Shown here: piece by piece, positions 1 through 64,000 of the stretch
Layout: every line of letters begins with the position of its first letter
Numbering within the stretch: position 1 is the stretch's first letter
DNA from: Biomaibacter acetigenes
GTDB taxonomy: Bacteria > Bacillota > Thermosediminibacteria > Thermosediminibacterales > Tepidanaerobacteraceae
Assembly (NCBI RefSeq): GCF_003691585.1
Contig: NZ_CP033169.1
Location: 496,001 to 560,000 of the forward strand
Length of the DNA: 64,000 nucleotides
Direction: 5' to 3'
Made by a program: the position numbers and the translations under genes
The notes under the pieces: model-generated
Database searches by the model: none
What the model saw: only the letters and a program-made list of their open reading frames with translations
Told to the model about the DNA's origin: nothing

Positions 1-926
1 TTGTATCCTCGCTTGTCATGAATTTTCCCGGAAAAACTTTCTATGAGTTTTCGGAAGAAATTTTGGGCCGCTTTTTTGGGAAAATTGTCGGGATATTTTT
101 TATATGGTGGCTGATTCATACCTGCAGTGAAATTGTCAGGGAATACGGAGAGTTTCTTTCCACCGCCATAATGCCGGACACCCCGATAACGGTCTTTCTT
201 GTGGTGTCCGCAATCATATCAGCATATGCCGTAAAGAGCGGTTTTGAAGTTCTGGCACGATTCAATTTGTTGTTTGCCGTTTTAATGGGGGTGTTTGTGC
301 TGGTGTTTGCCATCTCTTTTATGAATGTAAAATTCGCCAGATTGCTGCCGATGTTTGATACGGGGATGGCTGACATATTAAAGGGGACATTGGTGCCCCT
401 GAGCTGGATGGGAGAAGTGGTCGTGTTTTCCGTCTTTTCGCCTGTTCTGAAAAACTGCCGCAGCGTTGTGCGAATAACAGATATGTCAATATTATTAGTA
501 GGGTTGCATTTTTTTATAGGCATTGCGGGCGTGCTCATGATTTTTGGACCCGAAGTGGGGTCGGCCATGATGTATCCGGTCTTTAACCAGGTCCGCATGA
601 TATCGCTGGCAAATTTTATCGAAAGGCTCGATTACATCATTTTTATGTCGTGGGTGATCGGCGGCTTTATAAAGATTGGGATTTTTTACTTCGCGGCTGT
701 TATAGGGGTTTCCTGGATGTTCGGGCTCTCCGACTACCGGCCCATTGTTTTTCCGGTTGGAATTATCATAGTTGCTCTGTCGGTCCTGATCCATGAAGGA
801 ATAGTGAACCAGCTTGATTTTCTGAAAAATACCTGGCCTTTTTATTCGATCATTGTTTTCGAAGCTGGAATTCCGCTGCTGCTCTGGCTGGTATCGCAAA
901 TTAAAAATCGGAGGCATAGCGCTTGA
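1..926 (+). CDS. gerAB: Spore germination permease, GerAB/GerKB family (5' end outside window)
   Basis: Integral membrane subunit of a Ger(A)-type germinant receptor in the spore inner membrane. The reading frame is open from base 3, before the first internal ATG at 18, so the N terminus lies outside the window. About 307 residues are visible against roughly 365 for the family. Several hydrophobic segments are present, and the late region with YRPIVFPVGIII is typical of the GerAB/APC-type permease fold. The stop overlaps the TTG start of the GerAC gene by 4 bases, so the two are translationally coupled. A GerAA-type gene is expected further upstream, outside the window. The identification rests on sequence character and on the GerAC neighbour. 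Confidence 0.9.
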   Translation, partial: VSSLVMNFPGKTFYEFSEEILGRFFGKIVGIFFIWWLIHTCSEIVREYGEFLSTAIMPDTPITVFLVVSAIISAYAVKSGFEVLARFNLLFAVLMGVFVLVFAISFMNVKFARLLPMFDTGMADILKGTLVPLSWMGEVVVFSVFSPVLKNCRSVVRITDMSILLVGLHFFIGIAGVLMIFGPEVGSAMMYPVFNQVRMISLANFIERLDYIIFMSWVIGGFIKIGIFYFAAVIGVSWMFGLSDYRPIVFPVGIIIVALSVLIHEGIVNQLDFLKNTWPFYSIIVFEAGIPLLLWLVSQIKNRRHSA

Positions 927-2113
927 AAAAAAAGATTGCACCAATAATTTGGATGATAATAATAGCGACCATTCTGTCAGGCTGCTGGAGCCGGAAGGAG
1001 TTAAACGAGGTGGCCATTGTCCTGGGCACGGGTATAGATTTGATTAACGAAGGCCGAGTGAGACTGACCGTTCAGGTGGCGGTGCCGACGGCCTTCGCTT
1101 CGGGAGAAGAAGGCAAAGGCGGCCAGAAAGAGGCGGCAAGTATGGAAGTTTCTGCTGACGGAGCGACGATAGAAGAGGCGGAGAGGTACCTTGCCATGAA
1201 AATACCCCGGGAAATATACTGGGGGCACTGTGTCGCTTTGATAATAGGTGAAAATATGGCCAAAAAGGGAGTTCGAATGATTACGGATTTTTTTGAGCGG
1301 GACAGGGAACCGCGGGAGACCATGTGGGTGATGGTGGCGAAAGGAACGGCCGAGGACTTTTTAAAAACAAGTTCAATACTTGAAAAAACTTCTTCCCAAG
1401 CTGTGGGGCTTCTTACAAGGATGAAGACAGGTTATTCGGTAAAATTGATGGAATTTACCGAAATGCTTGCGGAGGATGGAATTCAACCGGCTGTAACGGG
1501 GGTCAAAGTAATTAATGAACATCATGTCACGGGCGAATCTCAGCAGAGCGGCGCAGGAAATAAAAGGCGCGTGGAAATTTCCGGCACGGCTTTGTTCAGG
1601 GAAGACAGGCTTGTGGGCTGGCTGGATGCCAACGAGACGAGGGGTCTTTTATGGCTAAAAGGCGAACCGGTAGAAGGAGTGATAACCGTTCCGGCTCCTG
1701 AAGAGCCGAATAAAATGGTTTCCATAAAGATAAAGCGCGGTAGCACTAAGAAATATGCGGGGCATTTTAATGATGCTCCTTATTTTACGGTAAAGATAAG
1801 GGTTGAAGGTGACATGGTTGAACAGCAGGGCAGGGAAAATCTGGCAACACCTGAAAGGATGAACGCCCTGGAAGAGAAGATGGCTTATGAAATAAGAAAA
1901 AGGGCGGAATTGGCGCTGTACAGGGCACGAGATATTTATGGAGTAGATGTATTCGGTTTTGGACAGGTCTATCACAGAAGATTCAAAAGTGAATGGAGGA
2001 ATATAAAGGACAGCTGGGACGATATATTCAGACAGGCAAAAGTGGACATCCAGGTGGAAGCTCATATTAGAGAAATAGGTCTTCTTACAAGAAGGCCGGG
2101 GACGGAGAAGTAA
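923..2113 (+). CDS. gerAC: Germination lipoprotein, Ger(x)C family
   Basis: Lipoprotein subunit of the germinant receptor, 396 residues, the usual family length. It begins at a TTG that overlaps the gerAB stop (TTGA) and has a GGAGG ribosome binding site at 910-914. The N terminus is a lipoprotein signal: a short KKK stretch, a hydrophobic segment, and the lipobox LSGC with the lipidated Cys near residue 21, followed by WSRKELNEVA, which is characteristic of GerAC. The remainder is soluble and should lie on the outer face of the spore inner membrane. With the preceding gene it forms a gerA-type operon. The germinant cannot be read from the sequence. Confidence 0.93.
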   Translation: MKKKIAPIIWMIIIATILSGCWSRKELNEVAIVLGTGIDLINEGRVRLTVQVAVPTAFASGEEGKGGQKEAASMEVSADGATIEEAERYLAMKIPREIYWGHCVALIIGENMAKKGVRMITDFFERDREPRETMWVMVAKGTAEDFLKTSSILEKTSSQAVGLLTRMKTGYSVKLMEFTEMLAEDGIQPAVTGVKVINEHHVTGESQQSGAGNKRRVEISGTALFREDRLVGWLDANETRGLLWLKGEPVEGVITVPAPEEPNKMVSIKIKRGSTKKYAGHFNDAPYFTVKIRVEGDMVEQQGRENLATPERMNALEEKMAYEIRKRAELALYRARDIYGVDVFGFGQVYHRRFKSEWRNIKDSWDDIFRQAKVDIQVEAHIREIGLLTRRPGTEK

Positions 2114-2120
2114 TTTATAA

Positions 2121-2193
2121 TGATTATGGTGTAGAAAATCACTTGCCTGCCGGAGATAGCCCGGCAGCGGGTTTAGCTCATAAACCATAATCA
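2121..2193. repeat. Nested inverted repeat
   Basis: A perfect 10-bp outer inverted repeat (TGATTATGGT at 2121-2130, ACCATAATCA at 2184-2193) encloses an inner GC-rich stem (CTGCCGG at 2147-2153, CCGGCAG at 2161-2167). There is no T-tract, so it is not a canonical intrinsic terminator. It could be an RNA processing or stabilising hairpin after gerAC, or a small palindromic insertion. Confidence 0.5.
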
Positions 2194-2218
2194 ATAATGG
2201 GTGGAAGAAGGGTGTGCT

Positions 2219-2440
2219 GTGATATTGTTGCTTTTGCTGTTGTTTGCGGGCGTTGTATTGATGGAAGTGCCGGGAATGGTGAAAAACAAGATGTGGAGAG
2301 AATTGGCGGTATTTTTTATTTTTCTTGTAGTGGGGATGGGATTAAGTATTCCGCAGGCGCTGGGTCTAAAGATACCAAATCCGACTAAAGCTATAGAGGC
2401 TATATTTAAGCCGTTATCGGATCTTCTAAAATTAAAATAA
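2219..2440 (+). CDS. Small two-helix membrane protein of unknown function
   Basis: About 73 residues with two hydrophobic segments (residues about 2-15 and 28-45), then a short amphipathic tail rich in Lys and Leu. The GTG at 2219 is preferred because GAAGAAGGG lies just upstream at a good distance; an in-frame GTG at 2201 would add six residues. No domain is recognised. Its place behind gerAB-gerAC suggests a small accessory membrane protein of the germination locus, but that is inference from context only. Confidence 0.55.
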   Translation: MILLLLLLFAGVVLMEVPGMVKNKMWRELAVFFIFLVVGMGLSIPQALGLKIPNPTKAIEAIFKPLSDLLKLK

Positions 2441-2481
2441 TTTAATGATTTTTTAAAGGATTGGATGCAGGTGGAATTTCC

Positions 2482-2706
2482 ATGATACGATGCATAGAAC
2501 TGGCACAGATTTTTGAGCGCACAGACGCGATTACGATTGTCATCTGGATTCTTTCCGGACTCATAAAAATATCGGTGTGCTTTTATGCATTTGTAAAAGG
2601 GTGCGCCCAGCTCTTCGCCCTGAAAGACTACAGACCGATAGTCATCCCTTCCGGCATCATAATGACTGCACTGTCGATTCTTGTATATAATTTGACATGC
2701 GGTTGA
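2482..2706 (+). pseudogene. GerAB permease relic (C-terminal part only)
   Basis: The frame encodes a segment clearly similar to the late part of the GerAB protein at the start of this window: an IERLD-like start, then WILSGLIKI, and KDYRPIVIPSGIIMTALS matching SDYRPIVFPVGIIIVALS. It covers only about 70 of some 365 residues and lacks both the first two thirds and the final helices. It is therefore a remnant of a second gerAB gene. Its last codons overlap the -35 box of the promoter before the fluoride channel gene. Confidence 0.75.
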
Positions 2707-2731
2707 CAAAGCGGTCAATTAATACGATAAT
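2703..2731 (+). promoter_or_regulatory. Sigma-A-like promoter for the fluC-DUF190 pair
   Basis: TTGACA at 2703-2708 and GATAAT at 2726-2731, spaced by 17 bases, lie about 80 bases before the fluC start. No crcB-motif (fluoride) aptamer can be recognised in the leader, unlike the five operons further right. Confidence 0.65.
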
Positions 2732-2812
2732 TTATGTGAACAATATAATTGTCACAGCGCCATAACCGCATGGCAGCTATCGATGCAGGCTTAATGATGG
2801 TGGTGAAACTGG

Positions 2813-3193
2813 TTGATTTATAGAATAATGGTAGTAGGAATTGGAAGTTTTTTAGGCGGCATCCTGCGCTATCTTATTTCAGGCTGGGCGGCAGAAGTGT
2901 TTGGAGCGGGTTTTCCCTACGGAACTCTTATAGTAAACGTAGTAGGATGTTTTATCATGAGTTTTGTGATGATGTTCGGAGCCGAGATGGGCAACATAGA
3001 TGTAAATATGAGACTTTTCTTAACGACGGGTATCATGGGCGCCTTAACGACATTTTCTACATTCTCTTTCGAAACCTTTCAATTTTTACGGGAAGGAAAT
3101 TTATTCCTGGTAGGGACTAATATATTTTTAAATCTTTTCCTCGGGCTCCTGTCTGTATGGCTTGGCCTAATCGTCGCCAGAGCGATAGTTTAA
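2813..3193 (+). CDS. crcB: Fluoride-specific ion channel FluC/CrcB
   Basis: A four-helix membrane protein of 126 residues that forms a dual-topology dimer exporting fluoride. Family signatures are visible: GxxLGGILRY near the N terminus, GTLIVNVVGCF in helix 2 and GALTTFSTFSFE with the conserved Thr/Phe face of helix 3. The start is a TTG at 2813; an ATG lies five codons in. The DUF190 gene follows after 12 bases, a common pairing. A single gene implies a homodimeric channel. Its identity fits the fluoride riboswitches found nearby, although it does not obviously carry one itself. Confidence 0.95.
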   Translation: MIYRIMVVGIGSFLGGILRYLISGWAAEVFGAGFPYGTLIVNVVGCFIMSFVMMFGAEMGNIDVNMRLFLTTGIMGALTTFSTFSFETFQFLREGNLFLVGTNIFLNLFLGLLSVWLGLIVARAIV

Positions 3194-3205
3194 GGAGGAA
3201 TTTTT

Positions 3206-3547
3206 GTGAAAATCCAGGGTAAGGGGAAAATGCTTAAGATCTTCATTGGGGAATCGGACAAATGGCATGGAGAGCCCCTGTTTCATGCTATAGTTAAGCT
3301 CATCAAGAAGGAGGGCATGGCGGGAGTCACGGTCTATCGGGGCATCGAAGGTTTCGGTGCCAACAGCCGCATCCACAGCACCCAGATCCTCCGATTGTCC
3401 GAAGACCTGCCGGTGGTGCTGGAAATCATAGATACCCCCGAAAGAATAAATTTCGTTTTGGACAAACTAGATGCCATGATAAAGGAAGGCCTTATGGTAG
3501 TCCTGCAGGATGTGGATATAATCAAATATACTCATTCAAAAGAATAA
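3206..3547 (+). CDS. DUF190 (PII-like) protein
   Basis: A 113-residue soluble protein of the DUF190 family, which has a ferredoxin-like fold related to PII signalling proteins and is often found next to crcB. The N-terminal core LKIFIGESDKWHGEPLF and the motif TVYRGIEGFGANSRIH are typical. The GTG start at 3206 is preceded by AAGGAGG at 3193-3199. The close spacing to fluC suggests one transcript and a role linked to the channel; the ligand and function are unknown. It ends tail-to-tail with the minus-strand P-type ATPase gene. Confidence 0.9.
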   Translation: MKIQGKGKMLKIFIGESDKWHGEPLFHAIVKLIKKEGMAGVTVYRGIEGFGANSRIHSTQILRLSEDLPVVLEIIDTPERINFVLDKLDAMIKEGLMVVLQDVDIIKYTHSKE

Positions 3548-3575
3548 AATTATCTTCATTGGCGGATCATAATTT

Positions 3576-5366
3576 TCAAACAAGGTAAATGAGCAAATAA
3601 ATAATAATAAGGCTTGACAATAAAATCGTAAGCCTTGATATATTTGCAATTTTTATAGTTAGATTTACCTGCTTACCGGTTTTTATTAGGGATAAAATAT
3701 GCATTAGATCACCATTTATCAGCACATCCGAAACCCTTTGAGCCAGGATCGAGCTTTGTTTTTTGAATGAAATACCTATAGGTGCGAGTTTTAATGCTAT
3801 TACATCATTGGCGCCGTCGCCAACCATCATGACAGTGTGCCCCCTGCGCTTTATGGCCTCCACAACAATTCCTTTTTGAGAGGGCGACAGTCTGGAGAAA
3901 ACCCTGATATATTCACTCTGTTCGGAAATATCAGAGATACTCATCTTTTCTATGTCTCTACCAGTTATAAATAACCTGCCGCCTTCGTGAAAACCGGCAA
4001 TTTCGGCTATTTTTAATGCTGTGGCAGTTACATCTCCGGTAAGCATCAGACATCTTATTCCCATTGCATTAAAATTTTCTATAATATAGTGTGCTTCTTT
4101 TTTAGGCGGGTTCTCAAGAATAATTAATGTTAAAAAAACGTATCCGCCTGACAATGTTTCTTCAGAATCTTTTACTTCCGGACCATAAAGCTCCTTGAAG
4201 GCCATAGCTATGACACTATTTCCGCTTTTCATAGCTTCATTTTTTGCTTCAGTGATATTAAAGATAAATTTTGCATCTATTTTTTTAATTTCTCCGGAAA
4301 GAGCCATGTATTTACTGCACTTGTTTGTGATTACTTCCGGATCGCCTTTTATATATAAAAGGAGCCTTCCTGGTCTCCGATATCCGGCCATCATAAACCT
4401 GTTTTCGGAATTAAAAGGGATCTCATAAATTCTTTCGTAATTTTTTCTTATTTCCTTAACATTAAAGCCCTGGACTTTTGCAAAATTGATGAGTGCCGAA
4501 TCTATTCTATCGAGTGAATGTGTTTTTTCAAGAAATATTATATCGTTGCAAAGGGCACAACCTTCCATAATATATTTAAACAGATTGTTATTGAGAGAAT
4601 GGAATAATCTGACATTTAATTTTTTGCCGTCGATGTATAATTCCGTTACTTCCATATCCTGGGAGGTAATGACTCCCGTCTTGTCAAAGCAGATCACATC
4701 TACATCTTTTAACGAATCAAAAATCGAATAATCCTTTATTATAATGCCTTTTTTAACAAGATTTTTATTGGCCATCTTTAAAATAATATAGTTGAAAATA
4801 ATCTGATGTTCAAATATAATCAACCAGATATTGGCGATAAGATAGGATAAGAATGCGTATTTAAAGTCCATATTTTTTTTTAACAACAATAATAAAAGAG
4901 CCGGGATTAAAATCGGCTGCAGATAAAGGTGCCGTAATAGATGAGACTTAAAATCATATTTTAACAGCCTGCTTTTTTTATCGCTTATCTTGGTCGCATG
5001 GGATAATATTTTACCGTACTCGGTGTCCTCTCCAGTGGACATGACGATACCCTTGCCGTTACCTCTCAATACCCTTGTGCCCCTAAGAATATAATCTATC
5101 CTATCTGAGATTTTTGTTTCCCCGGAAGTTTTTGCAGTCTTTCTTACGGGCCTTATTTCTCCGGTCAAATCAAATTCATCGACTTCAAGATTTCTAGCTT
5201 CCAAAAGTTTGATGTCGGCGGGAATAATATCTCCCGATTGAAAAACGATTATATCGCCCTTCTTTAGATCCCGTTCCGCTATTAAAGTTATTTCTCCGCC
5301 TTTTATGATTCTCACAGGACCGGCATCTATAAAATCTGATTCCATCGGCTTTTTTCGTTTTTTCAT
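3576..5366 (-). CDS. Reduced P-type ATPase lacking the usual ion-site helices
   Basis: A 596-residue P-type (HAD) ATPase, well below the 700-900 usual for transporting members. The actuator domain is at about residues 15-125 with TGEI (68-71) where TGES is normal. Two hydrophobic segments follow (about 150-163 and 171-197). The phosphorylation motif DKTG is at 228-231, then come the nucleotide-binding domain, LTGD and GDGAND. Only one hydrophobic segment follows at the C terminus. There are no helices before the actuator domain, and the helix-4 proline motif of ion pumps is absent (FEHQ in its place). ATP-cycle residues are kept while the transport path looks lost. It is the last gene of a fluoride-riboswitch operon, 11 bases after the dynamin-like gene. 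It may be a regulator or remodeler, not a pump, which is inference. Confidence 0.85.
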   Translation of the reverse strand: MKKRKKPMESDFIDAGPVRIIKGGEITLIAERDLKKGDIIVFQSGDIIPADIKLLEARNLEVDEFDLTGEIRPVRKTAKTSGETKISDRIDYILRGTRVLRGNGKGIVMSTGEDTEYGKILSHATKISDKKSRLLKYDFKSHLLRHLYLQPILIPALLLLLLKKNMDFKYAFLSYLIANIWLIIFEHQIIFNYIILKMANKNLVKKGIIIKDYSIFDSLKDVDVICFDKTGVITSQDMEVTELYIDGKKLNVRLFHSLNNNLFKYIMEGCALCNDIIFLEKTHSLDRIDSALINFAKVQGFNVKEIRKNYERIYEIPFNSENRFMMAGYRRPGRLLLYIKGDPEVITNKCSKYMALSGEIKKIDAKFIFNITEAKNEAMKSGNSVIAMAFKELYGPEVKDSEETLSGGYVFLTLIILENPPKKEAHYIIENFNAMGIRCLMLTGDVTATALKIAEIAGFHEGGRLFITGRDIEKMSISDISEQSEYIRVFSRLSPSQKGIVVEAIKRRGHTVMMVGDGANDVIALKLAPIGISFKKQSSILAQRVSDVLINGDLMHILSLIKTGKQVNLTIKIANISRLTILLSSLIIIYLLIYLV

Positions 5367-5377
5367 GACATCACCTT

Positions 5378-7141
5378 TTATATCTGAAGCATTATTTGGT
5401 TAATATTTTTCTCCAATTTTTTTATTTCCATGATTATATTCTTCAATTTTTTTACTTTTTCTTCAGTTGAGCTTTCTCCATGTTTCATAATTTCTGCGGC
5501 TTTTTCCAGGGATTTAAGTATATTTTCTTTGGTTTCCCGAATAATGTTCTTTAAATAGTCGGCATAATTATTAAATGTCAAATTCATCCTCTGAGATATA
5601 TCGTACCTAACCCTCCCACATTGCCTGTCAAATTGCTGTTGAAGCCATTGCCTTAAATGATTTTTTACAACTTTTTTTGCCATGGATTGTGGTAAAAATC
5701 GTGCCACAGACAAGGGGTTTGGCATGAGAAAGCTTTTTTCCGGTTCCATATTGTAATAAAAATAGCCTGCCTGTTTAAACCCTTTAATTCTTAAAAAACC
5801 TTCAAACTTAATATCAAAGATGTCTGCTGTCAAATGTTGTAGTTCTGATATGATGGATTCAATCTTTTGAGATAGTTTACCTGTAATTTTTTCGGAAGCC
5901 TCTGCCAACTCTTTTAATTCCTTTTTTCTCCAGGAATCAATTAGATTTAATGTCTCGTCTGTAATGTAATTCCTTGTATTTTCTATAAATTCTTTTGTGG
6001 GAAGGTTGATATTCTCTTTGAACTGCTGTTCCAAATCGGTTTCCAGTATTTTGTAATTATTGGTTTTAAAGTTTTCATAGTTATACTGTAACTTACCCAA
6101 TATTTCCTTTGTTTCACCGTCAAAAACATGCAATATGTCTCTTTCCTCTTCCTCTATTTTTTGAAACTCTTTCTTTAAGCTGCTGATTTTTTCATTTAAT
6201 TCGTCCAAAGGAGTTGTAACTGCCTTTAGTTCCAATTCTGCAGTAAATTTTAACTGCGAGATAAGCCCTAGGGCGCTTTTGCAAACGGAGGTCAATAGTG
6301 CATTGCCTTTTTCACTGGAAATAAATTCTTCCAGATCTGCTATAAACTCCGGGAAACCGCTATTTTCCCATTTTGATTTATGGTTTTCAAGACCGGCCTC
6401 CAGAGCTATTTTCGCTGAAATGGAATATATTTTGATATTCGGAGTTTCTAGATTTTCTAATAATATCCGTTTGGTAAAATCAAGCGCTTCTTTTATGTCA
6501 TTTTTTTCCGCATAATCTGTTTTATTTAGCAGGAAAAATATTTTAACTGCCCTTTTGCTTACATCTTTTAAAAAGTCCAGTTCACTTTGCGCCACAGGAG
6601 AATCTATTGTGAACAGAAAAATTGCAGCATCCAGTTTTGGTAAAAAATTATAAGTAATATCGGTATTGTGCTGAAAGACCGATCCTACTCCGGGAGTATC
6701 TATGAGAGTAATGCCTTTCTTTAAAAAATCTGAGGGGTATTCTATGGATATATGCTTTACTCCTTTTTCGTTTTTTGGATTGCCCCTTTCGGTGGCGTAT
6801 TCCTCCAGCATGTGGTGAGGTATTTCTTTTTGAGTTTCATCATTAAAAACTACAGTTATTTTGAATTGTTTTCCATATTTAATAATAGTAACTATGGAAG
6901 TCAATGGGATGATAGCCATTGGTACGATTCTGTCTTTTAGCATGGCATTTATAAAAGTGGATTTACCTCTTTTAAACTGACCTACCACGGCAATATTGAA
7001 TTGATTTTGAGCAAGCTTTTGTATTTCGTAATCTACATCGTCATTTATATCCTTTGAAAGATCTTCAGAAAGAGTTTTGATTTCCTCTAGATACCGGATT
7101 AATAAATCCTTTTTAACACCATATTCCAATTTCAAGACCAT
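5378..7141 (-). CDS. Bacterial dynamin-like GTPase
   Basis: A 587-residue dynamin-superfamily GTPase. The G1 P-loop GQFKRGKS is near residue 55, a G2-type PLTS near 80, G3 DTPGVGS near 150 and G4 NKTD near 208. The second half is helical and charged, with predicted coiled-coil stretches, as in the stalk of bacterial dynamin-like proteins. A short less polar patch at about 465-500 (YFYYNMEPEKSFLMP and following) could be a membrane-touching paddle. The start ATG has GAAAGGTG upstream. It is sandwiched between a zinc-ribbon/HEAT gene and a reduced P-type ATPase under a fluoride riboswitch, suggesting a membrane-stress role. That role is inferred from context. Confidence 0.9.
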   Translation of the reverse strand: MVLKLEYGVKKDLLIRYLEEIKTLSEDLSKDINDDVDYEIQKLAQNQFNIAVVGQFKRGKSTFINAMLKDRIVPMAIIPLTSIVTIIKYGKQFKITVVFNDETQKEIPHHMLEEYATERGNPKNEKGVKHISIEYPSDFLKKGITLIDTPGVGSVFQHNTDITYNFLPKLDAAIFLFTIDSPVAQSELDFLKDVSKRAVKIFFLLNKTDYAEKNDIKEALDFTKRILLENLETPNIKIYSISAKIALEAGLENHKSKWENSGFPEFIADLEEFISSEKGNALLTSVCKSALGLISQLKFTAELELKAVTTPLDELNEKISSLKKEFQKIEEEERDILHVFDGETKEILGKLQYNYENFKTNNYKILETDLEQQFKENINLPTKEFIENTRNYITDETLNLIDSWRKKELKELAEASEKITGKLSQKIESIISELQHLTADIFDIKFEGFLRIKGFKQAGYFYYNMEPEKSFLMPNPLSVARFLPQSMAKKVVKNHLRQWLQQQFDRQCGRVRYDISQRMNLTFNNYADYLKNIIRETKENILKSLEKAAEIMKHGESSTEEKVKKLKNIIMEIKKLEKNINQIMLQI

Positions 7142-7179
7142 TTTTCCACACCTTTCAATCTTTACATATCCGATATTTT

Positions 7180-7242
7180 TTAGAAGATTGATTTTATATA
7201 AGAACGTACCAACCTTGCCCAGGATTCCATTTCTGAAGGCAT
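7180..7242 (-). CDS. Possible 20-residue small protein
   Basis: A short ORF in the 117-base gap between the zinc-ribbon/HEAT gene and the dynamin-like gene. It has an AGGGGGTG ribosome binding site about six bases before the ATG. The product, starting MPSEMESWARLVRSY, would be a small amphipathic peptide. It may equally be a relic of the start of a lost gene. No family is recognised. Confidence 0.25.
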   Translation of the reverse strand: MPSEMESWARLVRSYIKSIF

Positions 7243-7258
7243 AAGAAGCACCCCCTTT

Positions 7259-7663
7259 TTAATTATTCCGATCCATTTTGCTTTTTATTTTATTTATTGC
7301 CTTCTCTATTTCTCTTTCAGAAATGACAGAGAAATTTCCTTTATTTTTAATCAAAAAAGCATAAGCTTTTTTACTTCCTACTTCACCCAGGGCTTTTATT
7401 ATGGCACTTTCAAGATAGGGATCTTTTTTCTCTTGCAAAAGTTCTATCAATCTTTTAATGAGTTTTTCCTCGGATTTTATACCTAATTTCGCTATAATGT
7501 TTGATGCTACTACGGCCACATTGTGATCCGGATGCTCCAGAGCTTTGATTAACTTGGAAGAATATTCTTCACTGGAAATTTCTTTAAAATCAAATCCGCA
7601 GTATTTACATTTTTTTTCACCATATTTGGCCAGTTTAAAACACCGGGGGCATATATAAAACAT
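7259..7663 (-). CDS. Zinc-ribbon plus HEAT-repeat protein
   Basis: A protein of about 134 residues. It begins with a treble-clef or zinc-ribbon motif (CPRC, then CKYC about 17 residues later) and continues with helical HEAT-like repeats (for example KALEHPDHNVAVVASNII and the segment with IIKALGEVGSKKA). The ATG at 7663 is chosen because AGGGGTGA lies six bases upstream; an ATG at 7699 overlapping the MFS stop would add 12 residues without a good site. The architecture suggests a protein-binding adaptor. It is part of the fluoride-controlled minus-strand operon with the dynamin-like GTPase and the P-type ATPase. Confidence 0.7.
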   Translation of the reverse strand: MFYICPRCFKLAKYGEKKCKYCGFDFKEISSEEYSSKLIKALEHPDHNVAVVASNIIAKLGIKSEEKLIKRLIELLQEKKDPYLESAIIKALGEVGSKKAYAFLIKNKGNFSVISEREIEKAINKIKSKMDRNN

Positions 7664-7695
7664 TGAATCACCCCTGATTTCTAACCCCTCTTGCT

Positions 7696-8399
7696 TCATT
7701 CTTCGATTTTAAAAACAGTAATCAAGACTACTGCCAATAAGGCACATGCGGAACCAAAGTAAAACGTGGCGCTAGGATTTACTTTATCCCATAAAAATCC
7801 GCCAATGGTACTGGCTGGAAGAGCCAGAAGGCCCAATGAAGCATTGTATAATCCAAAAGCAGACCCGCGATATCTTTCCTCTACTAAATGTGCGACTAAA
7901 GATTTAGCAACACCTTCCGTAGTTGCATAATAAACTCCGTATATTCCGTACAGCAGCCATATGTGCCATGGAGATTTTGCCAGTGCAAATCCAAGATAAG
8001 TTACTGCATATATCAGCCATCCTATCTTGATAACCCTCACCCTGCCTATTTTATCCGATAGAATACCTCCTAAAACTGTATTTTGTGACTTTTTGTATTT
8101 CGCTCCTTTCTTTTACGAAAAAACTTATCAAAAAAATTGTAATGAATGCGACAATACCTGAAATGATAAATATCATTTTATATTTGTATGCATCTTTAAA
8201 ATTAACTAAAATGGCAAGCAAACCGCTAGTGATTAAAGGTCCAGCAAAGGAACCTAAAGTATCAAGCATCCTCTGATAGCCAAAGGCAAAACCCATGCTT
8301 TTCATTTTTGAGGATTTTGCTACGAGAGCATCCCAATGCAGTTATATTGCCCATGGCCAATTTTTCATCTTCAGACGTCTTTTTTTCCACGTCTTTCAA
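7696..8399 (-). pseudogene. Degraded MFS transporter, first gene behind a fluoride riboswitch
   Basis: Pieces of a major facilitator transporter occur in three frames. A TTG start at 8399 with GGGAGG upstream gives about 20 residues. A shifted piece then carries DALVAKSSKMKSMGF and DTLGSFAGPLITSG, matching the mid-part of the intact MFS protein at 14178-15371. After a gap, a third piece resumes at GGILSDKIGR and runs to the normal C terminus. Most of the first six helices and part of helices 7-8 are missing. At least two deletions or frameshifts are needed to explain this. The gene lies directly behind a fluoride riboswitch, so the ancestral product was probably fluoride-induced. Confidence 0.8.
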
Positions 8400-8462
8400 A
8401 TTGATACCTCCCAAAAATATATAAAGACAATCCTGGACCTTACTTTTATCATTCCAAACCCT

Positions 8463-8545
8463 CCAAAAAAAATTATAGCTCCTACCAAAAATCAGTTTTG
8501 GTAGGAGCTATTAGCCTTCCGGCACTAAAGCGAGCTCCATCGCTT
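8463..8545 (-). ncRNA. Fluoride riboswitch 1 (crcB motif) with terminator
   Basis: On the minus strand the leader reads AAGCGATGGAGCTCGCTT, then TTAGTGCC, a GGAA loop, and GGCTAATAGCTCCTACC. This matches the crcB-motif core, in which the GGAGCT loop pairs with the downstream AGCTCC to form the pseudoknot. The AGCTCCTACC strand is also the left arm of a terminator (right arm GGTAGGAGCT) followed by eight T residues, so ligand binding and termination are mutually exclusive. It precedes the MFS relic, zinc-ribbon/HEAT, dynamin-like and P-type ATPase genes. Confidence 0.93.
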
Positions 8546-8573
8546 GCATTATATATTTTACCATGCTAACAAA

Positions 8574-8602
8574 ATTTAAGCATATATTTTTGGATTTGTC
8601 AA
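8574..8602 (-). promoter_or_regulatory. Promoter for fluoride riboswitch 1
   Basis: On the minus strand, TTGACA (8602-8597) and TTAAAT (8579-8574) are separated by 17 bases, about 30 bases before the aptamer. The -10 box is imperfect. It is back-to-back with the plus-strand promoter of riboswitch 2. Confidence 0.55.
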
Positions 8603-8625
8603 ATTGAAATAATTTTTTTCTGATA

Positions 8626-8654
8626 TTGATATTTTGATTTTTCCTGTATATAAT
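8626..8654 (+). promoter_or_regulatory. Promoter for fluoride riboswitch 2
   Basis: TTGATA at 8626-8631 and a perfect TATAAT at 8649-8654 with 17-base spacing, about 20 bases before the aptamer on the plus strand. Confidence 0.7.
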
Positions 8655-8673
8655 ATATCTAAATTATAAAATG

Positions 8674-8760
8674 TGGTGATGGAGCTCACCATAAAAGCAG
8701 AATGCTGATGGCTCCTGCTATAATGAATGTTATCTCATTAGGGCAGGAGCCTTAATTTTT
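8674..8760 (+). ncRNA. Fluoride riboswitch 2 (crcB motif) with terminator
   Basis: The leader contains GGTGATGGAGCTCACC, then ATAAAAGC, an AGAA loop, and GCTGATGGCTCCTGC. The loop GGAGC can pair with GGCTCC to form the aptamer pseudoknot. GGCTCCTGC is also the left arm of a terminator whose right arm GCAGGAGCC is followed by TTAATTTTT. It precedes the two MutS-like genes, about 90 bases before the first start codon. Confidence 0.93.
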
Positions 8761-8849
8761 ACTTGGAAGCGGTAGTGCAGAGAAGATACAAAATGCTTTG
8801 CTTTCCTTAAAGGTCAGCGTCTGCGTCATAGCAAGGAGGTATTTTTCCC

Positions 8850-10388
8850 ATGACTTTCCACAGCATACTATTTGAAAGAACTGAAGAAGACAGCATAAAA
8901 AAAGAAACACTTGAAGCGCCCGACTTTTTTGTTGATTTAAATCTTGATCAGATTATAGACGCTATCACGGCCGGTAAGCAGGAATATAATTTAAAACCGT
9001 TTTTTTACACTTCCTTGAACGATATCGACGCGATCAAGTATCGTCATGAAATAATGCTGGATCTTGAAAATAAAATTCTGTTTGAGAATATAAAATCATT
9101 TGCGCAAAGAATGCGCGCAATGCGAGAACATCTTGCCCAGAAAGACAAGCTTTACTACAAATACCAGAAGGAAAGCTGGTTTTTGGATGCGGTGGAAATT
9201 TATTGCGATGCCGTCAATTGCCTGGTACATGATTTAACCCTTGTAGATTTAAAATCGCGCGGCTTTTTGGCCTTCCGCGAATATTTGACAAACTATACCA
9301 ATTCCGACCGTTTTACGTCACTTCTGGCGGAAACGAAAAAGCTTAAAGACGATTTGTCTACAGTAAAATATTGCCTGCTCATCAAAGGTAACCGTATCAA
9401 TGTTAGCAAATATGAATCCGAAATTGACTACAGCGTGGAAGTGGAGAAAACATTTGAGAAATTCAAGCAGGGAGCGGTGAAAGATTATAGGGTTAAATTC
9501 CTAGACTTGCCGGACATGAACCATGTTGAAGCGGGAGTACTGGATTTGGTAGCTAAATTGTATCCCGACATATTTTTAAATCTTGACAATTACTGCACAA
9601 AAAACAGTAATTATCTGGATGAAACGATAGCCGTATTTGATAGGGAAATACAATTTTATATAGCCTATCTGGAGTATGTTGCAATATTCAAGCGAGCGGG
9701 ATTGAAATTTTGTTATCCGCAAATTTCCGATAAGTGCAAGGAAGTTTATAATTACGAAGGATTTGATCTGGCTCTGGCTTATAAGCTCATCAATGAAAAT
9801 TCAACCGTCGTCTGTAACGATTTTTACTTAAAAGGCAAAGAACGCATTTTTGTTGTAACCGGCCCTAACCAGGGCGGAAAAACGACCTTCGCCCGCACCT
9901 TCGGCCAATTGCATTATTTGGCCAGCTTAGGATGTCCCGTCCCGGGCAGCCAAGCGCAACTTTTTCTGTACGACAGGCTTTTTACGCATTTTGAAAGGGA
10001 AGAAAACATAAAAGATCTCAGAGGTAAACTGGAAGATGAACTGATAAGAATTCACCATATTTTAAATCAGGCCACATCAAACAGCATTATTATAATCAAC
10101 GAAATTTTTACTTCCACCACATTAAAAGACGCTATTTTCCTGAGCAAAAAAATAATGGAAAAAATAATACAAATGGATTTGCTTTGTGTCTGGGTAACAT
10201 TCATATATGAATTAGCTTCTATGAGCGAGAAAACAGTAAGCATGGTAAGCACTGTAGTTCCGAAAAATCCGGCACTCAGAACATATAAAATTTTAAGAAA
10301 GCCTCCTGACGGACTTTCATACGCGCTATCAATCGCCGAAAAGTACCGACTTACATACGATTGTTTAAAGGAGCGCATAAAATCATGA
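8850..10388 (+). CDS. MutS-like ATPase A (no mismatch-recognition domain)
   Basis: A 512-residue protein with a C-terminal MutS-type ABC ATPase domain and a helical N-terminal part resembling the MutS lever/clamp region. The mismatch-binding domain I of true MutS is missing. Walker A is GPNQGGKTT near residue 340. The Walker B region reads IIIINEIF, so the usual Asp is Asn while the catalytic Glu is kept. The start has AAGGAGG upstream. It overlaps the next gene, a second MutS-like ATPase, by 4 bases, which suggests a heterodimer. It is transcribed behind a fluoride riboswitch; MutS-type genes are among those I recall being linked to such switches. Confidence 0.88.
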   Translation: MTFHSILFERTEEDSIKKETLEAPDFFVDLNLDQIIDAITAGKQEYNLKPFFYTSLNDIDAIKYRHEIMLDLENKILFENIKSFAQRMRAMREHLAQKDKLYYKYQKESWFLDAVEIYCDAVNCLVHDLTLVDLKSRGFLAFREYLTNYTNSDRFTSLLAETKKLKDDLSTVKYCLLIKGNRINVSKYESEIDYSVEVEKTFEKFKQGAVKDYRVKFLDLPDMNHVEAGVLDLVAKLYPDIFLNLDNYCTKNSNYLDETIAVFDREIQFYIAYLEYVAIFKRAGLKFCYPQISDKCKEVYNYEGFDLALAYKLINENSTVVCNDFYLKGKERIFVVTGPNQGGKTTFARTFGQLHYLASLGCPVPGSQAQLFLYDRLFTHFEREENIKDLRGKLEDELIRIHHILNQATSNSIIIINEIFTSTTLKDAIFLSKKIMEKIIQMDLLCVWVTFIYELASMSEKTVSMVSTVVPKNPALRTYKILRKPPDGLSYALSIAEKYRLTYDCLKERIKS

Positions 10389-11887
10389 AGGTTTTTCTCA
10401 TGTATAAAGATCATGACTTTGACCTGCAGCGGAAATTACCGTGGAATGAACAAATACTGACACAAGACCTGGAATTAAACACATTGTTCAACGCTATGGC
10501 ACTCGGTGACAAATTCTTATTTGAAGTAGTAAAGAAAGCTGTTTTGTCTGGTTTAAATAATGATCCGGACACAATGCTATATCGCCAAAATATTCTTAAG
10601 GATTGCCTGAAAAATTCTTCCATTGTCAGGGATATCTACAATATAGCGGTGGAAGCAATCAAAAGCGAAAAAGAGCATTATTTTGGCCTTTTCAGCAAAT
10701 ATCCCGAATTTATACTGCATAGATCGATAGAAGTGTTGCAGATGTTTATGGAAATGCTCAAAAAACTAGGAACTATCGCCGATGAACATGCCGATAAATT
10801 TGAGTCTGAGGGCTTTACAGCGTTTTTCGCGATGCTCAAAAAAGAACTTGGTGATGAATATTTCGACAGCGTCCAAAATCATCTGAGGGAACTGAAATTC
10901 AAAAGCGGAGTTTTGATCAGCGCTGAATTGGGAAAAGGCAATAAAGGTATCAATTATATACTTCGTAAACCACAAGACAAAAAACAGAGTTGGATAAATC
11001 GGATCTTTGCCAAAAAACCTCCCGTTTACACCTATACAATTGCCGACCGCGATGAAAGCGGCGCCAGGGCCCTGTCGGAATTAAACGACAGGGGGATCAA
11101 CCTTGTTGCCAATGCGCTCGCCCAATCCAATGATCATATTCTCAGTTTTTTTAACATATTGCGGACCGAGTTGGCCTTTTATATCGGTTGTTTGAATCTA
11201 TACGAACAACTTGCCCAAATGGGTGAACCGGTATGTTTTCCCCTGCCCGTAGCTTCCCATGAGCGAAAGTCTTCTTTTAAAGAATTGTATGATGTGTGTC
11301 TTGCATTAACAATGAAACAAAAAGTTGTGGGCAACGATTTGAATGCCGACAAAATAGATTTAGTGATAATCACGGGCGCCAATCAGGGCGGCAAATCGAC
11401 TTTTTTGCGAAGCATAGGTTTGGCCCAACTGATGATGCAATGCGGCATGTTTGTGCCGGCCGAATCTTTTTCTGCCAATATTTGCAATGGCCTTTTCACG
11501 CACTACAAACGGGAAGAAGACGCTACCATGAAAAGCGGCAAGCTTGATGAAGAACTCAGCAGAATGAGCGACATCGTAGACAATATAACTTCAAATTCCA
11601 TGTTGCTGTTTAATGAATCATTTGCTGCGACAAACGAAAGAGAAGGCTCTGAGATTGCAAGGCAAATAACTTGCGCATTATTGGAAAACCACATCAAGGT
11701 CTTCTTCGTTACGCATTTGTATGAATTTGCAAATGGTTTTTATGACAAAAAAATGGGAAACGCCATTTTCCTGCGGGCTGAAAGACAAAGCGACGGAAAT
11801 CGGACTTTTAAAATAATCGAAGGAAAACCTCTGCAAACGAGTTTCGGCGAAGATTTGTATAACAGGATATTCGGAACAGGCAATTAA
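10385..11887 (+). CDS. MutS-like ATPase B, partner of A
   Basis: A 500-residue paralogue of the preceding gene with the same layout. Walker A is GANQGGKST near residue 332, and the Walker B region MLLFNESFAATN again has Asn for Asp with the Glu retained. A conserved late motif VFFVTHLYEFA follows. The ATG at 10385 overlaps the upstream stop (ATGA) and is preceded by AAGGAG; an upstream TTG at 10361 is less likely. The coupled arrangement and the shared Walker B change suggest the two products work as a pair on nucleic acid or another target. The substrate is unknown. Confidence 0.88.
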   Translation: MKVFLMYKDHDFDLQRKLPWNEQILTQDLELNTLFNAMALGDKFLFEVVKKAVLSGLNNDPDTMLYRQNILKDCLKNSSIVRDIYNIAVEAIKSEKEHYFGLFSKYPEFILHRSIEVLQMFMEMLKKLGTIADEHADKFESEGFTAFFAMLKKELGDEYFDSVQNHLRELKFKSGVLISAELGKGNKGINYILRKPQDKKQSWINRIFAKKPPVYTYTIADRDESGARALSELNDRGINLVANALAQSNDHILSFFNILRTELAFYIGCLNLYEQLAQMGEPVCFPLPVASHERKSSFKELYDVCLALTMKQKVVGNDLNADKIDLVIITGANQGGKSTFLRSIGLAQLMMQCGMFVPAESFSANICNGLFTHYKREEDATMKSGKLDEELSRMSDIVDNITSNSMLLFNESFAATNEREGSEIARQITCALLENHIKVFFVTHLYEFANGFYDKKMGNAIFLRAERQSDGNRTFKIIEGKPLQTSFGEDLYNRIFGTGN

Positions 11888-11926
11888 AAAAAATAAAAAA
11901 TTATTACTGAAAGGGAAGGGGTTAAA

Positions 11927-12384
11927 ATGAATTACACACATGAAGTTAAGGGATGACTTGTGTAGCAAAAGGTCCTAACCACGGGCCTGCACCCATTCCG
12001 CAAGAGGGCAAATGGGTAAAAGCCAGGGAAATAAAAGATATATCCGGCTTAACTCATGGAGTCGGCTGGTGTGCTCCACAGCAGGGAGCCTGTAAACTTA
12101 CCCTTAATGTGAAAGATGGGGTTATACAGGAAGCTTTGGTAGAAGTTATAGGATGTTCCGGTATGACACACTCAGCAGCGATGGCAGCAGAGATATTGCC
12201 AGGAAAAACAATTCTTGAGGCGCTAAATACCGATCTTGTATGTGATGCAATCAATACGGCAATGAGGGAACTGTTCCTGCAGATTGCATACGGCAGGAGT
12301 CAAACTGCCTTTTCAGAAGGCGGACTTCCCATAGGAGCAGGACTTGAAGATTTGGGGAAAGGGCTTCGCTTAATTCTGTGTTAA
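11927..12384 (+). pseudogene. NifU-like Fe-S scaffold homologue, frameshifted and truncated
   Basis: A homologue of the iron-sulfur cluster assembly scaffold paired with GGGtGRT proteins in clostridia. An ATG at 11927 behind AAGGGAAGGGG gives MNYTHEVKG; a one-base shift near 11951 is then needed to enter the frame with GVGWCAPQQGACKL and VIGCSGMTHSAAMAAE. The conserved Cys residues are present. The reading frame ends at GLGKGLRLILC, short of the usual C terminus, exactly where the next gene begins in a shifted frame. A deletion has therefore removed the end of this gene and the start of the next. The frameshift alone might be a sequencing error; the truncation is not. Confidence 0.75.
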
Positions 12385-13346
12385 GCAAATATAATATTGA
12401 CTCAATAGAACAGGCAAAAAAGATATGTGATGATAAGGGAATCGATGTAATAAACATAGTGAAATCAATCCAGCCCATATGCTTTGAGAATGCATGCTGG
12501 GCATATATTGTAGGTTCGGCCATAGCCATTACAAAAGGGTGCTCTGCAGCATCGGATGCTGCGGAAATTATAGGAGAAGGGCTTCAGGCATTCTGTATAC
12601 CGGGTTCCGTCGCAGATGATAGAAAGGTTGGAATTGGACACGGCAAGCTTGGTGCCATGCTTTTAAGAGAAGAGACAAAATGTTTTGCTTTCCTTGCAGG
12701 TCATGAATCTTTTGCTGCGGCTGAAGGTGCAATTGGAATCGCAAAGTCAGCGAATAAAGTCAGGAAAGAGCCTTTGAGAGTAATACTGAACGGTCTTGGG
12801 AAAGATGCCGCACAGATAATTTCAAGGGTTAATGGCTTTACGTACGTGCAAACTGCATTTGATTATTATACGGGAAAACTTGAAATAGTTAGAGAGATAC
12901 AATACTCAAAGGGTGAGCGTTCAAAGGTAAAATGCTATGGCGCCGATGATGTAAGAGAAGGTGTTGCAATCATGCACTATGAAGGGGTTGATGTATCCAT
13001 TACCGGAAACTCAACTAACCCCACCAGATTCCAGCATCCTGTGGCAGGGACTTATAAAAAAGAGTGCTATGAATCAGGCAAGAAATATTTTTCAGTTGCA
13101 TCAGGTGGCGGTACAGGGAGGACTTTACATCCGGATAACATGGCAGCGGGCCCTGCATCATACGGCATGACAGATACAATGGGAAGGATGCATTCTGATG
13201 CTCAATTTGCAGGTTCATCTTCTGTTCCTGCTCATGTTGAGATGATGGGATTCTTAGGGATGGGCAACAATCCAATGGTTGGTGCTACTGTCGCGGTTGC
13301 AGTTGCCGTTGAAGAGGCTATGAAATCAATAAATAAAAAAGGGTAA
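12378..13346 (+). CDS. GGGtGRT protein, N-terminally shortened
   Basis: A 322-residue member of the family named for its GGGTGRT motif, seen here in SVASGGGTGRTLHPDN. Other strongly conserved segments include PICFENACWAY, FCIPGSVADDRKVG and SITGNSTNPTRFQHP. The biochemical role is not established; the family is normally coupled to the NifU-like scaffold gene, as here. The start is a GTG overlapping the scaffold stop by 7 bases. From my recollection of the family, about 15-20 N-terminal residues are missing, matching the deletion seen at the gene junction. The remainder looks intact and may still be translated by coupling. Confidence 0.8.
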   Translation: MLSKYNIDSIEQAKKICDDKGIDVINIVKSIQPICFENACWAYIVGSAIAITKGCSAASDAAEIIGEGLQAFCIPGSVADDRKVGIGHGKLGAMLLREETKCFAFLAGHESFAAAEGAIGIAKSANKVRKEPLRVILNGLGKDAAQIISRVNGFTYVQTAFDYYTGKLEIVREIQYSKGERSKVKCYGADDVREGVAIMHYEGVDVSITGNSTNPTRFQHPVAGTYKKECYESGKKYFSVASGGGTGRTLHPDNMAAGPASYGMTDTMGRMHSDAQFAGSSSVPAHVEMMGFLGMGNNPMVGATVAVAVAVEEAMKSINKKG

Positions 13347-13391
13347 TACAATTATTTAAAACTGCAAAATCACTCGGAGCAGAGGGATAAC

Positions 13392-13871
13392 ATGTCCGTA
13401 ATGAAGCCTGTAAAGAAATTAACTGTTTCGGGGATAATAATGGCTGTATATATCGATTTAATGTATCTGGCACAGATACTTTCCTTGGGACAGATTAGAA
13501 TAAGGATTGCCGATTGTGCTTATATATTAAGTTATGTTTATTCTTTTCTTGCCATTCCTTTAGGACTTGCAAATTTTTTATATGGCCTTTTTTTTGGTGG
13601 GTTTGGACTCATCGATGCAGTTGGATGGGCTGTTGTAGGAATTATTACATCGGAAGGAGTCAACCTAGTTAAACGAATTGGATTAAGCGAATGGTTCACA
13701 GTGATACCCGTTATATGCATACCTAGCCAACTGGCTCCTTTATGGTTATCCCCCATACTGCATCTGCCTTATGTAGTTTTAACTGTTAGTATAAGTATAG
13801 GTCAAATAGTACCTGCATGTATGGGGGTATTTTTACTCAAAAAACTCAAGAATCTACTTCCGGAACATTAA
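13392..13871 (+). CDS. QueT-type (queuosine precursor) membrane transporter
   Basis: A 159-residue hydrophobic protein with about five membrane segments, resembling the QueT/ECF S-component-like family: an early basic stretch then GIIMAVYI, the segment IRIADCAYILSY, and FGGFGLIDAVGWAVVG. QueT proteins are proposed importers of queuosine precursors in Gram-positive bacteria. No PreQ1 riboswitch is visible in the 45-base gap upstream. The neighbours (GGGtGRT gene before, uppP relic after) do not inform on function. Confidence in the family is moderate, and the substrate is inferred from family knowledge. Confidence 0.65.
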   Translation: MSVMKPVKKLTVSGIIMAVYIDLMYLAQILSLGQIRIRIADCAYILSYVYSFLAIPLGLANFLYGLFFGGFGLIDAVGWAVVGIITSEGVNLVKRIGLSEWFTVIPVICIPSQLAPLWLSPILHLPYVVLTVSISIGQIVPACMGVFLLKKLKNLLPEH

Positions 13872-13908
13872 CATTGGTATATCTGTTTAAAAAGCAATAA
13901 TAAGTAAA

Positions 13909-14144
13909 GAATTACCTACAATGATTGCAGCATCAGGCTACTCGCTTATGAAAACCGATATCAGTATGACGAGAATGGAAGTTATTAGTTTATGTATAGG
14001 CTTTATTATGTCTTTCATAACAGCAGCCTTAGTTGTAGATAAATTTATTGGATACCTTAAAAGGAAACCGCTAAAGATTTTGCTATCTATAGAGTAGCTG
14101 CAGGCATACTTCTATTAATCTTGATAAAAATGAAAATACTTTAA
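13909..14144 (+). pseudogene. uppP (bacA) relic, C-terminal fragment
   Basis: The translation reads LPTMIAASGYSLMK, continues through two hydrophobic segments, and after a one-base shift near 14085 ends in AIYRVAAGILLLILIK. This matches the C-terminal third of undecaprenyl-diphosphatase UppP/BacA. The first two thirds are absent and there is no start codon context, so it is a gene remnant. Confidence 0.7.
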
Positions 14145-14177
14145 AACCTTACAACCATAATGAAAGGATGGTATTAT

Positions 14178-15371
14178 ATGGATAAAGAAGTGAAACGGGA
14201 AACCACTGATATCATAAAAAATGTAGCGTTTAAATTTGTTATGTTGTTCGGCGTAGTAAGTTTATTTTCGGATATGACCCACGAAGGGGCACGAAGTATC
14301 ACCGGTCCTTTTTTAGCGACTCTCGGTGCGAGCGGCTCCATCGTCGGAATAGTGAGTGGTTTTGGGGAGTTTATGGGGTATGCGGTCCGCCTGCTTTCCG
14401 GCTATTTGACCGATAAAACCGGCAAATATTGGGTTATAACCTTTATTGGCTATGCAATAAATTTGCTGGCGGTCCCTGCACTGGCTCTTGCCGGACACTG
14501 GGAAGTTGCTGCTATCTTAATTATTGCAGAGCGTGCAGGAAGAGCAATACGTATCCCCGCCAGGGATGCCATGCTTTCTTATGCAACATCCAAAATGGGC
14601 CGGGGCATGGGGTTCGGCATCCACGAAGCCATGGACCAGCTCGGCGCCACGTTGGGGCCCCTCATTATTACGGGAGTTGTTTACATAGATGGCGGTTACC
14701 GCAATGCATTAGGACTTCTGCTAATACCGGCTATTTTAGCATTAAGCGTGCTCACAGCTGCCAGATTCAACTATCCCCGGCCCCGAGATTTCGAAGTAAA
14801 TCCGGTAAAACCCCAAGATAAGAATTATCGCTATCCCAAAATATATTGGTTGTACCTTGCCGCAGTTGTTGCGATTGCCGTCGGATATGCCGATTTTCCG
14901 CTAATTTCTTACCATTTCAATAATGCAGCAACTGTCACAAAAGAATGGATCCCGCTTTTTTATGCGATTGCAATGGGAGTAGACGGGGCTGCTGCATTAG
15001 CATTCGGACGTTTCTACGACCAAAAGGGATTTTCAGTTTTGGTTGTTGCTGCTCTACTTTCTGCCTTTTTTGCCCCTTTAGTTTTCCTGGGTGGATTTTA
15101 CTTTGCTTTAATAGGGATGGTATTGTGGGGAATTGGTATGGGGGCGCAAGAATCTATCATGCGTGCCGCAATAGCGGATATTATTCCGGCAGATAGGCGC
15201 GGTTCAGCATACGGGATATTTAATACTGCCTATGGAGTATTTTGGTTTATCGGAAGTGCATTAATGGGTATTCTTTATGATATTTCAATCCCATATTTAG
15301 TCATCTTTTCTGTTGCAGCACAGCTTGTATCTGTTCCGTTGCTTCTCCATTTAGTAAAGAGTAAAGCATAA
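14178..15371 (+). CDS. MFS transporter
   Basis: A 397-residue major facilitator with 12 hydrophobic segments. The early loop signature SLFSDMTHEGARSITGPF and RIPARDAMLSYATS belong to the MFS group annotated as putative drug or multidrug exporters in Firmicutes. The ATG at 14178 is chosen because GAAAGGATGG precedes it; a start at 14160 would lie inside that site. It is the intact homologue of the broken MFS gene at 7696-8399, but no riboswitch precedes it. An intrinsic terminator follows. The substrate cannot be deduced; a link to fluoride is possible only through its homologue. Confidence 0.88.
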   Translation: MDKEVKRETTDIIKNVAFKFVMLFGVVSLFSDMTHEGARSITGPFLATLGASGSIVGIVSGFGEFMGYAVRLLSGYLTDKTGKYWVITFIGYAINLLAVPALALAGHWEVAAILIIAERAGRAIRIPARDAMLSYATSKMGRGMGFGIHEAMDQLGATLGPLIITGVVYIDGGYRNALGLLLIPAILALSVLTAARFNYPRPRDFEVNPVKPQDKNYRYPKIYWLYLAAVVAIAVGYADFPLISYHFNNAATVTKEWIPLFYAIAMGVDGAAALAFGRFYDQKGFSVLVVAALLSAFFAPLVFLGGFYFALIGMVLWGIGMGAQESIMRAAIADIIPADRRGSAYGIFNTAYGVFWFIGSALMGILYDISIPYLVIFSVAAQLVSVPLLLHLVKSKA

Positions 15372-15432
15372 TACTGGTAGCTCACGCCTTCCTCTGATAA
15401 AAACAAGGGGCAGGATAAAACAAACAATGATA

Positions 15433-15484
15433 GGCGGTTCCCTTGACATACTGTCTGAAAATATATTAAAGGAACCGCCTTTTT
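15433..15484 (+). terminator. Rho-independent terminator after the MFS gene
   Basis: GGCGGTTCC (15433-15441) pairs perfectly with GGAACCGCC (15471-15479), followed by TTTTT. The 29-base loop is long but the stem is strong. Confidence 0.8.
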
Positions 15485-15494
15485 ATACAAAAAA

Positions 15495-16016
15495 TCATTC
15501 CACACCGTATTTTGTGTCCACATCAGTATAGCTTTCCCATAAATTTTTCAAATAAGTACCTCGGAAGGTTTCCCCTTTAGATAAACGTTTAATATATGTT
15601 TTTATATCCGGCAACAATATAATTTCATCGAGTTTTGATAATGGCAAAAACGCCGGCTCATCATATTTTTCATCCAGAAAAGCCCATCTTGGTTTTCTTA
15701 CATTGCCTTCTATTCGTTTTGCTTCAAAAAAAAAGTTGATAATATGCCGTTCACCATCCGGCCATATGCTTTCACCAAGAAATAATAATGGCCCGATTTC
15801 TACTTTAATGCTAGTTTCCTCAAAGGTTTCACGTTTTGCACAGGTTTCCAGCGTTTCTCCCTGCAAAACCCCTCCGCCGGGAAATACCCAATAATCTTTG
15901 ATTGCAGTTGGTTTTGCATCATAGTCAGGATGATATTTTCTTGCCGATACATTATGGCGGACAAGAAGGATCTCCTCATGTTCGATTAATATAATGCCTG
16001 CTCTTATTTTGATCAT
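15495..16016 (-). CDS. NUDIX hydrolase under fluoride control
   Basis: A 173-residue NUDIX protein. The Nudix box begins at GGGVLQGETLETCAKRE and continues TFEETSI, fitting Gx5Ex7REUxEE, with Ser replacing the penultimate Gly. Proteins of this type hydrolyse nucleoside diphosphate derivatives such as damaged nucleotides or nucleotide sugars. AGGGAGG lies upstream of the ATG at 16016. It is the only gene behind fluoride riboswitch 3. A housecleaning role during fluoride stress is plausible, since fluoride inhibits phosphoryl-transfer enzymes such as pyrophosphatase, but the substrate is unknown. Confidence 0.9.
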   Translation of the reverse strand: MIKIRAGIILIEHEEILLVRHNVSARKYHPDYDAKPTAIKDYWVFPGGGVLQGETLETCAKRETFEETSIKVEIGPLLFLGESIWPDGERHIINFFFEAKRIEGNVRKPRWAFLDEKYDEPAFLPLSKLDEIILLPDIKTYIKRLSKGETFRGTYLKNLWESYTDVDTKYGVE

Positions 16017-16085
16017 TTTTAAAACCTCCCTATAAACTTTCGTTTTCTAAATTTTCTCGCTCATTCTTAGAATTTTACCCTGTAA

Positions 16086-16160
16086 AATAAAAAAACCCCT
16101 ACCAAAAAAATCTGGTAGGAGCCATTAGCCCATCAGCATTAATGCGGGCTCCATCGCCTT
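16086..16160 (-). ncRNA. Fluoride riboswitch 3 (crcB motif) with terminator
   Basis: The minus-strand leader reads AAGGCGATGGAGCCCGC, ATTAATGC, TGATG, then GGCTAATGGCTCCTACC. The GGAGCC loop can pair with GGCTCC. The GGCTCCTACC strand also pairs with GGTAGGGGTT to form a terminator followed by a run of T. It precedes the NUDIX gene by about 70 bases. Confidence 0.9.
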
Positions 16161-16192
16161 ATATTGCCAATAGTTTCTGCTTTTCTAAATAA

Positions 16193-16221
16193 ATTAAACC
16201 ATAAGTCCAACAGTTTGTCAA
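16193..16221 (-). promoter_or_regulatory. Promoter for fluoride riboswitch 3
   Basis: On the minus strand, TTGACA (16221-16216) and TTTAAT (16198-16193) with 17-base spacing, about 33 bases before the aptamer. Confidence 0.65.
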
Positions 16222-16356
16222 ATAATTTCATAGACTTGAAATCATGATATTATATATTTTTAACTTTTTGTGAAATAATATATAGGTATATTGATATTAT
16301 ATTATATATCAGTTGCAAATTGCCCCTGCCATATACAAAATACCTAACAGAAAATT

Positions 16357-16530
16357 GTGCCCGGGCATCCGGCGGAAATTTTAATACACATTGCTGAAGA
16401 AGGGTATTATGATTTGATCGTAGTGGCGGATAAAGGCATGGGCGGAGTAAAAAGATTTTTAATGGGAAGTATTTCCGAAGCTGTGGCAAGATATGCAAAA
16501 TGCCCTGTCTTAATAATAAAAAGCAAGTAA
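16357..16530 (+). pseudogene. Universal stress protein (UspA) relic, C-terminal fragment
   Basis: An open stretch of 57 codons encodes PGHPAEILIHIAEEGYYDLI, then VADKGMGGVKRFLMGSISEA and CPVLIIK. This matches the C-terminal ATP-binding part of UspA-type proteins, with the glycine-rich GxxG...GS loop. The N-terminal half is absent and the only possible start is an internal GTG. The 195 AT-rich bases before it hold the promoter of riboswitch 3 on the other strand and nothing else recognisable. As I recall, usp genes are among those controlled by fluoride riboswitches, so this may be a decayed regulon member. Confidence 0.75.
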
Positions 16531-16539
16531 AACATTTAC

Positions 16540-17301
16540 TTATTTAAAAGCAGCATTGCTGGAATAATTGCTGGAGTAATAGTTTAAAGCTTTGATCCAT
16601 GCCTTTTGCTCTTCGCCCTTGGGCTCATCGGAAAAGCGATAGTCGAGCTTGTGGAAGAAAAGTTCGAAGTCCTGTTTTATATTTTCCAGGCGTCTAATCA
16701 TGTCACCGGTGAGAAAATCCAGGGAAGCAGAATCAGAACAGAGTTCAAGTACTTGAACAAAATGTTTTCTGCACAATCCATCTGATTGAATATATTTTGT
16801 TCTAAAATCCGGTTCATTCTGTAGTAACTTTACGAATACCATGGCGGCAAAAATGGAAAAATCCCGGCTGGTTTTGCAAAACTTGCATTCAATGTTTTTA
16901 TCGAATTGACGGGTGATCACTTTTTTAATCTTTTTTTGTATTATGCTTTTTGAAGCCCCAGATAAAATATTAATAATGGGATTTTTAAACCTCGATTTCA
17001 ATTTGAAAAAACCGCCGGGATTAATGTTTTTCTTCATTTCTTTTAATTTATTTATATCATTATTTACCAGGAATTGAAAGGTTATAGATAGGAAATTATC
17101 TCCCAGGGTGCGGAGCGTTTCTGCATGGATGTCACAAATGGCGGGGTTTTTTGCCAGGATTTCCAGTGTGGAAATGTCATGATAGTTCTCTGTAAAAAAC
17201 CACCACAAGGATTTTTCCATGGAATTTTTGACTACATTGCATATGGGGCAGCCTTTCTGCTCCAGTGCTTCTTTTATTTCGTATTCCATCATTTCAAACA
17301 C
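16540..17301 (-). CDS. DUF6062 family protein under fluoride control
   Basis: A 253-residue protein matching the DUF6062 family. Visible are paired Cys/His motifs: CPIC at residues about 18-21, CDIH near 75, a Cys pair KFCKTS near 145 and LCRKH near 180. This suggests a structural metal site or two pseudo-symmetric halves. The middle is Lys-rich and helical. There are no signal or membrane segments, so it should be cytoplasmic. The ATG at 17301 lies about 45 bases after fluoride riboswitch 4, which it alone follows. No function is known for the family; the riboswitch gives the only clue. Confidence 0.75.
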   Translation of the reverse strand: MFEMMEYEIKEALEQKGCPICNVVKNSMEKSLWWFFTENYHDISTLEILAKNPAICDIHAETLRTLGDNFLSITFQFLVNNDINKLKEMKKNINPGGFFKLKSRFKNPIINILSGASKSIIQKKIKKVITRQFDKNIECKFCKTSRDFSIFAAMVFVKLLQNEPDFRTKYIQSDGLCRKHFVQVLELCSDSASLDFLTGDMIRRLENIKQDFELFFHKLDYRFSDEPKGEEQKAWIKALNYYSSNYSSNAAFK

Positions 17302-17343
17302 CTCGAAAGTTAAAATGTAGGTTTTACTATTCCGGTTTAATCC

Positions 17344-17423
17344 AAAATTAAACAGCTCCTACCAGTAAAATAACATTGGTAGGAGCCATTAGCTTTCAGC
17401 ACAAGGGCGAGCCCCATCGCCTG
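17344..17423 (-). ncRNA. Fluoride riboswitch 4 (crcB motif) with terminator
   Basis: The minus-strand leader reads CAGGCGATGGGGCTCGCC, then TTGTGC, TGAAA, GCTAATGGCTCCTACC. The GGGGCT loop can pair with GGCTCC, and the same strand pairs with GGTAGGAGCT to form a terminator ahead of a T-rich stretch. It precedes the DUF6062 gene. Confidence 0.9.
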
Positions 17424-17451
17424 ATAGAAACCATTCATCGGTTTGGTTAAT

Positions 17452-17480
17452 ATTATACTTGTTTTTTTCAGTAAAGTAAA
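17452..17480 (-). promoter_or_regulatory. Promoter for fluoride riboswitch 4
   Basis: A perfect TATAAT on the minus strand (17457-17452) with a weak -35 TTTACT (17480-17475) at 17-base spacing. It is divergent from the promoter of riboswitch 5. Confidence 0.55.
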
Positions 17481-17490
17481 CAAATTATTG

Positions 17491-17519
17491 TTGCAGTATT
17501 GTTAAAATAACTGTATAAT
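17491..17519 (+). promoter_or_regulatory. Promoter for fluoride riboswitch 5
   Basis: TTGCAG at 17491-17496 and TATAAT at 17514-17519 with 17-base spacing, about 16 bases before the aptamer. Confidence 0.65.
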
Positions 17520-17534
17520 AAAATCATCTTATAT

Positions 17535-17610
17535 GAGGTGATGGAGCTCACCTGAAATGCCTTGGCTGATAGCTCCTGCAATCCATCGGTATTGCAGGAG
17601 CTTTAATTTT
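17535..17610 (+). ncRNA. Fluoride riboswitch 5 (crcB motif) with terminator
   Basis: The plus-strand leader reads AGGTGATGGAGCTCACCT, GAAATGCC, TT, GGCTGATAGCTCCTGC. GGAGCT can pair with AGCTCC. AGCTCCTGCAAT pairs with ATTGCAGGAGCT to form a terminator followed by TTAATTTT. It lies 47 bases before the moxR start. Confidence 0.93.
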
Positions 17611-17656
17611 GATAAAATCACCGGAGAAAAGAAAATTTACATTGGGGGTCTTATAA

Positions 17657-18622
17657 ATGGATTTTGCGGATTTCTCGAAGAAAGTAGACCGCATAAGGCA
17701 AAATGCGGCTACTGTGATGGTTGGGAGGGAAAAGACGATGGAGCTTATTTTGACGGCTCTGCTGGCCGGAGGGCACGTGCTGCTGGAGGATGTACCCGGC
17801 GTCGGCAAGACCATGATGGCAAAAACCATAGCTAAATGCCTGGATTTAAAATTCGGAAGGATTCAATTTACGCCGGACCTTATGCCTTCCGATGTCCTGG
17901 GGGTTAATGTCTATAATCAGAAGGAGGCGGAGTTTGAATTCAGGCCGGGCCCCATCATGACGAATATCCTGCTGGCCGATGAAATAAACAGGGCCACGCC
18001 GAAAACTCAGTCCAGCCTGCTGGAGGCCATGGAAGAAAAGCAGTTTACCGTTGAAGGTGTTACAAGAGTGCTGGAAATGCCCTTTATGGTCATAGCCACC
18101 CAGAACCCCATTGAAATGGAGGGAACCTTTCCCCTGCCTGAAGCCCAGATGGACAGGTTTCTGATGAGAATCGACATGGGATATCCGTCGCTGGAAGAAG
18201 AGCGGGAGATTATACATCGTTTTGGAGAAAAAAATCCCTTGCATGAGATTGAGCCCGCTGTTGGCAGAGAAGATATTTTAGAGATGCAAAACCATATAAA
18301 TGGAATCTATATGGATAGAGCCGTAGAAGATTACCTTTTGAATATTGTGCGGGAAACAAGGGCCCATGTTTCGATGAGATTGGGCGCAAGCCCCAGGGCT
18401 TCGCTCTATCTTTACAGAAGTGCCAGAGCGCTGGCTGCGGTGAGGGGAAGAACTTATGTAATTCCCGATGATATAAAAGACCTGACGGTTCCGGTATTGA
18501 GCCACCGAATAGTCCTTACATCCAGAAATCTGCTGGAGGATGTAAGACCCGAACAGGTGATTCTGGATATTTTGAATAAAGTGCCGGTGCCGGTGGAAAA
18601 TCTGGAGGAATGGGGCAGGTAA
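17657..18622 (+). CDS. MoxR-type AAA+ ATPase
   Basis: A 321-residue MoxR-family AAA+ chaperone-like ATPase. Walker A is in VPGVGKTMMAK (near residue 46), Walker B in LLADEINRA (near 110), with sensor region IATQNPIEMEGT and a C-terminal lid domain. MoxR ATPases usually act with a VWA- or DUF58-containing partner to mature or remodel protein complexes. The next gene, one base after the stop, is DUF58, as expected. This operon is the target of fluoride riboswitch 5, an unusual regulatory setting for moxR genes. Confidence 0.93.
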   Translation: MDFADFSKKVDRIRQNAATVMVGREKTMELILTALLAGGHVLLEDVPGVGKTMMAKTIAKCLDLKFGRIQFTPDLMPSDVLGVNVYNQKEAEFEFRPGPIMTNILLADEINRATPKTQSSLLEAMEEKQFTVEGVTRVLEMPFMVIATQNPIEMEGTFPLPEAQMDRFLMRIDMGYPSLEEEREIIHRFGEKNPLHEIEPAVGREDILEMQNHINGIYMDRAVEDYLLNIVRETRAHVSMRLGASPRASLYLYRSARALAAVRGRTYVIPDDIKDLTVPVLSHRIVLTSRNLLEDVRPEQVILDILNKVPVPVENLEEWGR

Positions 18623-18623
18623 T

Positions 18624-19793
18624 ATGCTGGGGGTATTGATTTTAATATCGATATTGCTGGCCGTCGGAGTTTCACTCCTGTGGGGCCGCTGCAGCTTTGC
18701 GGGATTGAATTTCTCTCACCGCCTGAGCAGGGAATGTGCTTTTTTTGGCGAACGGCTGGAGTATTCTCAGGAGATAACGAACAACAAACTGCTTCCGCAG
18801 CCGTGGCTTATGGTTGAAACGGAAGTACCCTCTGACGTCGGGTTTTTAAAGGGCAGGCCTTCGGCTCATTATAAGGTAAAGAAGCGGATGCTTTCGGCGC
18901 TTTTTTCGGCGATGTGGTATGAAAAAATAACCAAAAAATATCCGATTTTGTGCGAAAACAGGGGATATTATTTCTTCGGCCCCACCAGGATTTTATCCGG
19001 AGACATTTTTGGATTTGTTAAAATAAGCATGATCAATAATGTTCTGGTGAAACTCGTGGTCTATCCCCGCATACTGGATGTAAAGACGGAAAGCGGCGAA
19101 AATTACAGCCCGGCGGGAAGCCTCGTCAAAAAAAGTTTTGTCTTCAAAGATTCCTACAATGTATCCGGAACGAGGGATTATGTGCCGGGAGACAGTATAA
19201 AGAGCATAGACTGGAAAGCTTCCGCAAGGACGGCAAGATTGATAGTAAGGGAGTATGACGCAAGTTTTAACAGAAAGGCCGCGGTGTTTTTAAATATAAA
19301 TACGTATCAGTTTCCATGGGAAGGAATAGACGTAAACCTGCTGGAGCTTTCCATAATGACCGCAGCCTCGGTTGTAAATAAGGCCGTATCGGAAGGGTTT
19401 GACGTCATGTTTCTCAGCAACGCCAGAGTAATGTCTGAAGATATGGATACCGAACTTACCACCTGCATACCCTACGGGAGGGGTATATCCCACCTGAAAG
19501 TAATTCTGGAAAGCCTCGCCCGCATGCATCCTTTCAGCATGATTGCCCTGGAAGATGTGATGTTAAAAGCATACTCAAGATTGAAACGCGATGAGAAGAT
19601 CATTTGCATTACCCCATATTTAAGCGAACGCATGACAGAATTGTTAAAATTCATGGCATTGAAAGGTATTGATATTACTCTCATTTTGACAGGCAATAAA
19701 GATAATAATGTAAAAGCTTTTGAAAGAATTAAAACATACAGGATAGCAGGGGAGGGAAACTGGCGTGAAATGGAGGAAATTAGACTGGTTTAA
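18624..19793 (+). CDS. DUF58 domain protein
   Basis: A 389-residue protein with an N-terminal hydrophobic segment, a beta-rich middle part and the DUF58 signature RDYVPGDSIKSIDWKASART followed by REYD. The C-terminal half has a VWA-like alpha/beta fold. DUF58 proteins are standard partners of MoxR ATPases. The start is ATG one base after the moxR stop; the end overlaps the next gene by 29 bases. It is membrane-anchored and likely presents a substrate or binding partner for the MoxR ATPase. Confidence 0.9.
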   Translation: MLGVLILISILLAVGVSLLWGRCSFAGLNFSHRLSRECAFFGERLEYSQEITNNKLLPQPWLMVETEVPSDVGFLKGRPSAHYKVKKRMLSALFSAMWYEKITKKYPILCENRGYYFFGPTRILSGDIFGFVKISMINNVLVKLVVYPRILDVKTESGENYSPAGSLVKKSFVFKDSYNVSGTRDYVPGDSIKSIDWKASARTARLIVREYDASFNRKAAVFLNINTYQFPWEGIDVNLLELSIMTAASVVNKAVSEGFDVMFLSNARVMSEDMDTELTTCIPYGRGISHLKVILESLARMHPFSMIALEDVMLKAYSRLKRDEKIICITPYLSERMTELLKFMALKGIDITLILTGNKDNNVKAFERIKTYRIAGEGNWREMEEIRLV

Positions 19794-21115
19794 TATAATA
19801 AAACAGTTTTTCATACTGGGGTTGGGCTACTCTCTTTTGCGAACAGGAATCATTATAATAGATTATTACAGGGTGCTCGGCAAAACGCCTTTGCCGCAGC
19901 CCGGGGAAATTGCGGTTTTAATAATTGCGGGAAAGCTATTTGAAAATGTGCATTCAAAGCTGGCAGGTGCAAATCAAAGACGGCTTATTTTTCTTTTTTG
20001 TATCCTGATTCTTACTCTGTACAGTTTATCGCCGGGACCCTTTTATTGAAGTTGATTTTTCGCGGATTATACGACTTGTGACAATATATCTGCCGTTTAT
20101 TTACGGCGCTTCCGTCAACAAAAGGATAGAACATTACGATATGTTGAACAGATTAAAGATTTATACTGCGCTTCTTATATTATTATCATTTTTTGTCAAA
20201 AGCGCGAAACTGTTTGAAGAATTATTGCCTGTGCTTTTCATGTATATGATTTTATCTCTGATAATCCTTGCTTTCTATAACATGGAACAGGTGGGGTCCA
20301 CAATGCCGGAAAATTATGCGGGTTCTATGAGAAAGAGATGGATCTGGCTATCTATTGCAGTTTCAATTCTGCTCTCCGCCGGAGCCGGGCTGATTTTTTC
20401 GGCGTATAATCCGCTTTGCGCTAAAAATGTTTTTATCATGTTCGGGTATTTTTATAATCGTTTTGTCGATGTCTTCATAAAAATTATAACGCCTGTTGCG
20501 GCTCCCATAATATATATTTTCGGATATATTATCAATATTTTAAAAAGATTTGTCAGGTACCAGGAGCCAGAGCCTGTCGAAGCAGATCCCGGCGGCGATT
20601 CAATATTTGCTCACGCGGAATATAAGGGTCTGCCTCCTTCTGTTACAACTTTTTTTAAAGCGATGGTGCTGGTTGGCGTCATAGCCGGATTTACCGCTGT
20701 GCTGGCACTGGTCTTGAAAAAATGGTTGTCCGCCCGGGCGGAGGATGTTGAAGAAATAAGGGAATCGGTGTTCGAGTGGAAGAATGTAAAGAAAAATATA
20801 ATGGAATCGATGAGATGCTTAACACATATGCGCCGGCCGAAAAAAGGAACAGTTGAGTTTTCCGACACCCCGGCATTCAGGGTGCGCAAGCTCTATGTAG
20901 ATTTGATGAGGAAAGTCGGGGAAAAAGGTTGCGTCCGGGAGCCGTCCCAGACGCCCCTGGAATTTATTCCTTTTATTGTAAATCTATATGGCGAAGGCTG
21001 TAAGACTTTGATTCAAACCATAACCCAGATATACATCAGGGCGAGGTATTACCCCGAGTCAATAACAAAGCAAGATGTGTTGGATGCCAGGGAAGCCTCC
21101 AAAAAACTGCCTTGA
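19765..21115 (+). CDS. DUF4129 membrane protein, split by a one-base frameshift
   Basis: Two adjacent frames encode one protein of about 450 residues. The first part (GTG at 19765 after GGGAGG) ends at 20049 in PGPFY, while the shifted frame reads FIEVDFSRIIRLV just before the second ORF at 20078. Removing one T from the TTTT run at 20041-20044 joins them. The joined protein has several membrane helices and a cytoplasmic C-terminal DUF4129 domain (RKLYVDLMRKVGEKG, REPSQTPLEFIP). It completes the MoxR-DUF58-DUF4129 module. A second domain such as transglutaminase is not seen. The shift may be a sequencing error or real inactivation. Confidence 0.75.
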
Positions 21116-21266
21116 GGCAAGCCTCAACTTTCATCGAGATACCTTGACACTTCAGTAATAAGCGCTTATTATGAGGATAGGTTTTTGATGTTTTAATTCC
21201 TAATAGACGCTTGACATATGGATTTGTTTAAACTATGATTTAATTACAAGCAATTTTTTGTAAAAT

Positions 21267-21478
21267 TAAAGAGGCAGGCAACCAAGGGAAACCGGTGAGA
21301 TTCCGGTGCGGTCGCGCCACTGTGAAGGGGAGTGACCCCACATGATGCCACTGGAGGAAATCCGGGAAGGCGTGGGGAAACTTTGAACCTGAGCCAGGAG
21401 ACCTGAGGCCTGTGGTAAAATTGCTCCCACGCAGGATGGGCAAGGCAATACCCCCTGATTTTCGGAGCAGGGGTTTTT
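21267..21478 (+). ncRNA. Cobalamin riboswitch with terminator
   Basis: Core cobalamin elements are present in order: AGGCAGGCAACCAAGGGAAA, CCGGTGAGATTCCGGTGCGG, the box GCGCCACTGTGA, and GAGCCAGGAGACCTG. A terminator follows: CCCCTG (21452-21457) pairs with CAGGGG (21468-21473), then TTTTT. It precedes the SLH/DUF4430 protein and ECF transporter genes, giving repression when cobalamin is plentiful. Confidence 0.95.
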
Positions 21479-21514
21479 ATTTTGCAGGGTTTCAAAGTTA
21501 GCCGATGAGTAAAG

Positions 21515-21577
21515 GCGGTCTTTTCACCCATCCATAAGGGAGAACCTTTGAAAGGAGGGGTGTAAAGGTCGCTTTTT
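21515..21577 (+). terminator. Second T-tailed hairpin in the cobalamin leader
   Basis: GCGGTCTTTTCACCC (21515-21529) pairs along almost its full length, counting G-U pairs, with GGGTGTAAAGGTCGC (21558-21572), followed by TTTTT. A small inner hairpin CCTTTGAAAGG lies in the loop. It is a second terminator-like structure between the riboswitch and the first gene. Confidence 0.6.
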
Positions 21578-21649
21578 AATTTATAAGTTGCAAATTCCCT
21601 TAAACAGGACGCCGTGGGCGGTAACATTAAAATCAAAGGGGGAAATTCC

Positions 21650-24229
21650 GTGACATTTAAGAGAATAAACCGGCAATTGATTTCCATTATACTTGCAACA
21701 TGCCTTTTAATAAGTATATTTGTGCCCTTTATTGTGGCCGGAAAAGCCCAGGCTGCGGAAAATCCAGCGACTCTCGCTTCAACAGAACTGGCAGATAAAG
21801 CTGTGCGATTCATTAATGATAAGTTCAAGGCAGGGGAAAACATCGACGGATACGCCGCCTATGTGTTGACGGCAGCAGGAGAGGACCTTACATCGACAGA
21901 ATGGGTGTACCAGGGTGCTACATTAAAGCAAAAAATTATTGCTTCCGTTGATGCCATCCGGGATATCGGTACGGTTTCAGGCGATGTATATTATCCAAAT
22001 ACAAAAACCGTTGCCCTGGACCTTTTGGCATTAAGTAAATGGCAGGAGACAGACAGAATAAATAAACTGGCGGATTTATTGATAAAAAAACATACCGACA
22101 AAGGCTTTGAAAACAGCGTATACAGCGATATGTGGGCATATATTGCGCTGGGCGAAGCCGGCAAGATAGGTGATCTCGATGCTGCGAAAGCCAAAAGCTA
22201 TATCCTCGGAAAACAGAGCAAAACAGGGGATGTGGCCGGTGCCTGGGGAGAGACCTGGGGCGATGCATTTTTCCCAGACTTTTTGTCCACCGCCCAGGCC
22301 ATACGAGCATTGACTTACCTCCCGGGAGCAGATAGCGACAGTGAGATAAAAAGTGCGATAGATAATGGTCTTGCCTATCTCAAAAAGTTTCAGCAATCCG
22401 ACGGTAGCATCTATGTTACGGCACCATGGCCTGATGACCCGGTGGTGGACACATCGGAGGTAATTATTACCTTAAAGAAATTGGGGCAGGATCCGGCTTC
22501 CTGGAAAAACAGCCAGGGGCTTTCACCTGTGGACTACATGCTGAAAAACGCCCTGAACGTCGATGGAAGTTTTGGCCCCATGAAGAATGTTTTCGGTGCT
22601 GCCGAAGCCTTAAGCGCATTTCTCGTGATTGATGGCGAGGGTGGTTCCGGAGGAACAACTCCATCTGTACCGGTACTTCAGGAAATCAATGTTGACATAG
22701 CGGTGGTAGGCAAAGACGGTGATTTGCTTTTCGGACCGGATACCGTAATATTATCACCTGACGACAGATGGGGTCTGACGGCTCTGGGAGCTCTGGATGC
22801 GACCGGCCTTGACTATGTAGATGACGACGGTTTTGTAAAGAGCGTCGAAGGCCAGGCAAACAGCGGCATGAACGGATGGATGTATAAAGTCAACGGTAGG
22901 GTGCCGAAAGTATTAGCTTCTGAAAAGGCGGTAGAAGACGGGGATGAAGTCATCTGGTGGTACAGCACTGACTATAGCTCCAGTGGTCCTACATGGGGGA
23001 GTCTATTGGACAAAAATGGTGCTGTACTTTCTCAAGATAGTGTCCCCCAGGATTTAAAAGAACAGAACAATAGCCTTCCCACATCTTTGCAGGCCTCGGG
23101 CGAAGCTCTGGATGTGCTCGGAGATATCCAAAGAAAACTCGGGATAAAGCAGGATGATAATTTACCTCTGGCTGAAATAAGGAATAAAACAGTAGTTGTT
23201 GTAGGAAGAGATAAATCGTGGACGCTGGATGAGATCAAAGTCCTGAAAAAGCAGCTTAAGGATAACAGTGTCAATGTTTCGAAAGATGTGGCATCAGATA
23301 AGGGTGCGATCATCGCTGATGAAAAGGGAGAAGTAGCCCTGGCCGTACCTGAAGGAGCATTGAAAAAGGACGTTAAAATCACCGTGAAAGAGACAGGTTT
23401 TAACTCTCAAGGTTATTCCAGTGGTGCAAAGGCATTGCCGCAAGGTTTCCTACCCGTAACCGATGTTTATAGCTTTGGTCCAGACGGCACAACTTTTAAC
23501 ACACCGGTGACCGTTACTCTGAAGATAGCTCCGACACCCCTTATAAATCCCGATAATATAAGTATGGTATGGTTTGATGAAAAGAACGGAAAATGGGTGG
23601 CAGTTCCGGCGGTGGTTGATGTTTCCAACAATATAGTCATAGCCAGGGTAAAGCACTTTTCGGATTTTGCAGTAGCAGCTAAGGAAAGCAGGAAGGATTT
23701 TGCAGATATCGATGATTCCCATGCCTGGGCAAAGGATAATATAGAACTCCTGGCAGGAGCCGGCATATTGAACGGCATCGACGGCACCCACTTTGAGCCG
23801 CAAAGGGCGGTTACTCGGGCCGAATTTGTGAGCATGCTGGCCAGGGCTCTGAACCTCGACACAAAGATAGCCGGTAATACAGTATTTAAAGATGTAAAGG
23901 CCGACGTATGGTATGCCGGCGCTATCCAGACCGTGTCCGGCAAAAACATCATAACAGGCTATGAAGACGGCACTTTCAGGCCGAATAACACCATAACCAG
24001 ACAGGAAATGGCGGTGATTTTAACCCGAGCGCTGAAGCTTCTCCCGGCCGATAAGGCTTATGATTTTAAAGACTTAAATAAGATTTCCTCCTGGAGCAAA
24101 GACAGTGTATATTCCGCCGTATCTTACGGCCTTTTGAAAGGATTTCAAGACGGGACTTTTAAGCCTGCCGATGCGGCAAGCCGTGCCCAGTGTGCGGTGA
24201 TAATCTATAGGATATTGACCAGCGATTAA
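21650..24229 (+). CDS. SLH-anchored intrinsic-factor-like cobalamin-binding protein (predicted)
   Basis: About 859 residues from the GTG at 21650 (AAAGGGGG upstream). Domains in order: signal peptide ending near AQAAE (about 38); alpha/alpha-toroid repeats of the prenyltransferase or terpenoid-cyclase type (about 45-330; for example YLKKFQQSDGSIYVTAPW); a DUF4430 domain (about 340-455) with GMNGWMYKVNG and DEVIWWYS; a ZU5-like beta domain (about 540-670); and three SLH repeats at the C terminus that bind the cell wall. The toroid-plus-DUF4430 order is that of mammalian intrinsic factor and transcobalamin. Being first behind a cobalamin riboswitch and ahead of an ECF importer, it is probably a surface corrinoid-capture protein. 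Ligand binding is inferred, not shown. Confidence 0.88.
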   Translation: MTFKRINRQLISIILATCLLISIFVPFIVAGKAQAAENPATLASTELADKAVRFINDKFKAGENIDGYAAYVLTAAGEDLTSTEWVYQGATLKQKIIASVDAIRDIGTVSGDVYYPNTKTVALDLLALSKWQETDRINKLADLLIKKHTDKGFENSVYSDMWAYIALGEAGKIGDLDAAKAKSYILGKQSKTGDVAGAWGETWGDAFFPDFLSTAQAIRALTYLPGADSDSEIKSAIDNGLAYLKKFQQSDGSIYVTAPWPDDPVVDTSEVIITLKKLGQDPASWKNSQGLSPVDYMLKNALNVDGSFGPMKNVFGAAEALSAFLVIDGEGGSGGTTPSVPVLQEINVDIAVVGKDGDLLFGPDTVILSPDDRWGLTALGALDATGLDYVDDDGFVKSVEGQANSGMNGWMYKVNGRVPKVLASEKAVEDGDEVIWWYSTDYSSSGPTWGSLLDKNGAVLSQDSVPQDLKEQNNSLPTSLQASGEALDVLGDIQRKLGIKQDDNLPLAEIRNKTVVVVGRDKSWTLDEIKVLKKQLKDNSVNVSKDVASDKGAIIADEKGEVALAVPEGALKKDVKITVKETGFNSQGYSSGAKALPQGFLPVTDVYSFGPDGTTFNTPVTVTLKIAPTPLINPDNISMVWFDEKNGKWVAVPAVVDVSNNIVIARVKHFSDFAVAAKESRKDFADIDDSHAWAKDNIELLAGAGILNGIDGTHFEPQRAVTRAEFVSMLARALNLDTKIAGNTVFKDVKADVWYAGAIQTVSGKNIITGYEDGTFRPNNTITRQEMAVILTRALKLLPADKAYDFKDLNKISSWSKDSVYSAVSYGLLKGFQDGTFKPADAASRAQCAVIIYRILTSD

Positions 24230-24251
24230 TAAATAAAAGTTGGCGAATGAT

Positions 24252-25022
24252 ATGAAAAAGGCTGTATATGTGCTAATAGGGTTGGTTTTACTGCTGGGTT
24301 TGTTCGGCCCTATGATCTTGTCCCATTATAAAGCCCCTGACAATAATAATCCGACGCAAATAGTGGATACTGATAAAGGTGCTCCCGGAGATGCTTCAGG
24401 GGACACATCTTTAGATGTGCCGAAAAGTAGTGAAGGTAGTAAACTCCCGGATGCTACATCTAGAAAAAATTCTCAAAGTATAGCAAAGGAAAATGAATCA
24501 AACGCAGACAAGAATCAGGGGCCGCAAGAGAAGAAATCCGACGCTGGAAATGTTGCGACCTCGGTAAACAATAAGGCTGGAGGGAATGCAAAAGCTTACG
24601 ACGGCAATGCAAAACCTTCCGACGGGGAAAGTAAACAAGAATCAGTCGCAAATAATAACACCACAAACACTCAACAGGATTCCGGTTCCCTCAAGGTAGA
24701 TGTGGCAGTGGTCGGTAAGGGCGGCAAAATCATCTTCGGACCGAAGACGGTAAGCATTGCCAAAGACAACCGATGGGGGTTTACTCCCCTGGGTGCTCTG
24801 GAAGCCACAGGATTAAAATATGATGCAGGCTCTCCTTTCAATGGTTTTGTGAAAAGCATCGAGGATATGAAAAATGAAGGAATGCAGGGCTGGATGTACA
24901 AGGTAAATGACCAGGTGCCCATGGTAGGGGCTGCCGACAAGGAGCTTAATGCCGGCGACAAGGTCATCTGGTGGTACAGTGAAGGTCTGGATAAGCCGTC
25001 GCCGACATGGGACAAATTATAA
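24252..25022 (+). CDS. Membrane-anchored DUF4430 protein, predicted corrinoid-binding
   Basis: About 256 residues. An N-terminal hydrophobic helix (about 3-22) acts as an uncleaved anchor or signal. A low-complexity Asn/Ser/Lys/Asp linker of about 120 residues follows, then a C-terminal DUF4430 domain (about 150-256) with GMQGWMYKVNDQVP and DKVIWWYS, closely like the DUF4430 of the upstream protein. There is no lipobox. The long linker would let the domain reach through the wall and hand ligand from the SLH protein to the ECF importer. The gene lies 22 bases after the SLH gene, in the cobalamin operon. The start is ATG 24252 or TTG 24240. Confidence 0.82.
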   Translation: MKKAVYVLIGLVLLLGLFGPMILSHYKAPDNNNPTQIVDTDKGAPGDASGDTSLDVPKSSEGSKLPDATSRKNSQSIAKENESNADKNQGPQEKKSDAGNVATSVNNKAGGNAKAYDGNAKPSDGESKQESVANNNTTNTQQDSGSLKVDVAVVGKGGKIIFGPKTVSIAKDNRWGFTPLGALEATGLKYDAGSPFNGFVKSIEDMKNEGMQGWMYKVNDQVPMVGAADKELNAGDKVIWWYSEGLDKPSPTWDKL

Positions 25023-25050
25023 GATTATTATAAGGAAAGCGGTAGTTTGT

Positions 25051-25980
25051 ATGATCGAGGATTTTTTCTACAAGGAAAAGGGTCTGTTTTTACAGACCCT
25101 GCATCCCGTTTCTGCCCTTGTTTATGTGGGCGTGATATTTATCCTTGCCCTCATGTTTACAAATCCCCTGTACCTCATAGGCCTACTTATCTGCATCGGC
25201 CTTGCGATACTGGCCGTCGGTGGATTTTCCATATGGGAATTTTATTTAAGGGGAATCATATACATGATGATCCCCATAATAGTATTAAACCCTTTAATAT
25301 CAAGGATGGGCGATACCATATTGTGGATGGGACCTACCATCCCCGTATATGGAAGGCTAATCATAACCCTTGAATCCATCTTTTTCAGCCTGGTCATGAG
25401 CATACGGCTTTTGGATGTAGTAAGCATATTCTGCCTTTATAATATCATGATACATCCTGATAAGATATTAAATATTTTTTCCAGAGTTACTTTTAAATCC
25501 GCCCTGATTTTGTCCATTGCCACCAGGATGTTTCCGGCCATGATAAAGCAACTGGCAAACATCAAGGAGGTCCAGGTGGTAAGGGGAGTGGATTTTGAGA
25601 CAGGGACTCTAAAAGAGAGGCTTAAAAAATATACCGGTTTAATAAACATTTTGGTTTTGTCTTCTCTGGAAGATTCCATGGAGATGGCCGAGGCCATGCA
25701 AGCCAGGGCTTACGGCAGCGGTAAAAGGACTTGTTATTATAAAGATTTGTTTAGGCCCCGGGATACCCTGTGCCTTGCTTCAAGCCTCATGGCTCTTCTT
25801 TTTAGCATATACGGCCAAATAAAAGGTTTTATCGTTTTTGAATTTTACCCTCGGACCGGGCAGATTATAAAGGGACCCGATACTGTGTGGATGCTGGCTA
25901 TCATTCTTGTGTTACTTTTGGTTCCGTTAATTTTAAACTGGGGGTGGCTGCATTGCCCGCATTTCAGTTCCAAAATCTAA
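25051..25980 (+). CDS. ecfT: ECF transporter transmembrane subunit EcfT
   Basis: About 309 residues with five or six hydrophobic segments. The coupling-helix motif appears as EAMQARAYGSG, the hallmark Ala-Arg-x-Gly-type signature of EcfT that contacts the EcfA ATPases; a second basic segment near VQVVRGVDFETG is also typical. The ATG at 25051 fits the family start (IEDFFYKEKGLFLQTLHP); the frame is open further upstream, overlapping the previous gene, which is less likely. The 3' end overlaps the ATPase gene by 28 bases. It forms a dedicated (group I-like) ECF importer with its neighbours. Confidence 0.92.
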   Translation: MIEDFFYKEKGLFLQTLHPVSALVYVGVIFILALMFTNPLYLIGLLICIGLAILAVGGFSIWEFYLRGIIYMMIPIIVLNPLISRMGDTILWMGPTIPVYGRLIITLESIFFSLVMSIRLLDVVSIFCLYNIMIHPDKILNIFSRVTFKSALILSIATRMFPAMIKQLANIKEVQVVRGVDFETGTLKERLKKYTGLINILVLSSLEDSMEMAEAMQARAYGSGKRTCYYKDLFRPRDTLCLASSLMALLFSIYGQIKGFIVFEFYPRTGQIIKGPDTVWMLAIILVLLLVPLILNWGWLHCPHFSSKI

Positions 25981-27665
25981 ATTATATCTACCCCGAAAGG
26001 AAAGTTCCTTCTTTGAAGAACATAGACCTTACCGTAGAAGAAGGGGAGTTTTTGCTCATAACCGGTGGGTCGGGTTCGGGCAAATCCACTTTGGCTCGGG
26101 CTATGGCAGGCCTGATACCTGATTTTTACGGCGGATATTTTAGCGGCAAGATTTTTTTTAAAGGTCAGGACATACATACCCTGGATAAGCGTAAGCTTGC
26201 AAGGCTCGTGGGCATTGTATTTCAAGACCCCGAAAAGCAGCTGGTAAAAACCTGCGTGGAGGCGGAGATAGCTTTCGGCCTTGAAAACCTGGGACTTTCC
26301 CGGCAGGAGATGACAAGGCGCATAGCGGAAGTTGCAAGTTTTCTTGATCTTACGGAAATCAAGAATGAATTCACTCAAAAACTTTCCGGCGGCCAAAAGC
26401 AAAAGCTTGCACTAGCTTCGGTGCTTGCTATGCAGCCTGAAGTACTCATCCTGGATGAACCCACATCTCAGCTTGACCCAGCAGCTGCCGAAGATTTTTT
26501 AAACCTTGCGAAAAGGCTAAATGAAGACATGGGAATGACTATAGTTTTGGTAGAACAGCGATTGGAGAGATGTTTTCACCTGGCCGACAGGGTGGTAATT
26601 ATGGAAGACGGCAAAATAAAAGCCATGGGTTCCCCTGAAAAGATCGCCCGCAAGAACCCTTTTTGGGAAAATCCCTTTTTACCTCCGGTAGCACGTTTTT
26701 TTGCCAGGGTGGGATTTTTAAAAGTCCCCGTGACATTAAAAGAGGGAAGAGAGATCCTGAATAAATCCTTGCCCGAAATTAATAAAGATACTGTTTCATC
26801 CCCGAAACCTTCAGTAGCAGGATTTAAGGAATATGCAAAGTTAAATGCTTCATCGAAAGAAATCTCTTCTATACTAGAATTAAAAAATGTCTGGTTTTCT
26901 TATCCTGACGGCAGGGAAGTGCTAAAAGATATAAATTTAAAAATAGAGGCCGGTGAGCAGGTAACCGTCATGGGAGCCAATGGAGCCGGAAAATCCACGC
27001 TTTTGAAAGTAATGGCGGGGCTTTTAAAACCGGGTCGGGGAAGCGCAATCCTTTTAGGAAAGTCTTTCGAAAGTCAGGATAAATTTAAAGGCGGCAAGGT
27101 TGCTTATCTTTCTCAAAACCCCAATGATTATCTCTTTCAGGATACCGTAGAGGAGGAACTTTTATTTACACTAAAAAATTTCAGTCTTCCCGATAACGGC
27201 AAAGTTGACGAGCTCTTAGAGAGGTTAAACCTGAAAGAATATAAGAAGGTAAACCCCAGGGATTTAAGCAGCGGTGAACGGCAAAGAGTCGCTTTAGCTT
27301 CTATCCTGGTGACCGACCCCGTACTACTTTTGCTGGATGAACCCACCCGAGGCATGGACTATGTGTTCAAGACGGATCTGGGTCGATATCTAAGCAAGCT
27401 TTGCCAAAAGGGTGTGGGTGTAGTCATGGTCACCCATGATGTGGAATTTGCCGCGGAGTATTCTCAAAGGGTAGTTTTAATGTATGACGGAAAAATAGTA
27501 AGCGACGGGTCGGTGCATGAAGTGCTGGGGAATTCCTTTTTCTACTCTACTCAGATGGCAAGGCTCTGCAAGGGATATGTCGAAGGAGTCTTAACCGTTG
27601 ATGAAGCCGTAAAAGCTTTAGAACCGCATTTCAATTCAGGGACGGTTCTTGAATTGAAAAAATAA
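25953..27665 (+). CDS. Fused double ECF ATPase (EcfA1-EcfA2 type)
   Basis: About 570 residues with two ABC ATPase domains in one chain. The first has Walker A GGSGSGKST, signature LSGGQKQK and Walker B LILDEPTSQLDP; the second has GANGAGKST, LSSGERQR and LLLLDEPTRGMD. Each keeps its D-loop and His switch region. The start is a TTG at 25953 behind GGGGTGG, overlapping the EcfT gene; an upstream in-frame start would add residues that only shadow EcfT. The fusion supplies both nucleotide-binding domains of the importer. Confidence 0.92.
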   Translation: MPAFQFQNLNYIYPERKVPSLKNIDLTVEEGEFLLITGGSGSGKSTLARAMAGLIPDFYGGYFSGKIFFKGQDIHTLDKRKLARLVGIVFQDPEKQLVKTCVEAEIAFGLENLGLSRQEMTRRIAEVASFLDLTEIKNEFTQKLSGGQKQKLALASVLAMQPEVLILDEPTSQLDPAAAEDFLNLAKRLNEDMGMTIVLVEQRLERCFHLADRVVIMEDGKIKAMGSPEKIARKNPFWENPFLPPVARFFARVGFLKVPVTLKEGREILNKSLPEINKDTVSSPKPSVAGFKEYAKLNASSKEISSILELKNVWFSYPDGREVLKDINLKIEAGEQVTVMGANGAGKSTLLKVMAGLLKPGRGSAILLGKSFESQDKFKGGKVAYLSQNPNDYLFQDTVEEELLFTLKNFSLPDNGKVDELLERLNLKEYKKVNPRDLSSGERQRVALASILVTDPVLLLLDEPTRGMDYVFKTDLGRYLSKLCQKGVGVVMVTHDVEFAAEYSQRVVLMYDGKIVSDGSVHEVLGNSFFYSTQMARLCKGYVEGVLTVDEAVKALEPHFNSGTVLELKK

Positions 27666-27691
27666 ATTATATACAGGAATGGATTGAGAGT

Positions 27692-28291
27692 ATGTTCTCT
27701 ATTATTATCGCCATCATATTTTTAAGTCTCATGTATCTTAGCTTTGAGAAGAGTCATGTCTCTTCTAAAGAGGTGGCCCTTACTGCAGTCCTGGGAACGG
27801 TAGCCGCCATGGGGCGCATAGCCTTTGCCGCACTGCCAAACATCCAGGCTGCTACCTTTATAATCATCGTGGCAGGTTCGGTCATGGGCTGGAGGGCGGG
27901 TTTTGTGGTGGGAGCCACCGCCGCACTGGTATCAAACTTCTTTTTAGGCCAGGGACCCTGGACTATATGGCAGATGCTGGCCTGGGGGATGGCCGGGGCC
28001 TCGGCTGCCATCTTAAAAAGAACATTTCCAGACATCGGCAGGGCCGGGATGACGGTTTTTTGCTTTTTATGGGGATATTTTTTTGGATGGATTATGAACC
28101 TGTGGTACTGGTCTGCTTTTATAAGGCCCCTCAGCATAAAGTCCTTTATGGCCGCCTGCCTTGCGAGCTTCTGGTTCGACAGTTTTCATGCCGTCGGGAA
28201 TGCAATCTTATATCTTTGCTTTGGTGTAAGTTTCACAAAAATATTAAAGCGTTTCCACCGCAGATTAAAGGTAACCGTATATTATGAGTAA
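27692..28291 (+). CDS. ECF transporter S component, predicted cobalamin type
   Basis: About 199 residues with six hydrophobic segments. The N-terminal helix carries an Ala/Gly-rich face with GTVAAMGRIAFAALPNIQ, followed by VMGWRAGFVVGA; S components bind EcfT through helix 1 and the ligand through loops. It is the last main gene of the cobalamin-riboswitch operon, so cobalamin or another corrinoid is the likely substrate. The specificity is inferred from regulation and the DUF4430 partners. It could be functionally like CbrT, but I cannot verify orthology. Confidence 0.85.
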   Translation: MFSIIIAIIFLSLMYLSFEKSHVSSKEVALTAVLGTVAAMGRIAFAALPNIQAATFIIIVAGSVMGWRAGFVVGATAALVSNFFLGQGPWTIWQMLAWGMAGASAAILKRTFPDIGRAGMTVFCFLWGYFFGWIMNLWYWSAFIRPLSIKSFMAACLASFWFDSFHAVGNAILYLCFGVSFTKILKRFHRRLKVTVYYE

Positions 28292-28367
28292 AAGAGAAAT
28301 TTGTTTGGGACCTTATAGGGAAAACTATGATACAGGTTTTGAAAAACCTAAATTTGCACTGAAATAA
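28284..28367 (+). CDS. Possible 27-residue protein coupled to the S component
   Basis: An ATG overlaps the S-component stop (ATGAGTAA) and opens a 27-codon frame starting MSKREICLGPYRENYD that ends just before the terminator. The overlap suggests translational coupling. It may be a real small protein or the retained start of a deleted gene. No family is recognised. Confidence 0.35.
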   Translation: MSKREICLGPYRENYDTGFEKPKFALK

Positions 28368-28398
28368 AAAGCCCTCGGTTTATTCCGAAGGCTTTTTT
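28366..28398. terminator. Bidirectional terminator between convergent operons
   Basis: AGCCCTCGG and CCGAAGGCT form a stem around a short TTTATT loop, with an A-run on the left and a T-run on the right. It serves both the cobalamin operon and the minus-strand YfcC operon. Confidence 0.85.
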
Positions 28399-28405
28399 GT
28401 GAGAA

Positions 28406-29815
28406 TCAAAATGGTCCCAAATTTATGGCCACTGCCACGGCGATGAAAATCATCTGGACAATAAATATCAGGAAAAAGAAAGGCGTGAAGAATTTCCACC
28501 AGCGATCGAGGGGAATTTTGGCTATGCTGCATATGACCGGCAGAAGAGTCGTGGGCCAGAAAACATTGGAGAAGCCGTCGCCGTACTGGAAAGCCAGCAC
28601 CGCAGTCTGCCGGGTGATATGCAGCACATCGGAAAGAGGCGCCATGATGGGCATGGTGACGGCTGCCTGGCCGCTGCCGGAAGGTATCAGAAAATTAATC
28701 AGCGTCTGGACGAAAAGCATGCCTTCGGCGGCCACCCATTTCGGAAAGAGGGAAAGGGGCTGTGACAGTGCAAATACAACGGTATCGGTAATATGGCCCT
28801 GATTCATCACCATCAGGATGCCACGTCCGAGACCCACCGCAAAGGCTCCGAATACCATATCCTTACAGCCTTCAATAAAGTATTCGGCTATTTTGCTGGG
28901 AGTAAAGCCGCCGATGAGGCCGCATACTATGCCCATGATGAGGAAAAGGCCGGCGAGCTCATCGATATACCATCCCAGTTTTAAAACACCGTAGACCAGC
29001 ATGACTATGGTCAAACCGACGATACCCAGAATGACCATCTGGCGACCCGTAAATTTTGCATTCAAATCATCCTGGTTCAATTTGAAAGCAGAATAGTCGA
29101 TATCCTTTACAAGACTTGCCGCAGGGTTTTTCTTTATCTTTGAAGCATACCTCATGGTCCACCACACGGCAAGGGTCTCGAAGACTAAAAAGCTTACAAT
29201 TCTAAAACCGAGGCCTGAAAAAAGCGGAAGATTTGCAATGCCCTGGGCGACTCCGATGGTAAAGGGGTTCATAAAGGCTGCGGCAAACCCCATAGCCACC
29301 CCGAAAGAAACCATGCACATGCCCACCAGGGCGTCGTAACCGAGAGCGATGGCGAGAGAGACAAGAATGGGAATAAATCCGAAGGTCTCCTCAAACATTC
29401 CGAATATGGCTCCCGCCAGGCCGAATATGTACATGGAAATCGGGATCATTAACTGCTCTTTGCCTTTCATTTTTCTGATGGCATGGGCGATGGCGTTGTT
29501 CAGCGTTCCGGTCTTAATGACAATATAAAATGAGGCATATACGATAAAAATAAAGAAGATGATTGGCGCCGCATCCACCATTCCCTTTTGAACCGCCACA
29601 AAAGTGCTGAAGAATCCTACGGGAGTAGATTCTATAAACTTAAATGAGCCGGGTACCACGGTCACCTTGTGGGTTGTGGGATTTTCCACCCTGTCATACT
29701 GGCCCGCGGGAATTATCCATGTAAAAATGGCGGCAAGAACTATTATGGTAAACATGATTACGAAAGTATGGGGGATTTTAAAGCTGTATTTGGGCTTGTT
29801 TTCGTTGGTTGCCAT
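28406..29815 (-). CDS. YfcC-family membrane transporter
   Basis: About 469 residues with some 12 membrane segments. It matches the YfcC/DcuC-like group of the ion-transporter superfamily: an N-terminal IPHTFVIMF then IPAGQYDRV, FEETFGFIPI in the middle, and PSGSGQAAVTMPIMAPLSD near the C terminus. The ATG at 29815 is chosen since GGAGG lies just upstream; a TTG at 29830 would sit on that site. It is directly downstream of an amidohydrolase, suggesting uptake of the amidohydrolase substrate (an acylated amino acid or peptide-like compound) or exchange of a product. The substrate is inferred. Confidence 0.88.
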   Translation of the reverse strand: MATNENKPKYSFKIPHTFVIMFTIIVLAAIFTWIIPAGQYDRVENPTTHKVTVVPGSFKFIESTPVGFFSTFVAVQKGMVDAAPIIFFIFIVYASFYIVIKTGTLNNAIAHAIRKMKGKEQLMIPISMYIFGLAGAIFGMFEETFGFIPILVSLAIALGYDALVGMCMVSFGVAMGFAAAFMNPFTIGVAQGIANLPLFSGLGFRIVSFLVFETLAVWWTMRYASKIKKNPAASLVKDIDYSAFKLNQDDLNAKFTGRQMVILGIVGLTIVMLVYGVLKLGWYIDELAGLFLIMGIVCGLIGGFTPSKIAEYFIEGCKDMVFGAFAVGLGRGILMVMNQGHITDTVVFALSQPLSLFPKWVAAEGMLFVQTLINFLIPSGSGQAAVTMPIMAPLSDVLHITRQTAVLAFQYGDGFSNVFWPTTLLPVICSIAKIPLDRWWKFFTPFFFLIFIVQMIFIAVAVAINLGPF

Positions 29816-29816
29816 T

Positions 29817-31190
29817 TTATGCTCCTCCAAATCTTATTATTTTTCCATTTTGATTATTAACGGGATGACTTTTTTGCAGTGCGACTTCGCCATTGACGAT
29901 AACCCATTCGATTCCTGAAGGTGATTCCAGAGGCTTTTCGAAAGTGGCCCTATCTATGATTTGTTCTGGGTCAAATATGACAATGTCCGCATCGCATCCT
30001 TCCTGAATCCTGCCTTTTTTGGAAAAATTTAGCCTCTTTGCAGGCAGAATGGTCATTTTAGAAAGGGCTTCAATTAAGTCCAGCGTCTTTTCTTCTCTTA
30101 CGAATCGGCCCAGCACTTTTGGAAAAGTACCGGCCACCCGGGGATGGCCCTGGCCGTCATGGATGTAACCGTCGCTGGCCACCATTATACCGGGATGCTG
30201 TATGGCTTCCATGACTTCGTTTTGGTTCATTACAAATGCCACCACAATAGTTTCGGGATAGTGTTTTCTCAGGTCCTCAAAAATGTATTCATCGCAGTAA
30301 TATCCCCTGTATTTTCCCTCCGCTACCAGAACGGCACCATAACTGCTCTTCCACCTTTCAAAACAGCCGGGATCAAAGACCGGCGAGCCTATGGTGGTAC
30401 TAAAGGCGGCATAAGGGTAGCAGTCGGCTTCCACGTCTATTCCCCGCCGTTTTGCATTGTCGATAAGCGCCAATCCTTCTTTCATATTGCCGAAAGCGCA
30501 GCAGCTTCCCAGATGGGATATTTGCATGGGGAGATGGTTTTCACCGGATATGTCAATTAACTCCTGAAGGGCCTCTATTCCCCTGTCCGCATCATAACGA
30601 TAATGGGCTGCCATGAGGCGGTTTTCAAATCCGTGAAGGACATTCCCCAAAGCTATGATTTCTTCGGTGGAAGCTCCGGGAGTATATTCCAGGCCGAAGG
30701 AAATGCCGACGACTCCATCCTGCAGGGCTTTTTTCAATAATGACTTCATTTCTTCTATATGCCTGTCAGATGCGGGAATATACGGATCATTAAGGTCCAC
30801 CAGTTCTCTCAGGGTTTTATGGCCCATGAAACAGCAGAAATTTACCGGCATTCCTGCTCTTTCAAGCATCCCGGCATACTGCCCGAAGTCTTCGGGACTT
30901 TCTCCGCAGTTGCCTCCCACCGCCGTCGTGACACCCATGTTCAGCATGCATTCCAGGGCCCGGGTCTTAAATATTTTATGGGTATCTTGCGAGGTTATTC
31001 TATCTTCATGCATGTGGATGTCGATAAAACCCGGGCATACAACTTTGCCTTCAGCATTAATCGCACAATCTGCTGTCTCGGATGTGTCGCCGATGCGTGA
31101 AATTTTTCCGTCGGATACGGTTATATCCGTTATCCTGTCAAATGATGTTTCCGGATCAATAACCCTGCCGCCTTTAATGACTATTTTCAT
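29817..31190 (-). CDS. Amidohydrolase, N-acyl-D-amino-acid deacylase/dihydroorotase-like
   Basis: A 457-residue metal-dependent amidohydrolase. The metal motif HMH is in CPGFIDIHMHEDR (residues about 52-64); a later SHLGSC supplies a metal-ligand His, and VASDGYIHDGQGHPR holds the catalytic Asp. The layout fits the D-aminoacylase/YtcJ-like group, with a small beta domain split between the ends of the chain. AGGGAGG lies before the ATG. The stop is one base from the YfcC start, so the two genes form an operon. It probably cleaves an N-acyl or cyclic amide bond; the exact substrate is unknown. Confidence 0.85.
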   Translation of the reverse strand: MKIVIKGGRVIDPETSFDRITDITVSDGKISRIGDTSETADCAINAEGKVVCPGFIDIHMHEDRITSQDTHKIFKTRALECMLNMGVTTAVGGNCGESPEDFGQYAGMLERAGMPVNFCCFMGHKTLRELVDLNDPYIPASDRHIEEMKSLLKKALQDGVVGISFGLEYTPGASTEEIIALGNVLHGFENRLMAAHYRYDADRGIEALQELIDISGENHLPMQISHLGSCCAFGNMKEGLALIDNAKRRGIDVEADCYPYAAFSTTIGSPVFDPGCFERWKSSYGAVLVAEGKYRGYYCDEYIFEDLRKHYPETIVVAFVMNQNEVMEAIQHPGIMVASDGYIHDGQGHPRVAGTFPKVLGRFVREEKTLDLIEALSKMTILPAKRLNFSKKGRIQEGCDADIVIFDPEQIIDRATFEKPLESPSGIEWVIVNGEVALQKSHPVNNQNGKIIRFGGA

Positions 31191-31426
31191 TAAATCCCTC
31201 CCTTCAAATCAAAATATTAGCAGCTTTACTATCATTACTGTATTTTTGAATCCCGGTATATAAGTTTTGTATATATATTCGTTATGTGTTTTAAAAATCC
31301 TTTCAGTGGTGAAATTATTTTCTTATATGCAGGAAATTTAACTTTGGTGTTTTAAGATAACAGAAGAAATACCTGTTAAAATAAAAATTTTAATAAAAAT
31401 TTAAAGTTAAAGCAGGATTTTATAAA

Positions 31427-31485
31427 TTGACGTCGAATATATTATTCATAAAATATATGAACAATGTTCTACAATAACGAAAGGA
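31427..31485 (+). promoter_or_regulatory. Promoter and IclR operator before iclR copy 1
   Basis: TTGACG (31427-31432), 16 bases, TAAAAT (31449-31454), then the palindrome GAACAATGTTC (31459-31469) and ATAACGAAAGG about four bases later. The palindrome covers the expected transcription start, fitting autoregulation. The rest of the 300-base gap upstream is AT-rich without recognisable genes. Confidence 0.6.
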
Positions 31486-31495
31486 ATAATGTTTG

Positions 31496-32269
31496 ATGAA
31501 ACAAGATAAAGCAATAATTCAAAGTGTTGATAGGGCTTTGCGCATTTTAGAATTATTTCGTGAAGAATCCTCACTGGGTTTAACCCAGATAGCGGAACGA
31601 ATGGACCTTGCAAAAAGTACGGTTTATGGCCTGGTTGCTACTTTAGAAACTCATCATTATTTGGAACAGGACCCCGATAATGGCAAATATCGTTTGGGTA
31701 TTAGGCTTCTGGAGCTGGGGGAGCTATTTAATCAGAGACTCGACCTAAGACGAGAGGCCGTTCCTATAATGAGAGACCTTGTTGAGAAATACTCAGAGAC
31801 AGTTCAACTTTCCATATTAGATGGAACAGATGTTGTTTATATTGATTTAATTGAGGCACCAACATCTATCAGATATACCAGCCGTATAGGTAAGAGAGTT
31901 CAAGCTCATTGTGCTGCGACCGGAAAAGCAATGCTGGCCGATTTGCCGGAAGATGTAATCGATAAGATTTATAGCAACAAAACCTTAGTAACACCAACAC
32001 CTAGAAGCATCTCAAATATTGTTTTACTTAAAGAACATTTAAAATTGATCCGCCAGCAAGGATACTCCATAGATGATGAAGAGCTTGACCTAGGAGTGCG
32101 GGGAGCCGGTGCATCGATTAAAAATAAAAATGGTAGGGCCATAGCAGGTATAAGTCTTGGAGGTCCGACATCCCGGGTAACTCATGATATGGTAAGAGAA
32201 TTTGGTCTAGCTGTTAAGGAAGCTGCGTTATTAATTTCTCAACGTCTAGGTTATCAAAAAGAAAAATAA
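31496..32269 (+). CDS. IclR-family transcriptional regulator, copy 1
   Basis: About 257 residues. An N-terminal winged helix-turn-helix (LGLTQIAERMDLAKSTVYGL) is followed by the IclR effector-binding domain with RYTSRIGKRVQAHCAATGKA and LDLGVRGAGASIKNKNGRAI. It is nearly identical to the regulator at 48040-48810. The ATG at 31496 aligns with the start of that copy. It precedes the decayed CoA-transferase copy and is still intact. Effectors of this family are usually small organic acids or sugar acids; the ligand here is unknown. Confidence 0.93.
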   Translation: MKQDKAIIQSVDRALRILELFREESSLGLTQIAERMDLAKSTVYGLVATLETHHYLEQDPDNGKYRLGIRLLELGELFNQRLDLRREAVPIMRDLVEKYSETVQLSILDGTDVVYIDLIEAPTSIRYTSRIGKRVQAHCAATGKAMLADLPEDVIDKIYSNKTLVTPTPRSISNIVLLKEHLKLIRQQGYSIDDEELDLGVRGAGASIKNKNGRAIAGISLGGPTSRVTHDMVREFGLAVKEAALLISQRLGYQKEK

Positions 32270-32289
32270 AATTTTTTAATACAAAATAC

Positions 32290-32313
32290 GAACAAAGTTC
32301 AGAGATAACGAAC
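32290..32313 (+). promoter_or_regulatory. IclR operator before the decayed CoA-transferase gene
   Basis: GAACAAAGTTC (32290-32300) followed four bases later by ATAACGAACG, the same motif as before both iclR genes and the intact CoA-transferase gene. Confidence 0.6.
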
Positions 32314-32329
32314 GAAAAAGGATAGTCTT

Positions 32330-32803
32330 ATGTCTAAAGTCGTTTCTGCACAAAAAGCTGCTGAACTTATAAAAGATGGTGATACAGTATGGATTGTAAG
32401 TTCCGGTGGAGGGAATAGGGGAACCATGTTCTATCCTTACCGCTATAGAACAGGAATTTTTAAAAAGTGGGCATCCCAAAGATCTCATACTTTGCCATTC
32501 GAGTGGCATAGGTAATAAGCGGGGAGTGGGTAGTGATCATTTCGCTCATGAAGGCATGGTAAAACGCGTTATTGGAAGCCACTGGACATGGGCGCCCAAG
32601 CTTTCCCAGATGGTAGCAAACAACAAAGTAGAAGGATATGTACTTCCCCAAGGAGTGATGGTACAGCTATTAAGGGCTATAACCGGGAAAAAGCCCGGAG
32701 TCATAAGCCATGTAGGTCTTGGTACGTTTATAGATCCGAGGCTGGAAGGCGGAAGGCTTAATGCCATTTCAAAAGCTTCTTTAGTTAATAAGTGCTTGGT
32801 TTA
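32330..32803 (+). pseudogene. CoA-transferase remnant, cut off by an IS element
   Basis: Starts [20 protein letters not shown] as in the intact gene at 48876. It is frameshifted around 32412 and resumes in another frame through [15 protein letters not shown] and [18 protein letters not shown]. It stops at 32803, at the left end of an IS200/IS605-type element. Only the first 30 percent of the gene is left. Confidence 0.88.
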
Positions 32804-33333
32804 AACACACGGGCTTTCAGCCCGTAAATCCTTTCAGGACTTGCAGATACTTCAGTATCATCTGTATAATCTAAGATAGGGGTGATGCTGAATGGGTGCT
32901 TTAAAAAGAGGAAATCATACCGTATATGATATACAGTATCATATGGTTTGGACAACGAAATATAGGTATAGAGTATTTACTGGAAAGATAGCTGAAAGAC
33001 TAAGGGAACTATTAAGACAAGGATGTGAAGCTCGGGGAATAAAAATTATACGTGGTGGCATAGGAAGTGATCATGTACATATGCTAATATCATGTCCACC
33101 TACACTTGCACCATGCAAAATAATGCAATATTTGAAGGGAAGATAATCAAAGATAATGCAAGAAGAATTTGCAGAGTTACGAAGGAGATATTGGGGTCAA
33201 CATCTATGGTCAGAAGGATATTTTTGTAGAACTATAGTATGATTTTTAATCAAGTTCTTAAGCTGGTTTCAGCCTGAATTACGACTTTCAGTCGTAAATA
33301 ATTCCCTGCACTTTAGTGCAGGGTGGTTCAAAA
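32797..33333 (+). mobile_element. IS200/IS605-type element, non-autonomous remnant
   Basis: A single-gene element with a tnpA-like ORF and subterminal hairpins: ACGGGCTTTCAGCCCGT near the left end, CGACTTTCAGTCG and CCCTGCACTTTAGTGCAGGG near the right end. There is no tnpB and no inverted terminal repeats, as expected for this family. It lies at the deletion junction in the left operon copy. The ends are placed by comparison with the intact right copy. Confidence 0.8.
32892..33242 (+). pseudogene. TnpA (Y1 transposase) with internal stop
   Basis: The frame encodes an IS200-type TnpA: TVYDIQYHMVWTTKYRYRVF at the N terminus and the HUH metal motif in GSDHVHML. A TAA interrupts it at 33144-33146 after QYLKGR, and the same frame then continues SKIMQEEFAELRRRYWGQHL to 33242, where it ends before the region that should hold the catalytic Tyr. 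The element is therefore inactive unless complemented. Confidence 0.85.
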
Positions 33334-33429
33334 ACGGATTTTCCAGATAAAAATGTTAAAGAATTCTGATATCCGCAAATTATTTTTAAAAGAGATAATG
33401 GACCCGAAATAAAAAAATGGCAATATTAA
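33334..33429 (+). pseudogene. 3' fragment of the flavoprotein gene
   Basis: Encodes TDFPDKNVKEF, a stop, then YPQIIFKRDNGPEIKKWQY, matching the last 32 residues of the flavoprotein at 58613-60313 but with an in-frame TGA. It is a remnant of the second operon copy. Confidence 0.85.
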
Positions 33430-33458
33430 CTAAATCTAAAACAGAAGGGTTGCCTTTG

Positions 33459-33737
33459 ATGCAATAATCAAAGCCCACATACCTTGAAATAAACCATAGA
33501 ATTGCGTCAAAGGAAACGGCCGTAGATTTTTTGATAAAAAGGTTTGGTATAGAAAGGTCTCAGGTTATCGACATCGGTGATAACTATAATGATATAGATA
33601 TGTTAAAATATGCAGGACTTGGCATTGCCATGGGCAATGCTTCCGATGAAGTTAAAAAGCATGCCGATTTTGTAACCTCAACTAATGATGAGGATGGGGT
33701 AGCATGCGCCCTTAAAAAATTTATTTTTGACGAATAG
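33459..33737 (+). pseudogene. HAD phosphatase remnant with large internal deletion
   Basis: The first bases (ATGCAAT) match the start of the HAD gene at 60343. The sequence then jumps to the last third (AAGCCCACATACCTTGAAATA...), losing about 550 bases. The remaining frame (33531-33737) carries the late motif IGDNYNDIDMLKYAG and an intact C terminus. Confidence 0.88.
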
Positions 33738-33756
33738 ATGAAAAGAGGTCTTATTT

Positions 33757-33871
33757 ATGGGTTTACATATGTTCAATTTAAAAGGAAAGATAGCTGCAGT
33801 GACCGGAGCAAGGATCGGCCTTGGTCAAGGAATGGCTATTGGTCTTGCTGAAGCCAGTGCCGACATGGTCC
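33757..33871 (+). pseudogene. SDR dehydrogenase 5' fragment
   Basis: Encodes MFNLKGKIAAVTGARIGLGQ and about 15 further residues, matching the start of the intact SDR at 61178 including the GxxxGxG nucleotide-binding loop. It ends at the left terminus of the IS630-type element. Confidence 0.88.
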
Positions 33872-35151
33872 TAGTAGACAGTTCTGCAAGTAACGTTTGC
33901 ATTAAACCATTAAATGGATGATAGTTCTTGGTCGACTTTTTCAATTTCATAACTCCAATGAAATACGACGGGTTCCTGATTTAACTGTTCCCAATATGAT
34001 TCGATTCGCTTACAGTATTCTTCTGTTGAATTTGCTCTGATTCCACGAAGCACGCTTCGGGCCATCTTGCTAAATAATGTCTCAATAATATTGAGCCAGG
34101 ATGCGTGTTGTGGGGTAAAGATAAACTCGAAGCGACCAGGATGTTCTTTTAGATAAGCTCGAGTCTCTTTTGAAATATGGGCTGAGTGGTTATCGCAGAT
34201 GATCTTTATAACCCAGTCTGTCGGATAATAATTATCGATTTTCTTCAGAAGTTCAATAAACTCTTTACCACGATGCTTTTCTCTTACCAAACCATGAATT
34301 ATACCGGTTTGTAAGTCTATCCCTGACAGTATCAATACCGTTCCTAACCGGATATACTCATGATCCCGTGACATACCTGGATATTTACCCTAAACGGGCA
34401 ACCGATCATCTGCTGTATTCTTTAAAACCTGACAGCCTGGTTTCTCGTCAACTGAGACGATTACTTTCTTCTCAACAGGTTCTCCATTTTTGATACGTTC
34501 TTGTTGCAAAGATGCTTCCTTATAAGTCATTAGAACATGTGCTTTCTTGACATCAAAATCAGGATCTCTTCGTTCCAAATAATAATTAATCTTCCACGGT
34601 CGTAGCGACTGCTCTGCGAGAATGCCATGAATTACACTTTTACCAGCTCTGGCCAGACTGGGGAAACCATATTTATTGGCGTGCTTACGGACATGTTCAG
34701 CCAGTAGTTGTATGGTCCAAAGTTCATGAGGGTATCCAAAGTCGAGAGGTTTCCTACAAGCTAATTCAGTTACCCAGGCTTTTGCTTCAGAAGAAATCTG
34801 CAAAGGTCGTCCAGAGCGGGGCAAGTCAACAAGAGCCTTCTGTAATCCGAGATCGAGAGCCTTATCAAATACATCGTTCTATTTTTGGCCTACTAACGTT
34901 AAACTCGCGAGCCATTTGTGATACCGTTTTTCCGTTAGAATAACCAAGTAATATTTTGGCCCGTAAAACTTTTGCATGAGGCTCTACTCTAGATCTAGCA
35001 AGCTGTTCCAACATCTCGCGTTCATCATTTGACCATTGTATTTTTGGTCTAACCCGTCGCGACATATATAATCCTTCCATTTCGATGTTCTGAAGGGAAT
35101 TATATACCATATTTGCCTAAAGTGCAATGTTATTTTACGAACGATCTACTA
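33872..35151 (-). mobile_element. IS630-family element
   Basis: About 1.28 kb with imperfect terminal inverted repeats beginning TAGTAGA at both ends (33872 on the plus strand, 35151 on the minus strand) and sharing GTTC and TAAC blocks over the next 25 bases. TA dinucleotides at both ends fit the IS630 target preference. The left flank is a truncated SDR and the right flank a truncated dgoK, so the element marks a rearrangement point. Confidence 0.75.
33910..35065 (-). pseudogene. IS630 transposase, broken by a frameshift and a stop
   Basis: From ATG 35065 (GGAAGGATT upstream) the N-terminal helix-turn-helix part (WSNDEREMLEQLARSRVEPH) reads to 34865. One extra T near 34880 shifts the frame; the middle part holds the first catalytic Asp (VIVSVDEKPGCQ). 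A TAG at 34390-34392 then interrupts the same frame before GKYPGMSRDHEYIRLG, which carries the second Asp (IICDNHSAH) and the Glu (WLNIIETLFSKM). The DDE triad is otherwise complete. Confidence 0.85.
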
Positions 35152-36127
35152 GGGTTAGAATTATTCTAAATGATAAGATAATAGCAAAATCTTTTATATC
35201 TTTAGGCGTGCGCAATACCGCCATAAATGGAAGCAAAGAGGAACTTTTTGAAGGCCTTCGAAATACCATACATGAAGCTTTATCATCAGTTCATTTAAAA
35301 CTTGAGGACCTACAGATAATAGTTGCCTCTGGCATGATAACATCAGATGTTGGGATCTATGAGATACCCCATATAGTTGCTCTAGCCGGTATAGATAAAA
35401 TTGTTAAAGCAAGTCGGTTAGCAACAATACCTGAATTAATAAACAAGTCTTATTTGTGCCAGGCATAAAAAATAAAAGTGGTTTAGACAATGATGAAGAT
35501 ATAGAGACAATGGATATAATGCGTGACGAGGAAACTGAAGCAACAGGCATTCTCAAGATAAAATCGTTAAACGGTCCATTAACACTGATATTGCCGGGAA
35601 CACACACAAAAGTGCTTAAACTAAATGAAAAAAACCAAATTACCACCTGTTTAACCACTATGGCAGGTGAAATATTCAGCATTTTGGTTACTAATACAAT
35701 CTTGGCTGACTCTGTACCTAAAAGCTTGGTTACTCAAATCGAACCCGAAGAAATTTTAAAAGGTGCATTAATATCGCACAGGATGGGATTTACCAGAGGA
35801 TGCTTTTCTACAAGGATAATTAGCCAATTTACGTCTCTGGATGGAAACAAGAAAGTAATTTTTTACTTGGTATTACTTGGTATAATATTAGGCCAAGACT
35901 TAATCGCTATAAAAGATAGTAACGCTTGTAACCTAGAAAAAAATAATCCAATAGTAATTGGTGGTCCCAATCACTTAAGGAAGGCATTTTACTATTTATT
36001 TGAAAAAGAATGTGACATCAAAGAAAAGATTATTATACTTGATGATGATACTGTAGAAATGTCAACTGTTATACGAGCAAAGGAAATTGGGCTAAATTTT
36101 TTGAACAAGGGTAGAGGATCGTTATGA
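35152..36127 (+). pseudogene. dgoK: 2-dehydro-3-deoxygalactonokinase remnant (DgoK)
   Basis: The sequence encodes TRVRIILNDKIIAKS directly at the IS630 end, missing the first dozen residues including the DxGTTN nucleotide-binding start. It continues with GVRNTAINGSKEEL. A frameshift near 35455 follows, then PGIKN, DIMRDEETEATGIL and LILPGTHTKVL, which are DgoK hallmarks. The C terminus is present to 36127. DgoK phosphorylates 2-keto-3-deoxygalactonate in galactonate degradation, fitting the neighbouring aldolase and sugar-acid genes. It is non-functional as written. Confidence 0.82.
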
Positions 36128-36279
36128 AAAATAATAAAGATTTAAGCTAGAATCTTTTTTAAAGTTATATAAGCCTGATAACAAGTTTAACTTTAAAGTG
36201 AGAAATAATCTAAAAGTCATTAAAAAAATATGTATTTAAAGAAGGAGTTTTTAAAGATTTGTCGAATAATATAAATATA

Positions 36280-36293
36280 TGAAAACGTATTCA
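36280..36293. promoter_or_regulatory. LacI/CcpA-type operator before lacI-family gene
   Basis: TGAAAACGTATTCA differs at one position from the cre/LacI-type consensus TGWAANCGNTNWCA and lies 18 bases before the regulator start. Confidence 0.5.
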
Positions 36294-36310
36294 TTTTAAG
36301 GGAGAAAGAT

Positions 36311-37332
36311 ATGAGAAGAGCAACCATTAAAGATGTGGCTTTGAAGGCTGGAGTATCTATAGCCACAGTGTCAAGATATATTAATAATAATGGAAATGTG
36401 AGTAAAAAAATTAGTGAAAAGATTAATAAAGCCATTAAGGAACTGGATTATATTCCCAATAGTGTCGCTATTAGCTTAAAAAAGCTATAACAAAAACTAT
36501 AGGCATCGTAGTTCCTGACTTATTAAATGTATCTTTTATGGATACGGTTAAAGGCATAAGTGATAAAGCTTTAGAAAACGGATATGAACCATTGATTTTA
36601 TGTAGTGATGAAGATAGTGATAAAGAGAATAACATACTTGATGTATTGGTATCAAAAAGGGTTGATGGAATTGTCATTGCTTCAGTGGGTAAAAACGAAG
36701 AGAAAATATTAAAAATAAATAATAAAAGTATACCCGTAGTGCTGGTTGATAGAGATGTATGTAACACAAGGCAACATACTGTCATAGATGCGGTGGTAAA
36801 TGATAATTTTAATGGTTCGTTTAAAATAATCAATTATTTAATATCTCTCGGTCATAAACGAATAGCTATAATAAGTAATAAGAATTCTGTCATAGGCATG
36901 GAAAGATTTAGAGGGTATGTTAAAGCATTAAAGCAGAACAGTATACCAATAAATCCTAATTACATTATGTATGGAGATTTTAGCTTTAAAAGCGGCTACG
37001 ATTTAATAAAAGAGATGATGTTACAGCCCTTGAAGCCTACAGCCATATTTTTTATTAACAACCTTATGGCTTTAGGTGCAGTAGCAGCTTTAAATGAGAT
37101 GAATATTTCCATTCCGTCCCATATCTCTATTTGTGCTTTTGGTGATTTTAAGTATTATAACATTTTAAACCCTACATTGACAGTGGTAAATCAAATGGCA
37201 TATGATATAGGTAAAAAAGCAGCGGAATTGTTGATAGAGAAAATTAAAAATTATAATCATTGGGTACCACAAAAAATCATTATACCAGCCGATATAATTA
37301 TAAGAAATTCATGTTCAAAACCATTTGAATAA
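36311..37332 (+). CDS. LacI-family regulator with one-base frameshift
   Basis: The N-terminal HTH is MRRATIKDVALKAGVSIATV followed by SRYINNN. The frame closes at 36490 after AISLKKL, but adding one A to the A6 run (36479-36484) gives AISLKKAITKTIGIVVPD and a full 340-residue protein with a periplasmic-binding-like effector domain. The effector domain is otherwise undamaged to 37332. Operator-like palindromes lie before this gene and between it and the aldolase gene, so it is the likely local regulator. Whether the shift is real or a sequencing error is open. Confidence 0.8.
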
Positions 37333-37365
37333 ATAAAATTCCATAATAAAGTTTTGTATTTTAAA

Positions 37366-37501
37366 AGTAAACGATTACAATAACAAGAAAAACTTTAGGA
37401 TAGGCTTATTTTGCTAGAAATAGCGGTATCATGAAAAAGAATTAATTTTTAGCAGGACAAAAGAAAAGAGTGTCGAATCCTATAAAAGTAAAAACGTTTA
37501 C
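37366..37501. promoter_or_regulatory. Two LacI-type operator palindromes before the aldolase gene
   Basis: AGTAAACGATTACA at 37366-37379 and GTAAAAACGTTTAC at 37488-37501. Both share the GTAAA...TTAC/TTTAC core with a central CG and resemble the site before the lacI-family gene. The gap between the genes contains no ORF. Confidence 0.5.
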
Positions 37502-37565
37502 TTAATAAATTATTTTAAATAATCTCAACAGCAACAATTAAACCATAAAAAACAGGAGGATGTAT

Positions 37566-38462
37566 ATGAAAAAACTTCATGGAGTAACAGTAGCTATGGT
37601 AACACCAATTGATGATAATGATCGGATATTGGATGAAGCCATAAAAAAACATGTCGATTTTTTAATTGAGAAGGGAGTAAATTGTTTATATCCTTTGGGT
37701 ACAACGGGAGAGATGCATCTCTTGACTATTGAAGAAAGAAAAAGGGTGGCTGAAACAGTAGTAGAACATGCAGCCGGAAGAGTTACAGTATATATACATA
37801 TCGGTGCCATGAGACAGGAAGACACGATAAAACTTGCAAAACATGCTTCTGAAATAGGCGCGGATGGCATCGGTGTTGTAACACCAACATTTTTTTCTGT
37901 TGATGATAGAGAAATGGAAGAATATTTTGTCTCGGTCGCCAATAGCGTACCAGATGACTTTCCTGTTTACCTTTATAACATTCCGCAATGTTCGGCTAAT
38001 GACCTTAAACCAAATGTAATCGAAAATATTATAAAAAGAGCTCCAAATGTAGTTGGAATAAAATACAGTTACCCGGATTTTATAAGGACAAGTCAGTATT
38101 TGAGGATAAATAACGGTAATTTTTCTGTTGTTCATGGGACCGATAGGTTATTCAATTCGATTTTAAGTATGGGCTGCGATGGCGTTGTATCAGGAAACGC
38201 TAGTGCGTTTCCAGAACCTTTTGTGGCTATTTATAAAGCATTTAAAGAAAAAAATCTGGAAGAAGCCAAAAGACAACAAAAAATAGCAACCGATATCTCC
38301 AATATATTAAAAAACGGCTCAAATATGGCTTATTTTAAATCCGCACTAAAATTGAGAGGAATAGATGTAGGCCATGTTAGAAAACCCTTGCTTGATTTGA
38401 ATAAAGTACAGCTGGAAGAATTAGAATCGAAAATCAAGCCCTTTATCGATAGGTATATGTAA
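37566..38462 (+). CDS. DapA/NanA-family (class I) aldolase
   Basis: A 298-residue TIM-barrel Schiff-base lyase of the dihydrodipicolinate synthase family. Visible are GVTVAMVTPIDD, the substrate carboxylate motif YPLGTTGEMHLL (GTTGE), VYLYNIPQ with the conserved Tyr, and the Schiff-base Lys in NVVGIKYSYPDF. The start is ATG 37566 with AGGAGG upstream. In this neighbourhood (dgoK remnant, sugar-acid transporter) it is more likely a 2-keto-3-deoxy sugar-acid aldolase or dehydratase than DapA, which is inference. It is preceded by LacI-type operators. Confidence 0.9.
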   Translation: MKKLHGVTVAMVTPIDDNDRILDEAIKKHVDFLIEKGVNCLYPLGTTGEMHLLTIEERKRVAETVVEHAAGRVTVYIHIGAMRQEDTIKLAKHASEIGADGIGVVTPTFFSVDDREMEEYFVSVANSVPDDFPVYLYNIPQCSANDLKPNVIENIIKRAPNVVGIKYSYPDFIRTSQYLRINNGNFSVVHGTDRLFNSILSMGCDGVVSGNASAFPEPFVAIYKAFKEKNLEEAKRQQKIATDISNILKNGSNMAYFKSALKLRGIDVGHVRKPLLDLNKVQLEELESKIKPFIDRYM

Positions 38463-38711
38463 TTTTTATAAGGGGGTGAGTGATTAACTATTAAAATGCT
38501 TTTAGGGGGTGTTATATGGATAACATGTTCACCTTGGCGGTAAAGGGAGGAAAATCTTAAAGATATGATTTTTACATACCAATATTCATTCTAATATTCA
38601 AGTAAAATCTGTTACAAATGAAATAGAAAGATTTGCTCCGAAAGAGATATTAGATTTAGCAAACAAATTTTGAAAAACGAATAAATTTATAAATAAAATG
38701 GAGGGCGTTTT
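38463..38711 (+). other. Intergenic stretch with probable gene debris
   Basis: Between the aldolase and tctC genes lie two ribosome-binding-like sequences (AGGGGGTGAG, AGGGGGTG). A short frame MDNMFTLAVKGGKS is closed by TAA, and an open tail ends NEIERFAPKEILDLANKF at a stop at 38671-38673. They look like the two ends of a deleted gene of unknown identity. Confidence 0.4.
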
Positions 38712-39740
38712 ATGAAGAAAAATGCATTATCAATTTTAATAATATTATTGATTATAAGTATAGTTTTAATAGCTGGTTGTGGTCAAAGTACAAAGCAAAC
38801 CGGTAATAACGGTCAGTCTACTACATCTACTACACAAGAGCAAAAAGGATCGACGAAATATCCTGCTAAGCAGATAAACCTTATCATTCAAGCGGCTCCT
38901 GGCGGGTTATCCGATACTACAGCAAGGACAGTCGGAGGAGAGTTAGAAAAGATATTGGGCGTTCCTGTGGTTTGCTCAAATAAACCAGGTGCATCCGGCG
39001 CAGTAGCGATGTCATATGTTCAAGCGAGTGCACCCGATGGTTACACAATAGGATATGTTCCTGTAGAATTGACGATGATTAAAGCATTGGGTTTTGCCGA
39101 CATAGAACCTAACTCGTTTGATCTTATCGGAAGCTCTAACATTTCTCCAGCTACAGTCACGGTAAGGGCTGATGCCCCATGGAAGACATTACAAGAGTTT
39201 ATAGATTATGCTAAGAAAAATCCAGAGAAAGTGAAAGTAGGTAATTCGGGCACAGGTTCAATATGGCATATTGCGGCTGCATCTCTTGAAAAAGCAGCAG
39301 GGGTGAAATTTAATCATGTGCCATTTGACGGAGCTACTCCTGCTATCGCAGCCCTTATGGGAGGGCACATCGATGCGGTAACCGTCAGTGTTATGGAAGT
39401 AAAATCAGGTGTAGATAGTGGAAAATTAAAGGTTTTAGGTGTGATGTCGGACCAAAAATCTGAGTATTTACCAAATGTCCCAACTCTAAAAGAGGCAGGG
39501 TACGATGTCAATGTTTCGGCATGGGGTGGATTTGCAGCACCTAAAGGGTTGCCTCAAAATGTCAAAGATGTACTGTATCCTGCCTTTGAAAAAGCCATTA
39601 ATTCGGATAAGTTAAAAGAGATAGCTAAACAGAGAGGTTTTTCGGTGTTCTATAAAAATTCGGATGAATTTACGAAGTTTGCAAATGAACAATTTGATTT
39701 CTATATGAAGCAGATTCCCGCGATGGGTCTTAAAAAGTAG
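38712..39740 (+). CDS. Tripartite tricarboxylate transporter solute receptor (TctC/Bug family)
   Basis: A 342-residue lipoprotein. Signal with lipobox LIAGC (Cys near residue 23), a Ser/Thr/Gln linker, then the TctC fold: INLIIQAAPGGLSDTTART, PGASGAVAMSYVQ and HVPFDGATPAIAALMGGH, which form the carboxylate-binding loops of Bug proteins. It delivers a carboxylate to the TctA/TctB membrane parts encoded next. GGAGG lies before the ATG. A strong hairpin follows the gene. A sugar-acid substrate is suggested by the surrounding catabolic genes. Confidence 0.92.
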   Translation: MKKNALSILIILLIISIVLIAGCGQSTKQTGNNGQSTTSTTQEQKGSTKYPAKQINLIIQAAPGGLSDTTARTVGGELEKILGVPVVCSNKPGASGAVAMSYVQASAPDGYTIGYVPVELTMIKALGFADIEPNSFDLIGSSNISPATVTVRADAPWKTLQEFIDYAKKNPEKVKVGNSGTGSIWHIAAASLEKAAGVKFNHVPFDGATPAIAALMGGHIDAVTVSVMEVKSGVDSGKLKVLGVMSDQKSEYLPNVPTLKEAGYDVNVSAWGGFAAPKGLPQNVKDVLYPAFEKAINSDKLKEIAKQRGFSVFYKNSDEFTKFANEQFDFYMKQIPAMGLKK

Positions 39741-39754
39741 TCTTAGTAAGAAAT

Positions 39755-39791
39755 TATAACCTGTATGGGCGATTAGCCCATGCAGGTTATA
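39755..39791 (+). promoter_or_regulatory. Long hairpin after the solute receptor gene
   Basis: TATAACCTGTATGGGC (39755-39770) pairs with GCCCATGCAGGTTATA (39776-39791) around a 5-base loop with one mismatch. There is no T-tract; it probably protects or attenuates, keeping receptor mRNA above the membrane-subunit mRNA. Confidence 0.6.
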
Positions 39792-39808
39792 GAAAGAAAG
39801 GAGTAAAA

Positions 39809-40252
39809 ATGGTGAACGGAGATGTGGTGTTAGGCGTATTCACAGCGATATTGAGTATTTTTTGGATTACGCAATCACTAAAATTTCCAGGCGGAACTGC
39901 AGATGGCGTGCCGGGAGCGGGTTACTTCCCTATATTAGTTGCTTCACTGCTACTTGTTTTAAGTATTATCCTGATTTACCAGGGCTTCAAAAATAAAAAT
40001 GTATATTTTGATATAAAGCACTGGAGTAATGATACCAAAAAAATGTTAGTTATGACTATAGTTGTTATTGCTGTATTTTTTGCCTTATGGTATTTCACTA
40101 CGTATATTATTGCCTGTTTAGTATTAACCTTCGGATTGGGTTATGCATATAAACTAAGCATCAAAAACAACATTATTTTATCTATTTTATTTAGTTTTGG
40201 TACTTATTATGTTTTTAATAATCTGCTGCAGGTTATGTTGAAATTGAGATAA
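39809..40252 (+). CDS. TctB-like small membrane subunit
   Basis: A 147-residue protein with four hydrophobic segments, matching the TctB family of tripartite tricarboxylate transporters in size and position (between TctC and TctA). The segment with PGAGYFPILVASLLLVLS is the typical first-loop/second-helix signature. GAAAGGAG lies before the ATG. It has no frameshift, unlike its downstream partner. Confidence 0.88.
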   Translation: MVNGDVVLGVFTAILSIFWITQSLKFPGGTADGVPGAGYFPILVASLLLVLSIILIYQGFKNKNVYFDIKHWSNDTKKMLVMTIVVIAVFFALWYFTTYIIACLVLTFGLGYAYKLSIKNNIILSILFSFGTYYVFNNLLQVMLKLR

Positions 40253-40267
40253 GGGAGGTTAATAAAG

Positions 40268-41765
40268 GTGCTCTTACACGCTATAGCACAAGTGCTGAGA
40301 CCCGACATTCTTATTTATAATCTACTCGGAGTCGTTGTTGGAATGATTATTGGTGGACTTCCCGGGCTTTCTGCAACAATGGGTGTTGCTATATTAACGC
40401 CTTTGACATTCTGGTTGCAACCTGCTCAAGGGCTTGCGGTGCTTCTGGGGATATATAACTCTGCCATCTGGGCAGGGGGTATTTCAGCAATTTTGATAAA
40501 CACTCCGGGGACACCAGCTTCCATAGCTCAAACCTTCGATGGTTATAAATTGGTTCAAAAGGGTAAGATAGGTCTTGCTTTAGGGATAAATACCATATAT
40601 TCGGTTGCCGGCGGTTTAATAAGTACTATATTTTTAATTTTAGCCGCATTTCCTATTGCAAACTTCGCACTGAAATTCGGGCCTCCAGAATACTTCGCAT
40701 TAGGGATATTTGGCCTTTCCATGATGATAAGTGTATCAGGAAAACAATTAGTTAAAGGTTTAATTATAGGAGTACTGGGCTTACTTTTTTCAACAATAGG
40801 ACTTGATCCTATGTTTTCTATACCAAGGTTCACATTTCATAATGTAAATATGATGAATGGTATACCATTTGTGGCGGCAATGATCGGCATGTTCGGTATT
40901 GGGGAAGTATTATTTCAGATAACGGAAAAAAGAGGCACTAAAAAGATAGTAGCAATGACAAAAGAACTCGGCAGGATATTCCCGACATTTAAAGAGTTTA
41001 AAATAACTGCTTTACCGTGTGCCATATCTTCTATAATAAGTGTAATTATCGGTGCTATACCCGGTACAGGCGGAGATATTGCTTCTATAGTATGCTGGCA
41101 GCAAGCTAAACAAATGTCGAAACATCCGGAAGAGTTTGGGGAAGGAAGCATTGAGGGACTTTCTGTTACTTCGCTCGCAAATAATGGAGTGATAGGTGGT
41201 GCTATGACTACAATGATGACATTAGGGATACCCGGTGATTGCTGTCACAGCGGTTTTAATAGGTTCTTTGATGATGTACGGTATGCAACCGGGACCCTCA
41301 AATGTTTTAGACCATGCCGACTTTGTATATAATATTATGGCGCTTTTAATTGTAGGAAATCTTACAATCCTTGTTTTAGGCTTGCTCACATCGAGATTAA
41401 GTTCGTATATTTTATATGTAAAAGATGAGATTATATGGATTTTGGTTGTAGGTTTTTGTATACTGGGTTCGTTTGCAATAAACAATTCACCTTTTGATGT
41501 TATGGTGATGATTCTGGCAGGAATTCTAGGATTTATAGCAAAACGAATGGATATTCCGGTAGGTCCATTTATATTAGCCTTATTGTTAGGCCCCATCGTT
41601 GAGTCTAACTTTAGAAGAAGTCTTGCACTATCCATGGGCAATCACCTTATATTTTTTACAAGGCCAATATCATTAATTTTAACTGATACTTACGATCTTG
41701 TCCCTTACCTATCAACCTATAACATCTTATCTAAGGAAAGAAAACTTTCAAAACAGATACAGTAA
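40268..41765 (+). CDS. TctA large permease subunit with one-base frameshift
   Basis: Two frames (to 41332 and from about 41235) encode one TctA permease. Typical motifs are GGLPGLSATMGVAILTPLTF, GGISAILINTPGTPAS with its repeat-half counterpart GAIPGTGGDIASIVCW, and MTLGIPGD. At GIPGD the frame is lost; removing one T from GATTGCTGTC (near 41239) restores GDAVTAVLIGSLMMYGMQPG and a 498-residue protein, the normal length. Start GTG with GGGAGG upstream. The channel for the TctC-bound substrate. Confidence 0.85.
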
Positions 41766-41808
41766 AAACTAACTTTCAATTAATTTTAGTGATAAGAAGG
41801 GGATTTTT

Positions 41809-42517
41809 GTGAAAATCTTGACTCATGAACAGTTGGAAGAATTAAGGCAGTTCGATACACCTACTATATCCAATGCGATTGAGTTATTTAATATTCGTCT
41901 AAGAACACAAGGTTTTATGGATCCCGAGATTAGGTGTATTATACCCTATGATAAACCAATTATTGGGTATGCCGTTACGGCAAAAATGTCGGCGAGGAAG
42001 CCCCCTACAAGCGAACAAAATAAACTTTTAATAAAGTATTATGAAAAGGTAAAAGAAACTCCATCACCTACGATATCTGTGATTCAAAGATATCGATCCT
42101 TCGCCTATCGGCTCCTTTTGGGGTGATATTCAGACTTCTATACATAAAGCTTTAGGATGTGTGGGAGTTATTACAAACGGAGGAGTAAGAGATTTAGATG
42201 GAGTTAAGGAGATAGGTTTTAGATTTTTTGCCGGTTGTGTCCTTGTATCACATGCATATGACCACATAGAAGAAATTAATTGCCCTGTCAATGTGGGCGG
42301 GTTGACTGTAAAGCCCGGAGACTTACTACACGCCGATAAGCACGGTGTAATCTTGATACCACACGAAATCGCTCCTAAACTGGCTGAAGCATGTAGAAAA
42401 GTTCAATCTTATGAAAAAGTCATTATTGATGGATGTAGAAATAAATTTGATATCGGTTTAGAAATCAATGAATTAATTCGTCTAAGGAGAGAAATGGAAC
42501 GATTGAGAGATAGTTAG
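41809..42517 (+). CDS. RraA-like aldolase/decarboxylase with one-base frameshift
   Basis: Encodes a RraA/HMG-aldolase-family protein: FDTPTISNAIELF at the N terminus, then GVITNGGVRDLDGVKEIGF (substrate-binding Arg-Asp motif) and CPVNVGGLTVKPGDLLHADK. The first frame is lost near 42080; removing one A from CAAAGA gives VIQDIDPSPIGSFWGDIQ and a 235-residue protein. Family members cleave 4-hydroxy-4-methyl-2-oxoglutarate or decarboxylate oxaloacetate-type compounds. It starts at GTG 41809 and sits in the transporter operon. Confidence 0.82.
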
Positions 42518-42561
42518 GAAATATGATTGGTATTAACAATTTCATAATGGAGGTTATATAT

Positions 42562-43565
42562 ATGAAAAAGATTATCAATAATCCCCGATAATTTTGTAAA
42601 TGAAATGTTAGAGGGCATACTTGCTGCTCACCCGGATCAATTAAAATCCGTTACAAAAGATTTAAGATCTATAGTAAGGGCTGATGCCCCAGTGAAAGAT
42701 AAAGTCGGTCTGGCAACGGGTGGCGGTTCAGGACATCTTCCTGTATTTTTAGGTTATGTGGGAAAGGGAATGCTGGACGGATGTGCTGTTGGGAATATAT
42801 TTGCATCGCCAAGTGCACAACAAATGCTGGAGGTAAACAAAAGCAATTAATAGCGGTAAAGGTGTTCTCTATATATATGGAATTATGGCGGAGACGTTAT
42901 GAATTTTGATATGGCTGCTGAGATGGCGGAATTCGAAGATATCAAAGTTGAATCAATAGTAGTTGCAGATGATGTGGCTTCAGCTCCCAAAGGAAATGAA
43001 AAAAAGAGAAGGGGGATTGCAGGATTATTTTATGCATATAAGATAGCCGGTTGCCTGTGCCGATGAACTTAAACCTCTTGAAGAGGTAAAGAGAGTTACT
43101 GAAAAAGCTTTAGCCGGGACAAGGAGCATGGGGGTAGCGCTTTCGCCTTGTACCATACCATCTGTAGGAAAGCCAACATTTGAAATCAATGACGATGAAA
43201 TGGAAATAGGTATGGGGATTCATGGCGAACCGGGGATCAGCAGAGGGAAACTTAAAACTGCAGATGAAATAGTAGAAATTCTTATGAAAAATATTCTAGA
43301 AGACCTGCCATATAAAAATGGCGATGAGGTTTCCGTCCTTATTAACGGCCTTGGTGCAACTCCCAAGGAAGAACTTTATATAGCATATAGAAAGGCGCAT
43401 GCGATATTACAGCAGTCCGGTATAAAAGTATACCATCCTTATATAGGAGAGTTTGCTACATCTATGGAAATGGCGGGGATGTCGATAACCCTTATGAAAC
43501 TTGACGAAGAATTAAAAGCTTTGCTTGATAAACCTGTGAACACACCATTCTTTGTTCAAGTGTAG
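42562..43565 (+). CDS. dhaK: DhaK-type dihydroxyacetone (or related ketose) kinase, four frameshifts
   Basis: A DhaK homologue in pieces: MKKIINNP, then LATGGGSGHLPVFLGYVGKG (substrate-binding loop), VLYIYGN with GGDVMNFDMAAEMAE, VADDVASAPKGNEKKRRGIA, MGVALSPCTIPS and IGMGIHGEPGI (with the conserved His). Four one-base indels (near 42590, 42835, 42882 and 43053) split it; correcting them gives 333 residues without internal stops. With the DhaL gene 11 bases later it would form a kinase using ATP or a phosphoprotein. Its substrate here may be a tetrose or triose from sugar-acid cleavage. Confidence 0.82.
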
Positions 43566-43576
43566 GAGGTAATCAA

Positions 43577-44218
43577 ATGGATAAACTAACCATATCAGAA
43601 GTCAAACAAATTTATGGAGAAATAAAAAAGGTAATAGACGAAAATAAGGATTTTCTCATAAACCTTGATGCCGCTATGGGAGATGGAGATTTAGGTCTTA
43701 CTATGACTGTAGGCTTTGATGCGATAGTCAAAGAAATCAACAATACAAGCGACAATGACATAGGAAATATTATTGCAAAAATGGGCATGGTTATGTCAAA
43801 TGTGGCTCCTCCACGCTTGGAACCCTTTTAGCCCACTGCTATGATGAGAGCGGGTAAAACTGTTAAAGGATTACAGAGATTGGATTAAAAGAAATAGTAG
43901 ATATGGGTTATGCCGCTGTAGATGGTATCAAGCAAAGAGGGTAAATCGGAAATAGGTGACAAAACTATATTAGATTCACTTTACCCAGCGGTCCTTGAAC
44001 TGGATAAAGCAATGAAAGATAATATAACTATAGATGCAGCTTTTGAAAGAGCACTAGGAGCGGCAAAAGATGGTTTCAAAAAACCCGAATCGATGATATC
44101 AAAGCATGGCAGAGCTGCTTATTATGGCGAAAAGTCAATAGGTCATCCGGACTCAGGTGCGGCAGTTGGGATGTTAATTATAGAAGGTATTTATAACTTC
44201 TTTTCAAAAAATAAGTGA
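43577..44218 (+). CDS. dhaL: DhaL-type kinase subunit, four frameshifts
   Basis: An ADP/ATP-binding DhaL homologue: NLDAAMGDGDLGLTMTVGF holds the Asp residues that bind Mg-nucleotide, and MGMVMSNVAP leads into the Gly-rich TLGTLLATAMMRAGK region after correction. Indels near 43811, 43831, 43872 and 43938 cancel each other in length and give 213 residues. The C-terminal part KPESMISKHGRAAYYGEKSI and GHPDSGA is typical. It partners with the upstream DhaK. Confidence 0.82.
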
Positions 44219-44323
44219 TTGTTATTGTTAGTTAGATTTTAACGCTACAAAAATGGCAACAACAAATGTGAAAACATTATATTATATTTTCATACAAAAT
44301 AAAATTGAAAGGTGGTCCTTTTT

Positions 44324-45115
44324 ATGTTTCAAATAAAGCAAGCAATGAAAAATGGTGAAGCATTAATAGGAATAATGATCGAAGAAATGACAACTCCTAA
44401 TATAGCGAAAATACTTGCGGCATGTGGTTTTAAGTATTTTATAATAGACTGTGAGCATGGATCATTCAACGATGAAAGTGTGGCAAGTATTATATCTGTA
44501 GCAAAAGGCTCGGGAATTATCCCTATGGTCAGAGTTCCGGAAATACGAAAGGATACAATATCTAAACCTTTAGAAGCTGGTGCAATGGGACTATTAATCC
44601 CTCAAATAAAAACTGTGGAAGACGTAAAAAGAGTAGTCGAGGAAGCTCGTTATGCACCCCAGGGTAAAAGAGGCATATCTCATACTAAACCCCATAATAA
44701 TTATATAACTAAAAGTGATCCGGAACAAACAAAAAAGGAAAACGATGAAGTAATGATAATACTTCAGATAGAAACAAAAGAAGCTATAGAGAATCTAGAT
44801 GAAATACTCTCAGTTGAAGGAATAGATGCTGCTTTGATAGGCCCAAATGACTTATCTCAGTCCTATGGCATACTGGGACAGTTTGACAATCCGATAATAT
44901 TACAGGCTTTTGATAAAGTTATCGAGGTATCAAAGAAACACGATATAATTTCCGGAGTTCATTTCGGGGATATAAAAAACATTGAAAAAATGGGCCCAAA
45001 AGGTATGAGGCTTTTGATGTGGAATACAGAAGTAGGATTAATCATTGATAATGGAATCAAAGGAGTTAATGATTTAACGTCTTTATTAAAATCTGACGGT
45101 ATAAATTGTATATAG
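44324..45115 (+). CDS. HpcH/HpaI-family (class II) aldolase
   Basis: A 263-residue metal-dependent pyruvate aldolase: the IIDCEHGSFND motif (the conserved EH), MVRVPEIRKDTISKPLEAGA, GLLIPQIKTVEDVK with the metal-site Gln/Glu, and AALIGPNDLSQSYG with the metal Asp. The family includes 2-keto-3-deoxyglucarate and 2-keto-3-deoxyrhamnonate aldolases, giving pyruvate and an aldehyde such as tartronate semialdehyde. The ATG at 44324 has GAAAGGTGG upstream. It is one of the few undamaged genes in this cluster. Confidence 0.9.
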   Translation: MFQIKQAMKNGEALIGIMIEEMTTPNIAKILAACGFKYFIIDCEHGSFNDESVASIISVAKGSGIIPMVRVPEIRKDTISKPLEAGAMGLLIPQIKTVEDVKRVVEEARYAPQGKRGISHTKPHNNYITKSDPEQTKKENDEVMIILQIETKEAIENLDEILSVEGIDAALIGPNDLSQSYGILGQFDNPIILQAFDKVIEVSKKHDIISGVHFGDIKNIEKMGPKGMRLLMWNTEVGLIIDNGIKGVNDLTSLLKSDGINCI

Positions 45116-45209
45116 AAATATTTATATAGTATTCGTTTTATTTTCGCCAATCTATATGGTAAAGCGAAATTTAATAAATAATTAATAAATAATTAAAGAG
45201 GTAATAAGC

Positions 45210-45661
45210 ATGATTGTCGACAATATAAAAAATATAGATTTTTATTTAAAGATTAACGATGGAATAGCTCATGGGTTTAAAATATATCAAAGATAATGAT
45301 CTAACAAAATTAGATGTAGGTAAATATGAGATCGATGGTGAACATCTATATTTGATGATACAAATTATAAAACAAAACCCATCAATGAAGGAAAATGGGA
45401 AGCTCATCGGAGATATGTAGATATTCAGTATATTATGCAAGGTAAAGAAACCGTAGGGTATGCTAATGTTAATAAGTTAAGACCATTTAATGAATATGAT
45501 AAAACTAAAGATATTGTATTTTTAAAGGGATCCGGGGATTTCTTTACAATATCTGAGGGATATTTTGCCATTTTTGCTCCGGAGGATGCTCATATGCCAT
45601 GTATAGCTTATAAAGAACCACAGTTTGTTAAAAAGCTGTTATAAAAGTGCTGATACACTAG
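45210..45661 (+). CDS. YhcH/YjgK/YiaL family protein, three frameshifts
   Basis: Starts MIVDNIKNIDFYLKINDGIA. After correcting an extra T (near 45276), a missing A (near 45365) and a missing G (near 45635) the protein reads through KWEAHRRYVDIQYIMQGKE and the cupin motif FAIFAPEDAHMPCIAY to a stop at 45661, 150 residues, the family norm. These cupin proteins are linked to sugar and sialic acid catabolism, possibly as anomerases or isomerases. No in-frame stops remain after correction. Confidence 0.78.
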
Positions 45662-45758
45662 GTTAGGGGACATAATAGGTTAGGGGATACACCTCCTTTT
45701 CTTGGGCAGGTGTCTGGGGGAGGCGGAGGAATGTCCCCAACGCAAGGAGGTCAAAAAA
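45651..45758. repeat. GC-rich imperfect palindromic repeat
   Basis: GGTTAGGGGACA and GGTTAGGGGATACACCTCC are followed by an inverted block with GGAGGCGGAGGAATGTCCCC. This resembles intergenic palindromes dispersed in clostridial genomes. It fills the gap between yhcH and the dehydrogenase gene and overlaps the last yhcH codons. Copy number cannot be judged from this window. Confidence 0.45.
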
Positions 45759-46739
45759 TTGAGGCCGAAAGTATATGTTACTAGGCAGATTCCTGAAGAA
45801 GGATTAAATATCATAAAGGAAGTTGCAGATATGAAGATCTGGGAAGATGAAATGCCGCCATCAAGAGAAGTGCTTCTTGGGGAAATTGAATGGGTTGATG
45901 GTCTGGTATCTCTTCTTACCGATAAGATTGATGCTGAGCTCATGGAGAAAGCAAAGAAATTAAAAGTCGTCAGCAATTATGCCGTAGGTTTTGATAACAT
46001 AGATCTTAAAGAAGCAACCAGGCGTGGAATTATGGTAACAAATACACCTGGGGTTCTAACAGAAACCACAGCAGATTTAACCTTTGCTCTCATGATGGCT
46101 TCGGCAAGGAGATTAGTGGAAGCAGACAAATATGTCAGAGTAGGCCGGTGGAAAACCTGGGGGCCTATGCTTATGCTGGACAGGATTTATATGGTGCTAC
46201 ACTGGGATTGATAGGTTTAGGAAGAATCGGATATGCCGTTGCTAAGAGAGCAAAAGGCTTTGACATGAACGTAATATATTATAGTACCCATAGAAAAGAA
46301 GAAGCCGAAAAAGAGCTTGGAATAAAATATGTAGATTTAGAACAGTTATTAAAGGAATCGGATTTTGTTAGCCTTCATGTGCCATTAACTTCTGATACTA
46401 AACATCTTATCAATAAAAATACATTAAGTCTGATGAAAAAACCGGCAATACTAATTAATACGGCTAGAGGCCCGGTTGTAGATGAAGATGCATTATATGA
46501 AGCATTGGTCAATAAGAAAAATTTATGCAGCAGGGTTGGATTGTAATGAACCCGGAGGCCTCCTAGCAGTGATAATCCGCTATTAAAACTTGATAATGTC
46601 ATAGTACTACCGAATATTGCCAGCGCCAGTATTTAAGACAAGAACAAAATGGCTATTATGGCTTGCGGAAAATTTGGTTGCAGGTTTGAAAGGCGAAATA
46701 CCGAGAAATTTAGTAAACGTTGAAGTATTAAAGAAATAG
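45759..46739 (+). CDS. D-2-hydroxyacid dehydrogenase (glyoxylate/hydroxypyruvate reductase type), frameshifted
   Basis: From TTG 45759 (GCAAGGAGG upstream) it encodes [20 protein letters not shown], the NAD-binding [35 protein letters not shown] and [17 protein letters not shown] with the catalytic Arg. A missing base near 46176 and five further single-base indels in the last 220 bases (46515-46660) split the frame. Corrected, it is 326 residues ending [10 protein letters not shown]. It would reduce a 2-oxo acid such as hydroxypyruvate or tartronate semialdehyde from the aldolase reactions upstream. Confidence 0.82.
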
Positions 46740-46874
46740 AAAAGCTATATATAATCATGGAAAAAATAAGGCCGGTTTGATTAATGACGGGTCTGCTATT
46801 AAAGTGTAGGAGCTTTTAAGCCTCTTGAGAATCGGGAAAATATGCCCCTTCAAGGTGTAAAAGGAGGTGAACTT

Positions 46875-47798
46875 TTGAAATTTATTGTTATTGGAAGCAT
46901 CAATATGGATTTTAATTTCAAAGTTTCTCATCTTCCATTAAAGGGTGAGACGTTAAAAGCTACCGTCTTAAAACAACGCCCGGTGGAAAAGGTGCCAATC
47001 AGGCAGTGGCTCTAGCAAGGCTTGGGGGAAAAGTAATGATGATAGGAGCAGTAGGTAGCGGACGAGGCAGGTATAAGCCTTAAAAAATCGCTTTTACAAG
47101 AAGGCATAGATATCAAGGCTATTAAAGATGTAGATACTCCTACGGGCAATGCTTTTATAACAGTGGATGAAAAAGGGAATAACACAATTTTAGTCTTTCC
47201 GGGGGCCAATGGTGGTTTAGATTCAAAGTGGATTTATAATTTTACTGATGAAATTAAAGAAGCTTCTTATGTAATACTGCAATTGGAAATACCGTTATGT
47301 ACTGTAATAGATGCAATAGAGCTTTCTCATAAAATTGGAACCAGGATCATATTAAACCCTGCTCCGGCCCAGGAGTTACCCAAAGAAATTTTTCCCCAAA
47401 TAAATATATTAACCCCGAATGAAACCGAGCTTGCTTTGCTAACGGGGATAGATGTGATTACAGAAGATGATGTTCTAAAAGCTTCTAACATATTAATTGA
47501 GAAAGGAGTTCAAAAAGTAGTCGTTACTCTTGGGGAAAAAGGTTGCTTTTATATGGACCGGGAAAATCATTACTTTGTAAAAAGTTTTAAAGTAGACTCT
47601 GTTGATTCGACCGCCGCCGGCGATGCTTTTACTGCAGGCTTTGCCATAGCATTAGCAGAACAAAGATCTTTAAATGATACCTTAAAATTTGCCAGTGCCG
47701 TCGGAGCTTTGACAGTAACAAAGACTGGTGCTCAGGAATCACTGCCCTTCAGGGCAGATGTGGAAAATTTCTTGAGGATGGTTAAAAATGAAGAGTAA
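46875..47798 (+). CDS. PfkB-family sugar kinase (ribokinase-like), two frameshifts
   Basis: From TTG 46875 (AAGGAGGTG upstream): [17 protein letters not shown], then after a one-base correction near 46966 [20 protein letters not shown] (PfkB signature 1), a second correction near 47063, and an unbroken frame to 47798 with [21 protein letters not shown] and the catalytic [14 protein letters not shown]. Corrected length is 307 residues. It would phosphorylate a sugar such as ribose or a deoxy sugar acid; the best match in style is ribokinase. Confidence 0.84.
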
Positions 47799-47843
47799 CA
47801 ACCGGATAGGTGGTACGTTCTGATAGATATCATAGAATAAATT

Positions 47844-47880
47844 AGACCGGTCTTAGATGATGACCGGTCTCTTATTTTCT
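47844..47880 (+). terminator. Terminator of the sugar-acid cluster
   Basis: AGACCGGTC (47844-47852) pairs with GACCGGTCT (47862-47870), followed by the T-rich CTTATTTTCT. Confidence 0.7.
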
Positions 47881-47973
47881 AACTAAACCAACTATTTGAA
47901 TAACAAAGTTTCTATGTTAAATGTTACTAAAAAAATTTAATAAAAATTTAAAGTTAAAGCAGGATTTTATAAA

Positions 47974-48031
47974 TTGACGTCGAATATATTAAACATAAAA
48001 TAAATGAACAATATTCGGTAATAACGAAAAG
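47974..48031 (+). promoter_or_regulatory. Promoter and IclR operator before iclR copy 2
   Basis: TTGACG (47974-47979), 16 bases, TAAAAT (47996-48001), then GAACAATATTC (48006-48016) and ATAACGAAAAGG. The layout is the same as before iclR copy 1, and the region upstream to 47939 is nearly identical to it. Confidence 0.6.
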
Positions 48032-48039
48032 GGTGAGCT

Positions 48040-48810
48040 ATGAAGCAAAATAAAGTAATAGTTCAAAGTGTCGATAGGGCTTTACACATTTTAGAATTAT
48101 TTCGTGAAGAATCTTCATTGGGTTTGACCCAGATAGCGGAAAGAATGGGACTTGCAAAAAGTACAGTTTATGGATTGGTTGCTACATTAGAAGCAAATCA
48201 TTACTTGGAACAGGACCCTGATAATGGTAAATACCGTTTGGGTATTAGACTTTTGGAAATGGGAGAACTGTTTAACCAGCGCCTTGACCTGAGACGTGAA
48301 GCGGCCCCTATTATGAAGAATCTTGTAGAAAAATACGCTGAAACTGTTCAACTTTCTATTCTGGACGGAACCGAAGTTGTATATATCGATCTCATTGAGG
48401 CCCCTTCATCTATTAAGTATACCAGCCGTATCGGTAAACGGGCTCCTGCTCATTGTGCTGGCACGGGCAAAGCGATGCTGGCTTATTTACCTGAAGATGT
48501 AATTGATAAACTTTACAGCAACAAGCCATTAGTTACTCCAACGCCTAGGAGTATCTCGAATATCGTTTTACTTAAAGAACACTTAAAATTAGTTCGTGAA
48601 CAGGGATATTCCATAGATGATGAAGAACTTGATCTAGGAGTACGGGGAGCAGGGGCGGCCATTAGAAATAAAAATGGTAAAGCTATAGCTGCTATAAGTC
48701 TTGGGGGCCCGACATCTCGAGTTACTCATGGTGTTGTGAAGGAGTTTGGTAAAGCTGTTAAAGAAGCTGCATTATTAATTTCCCAGCGTTTAGGATATAA
48801 AAAAGAGTAA
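48040..48810 (+). CDS. IclR-family transcriptional regulator, copy 2
   Basis: A 256-residue regulator almost identical to copy 1, with the HTH LGLTQIAERMGLAKSTVYGL and the effector domain RYTSR-like segment (KYTSRIGKRAPAHCAGTGKA). It heads the long catabolic operon on the right, 65 bases before the CoA-transferase gene, and its operator motif is found before both genes. It is the likely controller of CoA-transferase, ABC transporter and oxidoreductase expression. Confidence 0.93.
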   Translation: MKQNKVIVQSVDRALHILELFREESSLGLTQIAERMGLAKSTVYGLVATLEANHYLEQDPDNGKYRLGIRLLEMGELFNQRLDLRREAAPIMKNLVEKYAETVQLSILDGTEVVYIDLIEAPSSIKYTSRIGKRAPAHCAGTGKAMLAYLPEDVIDKLYSNKPLVTPTPRSISNIVLLKEHLKLVREQGYSIDDEELDLGVRGAGAAIRNKNGKAIAAISLGGPTSRVTHGVVKEFGKAVKEAALLISQRLGYKKE

Positions 48811-48833
48811 TAAAAAAATTTAATACAATTAAT

Positions 48834-48857
48834 GAACTAAGTTCGTTATTACCGAAC
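48834..48857 (+). promoter_or_regulatory. IclR operator before the CoA-transferase gene
   Basis: GAACTAAGTTC (48834-48844) followed by GTTATTACCGAAC; same half-sites as in the three other copies. Confidence 0.6.
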
Positions 48858-48875
48858 ACAGAAGAGGTGGTATTT

Positions 48876-50454
48876 ATGTCTAAAGTCGTTTCTGCACAAA
48901 AAGCTGGGGAACTTATAAAAGACGGTGATACCGTATGGATCATTAGTTCCGGTGGGGGAATAGGAGAGCCATGCTTTGTCCTTACGGCAATAGAACAAGA
49001 ATTTCTAAAAAGTGGGCACCCCAGAGATCTCATACTTTGCCATTCGAGTGGTATAGGCGACAAGCGGGGAGGAGGCACGGATCATTTCGCCCATGAAGGT
49101 ATGGTGAAGCGTGTTATAGGAAGTCACTGGACATGGGTGCCCAAGCTTTCTCAAATGGTGGCAGACAACAAAGTAGAAGGATATGTACTTCCCCAAGGGG
49201 TGATGGTACAACTATTAAGGGCTATAGCCGGGAAAAAACCCGGTGTCATAAGTCATGTGGGCCTTGGTACATTTATAGACCCAAGACACGAAGGCGGAAG
49301 GCTTAATGACATTTCAAAGGCTTCTTTAGTAGAAAACATAGAACTTGCAGGGAAGGAATGGCTATTTTATAAGAGCTTCCCGGTAGATGTAGTAATAATT
49401 CGTGGCACGACAGCAGATGAAGATGGAAACATTACCATGGAACATGAGGGTGTCTATATGGAGGCCCTTCCTGCTGCCCAGGCAGCAAAAAACAGTGGGG
49501 GAATAGTGATTGCTCAAGTTAAAAGGATAGCTGCTAAAGGAACTCTAGATCCTCGCATGGTTAAAGTTCCAGGTATTTTGGTTGATGCTATAGTAGAAGC
49601 TCCGGATCAGATGCAATCTATGGAAATAACATATGACCCTGCGTTTACCGGTGAAATAAAAAAACCTCTAAATCATTTAACACTAATGCCTTTCGGTATT
49701 CGGAAAATTGTTGCAAGACGGGCTGCCATGGAGCTTTTCCCTGGAGCAATAGTAAACCTTGGGTTCGGTATGTCGGACGGGGTCGCGTCTGTTGCTGCCG
49801 AAGAAGGTATAATTGATAAATAACTTTTACTGTTGAGCAGGGAGTTATCGGTGGGATACCGGCTCTTGGAGTTAATTTCTCTCTTGCCACAAATCCTGTA
49901 GCGATCATTGAACATCATTCGCAGTTTGATTGGTATGATGGCGGGGGTCTGGATATTGCATTTTTAGCTTTTGCACAGGCGGACAAAAAAGGCAACATTA
50001 ACGTCAGCAGATTCGGCAACCGCATAATAGGTGTAGGAGGATTCATAAATATTTCTCAAAATGCGAAGAAAATGGTCTTCTGTGGCAGTTTTTCTACTTC
50101 GGGATTGGAAATAACTTCAGGAGATGGGCAACTAAAATCTTAAAAGAAGGTAAATACTTTAAACTCTGTGAGCAAGTAGAGCAAATCAGTTTTAATGCCG
50201 ACTACGCGAATAAAACCGGTCAAGAAGTGGTGTATGTGACTGAGCGGGCAGTATTTAAATTAACCCCTCAAGGCATCATGCTTACGGAAATTGCCCCAGG
50301 TATAGATCTAGAAAAAGATGTGCTGGAGAAAATGGAGTTTAAACCTATCATTAGTCGAAATCTAAAGCTTATGGACTCTCGGATATTTTATGAGAGGATT
50401 ATGGGACTTAAAACAGGTGATATTTTACAAGAGTGCAAACAGGAGGCAGTTTGA
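48876..50454 (+). CDS. Acyl-CoA:acetate CoA-transferase (fused alpha/beta), two frameshifts
   Basis: A family I CoA-transferase of the propionate/acetate type with both halves in one chain. The N-terminal half starts [20 protein letters not shown] and has [12 protein letters not shown]; the C-terminal half has [12 protein letters not shown]. The frame closes at 49823 (EEGIIDK) and again near 50143. Each case is one missing A in an A-run, and correcting both gives 526 residues, the family norm, with [12 protein letters not shown] holding the catalytic Glu. Start ATG 48876 after GAAGAGGTGG. The stop overlaps the crotonase start (TGATG). Confidence 0.88.
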
Positions 50455-51236
50455 TGAACTATAAAAATATTATCTTTGAACAGAAAAAAAATATCGGGAT
50501 AGTAACGATAAACAGGCAAGAAGTTCTCAATGCGTTAAACCACGAAACATTAAGTGAACTTATGGACGCTTTTCATAAAATCGAAGATAATCCCGATATC
50601 CGTGCATTCATTATTACCGGCTCAGGGCCGAAGGCTTTCGTAGCCGGTGCGGATATAAATGAATTAAATGGCACATCTCCTATAAACGGACTTCAATTCA
50701 TGCATTTTGGCCAGCGTATCTTCAACTTTATCGAAGAAATGGGAACCCCAAGCATAGCGGCGGTAAACGGTTATGCATTAGGGGGAGGATGTGAGCTTGC
50801 TATGGCCTGCGATTTAAGAGTAGCTTCAGTCAATGCAAAATTTGGCCAGCCGGAAATAAAGCTGGGAAATATTCCTGGATGGGGTGGAACTCAACGCCTA
50901 CCTAGGCTTATAGGAAAGAGTAAGGCAAAAGAGCTTATTTTCACCGGTATATTTATTACGGCAGAAGAAGCTGAAAAACTTGGGCTTGTAAATAAAGTGG
51001 TCTCCCAGGAAGATTTGTTAAACGTTGCCGAAGAACTTGCTTATAAAATAGCTTTAATGTCACCTATAGCTTTAAAGCTAGCTAAATCCGCTATAAATAA
51101 AGGTTATGAAACTGATATAAAGATTGGCCTTGAGCTTGAAGCACAGGGAGTGGCGTTGTGCTTTACGACAGATGACCAAAAAGAAGGTGTTAAGGCATTC
51201 TTTGAAAAGAGACCACCTGTGTTTATGGGTAAGTAA
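50454..51236 (+). CDS. Enoyl-CoA hydratase (crotonase family)
   Basis: A 260-residue crotonase. The oxyanion-hole region is AFVAGADINEL and NGYALGGGCELAMACDLRVA; the first catalytic Glu is in GGGCELAM and the second in FGQPEIKLGNIPGWGGTQRL. Both Glu residues are kept, so hydratase activity is likely. Start ATG 50454 with AGGAGG upstream and a one-base overlap with the CoA-transferase stop. With that enzyme it indicates an acyl-CoA route in the pathway. Confidence 0.93.
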   Translation: MNYKNIIFEQKKNIGIVTINRQEVLNALNHETLSELMDAFHKIEDNPDIRAFIITGSGPKAFVAGADINELNGTSPINGLQFMHFGQRIFNFIEEMGTPSIAAVNGYALGGGCELAMACDLRVASVNAKFGQPEIKLGNIPGWGGTQRLPRLIGKSKAKELIFTGIFITAEEAEKLGLVNKVVSQEDLLNVAEELAYKIALMSPIALKLAKSAINKGYETDIKIGLELEAQGVALCFTTDDQKEGVKAFFEKRPPVFMGK

Positions 51237-51359
51237 ATTCATTTTACTTTTTATGAGACAGGCAAACATATTAAACTTTATCTGGCATGACGCAAAAAAA
51301 TTAAGTCTTAGTGAATGAAAAAGTGAAACATAATGTAATCAAAGGGAGGTTAGAACAGA

Positions 51360-52349
51360 GTGATAGAAACAGCGGTTACTACTGAAAAAAGGAAAAAAAG
51401 CGAAACTTTAGCAAACAGATTAAAAAACATAGTTCAAAAGATGGGTGTTTCATTGGCATTAATTATACTTTGTATTATAGCAGCTATATTATCACCAACA
51501 TTTTTATCTCCTATGAACTTAATGAATATTGCTCGCCAAGTAGCTATTTCCGGCATTGTGGGTCTTGGCATGACTTTCGTTATTATAACAGGTGGAATAG
51601 ACCTTTCGGTTGGCTCGATAATAGGTGTTATTGCCGTGATTGAGGCAAAAGCACTTGCGAGCGGCATGAGTTTTTCCGTAGTATTACCATTAGCGTTACT
51701 TATAGGGTTATTATCAGGAGCTATAAATGGAATTGGAGTAGCTTATGGAAAAATGCAGCCATTTATTATGACACTAGCCTCCATGGTCGCCCTTAGAGGA
51801 ATGGCTATGACTATAGCTCAAGGTCAACCTATAAGTCCTGGTTCTGAAGTTGCAAGTAAAATATATTGGCTCGGTGGAGGAAATGTCGGAATTATTCCCA
51901 TACCGGTTATAGTATTTGCTTTGATAATAATCATTTGTTACTTTATTTTGAGATTTTCATTTTTTGGTAGGTATGTTTTTGCAATCGGTGGAAATGTTGA
52001 AGCTGCAAGATTGTCGGGAATAAACATTGAACGAACTCAAATATTGACTTATACCATAAGCGGTATTTTATCAGCAGTGGCAGCGTTAATATGGGTTTCG
52101 AGATTGACCGTTGGAGAACCTACCGCCGGAACTGGAGTAGAACTTGACGCTATTGCTATGGCGGTTATTGGTGGTACTAGCCTTATGGGTGGTGAAGGAG
52201 GAGTTATCGGTACTCTAATAGGTGCAATGATTATAGCGGTTCTAGCAAATGTTCTTAATTTACTGGGTATTTCTCCGTTTTCTCAGCAAATATTTAAAGG
52301 ATTAATTATAGTCCTAGCAGTGCTAATAGAGAGATTTAAAAAGAGATAA
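51360..52349 (+). CDS. Ribose-type ABC transporter permease
   Basis: A 329-residue RbsC/BPD_transp_2-family permease with about ten hydrophobic segments. Typical motifs: VGLGMTFVIITGGIDLSVGS, ALRGMAMTIAQGQP, GRYVFAIGGNVEAARLSGIN and GGTSLMGGEGGVIGTLIGAM. The GTG start at 51360 has GGGAGG upstream. It forms a sugar importer with the binding protein (next gene) and the ATPase three genes on. The substrate is a monosaccharide or polyol, not determinable here. Confidence 0.93.
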   Translation: MIETAVTTEKRKKSETLANRLKNIVQKMGVSLALIILCIIAAILSPTFLSPMNLMNIARQVAISGIVGLGMTFVIITGGIDLSVGSIIGVIAVIEAKALASGMSFSVVLPLALLIGLLSGAINGIGVAYGKMQPFIMTLASMVALRGMAMTIAQGQPISPGSEVASKIYWLGGGNVGIIPIPVIVFALIIIICYFILRFSFFGRYVFAIGGNVEAARLSGINIERTQILTYTISGILSAVAALIWVSRLTVGEPTAGTGVELDAIAMAVIGGTSLMGGEGGVIGTLIGAMIIAVLANVLNLLGISPFSQQIFKGLIIVLAVLIERFKKR

Positions 52350-52510
52350 AATTTATTAGAATTGTCCTCTGGGATTATATGAGAAAGGAGGAATAGCCCT
52401 ATAATAATTTAAAATAGACAGAAAGGAGGGATATTGCTGGAATTTATTGAAAAAATATTAATAAACAAAAAGAAAAACGAATGAACAAATTCAAATAAGG
52501 AGGTATTTCG

Positions 52511-53512
52511 ATGAAACGCAATAAATTATTAAAAAAGTTTATGGTCATAAGTATAATCCTTGCGGTTTGTATTTCAATGGTTGCATGTTCATCGGGTCAA
52601 CAAAGTGCTAAGCAGCAGAATCAAAGTGCTCAACCAAAGGAACAAGGGCAAAAGAAGATATTGATAGCATTTTCTCAAGGCACTATGAACCATCCGTTCC
52701 GCATTGCAATGGTTGAAAGAAATAAAGAATATGCTGAAAAGAATTATCCTGATGTCGAATTTATCGCCACTGATGGTCAAAACACATCTTCAAAACAGGT
52801 AGCAGATGTCGAAGATCTAATTGCTAAAAAGCCCAATGTACTTATTGTTAGTCCATTAACGGAAGCTGCCTTAACACCTCCAGTACAAAAAGCTATGGAT
52901 ATGGGTATACCTGTGGTAACTCTTGATAGGAAAGTGAATACAAAAGTAACCTGCCATATTGGTGCAAAGAATTATCCTATGGGTGTAAAAGCAGCTGAAT
53001 TTATAGCAAAAGCGTTAAATGGGAAAGGAAACATAATCGAGATACAAGGTACAGCAGGTGCTTCCGCAACTGTTGAACGTGATAAAGGATTTCGTGATAC
53101 TATAGCAAAATATCCTGATATGAAAATCATAGCGGACCAATATTGCGATTATGTACGTGAACCTGCCATGAAATTTATGGAAGATATGCTGCAAAGGTTT
53201 CCAAAAGGACAGATACAAGCCATATACTCTCACAATGATGCAATGGCCATGGCGGCAATAGAAGCTATTAAAGCAGCCGGAAGAATGGATGAAATAAAAG
53301 TTATAACGGGAATGGACGGGGAAAATCTTGCGTTTGATTCTATAAAGAAAGGTGAATTAACGGCGACCATCATTTACCCATACTGTGCTCCGGAAGGTGT
53401 CCAATATGCTTATAAAATTGCAAAAGGTGAAAAAGTTCCTGAAGAAGTGGTACTAGAAGGTGACTTGGTAACTAAAGAAAATGTAGATAAATATATAGGA
53501 AAAGGCATCTAA
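52511..53512 (+). CDS. Sugar ABC transporter substrate-binding lipoprotein
   Basis: A 333-residue RbsB-type (Peripla_BP_4) protein. Lipoprotein signal with lipobox MVACSS (Cys near 26), a Gln/Lys-rich linker, then FSQGTMNHPFRIAMVERNKE, DVEDLIAKKPNVLIVSPLTE, GIPVVTLDRKVNT and ITGMDGENLAFDSIKKGEL, which line the sugar-binding cleft. AAGGAGG precedes the ATG. A hairpin follows the gene. It is the receptor of the transporter encoded around it. Confidence 0.93.
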   Translation: MKRNKLLKKFMVISIILAVCISMVACSSGQQSAKQQNQSAQPKEQGQKKILIAFSQGTMNHPFRIAMVERNKEYAEKNYPDVEFIATDGQNTSSKQVADVEDLIAKKPNVLIVSPLTEAALTPPVQKAMDMGIPVVTLDRKVNTKVTCHIGAKNYPMGVKAAEFIAKALNGKGNIIEIQGTAGASATVERDKGFRDTIAKYPDMKIIADQYCDYVREPAMKFMEDMLQRFPKGQIQAIYSHNDAMAMAAIEAIKAAGRMDEIKVITGMDGENLAFDSIKKGELTATIIYPYCAPEGVQYAYKIAKGEKVPEEVVLEGDLVTKENVDKYIGKGI

Positions 53513-53530
53513 ATTTATTACTTACCATAT

Positions 53531-53563
53531 TTGGGGCTAGCTGAAAAAGCAGTTTAGCCCCAA
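53531..53563 (+). promoter_or_regulatory. Hairpin after the binding-protein gene
   Basis: TTGGGGCTA (53531-53539) pairs with TAGCCCCAA (53555-53563); no T-tract follows. It probably stabilises the binding-protein mRNA or gives partial termination. Confidence 0.6.
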
Positions 53564-53604
53564 GCATTAAACTTAAAACTAATAATTTTTGGGAGGTTTT
53601 ACAA

Positions 53605-54771
53605 ATGGATGTTTATAAAACTTTTCAAGTAAGTTTCGGTCCCAAAATCATTGCAGGAGTCGGTGTGCTAAATCAATTGCCCAATGAATTAAGGATACTT
53701 GGCATAACTAAGCCTATGATAGTTACAGACAAAGGATTAATTGATGCAGGGCTAATAAAAAGTGTAACAGATGTGCTAAATGATGTAGGGATATCGTATT
53801 CTATTTTCGATGATTTAAAGACAAATCCTGATACAATCTCTGTTGAAAAAGGATTTAAGGTTTTCCGGGAAGGAGCGTGTGACGGTCTTATAGCAGTAGG
53901 TGGCGGAAGTCCGATTGATGTTGGCAAGTCTATTGGAGTAATTGCTACAAATGGTGGTAAGATAGGTGATTATGAGGGTTTTGACAAATTTCAAAAGCCT
54001 ATTATTCCGTTAATTACTATTCCAACTACTGTAGGAACAGGCAGTGAAGTCACTCTTGGTGCAGTGATTACCAATATCGAAACTCATGTAAAAATGGTTA
54101 TCGCTAGCCCGAAGATGTATGCTAAAGTGACATTTTTGGAGCCTTCACTGGTTAAAAACTTACCTGGGTTTATAACTGCTGCTACGGGTATGGATGCCTT
54201 GACTCATGCCATTGAAGGATATATTTCTAAAGGTTCAAACCCCATAACCGATGCATTAAATTATAAAGCAATCACTCTGATAGCCAAATCATTGCGCCAG
54301 GCAGTGACCGGAGATGCCCTTGAACATAAATACAATATGCTGCTTGCTAGTTGTATTGCTGGTTTGGGATTTCATAATGCCGGCCTTGGGTTAGTTCATG
54401 CCATGGCAAGCCCTGTAAGTGGACATTTCGGTGTACATCATGGAGTGGCCAATGCCATTTTATTACCTTATGTTATGAAATACAATATTTATGCATGCCC
54501 TGAGAAATTTGCAGAAATTGCCGAGGCTATGGGAGAAAACCTGGATGGTCTAAATATGATGGAAAAGGCGGAGAAGGCCATTGATGCAGTAGTGAGACTT
54601 CGCAAAGATGTGGGGATTCAAGATTCATTAAGAAAAGTTGGGGTAAACCCCGATGACAGTAAATTGGAGGTTATGGTAAAAGATGCTCTTGATAGCTGTG
54701 ACCTTCCTTCAAATCCCCGTAAATATAGTAAAGAATCCATATTAGATCTCTTTAAAGAAGTTATAGGATAA
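53605..54771 (+). CDS. Iron-containing alcohol dehydrogenase
   Basis: A 388-residue group III Fe-ADH. The NAD(P)-binding GGGSPIDVGKSIG and TIPTTVGTGSEVT are present. Metal ligands are in GMDALTHAIEGY (Asp, His) and HAMASPVSGHFGVHHGVANA (two His). GGGAGG lies before the ATG. Located between the binding protein and the ATPase of one ABC transporter, it very likely acts on the imported compound or on an aldehyde made from it, interconverting alcohol and aldehyde with NAD(P)H. Confidence 0.93.
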   Translation: MDVYKTFQVSFGPKIIAGVGVLNQLPNELRILGITKPMIVTDKGLIDAGLIKSVTDVLNDVGISYSIFDDLKTNPDTISVEKGFKVFREGACDGLIAVGGGSPIDVGKSIGVIATNGGKIGDYEGFDKFQKPIIPLITIPTTVGTGSEVTLGAVITNIETHVKMVIASPKMYAKVTFLEPSLVKNLPGFITAATGMDALTHAIEGYISKGSNPITDALNYKAITLIAKSLRQAVTGDALEHKYNMLLASCIAGLGFHNAGLGLVHAMASPVSGHFGVHHGVANAILLPYVMKYNIYACPEKFAEIAEAMGENLDGLNMMEKAEKAIDAVVRLRKDVGIQDSLRKVGVNPDDSKLEVMVKDALDSCDLPSNPRKYSKESILDLFKEVIG

Positions 54772-54812
54772 AACCCTTCAGTGACGGCAAAATAACATAG
54801 GGTGAGGTAAAA

Positions 54813-56339
54813 ATGTCCAATAAAGATTATATCTTAGAGATGAAAGGTATATATAAAGCGTTTCCGGGTGTGCAGGCACTGACAGATGTAAATCTATCGG
54901 TAGAGCGGGGAAAAGTTCATGCAATTTGTGGTGAAAATGGGGCCGGTAAATCTACACTGATAAAAATATTGTCCGGAGCCTATCAAAAAGATCAAGGTGA
55001 TATATATATTGATGGAAAACTTGTTAAGATTAATGAACCTAAAGATGCTATGGACCTAGGCATTGCAGTAATTTATCAGGAGTTTACACTGGTTCCACAT
55101 CTTAGTGTTGCTGAAAATATCTACCTTGGGAAGGCACCTTCGAAAATTCATGGCATTATGGACTGGGGAGAACTAAAAAAACGTGCGAAAAAATTGCTCG
55201 ATAGTCTGAATGTATCAATACCTTTAAATTGTCCTGTTAAGAAATTGAGTGTTGCACAACAACAAATTATAGAAATCACCAAGGCCCTTGCATCAAATGC
55301 GAGGATACTTATAATGGATGAGCCTTCGGCAGTTCTTGGAGATAAAGATTTGGAGCAGCTTTTTAAAATTATTAGGAGGCTAATAGAACAGGAAACTACA
55401 ATTATATATATATCCCATAGATTAAATGAGGTTTTTGAAATATCCAATACAATTACGGTAATGAAAGATGGGAAATGTGTTGGGACTTATCCCACCAAAA
55501 GCCTTAATGCACATGAATTGGTAAAGTTGATGGTAGGCCGAGACATCGGTGATATTTATCCTAAAAGAAATGTTAAAATAGGGGAACCGTTACTGGAAAT
55601 AAATAACCTCAATCAGAAAGGAAGATTGTCTAATATTAATCTTAATGTTAAAAGAGGTGAGATCGTAGGTCTTGCCGGTCTTGTTGGTGCTGGTAGGACC
55701 GAACTGGCAAGGGCAATATTTGGTGCTGATCCTATTGATGCTGGAGAAATAAAAGTAAACGGTAAAGTTATTAGAAAAGAGAAAGGTATATCAAGTAGAA
55801 TAAATATTGGTGTAGGATTATTACCGGAAGACCGAAAAGCACAGGGGCTTATTTTAAAAATGACTGTGAGGGAAAATATAACTATTTCCAACCTTAAAAC
55901 AATATCTAAATCAAGAAAATTTATAGATTTAAATAGAGAGAAAAATTTGGTTTATAATTTCGTAAATAAACTCAGGATAAAAACACCGTCAATTAATACT
56001 AAAGTGAAAAGCCTAAGCGGTGGAAATCAACAAAAAGTTGTTTTAGCAAAATGGTTAAATGCAAATAGTGATGTATTGATTGTAGATGAACCAACTAGAG
56101 GTGTAGATGTAGGTGCGAAAAGAGAAATATATGAGTTATTAAATGAAATGGCTGCTAGTGGCAAGGCAATTTTAATGATTTCATCAGAATTACCAGAAAT
56201 TCTAGGTATGTGTGATAGAATTTATGTTATGCATGAAGGGAAGATTACAGGAGAAATTTCCGGTAAGGTTGCTACAGAAGAGAAAATTATGGCACTTGCA
56301 ACTGGTACAGATGTATGGTCACATCAAAATGAGGTGTAA
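54813..56339 (+). CDS. Sugar ABC transporter ATP-binding protein (RbsA/MglA type)
   Basis: A 508-residue protein with two ABC domains, as in sugar importers. Domain 1 has Walker A GENGAGKST, signature-like LSVAQQQ and Walker B ILIMDEPSAVLGD; domain 2 has the degenerate P-loop GLVGAGRTE, signature LSGGNQQK and Walker B LIVDEPTRGVDVG. This asymmetry is usual for the RbsA class. It supplies ATPase activity for the permease and binding protein encoded upstream, from which it is separated by the Fe-ADH gene. Confidence 0.94.
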   Translation: MSNKDYILEMKGIYKAFPGVQALTDVNLSVERGKVHAICGENGAGKSTLIKILSGAYQKDQGDIYIDGKLVKINEPKDAMDLGIAVIYQEFTLVPHLSVAENIYLGKAPSKIHGIMDWGELKKRAKKLLDSLNVSIPLNCPVKKLSVAQQQIIEITKALASNARILIMDEPSAVLGDKDLEQLFKIIRRLIEQETTIIYISHRLNEVFEISNTITVMKDGKCVGTYPTKSLNAHELVKLMVGRDIGDIYPKRNVKIGEPLLEINNLNQKGRLSNINLNVKRGEIVGLAGLVGAGRTELARAIFGADPIDAGEIKVNGKVIRKEKGISSRINIGVGLLPEDRKAQGLILKMTVRENITISNLKTISKSRKFIDLNREKNLVYNFVNKLRIKTPSINTKVKSLSGGNQQKVVLAKWLNANSDVLIVDEPTRGVDVGAKREIYELLNEMAASGKAILMISSELPEILGMCDRIYVMHEGKITGEISGKVATEEKIMALATGTDVWSHQNEV

Positions 56340-56341
56340 TA

Positions 56342-56575
56342 ATGGATATACATGTCAAATTGTATGGCTTACTCCGTCGATATGGCAATGAAAATGGGGG
56401 AATAACACTTCACATGGTTAGTGGTATAACAGTTCAAGATGTACTAAATGAGCTTAAAATACCTAAAGGACTTTATGCATTGACTGTGGTTAACGGTTCA
56501 GTTGTAAAACCAGAAACAAAACTTGAAGAAGATAAAATTGAGATTATAGTTTATCCTCCAGTAAATGGAGGATAA
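56342..56575 (+). CDS. MoaD/ThiS-like ubiquitin-fold protein
   Basis: A 77-residue beta-grasp protein ending in the diglycine NGG needed for activation as a sulfur carrier. The core ITVQDVLNELKIPKGLYALT and a late KIEIIVYPPVNGG fit the MoaD/ThiS family. The ATG is two bases after the ATPase stop. Directly before an aldehyde:ferredoxin oxidoreductase gene, it is probably the dedicated sulfur donor for the tungsten/molybdenum pyranopterin of that enzyme, an arrangement seen in other anaerobes. Confidence 0.88.
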   Translation: MDIHVKLYGLLRRYGNENGGITLHMVSGITVQDVLNELKIPKGLYALTVVNGSVVKPETKLEEDKIEIIVYPPVNGG

Positions 56576-56634
56576 TAGAATAATCTCCACAAAAAATATA
56601 CATTTTACATTTTAACAAAATGAGGTGTTCCAAT

Positions 56635-58515
56635 ATGCCATTTGGTTATTGTGGAAAGATATTACATGTCGACTTAACTAAAGGGAAAATATTTATTGAA
56701 AAGCCTACAGACATTTTTTATCGCAAATATTTAGGTGGGAGAAACATTATAGGATATTATTTACTGAAAGAATTACCGGAGGGAGCCGATCCACTAGGAG
56801 CTGAAAATGTTTTGGTATATGCAACAAGTGTTTTAACAGGGATTCCTGCCGGTGGCCTAAGCCGTCACAGTATAGGGGCAAAGTCTCCGGTTACAGGAGG
56901 TTGGGCGGATAGCGAGGTTGGTGGTTTTTGGGGTGCAGAACTAAAATTTGCAGGATTTGATGCAATTGTTATTAAAGGAAAATCTGAAAAACCGGTATAT
57001 ATTTGGATACATGATAGTGAAGCGGAAATAAAAAATGCAGAATATTTATGGGGTAAGACAACGGGTGAAGTTCAAAAAATGCTTTATGAGGAATTAAAAG
57101 ATGATAAAATTAGAATTTCCCAGATCGGACCCGCCGGTGAAAAACTAGTTCAATTTGCAAATATAATTGAAGATCTGCATGATGCGGCAGGAAGAAATGG
57201 CCTTGGCGCTGTCATGGGTTCCAAAAATCTGAAAGCCGTGGTTGTAAAAGGAAGTCATAGGAAGATAGAAGTTGCTGATGTTCAAGGAGTTACATCTATA
57301 TCACAAAAGTTTGCCTCAAAATGGAAGGATTTTGCATGGGGCCTTCATGAAATCGGCACTTCTCAAGATGTATTAGGGCTCAATGCAGTCGGAGGAGTTC
57401 CAACAAGGAATTTTAACGAAAGTGTTTTTGAAAGTGCCGAACTTATTTCTGGTGAAAGAATGAAAGACACCATAGTTAAGAAAATTGAAGGATGTTTTGC
57501 ATGCGCTATAAGATGTAAAAGAGTAGTTGAAACAGAGAAAAATGGTAAAAAAGCCGACCCTATGTATGGAGGACCGGAATGGGAAACTATAGGTGCATTG
57601 GGGTCTAATTTGGGAAATTCAGATATGGATAGCATTGCGGTTGCTAATGCTTTATGTAATGCATATGGCATGGATACTATTTCCGCAGGAACATCTATTG
57701 CTTTAATGATGGAGTGTTATGAAAAGGGAATTATCGATAAATCAAAAACTGACGGGTTGGATTTAAAATTTGGCAATGCCGATGCAATGTTAGCCCTTAT
57801 AGAAAAAATTGCAAAACGACAGGGTGTGGGAGATATATTAGCTTCAGGCCTTAAAAAGACATTGGAATATTTAGGTCCTGGTTCGGAAAAATATGCAATG
57901 CACGTAAAGGGACAATATCTTCCAATGCATGAACCGCGTTTAAAATTTGGAGTTGGTTTAGGTTATGCGGTGGCCCCAGGTGGAGCCGACCATCTGCAGA
58001 TTTCTCATGATCCTTTCTTTGAGCAAAAAGGAATCGGTCTTGAAAAAATTTCTCCATTGGGCATTATAGAACCAATGAAAAGTCAAAGTTTAGGGCCTGA
58101 TAAAGTTAGATTTTTCTCTTTTATGCATCGGTGGACGAGTTTATTAAATGTCTTAGATATATGTTTTTTCACTGCAATGTTGCCATCAACTTACGATACT
58201 GAAGATATTACAAATTTAGTGAGATTCACTACCGGATGGAATGTTAGCTTGTGGGAATTACTAAAAGCCGGTGAAAGAGGATTAACCATGGCAAGACTTA
58301 TCAATACACGAAATAATGTTGGGCCCGAACAGGATACACTCCCGGAAAGATTTTTTACACCGATTCCGAAAGGACCGATTAAAGGCGCTCATATGGATAA
58401 AGATGAATTTGAAAAAGCCAAAAAACTTTATTACGAAATGATGGGTTGGGATCCGTTAACAGGCAAGCCGACATTTGCTCGCTTAGTAGAATTAGGACTT
58501 GAATGGGCAGCGTAA
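56635..58515 (+). CDS. Aldehyde:ferredoxin oxidoreductase (tungsten pterin enzyme)
   Basis: A 626-residue AOR-family protein that oxidises aldehydes to acids with reduction of ferredoxin. The N-terminal pterin-binding domain reads GYCGKILHVDLTKGKI; GRNGLGAVMGSKNLKAVVVK is the AOR hallmark; the 4Fe-4S ligands are CFACAIRC (CxxCxxxC) with a fourth Cys in NVLDICFFTAML. ATG 56635 fits the family start. It lies behind a MoaD-like gene. Combined with the Fe-ADH, it suggests oxidation of a substrate-derived aldehyde to a carboxylate for the CoA-transferase. Confidence 0.94.
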   Translation: MPFGYCGKILHVDLTKGKIFIEKPTDIFYRKYLGGRNIIGYYLLKELPEGADPLGAENVLVYATSVLTGIPAGGLSRHSIGAKSPVTGGWADSEVGGFWGAELKFAGFDAIVIKGKSEKPVYIWIHDSEAEIKNAEYLWGKTTGEVQKMLYEELKDDKIRISQIGPAGEKLVQFANIIEDLHDAAGRNGLGAVMGSKNLKAVVVKGSHRKIEVADVQGVTSISQKFASKWKDFAWGLHEIGTSQDVLGLNAVGGVPTRNFNESVFESAELISGERMKDTIVKKIEGCFACAIRCKRVVETEKNGKKADPMYGGPEWETIGALGSNLGNSDMDSIAVANALCNAYGMDTISAGTSIALMMECYEKGIIDKSKTDGLDLKFGNADAMLALIEKIAKRQGVGDILASGLKKTLEYLGPGSEKYAMHVKGQYLPMHEPRLKFGVGLGYAVAPGGADHLQISHDPFFEQKGIGLEKISPLGIIEPMKSQSLGPDKVRFFSFMHRWTSLLNVLDICFFTAMLPSTYDTEDITNLVRFTTGWNVSLWELLKAGERGLTMARLINTRNNVGPEQDTLPERFFTPIPKGPIKGAHMDKDEFEKAKKLYYEMMGWDPLTGKPTFARLVELGLEWAA

Positions 58516-58542
58516 AAGATAAGATTAACTCAATTAATTTTA

Positions 58543-58588
58543 CGGAAAATACTTTTAATAACTGTTAAATACTTATTAAAATTTTCCG
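58543..58588 (+). promoter_or_regulatory. AT-rich hairpin between AOR and flavoprotein genes
   Basis: CGGAAAAT (58543-58550) and ATTTTCCG (58581-58588) pair, extended inward by TTTTAATA with TTATTAAAA. No T-tract; possible processing site. Confidence 0.5.
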
Positions 58589-58612
58589 AAATGTTCCTTA
58601 AGAGGTGAAACC

Positions 58613-60313
58613 ATGGAACCATTAAATACCGATGTTCTTATAATCGGTGGTGGTGGAGCTGCCTGCCGGGCAGCAATTGAAGCGGCCGGGGCCGGTGTTC
58701 AAGTGACCATGATATTAAAGGGCAAACTTGGGGAAAGCGGGGCTACGGCTTATAAGGTGGCGGAGATGGCCGGGTTCAATGTGGCTGACGGTCTAGTAGA
58801 TCCGGGAGATTGTCCTGAAGAACATTATAAGGACATTATCCACGCCGGTGCCGGCATGGCGGACCCAACTCTTGCAAGAATAGTGGCAGAGGAAGCCCCG
58901 CTGGCGTTGAAAACACTAAAGGAGTGGGGCGTTCCCTTTGAAATGGATAAAGACCACTATCTGGAGTTTTTAAGCTGTTTTTCTACTCGGCCCCGCACTC
59001 ATGTTATAAAAGGCCACGGGGAACCCATCATGAAAGCTTTGATTGAGAGAATAAAAAAGTATGGGAATATCAGGATATTCGAGGATTGTATAGTAACTAA
59101 CCTTTTTGTTCAGGATGACGAGTGCGCAGGCGCAGGGTTTCTGGAAAAGTCCGGGGATTATCATACTATAGCGTCAGGAGCTGTCATTATAGCGACAGGT
59201 GGTGCAGGCCGGCTTTTTGCCAACAACCTCAATCCTCCAGATATCTGTGGGGACGGCTATACTTTGGGATATGAAGCCGGAGCGGAGCTTATCAATATGG
59301 AATTCATGCAGGCAGGCCTGGGTATAGTTTATCCAGTGGTAAATATACTCAATGCCTGGATATGGTCTGCCCATCCCGATATTAAAAATAGATATAGAGA
59401 ACATTTTTTGAAAAATTACCTTCCGAAAGGGATAAGTGAAGAGGATGTCATGGATGCTCATGCACACCACTTTCCCTTCAGTTCTGCAGATGCTTCAAAA
59501 TACCTGGAAGTAGCCATCCAAGGTGAGATTGCCGAAGGAAAGGGCACTGATGAGGGTGGTATATATCTTGACTTGACTGGGATCACCGATGAATATCTAA
59601 ATTCACTGCCTGAAGAAGATGACTTTAAAAAGATGTGGCCGATAACTCGAGATTATTTGTTGACAAAAGGTGTAGATGTATCTAAAAAGCCGGTCCAAAT
59701 TGCATGTTTTGGTCATGCGATAAATGGCGGGCTTAAAATAAATGCTGAGGGAAAGACTACAGTTCCCGGCCTTTATGCTGCAGGAGAGGTAGCCGGTGGG
59801 CCTCATGGTGCCGACCGATTGGGTGGGAACATGATGGTAACCTGCCAGGTCTTTGGTGCCCGGGCCGGTCGCTTTGCCGCCAGGGAAGCGCAGAATAAGG
59901 GTAAGGTATGCCTTTCAGAAAGCTTGATCAAGCAGGAAAAAGATTCAATTTTTAATAACATTAGAAAAGACGTGGATGTAAAGACATTAAAGGTAAGATT
60001 ACAAAATGAAGCCCAAAGTAAACTTCTTGTTAGGAGAAATAAAAAAGGGCTAGAAGAGTTTTTAAATACCATATATAATTTACGTGAAGAAGTGAAAAAA
60101 GCTTCATCTTCTGTTCCAAAGGGCGAAGTATGGGAGCTTTTAAGCCTCGCAAGGTCCGGTGAGCTCATGGCAAAAGCAGCCCTTGGAAGGTACGAAAGCC
60201 GGGGTAGCCACTTTAGAACTGATTTTCCGGATAAAAATGATAAAGAATATGGGTATCCACAAATTATTTTTAAAACAGATAATGGACCCGAAATAAAAAA
60301 ATGGCGTTATTAA
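58613..60313 (+). CDS. FAD-dependent oxidoreductase, fumarate reductase/SDH flavoprotein family
   Basis: A 566-residue flavoprotein. FAD-binding VLIIGGGGAACRAAIEAA at the N terminus, GAVIIATGGAGRLFANN, GDGYTLGYEAGAELINMEFM, HAINGGLKINAEGKTTVPGL and GPHGADRLGGNMM; C-terminal ESRGSHFRTDFP is the conserved helical domain end. The covalent-FAD His motif of true FrdA is not evident. No iron-sulfur or membrane subunit gene accompanies it. It may reduce or dehydrogenate an unsaturated acid of the pathway; the substrate is unknown. The last 32 residues recur as a relic at 33334. Confidence 0.9.
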   Translation: MEPLNTDVLIIGGGGAACRAAIEAAGAGVQVTMILKGKLGESGATAYKVAEMAGFNVADGLVDPGDCPEEHYKDIIHAGAGMADPTLARIVAEEAPLALKTLKEWGVPFEMDKDHYLEFLSCFSTRPRTHVIKGHGEPIMKALIERIKKYGNIRIFEDCIVTNLFVQDDECAGAGFLEKSGDYHTIASGAVIIATGGAGRLFANNLNPPDICGDGYTLGYEAGAELINMEFMQAGLGIVYPVVNILNAWIWSAHPDIKNRYREHFLKNYLPKGISEEDVMDAHAHHFPFSSADASKYLEVAIQGEIAEGKGTDEGGIYLDLTGITDEYLNSLPEEDDFKKMWPITRDYLLTKGVDVSKKPVQIACFGHAINGGLKINAEGKTTVPGLYAAGEVAGGPHGADRLGGNMMVTCQVFGARAGRFAAREAQNKGKVCLSESLIKQEKDSIFNNIRKDVDVKTLKVRLQNEAQSKLLVRRNKKGLEEFLNTIYNLREEVKKASSSVPKGEVWELLSLARSGELMAKAALGRYESRGSHFRTDFPDKNDKEYGYPQIIFKTDNGPEIKKWRY

Positions 60314-60342
60314 CTAAATCTAAAACAGAAGGGTTGTCTTAG

Positions 60343-61158
60343 ATGCAATATAAAATGGTGTGCTTAGACATCGACGGGACGTTGCTTAACTCGGAACATA
60401 AGATATCGCTTAAGACGAAAAAAGTAATTCATGATGTGGCGGTTCATAAAAAAGTTCCGGTTATTTTGGTTTCTTCAAGGATGCCAAAGGGAATGTTGTT
60501 TTTGCAAAAAGAACTTGATATAATGGAGCCCATGGTATGCTATAATGGTGCCTTGATTATTGACAAAGATAATGCCGTTTTATTGAGTGTAATAATACCT
60601 GTATTTATAGCCCGACAAGTTTATGATATTGCAAAGGCTTTAAATGTCCATTTGAGTATATATAAAGATGATGAGTGGTATATAGAAGATATGGATGAAT
60701 GGGCAATGCAGGAGAGTGCAATTACCAAGGCTATACCTAACATTGCCCAATTTAATGGTTTATTTAATACATGGGGCGATGATAACACAGGCCCTAACAA
60801 GTTTTTGTGTATGGGAAAGCCGGAGGATATAAAAGAGGTTGAAGGAAAGCTTTATGAAAAGCTTTCACATGAGTTAAACATTTATGAGTCAAAGCTCACA
60901 TACCTTGAAATAAACCATAAAAATGCGTCAAAGACAACATCCATAGATTTTTTGATAAAAAGGTTTGGCATAAAAAAATCTGAGATTATCGCCATCGGTG
61001 ATAACTATAATGACATAGATATGCTAAAATATGCTGGTCTTGGTATTGCCATGGGCAATGCTCCCGATGATGTTAAAAAGCATGCCGATTTTGTAACCTC
61101 AACCAATGATGAAGATGGGGTAGCATGTGCCCTTAAAAAATTTATTTTTGACGAATAG
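60343..61158 (+). CDS. HAD phosphatase (Cof subfamily)
   Basis: A 271-residue Cof-type (IIB) HAD hydrolase: catalytic DIDGTLLNSEHK, motif II VSSRMPKG, and the C-terminal IGDNYNDIDMLKYAGLG with metal Asp residues. It probably dephosphorylates a sugar phosphate. An ATG follows the flavoprotein gene by 29 bases. A copy with a 550-base internal deletion lies at 33459-33737, the C-terminal part of which is nearly identical. Confidence 0.92.
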   Translation: MQYKMVCLDIDGTLLNSEHKISLKTKKVIHDVAVHKKVPVILVSSRMPKGMLFLQKELDIMEPMVCYNGALIIDKDNAVLLSVIIPVFIARQVYDIAKALNVHLSIYKDDEWYIEDMDEWAMQESAITKAIPNIAQFNGLFNTWGDDNTGPNKFLCMGKPEDIKEVEGKLYEKLSHELNIYESKLTYLEINHKNASKTTSIDFLIKRFGIKKSEIIAIGDNYNDIDMLKYAGLGIAMGNAPDDVKKHADFVTSTNDEDGVACALKKFIFDE

Positions 61159-61177
61159 ATGAAAAGAGGTCTTATTT

Positions 61178-61936
61178 ATGGTTTTAGATATGTTCAATTT
61201 AAAAGGAAAAGTAGCTGTAGTGACCGGAGCAAGGACCGGCCTTGGTCAAGGAATGGCTATTGGTCTTGCTGAAGTCGGTGCCGACATGGTTTTAGTCAAT
61301 CATTCCCCCATGCCCGAGACGGAGAAAATGATAAAGGTTTTGGGAAGAAGATGTATTGCTATAGAAGCAGAACTTTCGGACATAAATGTCATACCGGGAA
61401 TAATTGAAAAGACGATAAAGGAATTCGGCCGCATCGATATTCTTGTAAACAATGCAGGTATCATTCGTCGGGCGCCAAGCCTGGAGTTTTCCGAAAAAGA
61501 CTGGGATGATGTCATTGAATTGAACCTTAAGTCGGTATTTTTCTTAAGCCAGGCGGCAGCTAAAGAAATGGTAAAACAAGGTGGCGGCAAGATAATAAAT
61601 ATAGCTTCCATGCTTTCTTTCCAGGGAGGTATCTTGATACCTTCCTATGCTGCAAGCAAAGGTGGTATAGCTTCCCTCACCAAGACTTTGGCTAATGAAT
61701 GGGCGAAATATAATATAAATGTAAATGCCATAGCACCCGGTTATATGGAAACAAATAATACCGAGCCCTTAAGGAAAAATGAAGGAAGGTATAAATCCAT
61801 AAGCGAGAGGATACCTGCCGGAAGATGGGGCAAACCTGAAGATTTAAAAGGTGCAGTGGTATTCCTGGCATCAAAGGCTTCAGATTATGTGACCGGGCAT
61901 ATTCTTTGTGTGGATGGCGGATGGCTGGCACGATAA
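61178..61936 (+). CDS. Short-chain dehydrogenase/reductase (KduD/gluconate dehydrogenase-like)
   Basis: A 252-residue classical SDR. The NAD-binding TGARTGLGQGMAIGLAE loop, NNAG in DILVNNAGIIRR, catalytic Ser in INIASMLSF and YAASKGGIAS (Tyr-x3-Lys), and a C-terminal ILCVDGGW are present. The length and FNLKGKVAVVTGAR start resemble 2-deoxy-D-gluconate 3-dehydrogenase. A KdgK-like kinase gene follows two genes on, supporting a sugar-acid role. The 5' part recurs as a relic at 33757. Confidence 0.92.
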   Translation: MVLDMFNLKGKVAVVTGARTGLGQGMAIGLAEVGADMVLVNHSPMPETEKMIKVLGRRCIAIEAELSDINVIPGIIEKTIKEFGRIDILVNNAGIIRRAPSLEFSEKDWDDVIELNLKSVFFLSQAAAKEMVKQGGGKIINIASMLSFQGGILIPSYAASKGGIASLTKTLANEWAKYNINVNAIAPGYMETNNTEPLRKNEGRYKSISERIPAGRWGKPEDLKGAVVFLASKASDYVTGHILCVDGGWLAR

Positions 61937-61990
61937 ATTGGGGCACACTGAGGAAAAATAGTAAGAATATTTATCAAGAAGGTGGAAAAA

Positions 61991-63007
61991 TTGAGAGCTG
62001 CAAGGCTTATCGAGTTCAATAAAATAGCTGTAATGGAAGAATCTGATCCTTCAAAGCCAAAAGAATGGGAAGTCCTTGTTAGAATCAAAACCGCGGGGAT
62101 TTGCGGCACCGATATCCACGGCTATGAAGGAAGCCATGGAGCTATAAAACCGCCGAGAATAATGGGGCATGAACTGGCAGGAGAGGTGGAAGATATCGGG
62201 CAAGATGTAACCAGTGTGAAAAAGGGTGACAGAGTCGTAATAGACCCGGTGCTTTCCTGTGGCAAGTGCTTTACTTGCCGCCAAGGCAGAAATAATATTT
62301 GTTCCACGGTAAAATGTATAGGAGTAGCGGTGGATGGCGGTTTTTGTGACTTCATAAAGATGCCAGCGGAAAATGTCTTTAAATTTCCGGTCAGCATTCC
62401 CTGGGAAGAAGCGGCGCTGATGGAACCTTTCTCCATTGCAGCACAAATTTGTGAAAGGAGTGGTATCAAACCCGGCGAAAAAGCCGTGGTGGTCGGTTCC
62501 GGTCCCATTGGTTTATGTGTGCTTCAGGCATTTAAAAGAATTGAAGCACAGGTTCTCATGGTGGATGTTGTGGATAGTCGCTTGAAGCTTGCAAATGAGT
62601 TGGGAGCTGACGAAACGATAAACAGCAAAAAGGAGTCTTTTGATAAAAAAGTATACGATTTCACCGAAGGGGAAGGTGCCCAGCTCGTTGTAGAGGCGGT
62701 GGGCCATCCCGCCCTGCTGGAGCAGGCTTTAAAAGTAACGGCTCCAGGCGCCAGGATAGTTGTTATAGGGTTCAATGAAAACCCGGCAAAAATACCGGAA
62801 GTTGAAATCACCAAAAAAGAGCTGGAGATCAGAGGTTCACGTCTTAACCGTCATAAATTCCCCGAAGTTATTAAATGGTTTGAAAAAAGGGAAGTAAACC
62901 CGCAAGCTCTCATCTCGGCCGTGTATCCCCTCGAAGACATCGATAAAGCTTTTAAAGACATAAAAAAAGATCCTGAAAACATATGTAAAGTGGTAATAAA
63001 GTATTGA
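61991..63007 (+). CDS. Zinc-dependent alcohol/polyol dehydrogenase
   Basis: A 338-residue medium-chain dehydrogenase of the sorbitol/threonine dehydrogenase type. The catalytic zinc ligands are in AGICGTDIHGYEG and GHELAGEVED; the structural zinc has four Cys in CGKCFTCRQGRNNIC; NAD binding is at VVGSGPIGLCVLQAF. TTG 61991 is preferred because AAGGTGG lies five bases upstream; a GTG at 61982 is inside that site. It follows the SDR gene and would oxidise a polyol or sugar-acid hydroxyl. Confidence 0.92.
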   Translation: MRAARLIEFNKIAVMEESDPSKPKEWEVLVRIKTAGICGTDIHGYEGSHGAIKPPRIMGHELAGEVEDIGQDVTSVKKGDRVVIDPVLSCGKCFTCRQGRNNICSTVKCIGVAVDGGFCDFIKMPAENVFKFPVSIPWEEAALMEPFSIAAQICERSGIKPGEKAVVVGSGPIGLCVLQAFKRIEAQVLMVDVVDSRLKLANELGADETINSKKESFDKKVYDFTEGEGAQLVVEAVGHPALLEQALKVTAPGARIVVIGFNENPAKIPEVEITKKELEIRGSRLNRHKFPEVIKWFEKREVNPQALISAVYPLEDIDKAFKDIKKDPENICKVVIKY

Positions 63008-63064
63008 CGTGGATGGATAAAAGTACCAAAGTAACTCCGCAACAAATAATGAGAACTATAATCG

Positions 63065-63091
63065 GAGCCGGCCCTTTGCAGTGGCCGGCTC
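63065..63091 (+). terminator. Terminator-like hairpin before the kinase gene
   Basis: GAGCCGGCC (63065-63073) pairs perfectly with GGCCGGCTC (63083-63091). Only TTGTGG follows, so termination may be partial and the kinase gene may be its own unit or the operon tail. Confidence 0.5.
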
Positions 63092-63173
63092 TTGTGGTAG
63101 ATTAAGGATAAATTATAAACTCATAGATAACTCATAAATAAATCATGATTATAGAATGCAATGGAGGAAAATT

Positions 63174-64000
63174 ATGGTATTTCAAAAGGAACTGGCGAGA
63201 AAAAAGGAATTTGATGTGGTAGGCTTCGGTGAAGTAATGCTGCGGCTTTCACCGCCTAACAAGGAGAGGATATCCCAGGGAGAAGTTTTTGAAAAAAGGG
63301 CAGGAGGGTCAGAGCTCAATGTGGTTTCGGGGATTTCTTCATTAGGTCTTAGAACAGGGATTGTGACGAAGCTACCCGACAATGAGATAGGAAAATTTAT
63401 CAAAAACAAGATAAGGTTTTACGGTGTCAGCGACGACTATGTAATATACGACCGCTCTCCTCATAAAAGATTGGGTATCTATTACTTTGAAAGTGGAGCC
63501 CATCCCAGAAAGCCGACAGTGGTATACGACAGGTTTGGTTCCTCCTTTACTACTTTAACCATAGATGAAATCGACCCTTCTGTTTACAGCAGCACCAGGA
63601 TATTTCATGTGAGTGGAATATCACTGGCATTGAGCGATAATGTAAGACAAGCTGTCATTCAAATGATAAAAAAATTTAAACAAAATGGTGTAATAGTTTC
63701 CCTTGATGTAAATTACAGGGCGTCTTTATGGGATGAAACCACGGCAAGAGATGTAATAACCTCTATTTTCCACGATGTAGATATACTTTTCGTATCCGAG
63801 GAGACATCCCGGCGCATGCTTCAAAGAACGGGGACTTTAGAAGAAATTATGAGAGGTTTTGCAAAAGATTTCGGTATAAAAGTAATTGCTGCCACCGAAA
63901 GAAAGGTGATAAGCCCCACAAGACATACATGGGACTCCAGAGTCTATAGTGCCCAAGAGGATAGATTCTATCAGGAAAGCCCTTATGAAGAAATAGAAGT
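63174..64000 (+). CDS. PfkB-family kinase, 2-keto-3-deoxygluconate kinase-like (runs off window)
   Basis: An open frame from ATG 63174 (GGAGG upstream) to the window end, 275 codons without a stop. It encodes FDVVGFGEVMLRLSPPNKER, the PfkB signature RAGGSELNVVSGISSLG, LGIYYFESGAHPRKPTVVYD and VSLDVNYRASLWDE, all typical of KdgK. The C-terminal catalytic GAGD motif is beyond the window. With the SDR and zinc dehydrogenase before it, a deoxy-sugar-acid route ending in KDG phosphorylation is likely. Confidence 0.88.
   Translation, partial: MVFQKELARKKEFDVVGFGEVMLRLSPPNKERISQGEVFEKRAGGSELNVVSGISSLGLRTGIVTKLPDNEIGKFIKNKIRFYGVSDDYVIYDRSPHKRLGIYYFESGAHPRKPTVVYDRFGSSFTTLTIDEIDPSVYSSTRIFHVSGISLALSDNVRQAVIQMIKKFKQNGVIVSLDVNYRASLWDETTARDVITSIFHDVDILFVSEETSRRMLQRTGTLEEIMRGFAKDFGIKVIAATERKVISPTRHTWDSRVYSAQEDRFYQESPYEEIE

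Follow-up and report, generated by a model that had tools for sequence, protein, structure and literature searches.

A predicted corrinoid scavenging operon combining wall capture, a membrane-tethered protein, and dedicated ECF import in the Gram-positive Biomaibacter acetigenes

How Gram-positive cells capture scarce corrinoids (vitamin B12 and its relatives) outside the membrane is, to our knowledge, largely unknown, and one locus of Biomaibacter acetigenes raises the question of whether a wall protein built like the vertebrate B12 carriers could serve this purpose. We addressed this question computationally in a window of 64,000 nucleotides (contig NZ_CP033169.1, positions 496,001 to 560,000), where a cobalamin riboswitch, an SLH protein, a tethered DUF4430 protein, and a complete ECF importer follow one another at 21234-28291. 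An earlier note on this DNA had described these same elements and read them as an intrinsic-factor-like capture system for corrinoids. The arrangement it reported is real, and the riboswitch, the importer, and the second, long-linked DUF4430 protein were all recovered by our searches, as follows:

21211..21239, +: promoter-like site, TTGACA-17-TATGAT (11/12 consensus positions matched)
21234..21424, +: cobalamin riboswitch aptamer (RF00174), full length, 98.6 bits, E 2.1e-23
21452..21483, +: terminator-like hairpin, CCCCTG-10 nt-CAGGGG, then TTTTTATTTT, read from the sequence and present in the computed fold
21650..24229, +: putative capture protein, 859 aa, with signal peptide, toroid, DUF4430, ZU5, and three SLH repeats
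21650..21754, +: signal peptide of the SLH protein, MTFKRINRQLISIILATCLLISIFVPFIVAGKAQA|AE, cleavage after AQA
21776..22642, +: alpha/alpha-toroid, ~12 helices (AlphaFold2 pLDDT mostly >90; fold matches)
22685..22969, +: DUF4430 (transcobalamin-like beta-grasp) of the SLH protein, PF14478, E 4.6e-13
23273..23683, +: ZU5 domain (PF00791; Foldseek matches)
23654..23662, +: His-Phe-Ser motif, predicted self-cleavage site HF|S (model position; recurrence in relatives)
23693..24226, +: three SLH repeats (wall anchor), PF00395, E 4.1e-40
24252..25022, +: membrane-tethered second DUF4430 protein, with TM anchor, ~120-aa linker, and PF14478, E 5.1e-17
25051..25980, +: EcfT / CbiQ-family transmembrane component, PF02361, E 1.9e-16
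25944..27665, +: ECF ATPase of fused double type (EcfA-EcfA'), with two ABC_tran domains and matches over the cut-off to TIGR04520 and TIGR04521
27692..28291, +: ECF S component, CbrT type, PF12822 (PDB match 6fnp_A, E 8.6e-9)

Most of 22 relatives from other genomes have the same gene order, which is kept in Tepidanaerobacteraceae-type genomes, Moorella, Pelotomaculum, and others. Because this order recurs in most relatives and a cobalamin riboswitch lies ahead of every related operon with >1 kb of usable upstream sequence (17/17), the arrangement goes far beyond what chance would produce. The riboswitch also precedes 15/17 DUF4430 loci sampled across the phylum (Bacillota). In the B. acetigenes window, the covariance model score compares with an RF00174 gathering threshold of 31.5 bits, and the hairpin downstream of the aptamer is likely the expression platform; taken whole, the stretch shows no folding advantage over shuffled versions (z -0.32), the hairpin being visible in the fold nonetheless. 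Low intracellular cobalamin would be expected to make the riboswitch permit transcription and thus expression of the operon.

The first gene starts at a GTG (21650) with the ribosome site AAAGGGGG upstream and stops at 24229. Pfam gives no match for the toroid region of its product; a profile search of the PDB matched this region to squalene-hopene cyclase and prenyltransferase-beta chains, and the AlphaFold2 model of toroid plus DUF4430 has a mean pLDDT of 89, so profile search and model together confirm an alpha/alpha-toroid despite the silence of Pfam. TCN proteins carry DUF4430 as their C-terminal domain (PMC4350170), and PF14478 scores 49.8 bits in the SLH protein and 62.5 bits in the tethered protein versus a curated cut-off of 23.8. 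In the model, this domain has a beta-hairpin insert after its helix (helix 345-351, strands 356-359 and 362-366).

The earlier note had called for a structure prediction and a comparison with intrinsic factor. When the toroid plus DUF4430 model was compared with 350,542 PDB chains using Foldseek, the best 15 matches were haptocorrin, transcobalamin, and intrinsic factor (E 3.7e-9 to 2.5e-7, ~440 columns spanning both domains), followed by enzymes matching the toroid alone at ~1e-5. These vertebrate carriers share both folds and their order, toroid then beta-grasp, at 11-16% identity. In the ligand-free model the two domains are placed differently than in the ligand-bound carriers, which close around cobalamin (rmsd ~21 A, TM 0.39-0.46, pTM 0.68). 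Searching the PDB by sequence only with DUF4430 profiles failed to retrieve transcobalamin, and the best PDB match of a broad DUF4430 profile was the bacterial entry 3u7z (E 0.03), a 'putative metal binding protein'. The vertebrate carriers are soluble, whereas the SLH protein carries additional ZU5 and SLH domains and is predicted to be anchored in the wall; with three SLH repeats it would not be a soluble carrier taken up by a receptor, yet it may work like one. Anchoring is supported by the repeats, whose PDB match is the SLH domains of the S-layer protein Sap, and by a single polysaccharide pyruvyl transferase gene of CsaB type in the genome, which is consistent with SLH anchoring. The domain list first given for this protein (toroid, DUF4430, SLH) stands, except that it left out the ZU5 domain between DUF4430 and SLH. 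Seated in the wall, the protein would bind a corrinoid between toroid and DUF4430, much in the manner of intrinsic factor and transcobalamin.

The second gene, which starts at ATG 24252 or TTG 24240 and ends at 25022, encodes an N-terminal hydrophobic segment ahead of its linker and DUF4430 domain, and Pelotomaculum relatives carry a lipobox (LLTMFGC) in place of the TM segment. Close to the membrane, its product could present or receive the corrinoid ligand, which the dedicated transporter (CbrT-like S, CbiQ-like T, fused ATPases) would then import.

The importer is complete, with S component, T component, and two ATPase domains all present, and the only PDB match of its S component is CbrT, homologous over most of the length. 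ECF-CbrT of Lactobacillus delbrueckii (6FNP; PMC5997447) transports cobalamin and cobinamide. Both systems have an ECF module; unlike ECF-CbrT, the operon encodes its own, with a fused double ATPase, and adds two extracytoplasmic capture proteins.

Under B12 shortage, could the operon instead scavenge cobalt, dimethylbenzimidazole, or another lower-ligand base? B12 riboswitches also control cobalt importers, among them the host's own cbiM-cbiQ-cbiO cluster, which has a cobalamin riboswitch upstream, and the host genome keeps much of the cbi/cob pathway, so that a precursor could be usable. Against this stand the S component, whose only likeness among solved S components is to CbrT, the match of the capture protein fold to B12 carriers, and the cbiM-type cobalt system that the host already has; we consider scavenging of cobalt or a base unlikely and favor complete corrinoids. 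Also in favor of corrinoid scavenging, the host genome encodes cofactor-using proteins with a B12-binding domain. A second locus with a cobalamin riboswitch encodes BtuF/BtuC-like proteins; because of this locus and the retained cbi/cob pathway, the operon is not the host's only corrinoid route. Frameshifts are found in the host cbiD and cbiM. Since both lie close to homopolymers and may be sequencing errors, a loss of B12 synthesis by the host itself is suggestive only.

A comparison of 26 genomes of the window's class (Fisher test) bears on whether the capture proteins and the importer act together. DUF4430 occurs together with the S component: each is present in 14 genomes and 13 have both (p 2.7e-5, uncorrected for shared ancestry), and the two genes are close together in most loci. 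This joint presence and absence, like the proximity of the genes, argues against the SLH protein being mainly structural or adhesive, with expression that just tracks B12 status while the ECF transporter imports B12 alone. Such a division of labor has a precedent in L. delbrueckii ECF-CbrT, which moves B12 in proteoliposomes from the ECF subunits alone (PMC5997447); here we judge it quite improbable, and capture coupled to import remains our preferred reading. Intact cbiD was found in 5/14 DUF4430-positive versus 11/12 DUF4430-negative genomes, that is, it was not intact in 9/14 versus 1/12 (p 0.005, or 0.014 with frameshifted cbiD counted as present, both uncorrected for kinship).

The toroid's PDB relatives by sequence could suggest an extracellular enzyme, terpene-cyclase-like or glycan-active, with DUF4430 as a mere carrier or adhesion module, but this is very improbable: enzymatic active-site residues, which the earlier note had named as evidence against its own reading, were looked for, the catalytic DXDD motif of squalene-hopene cyclase is replaced (aligned DVDDTA to DFLSTA) in a manner conserved among relatives of the SLH protein, and in the search with the two-domain model, E-values for B12 carriers are several orders of magnitude lower than those for these enzymes. 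We thus reject the toroid as an active terpene cyclase.

Corrinoid as the substrate, which the earlier note had read from the operon, is supported by the riboswitch, by CbrT as the S component's only PDB relative, and by the genome-level link to cbiD loss. Together with the carrier fold and the co-occurrence of DUF4430 and S component, these lines of evidence make corrinoid capture and import by the operon, as predicted from sequence and model, very likely. For the full reading, in which corrinoids are scavenged by wall capture, a tethered protein, and dedicated ECF import in a Gram-positive cell, we would give a probability of about 80%.

The central idea has been published before: in 2007, Burroughs, Iyer, and Aravind put forward B12 scavenging for toroid-SLBB surface proteins (PMC1796856), and the present evidence strengthens their prediction. 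The system they described (a signal peptide, a toroid N-terminal to SLBB/DUF4430, and a second SLBB paralogue, CbiO, and CbiQ encoded alongside) is almost exactly the arrangement of this operon, and the co-encoded CbiO, CbiQ, and second SLBB protein that mark the transcobalamin-like SLBB clade are found here and likewise in the relatives. Bacteria with such systems usually lack key B12-synthesis enzymes (PMC1796856), in contrast to the host, which retains much of the pathway. The terms SLH and S-layer are absent from the main text of that paper, and our analysis goes beyond it in examining the cobalamin riboswitch, the CbrT-type S component, ZU5, and SLH anchoring. The literature searched contained no experimental test of the 2007 proposal of intrinsic factor relatives and no paper joining SLH, B12, riboswitch, and ECF, and the titles and abstracts returned for DUF4430 held nothing on such a capture system. 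A riboswitch, an S component related to a proven transporter, and a predicted structure like intrinsic factor and transcobalamin are united in one operon, and binding and uptake tests are therefore straightforward. If the reading is true, it would lend support to an evolutionary origin of animal B12 carriers in the surface capture proteins of bacteria.

The ZU5 domain contributes a further possible mechanism. Its PF00791 match was below threshold in one search and over the cut-off in another, and the best Foldseek matches of its model are the ZU5 domains of ankyrin and UNC5b, followed by GAIN domains. The HFS motif, which fits the H-F/L-|S/T pattern of autoproteolytic ZU5 and GAIN domains, sits between the last two model strands (219-226 and 229-235), where such domains cut themselves; this points to a possible self-cut stalk linking the capture module to its wall anchor. 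Fold and HF|S location are shared with the autoprocessing ZU5 domains found in bacterial surface proteins (PMC3482391), with animal PIDD, NLRP1, and CARD8, and with GAIN; what differs is that here the domain separates a wall anchor from a module predicted to bind a vitamin. Rat NLRP1 has a separate catalytic histidine 27 residues ahead of the Ser, which is absent here, the sole candidate being the His of HFS itself, and the motif may have a purely structural role. It is possible, if rather doubtful, that the capture protein cuts itself at HF|S and that the toroid-DUF4430 half, held noncovalently, is shed with its ligand toward the tethered DUF4430 protein. If true, this bacterium would have a vitamin carrier that cleaves itself and is mounted on a stalk that can be released; no earlier proposal of ZU5 self-cleavage for these capture proteins was found in the literature searched. 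A chance triplet is unlikely, as most relatives have the motif at the equivalent position: HF[ST] was found in 14/16 aligned relatives and in 18/24 readable Bacillota ZU5 loci. One relative (L014) carries RFA at this position, where cleavage is probably ruled out.

The operon is led by a cobalamin riboswitch, with a good match to a sigma-70-like promoter 5' of it and a hairpin and U tract resembling a terminator 3' of it, and its first two genes encode the proteins in which the earlier note had seen an intrinsic-factor-like vitamin capture system:

21234-21424, + strand: cobalamin riboswitch, full-length match, 98.6 bits
21650-24229, + strand: ORF1, the SLH protein (859 aa); GTG start with ribosome site AAAGGGGG directly 5'
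23273-23683, + strand: ZU5 domain of the SLH protein, between DUF4430 and the SLH repeats
23654-23662, + strand: HFS triplet, at the turn that joins the final two strands of the ZU5 model
24252-25022, + strand: ORF2, the tethered DUF4430 protein; ATG start, DUF4430 E 5.1e-17

Genes for a CbiQ-family T component, a fused double ATPase and a PF12822 S component follow ORF2 in that order, supplying the ECF importer that had been claimed along with the riboswitch; because the first gene past 28291 lies on the opposite strand, we place the operon end there. The SLH protein has a signal peptide ending in AQA before AE, a helical region with no match in a Pfam search, a DUF4430 domain (E 4.6e-13), a ZU5 match slightly below cut-off and three SLH repeats (E 4.1e-40), and together with the AlphaFold2 model these domains bear out the proposed order of toroid, DUF4430 and SLH repeats. 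The tethered protein is likewise as described, with a hydrophobic N-terminal anchor and a linker of ~120 residues in which N, S, K, D and G are abundant.

Comparison with intrinsic factor was made by modeling residues 46-465 of the SLH protein (numbered on an 871-aa version counted from 21614) with AlphaFold2 from an alignment of 19 sequences. The model (mean pLDDT 89) contains a helical toroid as well as a beta-grasp domain with the beta-hairpin insert diagnostic of the transcobalamin-like clade. Its best 15 structural matches among 350,542 PDB chains were haptocorrin, transcobalamin and intrinsic factor (E 3.7e-9 to 2.5e-7), aligned over ~440 columns that include both domains. Joint superposition of both domains on these carriers gave an rmsd of ~21 Å, so the closed, ligand-bound arrangement was not reproduced by the model; this mismatch in domain placement may stem from an open form without ligand or from model uncertainty. 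The alternative that the toroid is an enzyme draws on its sequence kinship with squalene-hopene cyclase, and these cyclases and Rab geranylgeranyl transferase ranked next in the structural search (from ~1e-5) with the toroid alone in common. The catalytic DVDD of the cyclases is replaced by DFLS, a substitution kept among relatives, and the enzyme alternative is therefore not supported.

The single PDB relative of the S component by sequence was 6fnp_A (E 8.6e-9), with no match to other solved S components in that search. Entry 6FNP is the structure of the Lactobacillus delbrueckii transporter ECF-CbrT, which carries cobalamin and cobinamide (PMC5997447).

A scan of bacterial genomes found 22 relatives of the SLH protein, most of which conserve the order SLH protein, tethered DUF4430 protein, T, double A and S. 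A cobalamin riboswitch lay upstream in 17/17 of the relatives' loci with >1 kb upstream or a complete leader, a count that leaves out the remaining loci, truncated within the gene; none was seen in locus L015, where the contig ends just 500 bases ahead of the gene. Ten loci (L008-L011, L013-L015, L018, L019 and L021) encode two tandem toroids before DUF4430, versus one in the window protein. Upstream of the operon, cobalamin riboswitches are arranged in tandem in L012 (6535-7042), L014 (4388-4960), L021 (6522-7288), L027 (7157-7697) and L104 (3460-4011), and in the Pelotomaculum-type tethered protein (L014, 8943-9605; L020, 2182-2826) a lipobox (FGC) replaces the plain transmembrane anchor.

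Among 26 genomes of the window's class, DUF4430 occurred in 14, the S component in 14 and both in 13 (Fisher p 2.7e-5, uncorrected for shared ancestry). Intact cbiD was present in 5/14 DUF4430-positive genomes vs 11/12 DUF4430-negative ones (p 0.005, likewise uncorrected), and the sole negative genome lacking cbiD carries a CbrT-like S component. Across the phylum, DUF4430 was found in 91/299 genomes; in 17 of these loci, hand-picked from the match list with their context unseen, a same-strand cobalamin riboswitch lay upstream in 15 and an S component nearby in at least 12.

Gram-positive toroid-SLBB surface proteins, whose genes lie with those for a second paralogue and CbiO/CbiQ, were proposed in 2007 by Burroughs, Iyer and Aravind to be B12 scavengers and the source of the animal carriers (PMC1796856), and the assignment of the window operon to this kind is well supported. 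The present analysis adds the riboswitch association at scale, an S component akin to an experimentally proven B12 transporter, a fold match spanning both domains and a ZU5 stalk with a conserved HF[ST] motif.

Most likely, the SLH protein would concentrate corrinoids within the wall, the tethered DUF4430 protein would work closer to the membrane and import would fall to the CbrT-like ECF transporter; from anchoring alone, we infer hand-over in that order. Separated toroid and beta-domain fragments of intrinsic factor still jointly bind cyanocobalamin (PMC6257451), so by analogy a part in corrinoid binding is a reasonable expectation for the stand-alone DUF4430 protein.

The ZU5 domain had escaped the earlier note. 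A model of residues 456-695 (AlphaFold2, pLDDT 86) matched the ZU5 domains of ankyrin and UNC5b, with E values as low as 2.0e-6; GAIN domains from adhesion receptors gave weaker matches. PIDD and CARD8 (between F and S) and GAIN domains (between HL and T) self-cleave at the turn where the HFS triplet lies. NLRP1 also cleaves itself between F and S at this turn (PMC8081665). HF[ST] is kept in 14/16 aligned relatives and in 18/24 readable ZU5 loci of the phylum; L014 has RFA there. A DUF4430-type motif lies upstream in at least 13 of 26 ZU5 proteins from 299 Bacillota genomes, and the host genome encodes no ZU5 protein besides the SLH protein. Autoprocessing through ZU5 domains was put forward for bacterial surface proteins in 2012 (PMC3482391), and the SLH protein may likewise cut itself, at a predicted site between HF and S.

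The host genome encodes B12-binding domain proteins and, as expected with SLH anchoring, one polysaccharide pyruvyl transferase. Of its four cobalamin riboswitches, one leads the window operon, two are divergently paired at the cbi cluster and cobT, and the fourth is at a locus whose products, named from their sequences, appear to be BtuF/BtuC-like, CobU, CobS and CbiB-like proteins. In the cbi cluster (L029, 3333-4440 and 8698-9448), both cbiD and cbiM appear interrupted, each by a single-base frameshift close to a homopolymer, and either sequencing error or a decaying B12 pathway may explain this; cbiD is absent altogether from a genome of the same genus (G005). Elsewhere in the window, fluoride riboswitch matches form two divergent pairs, at 8495-8553 (-) and 8666-8724 (+) and at 17373-17430 (-) and 17528-17585 (+), each with ~100 bases between; they adjoin MutS-like ATPase and MoxR/DUF58 genes, with no obvious crcB there.
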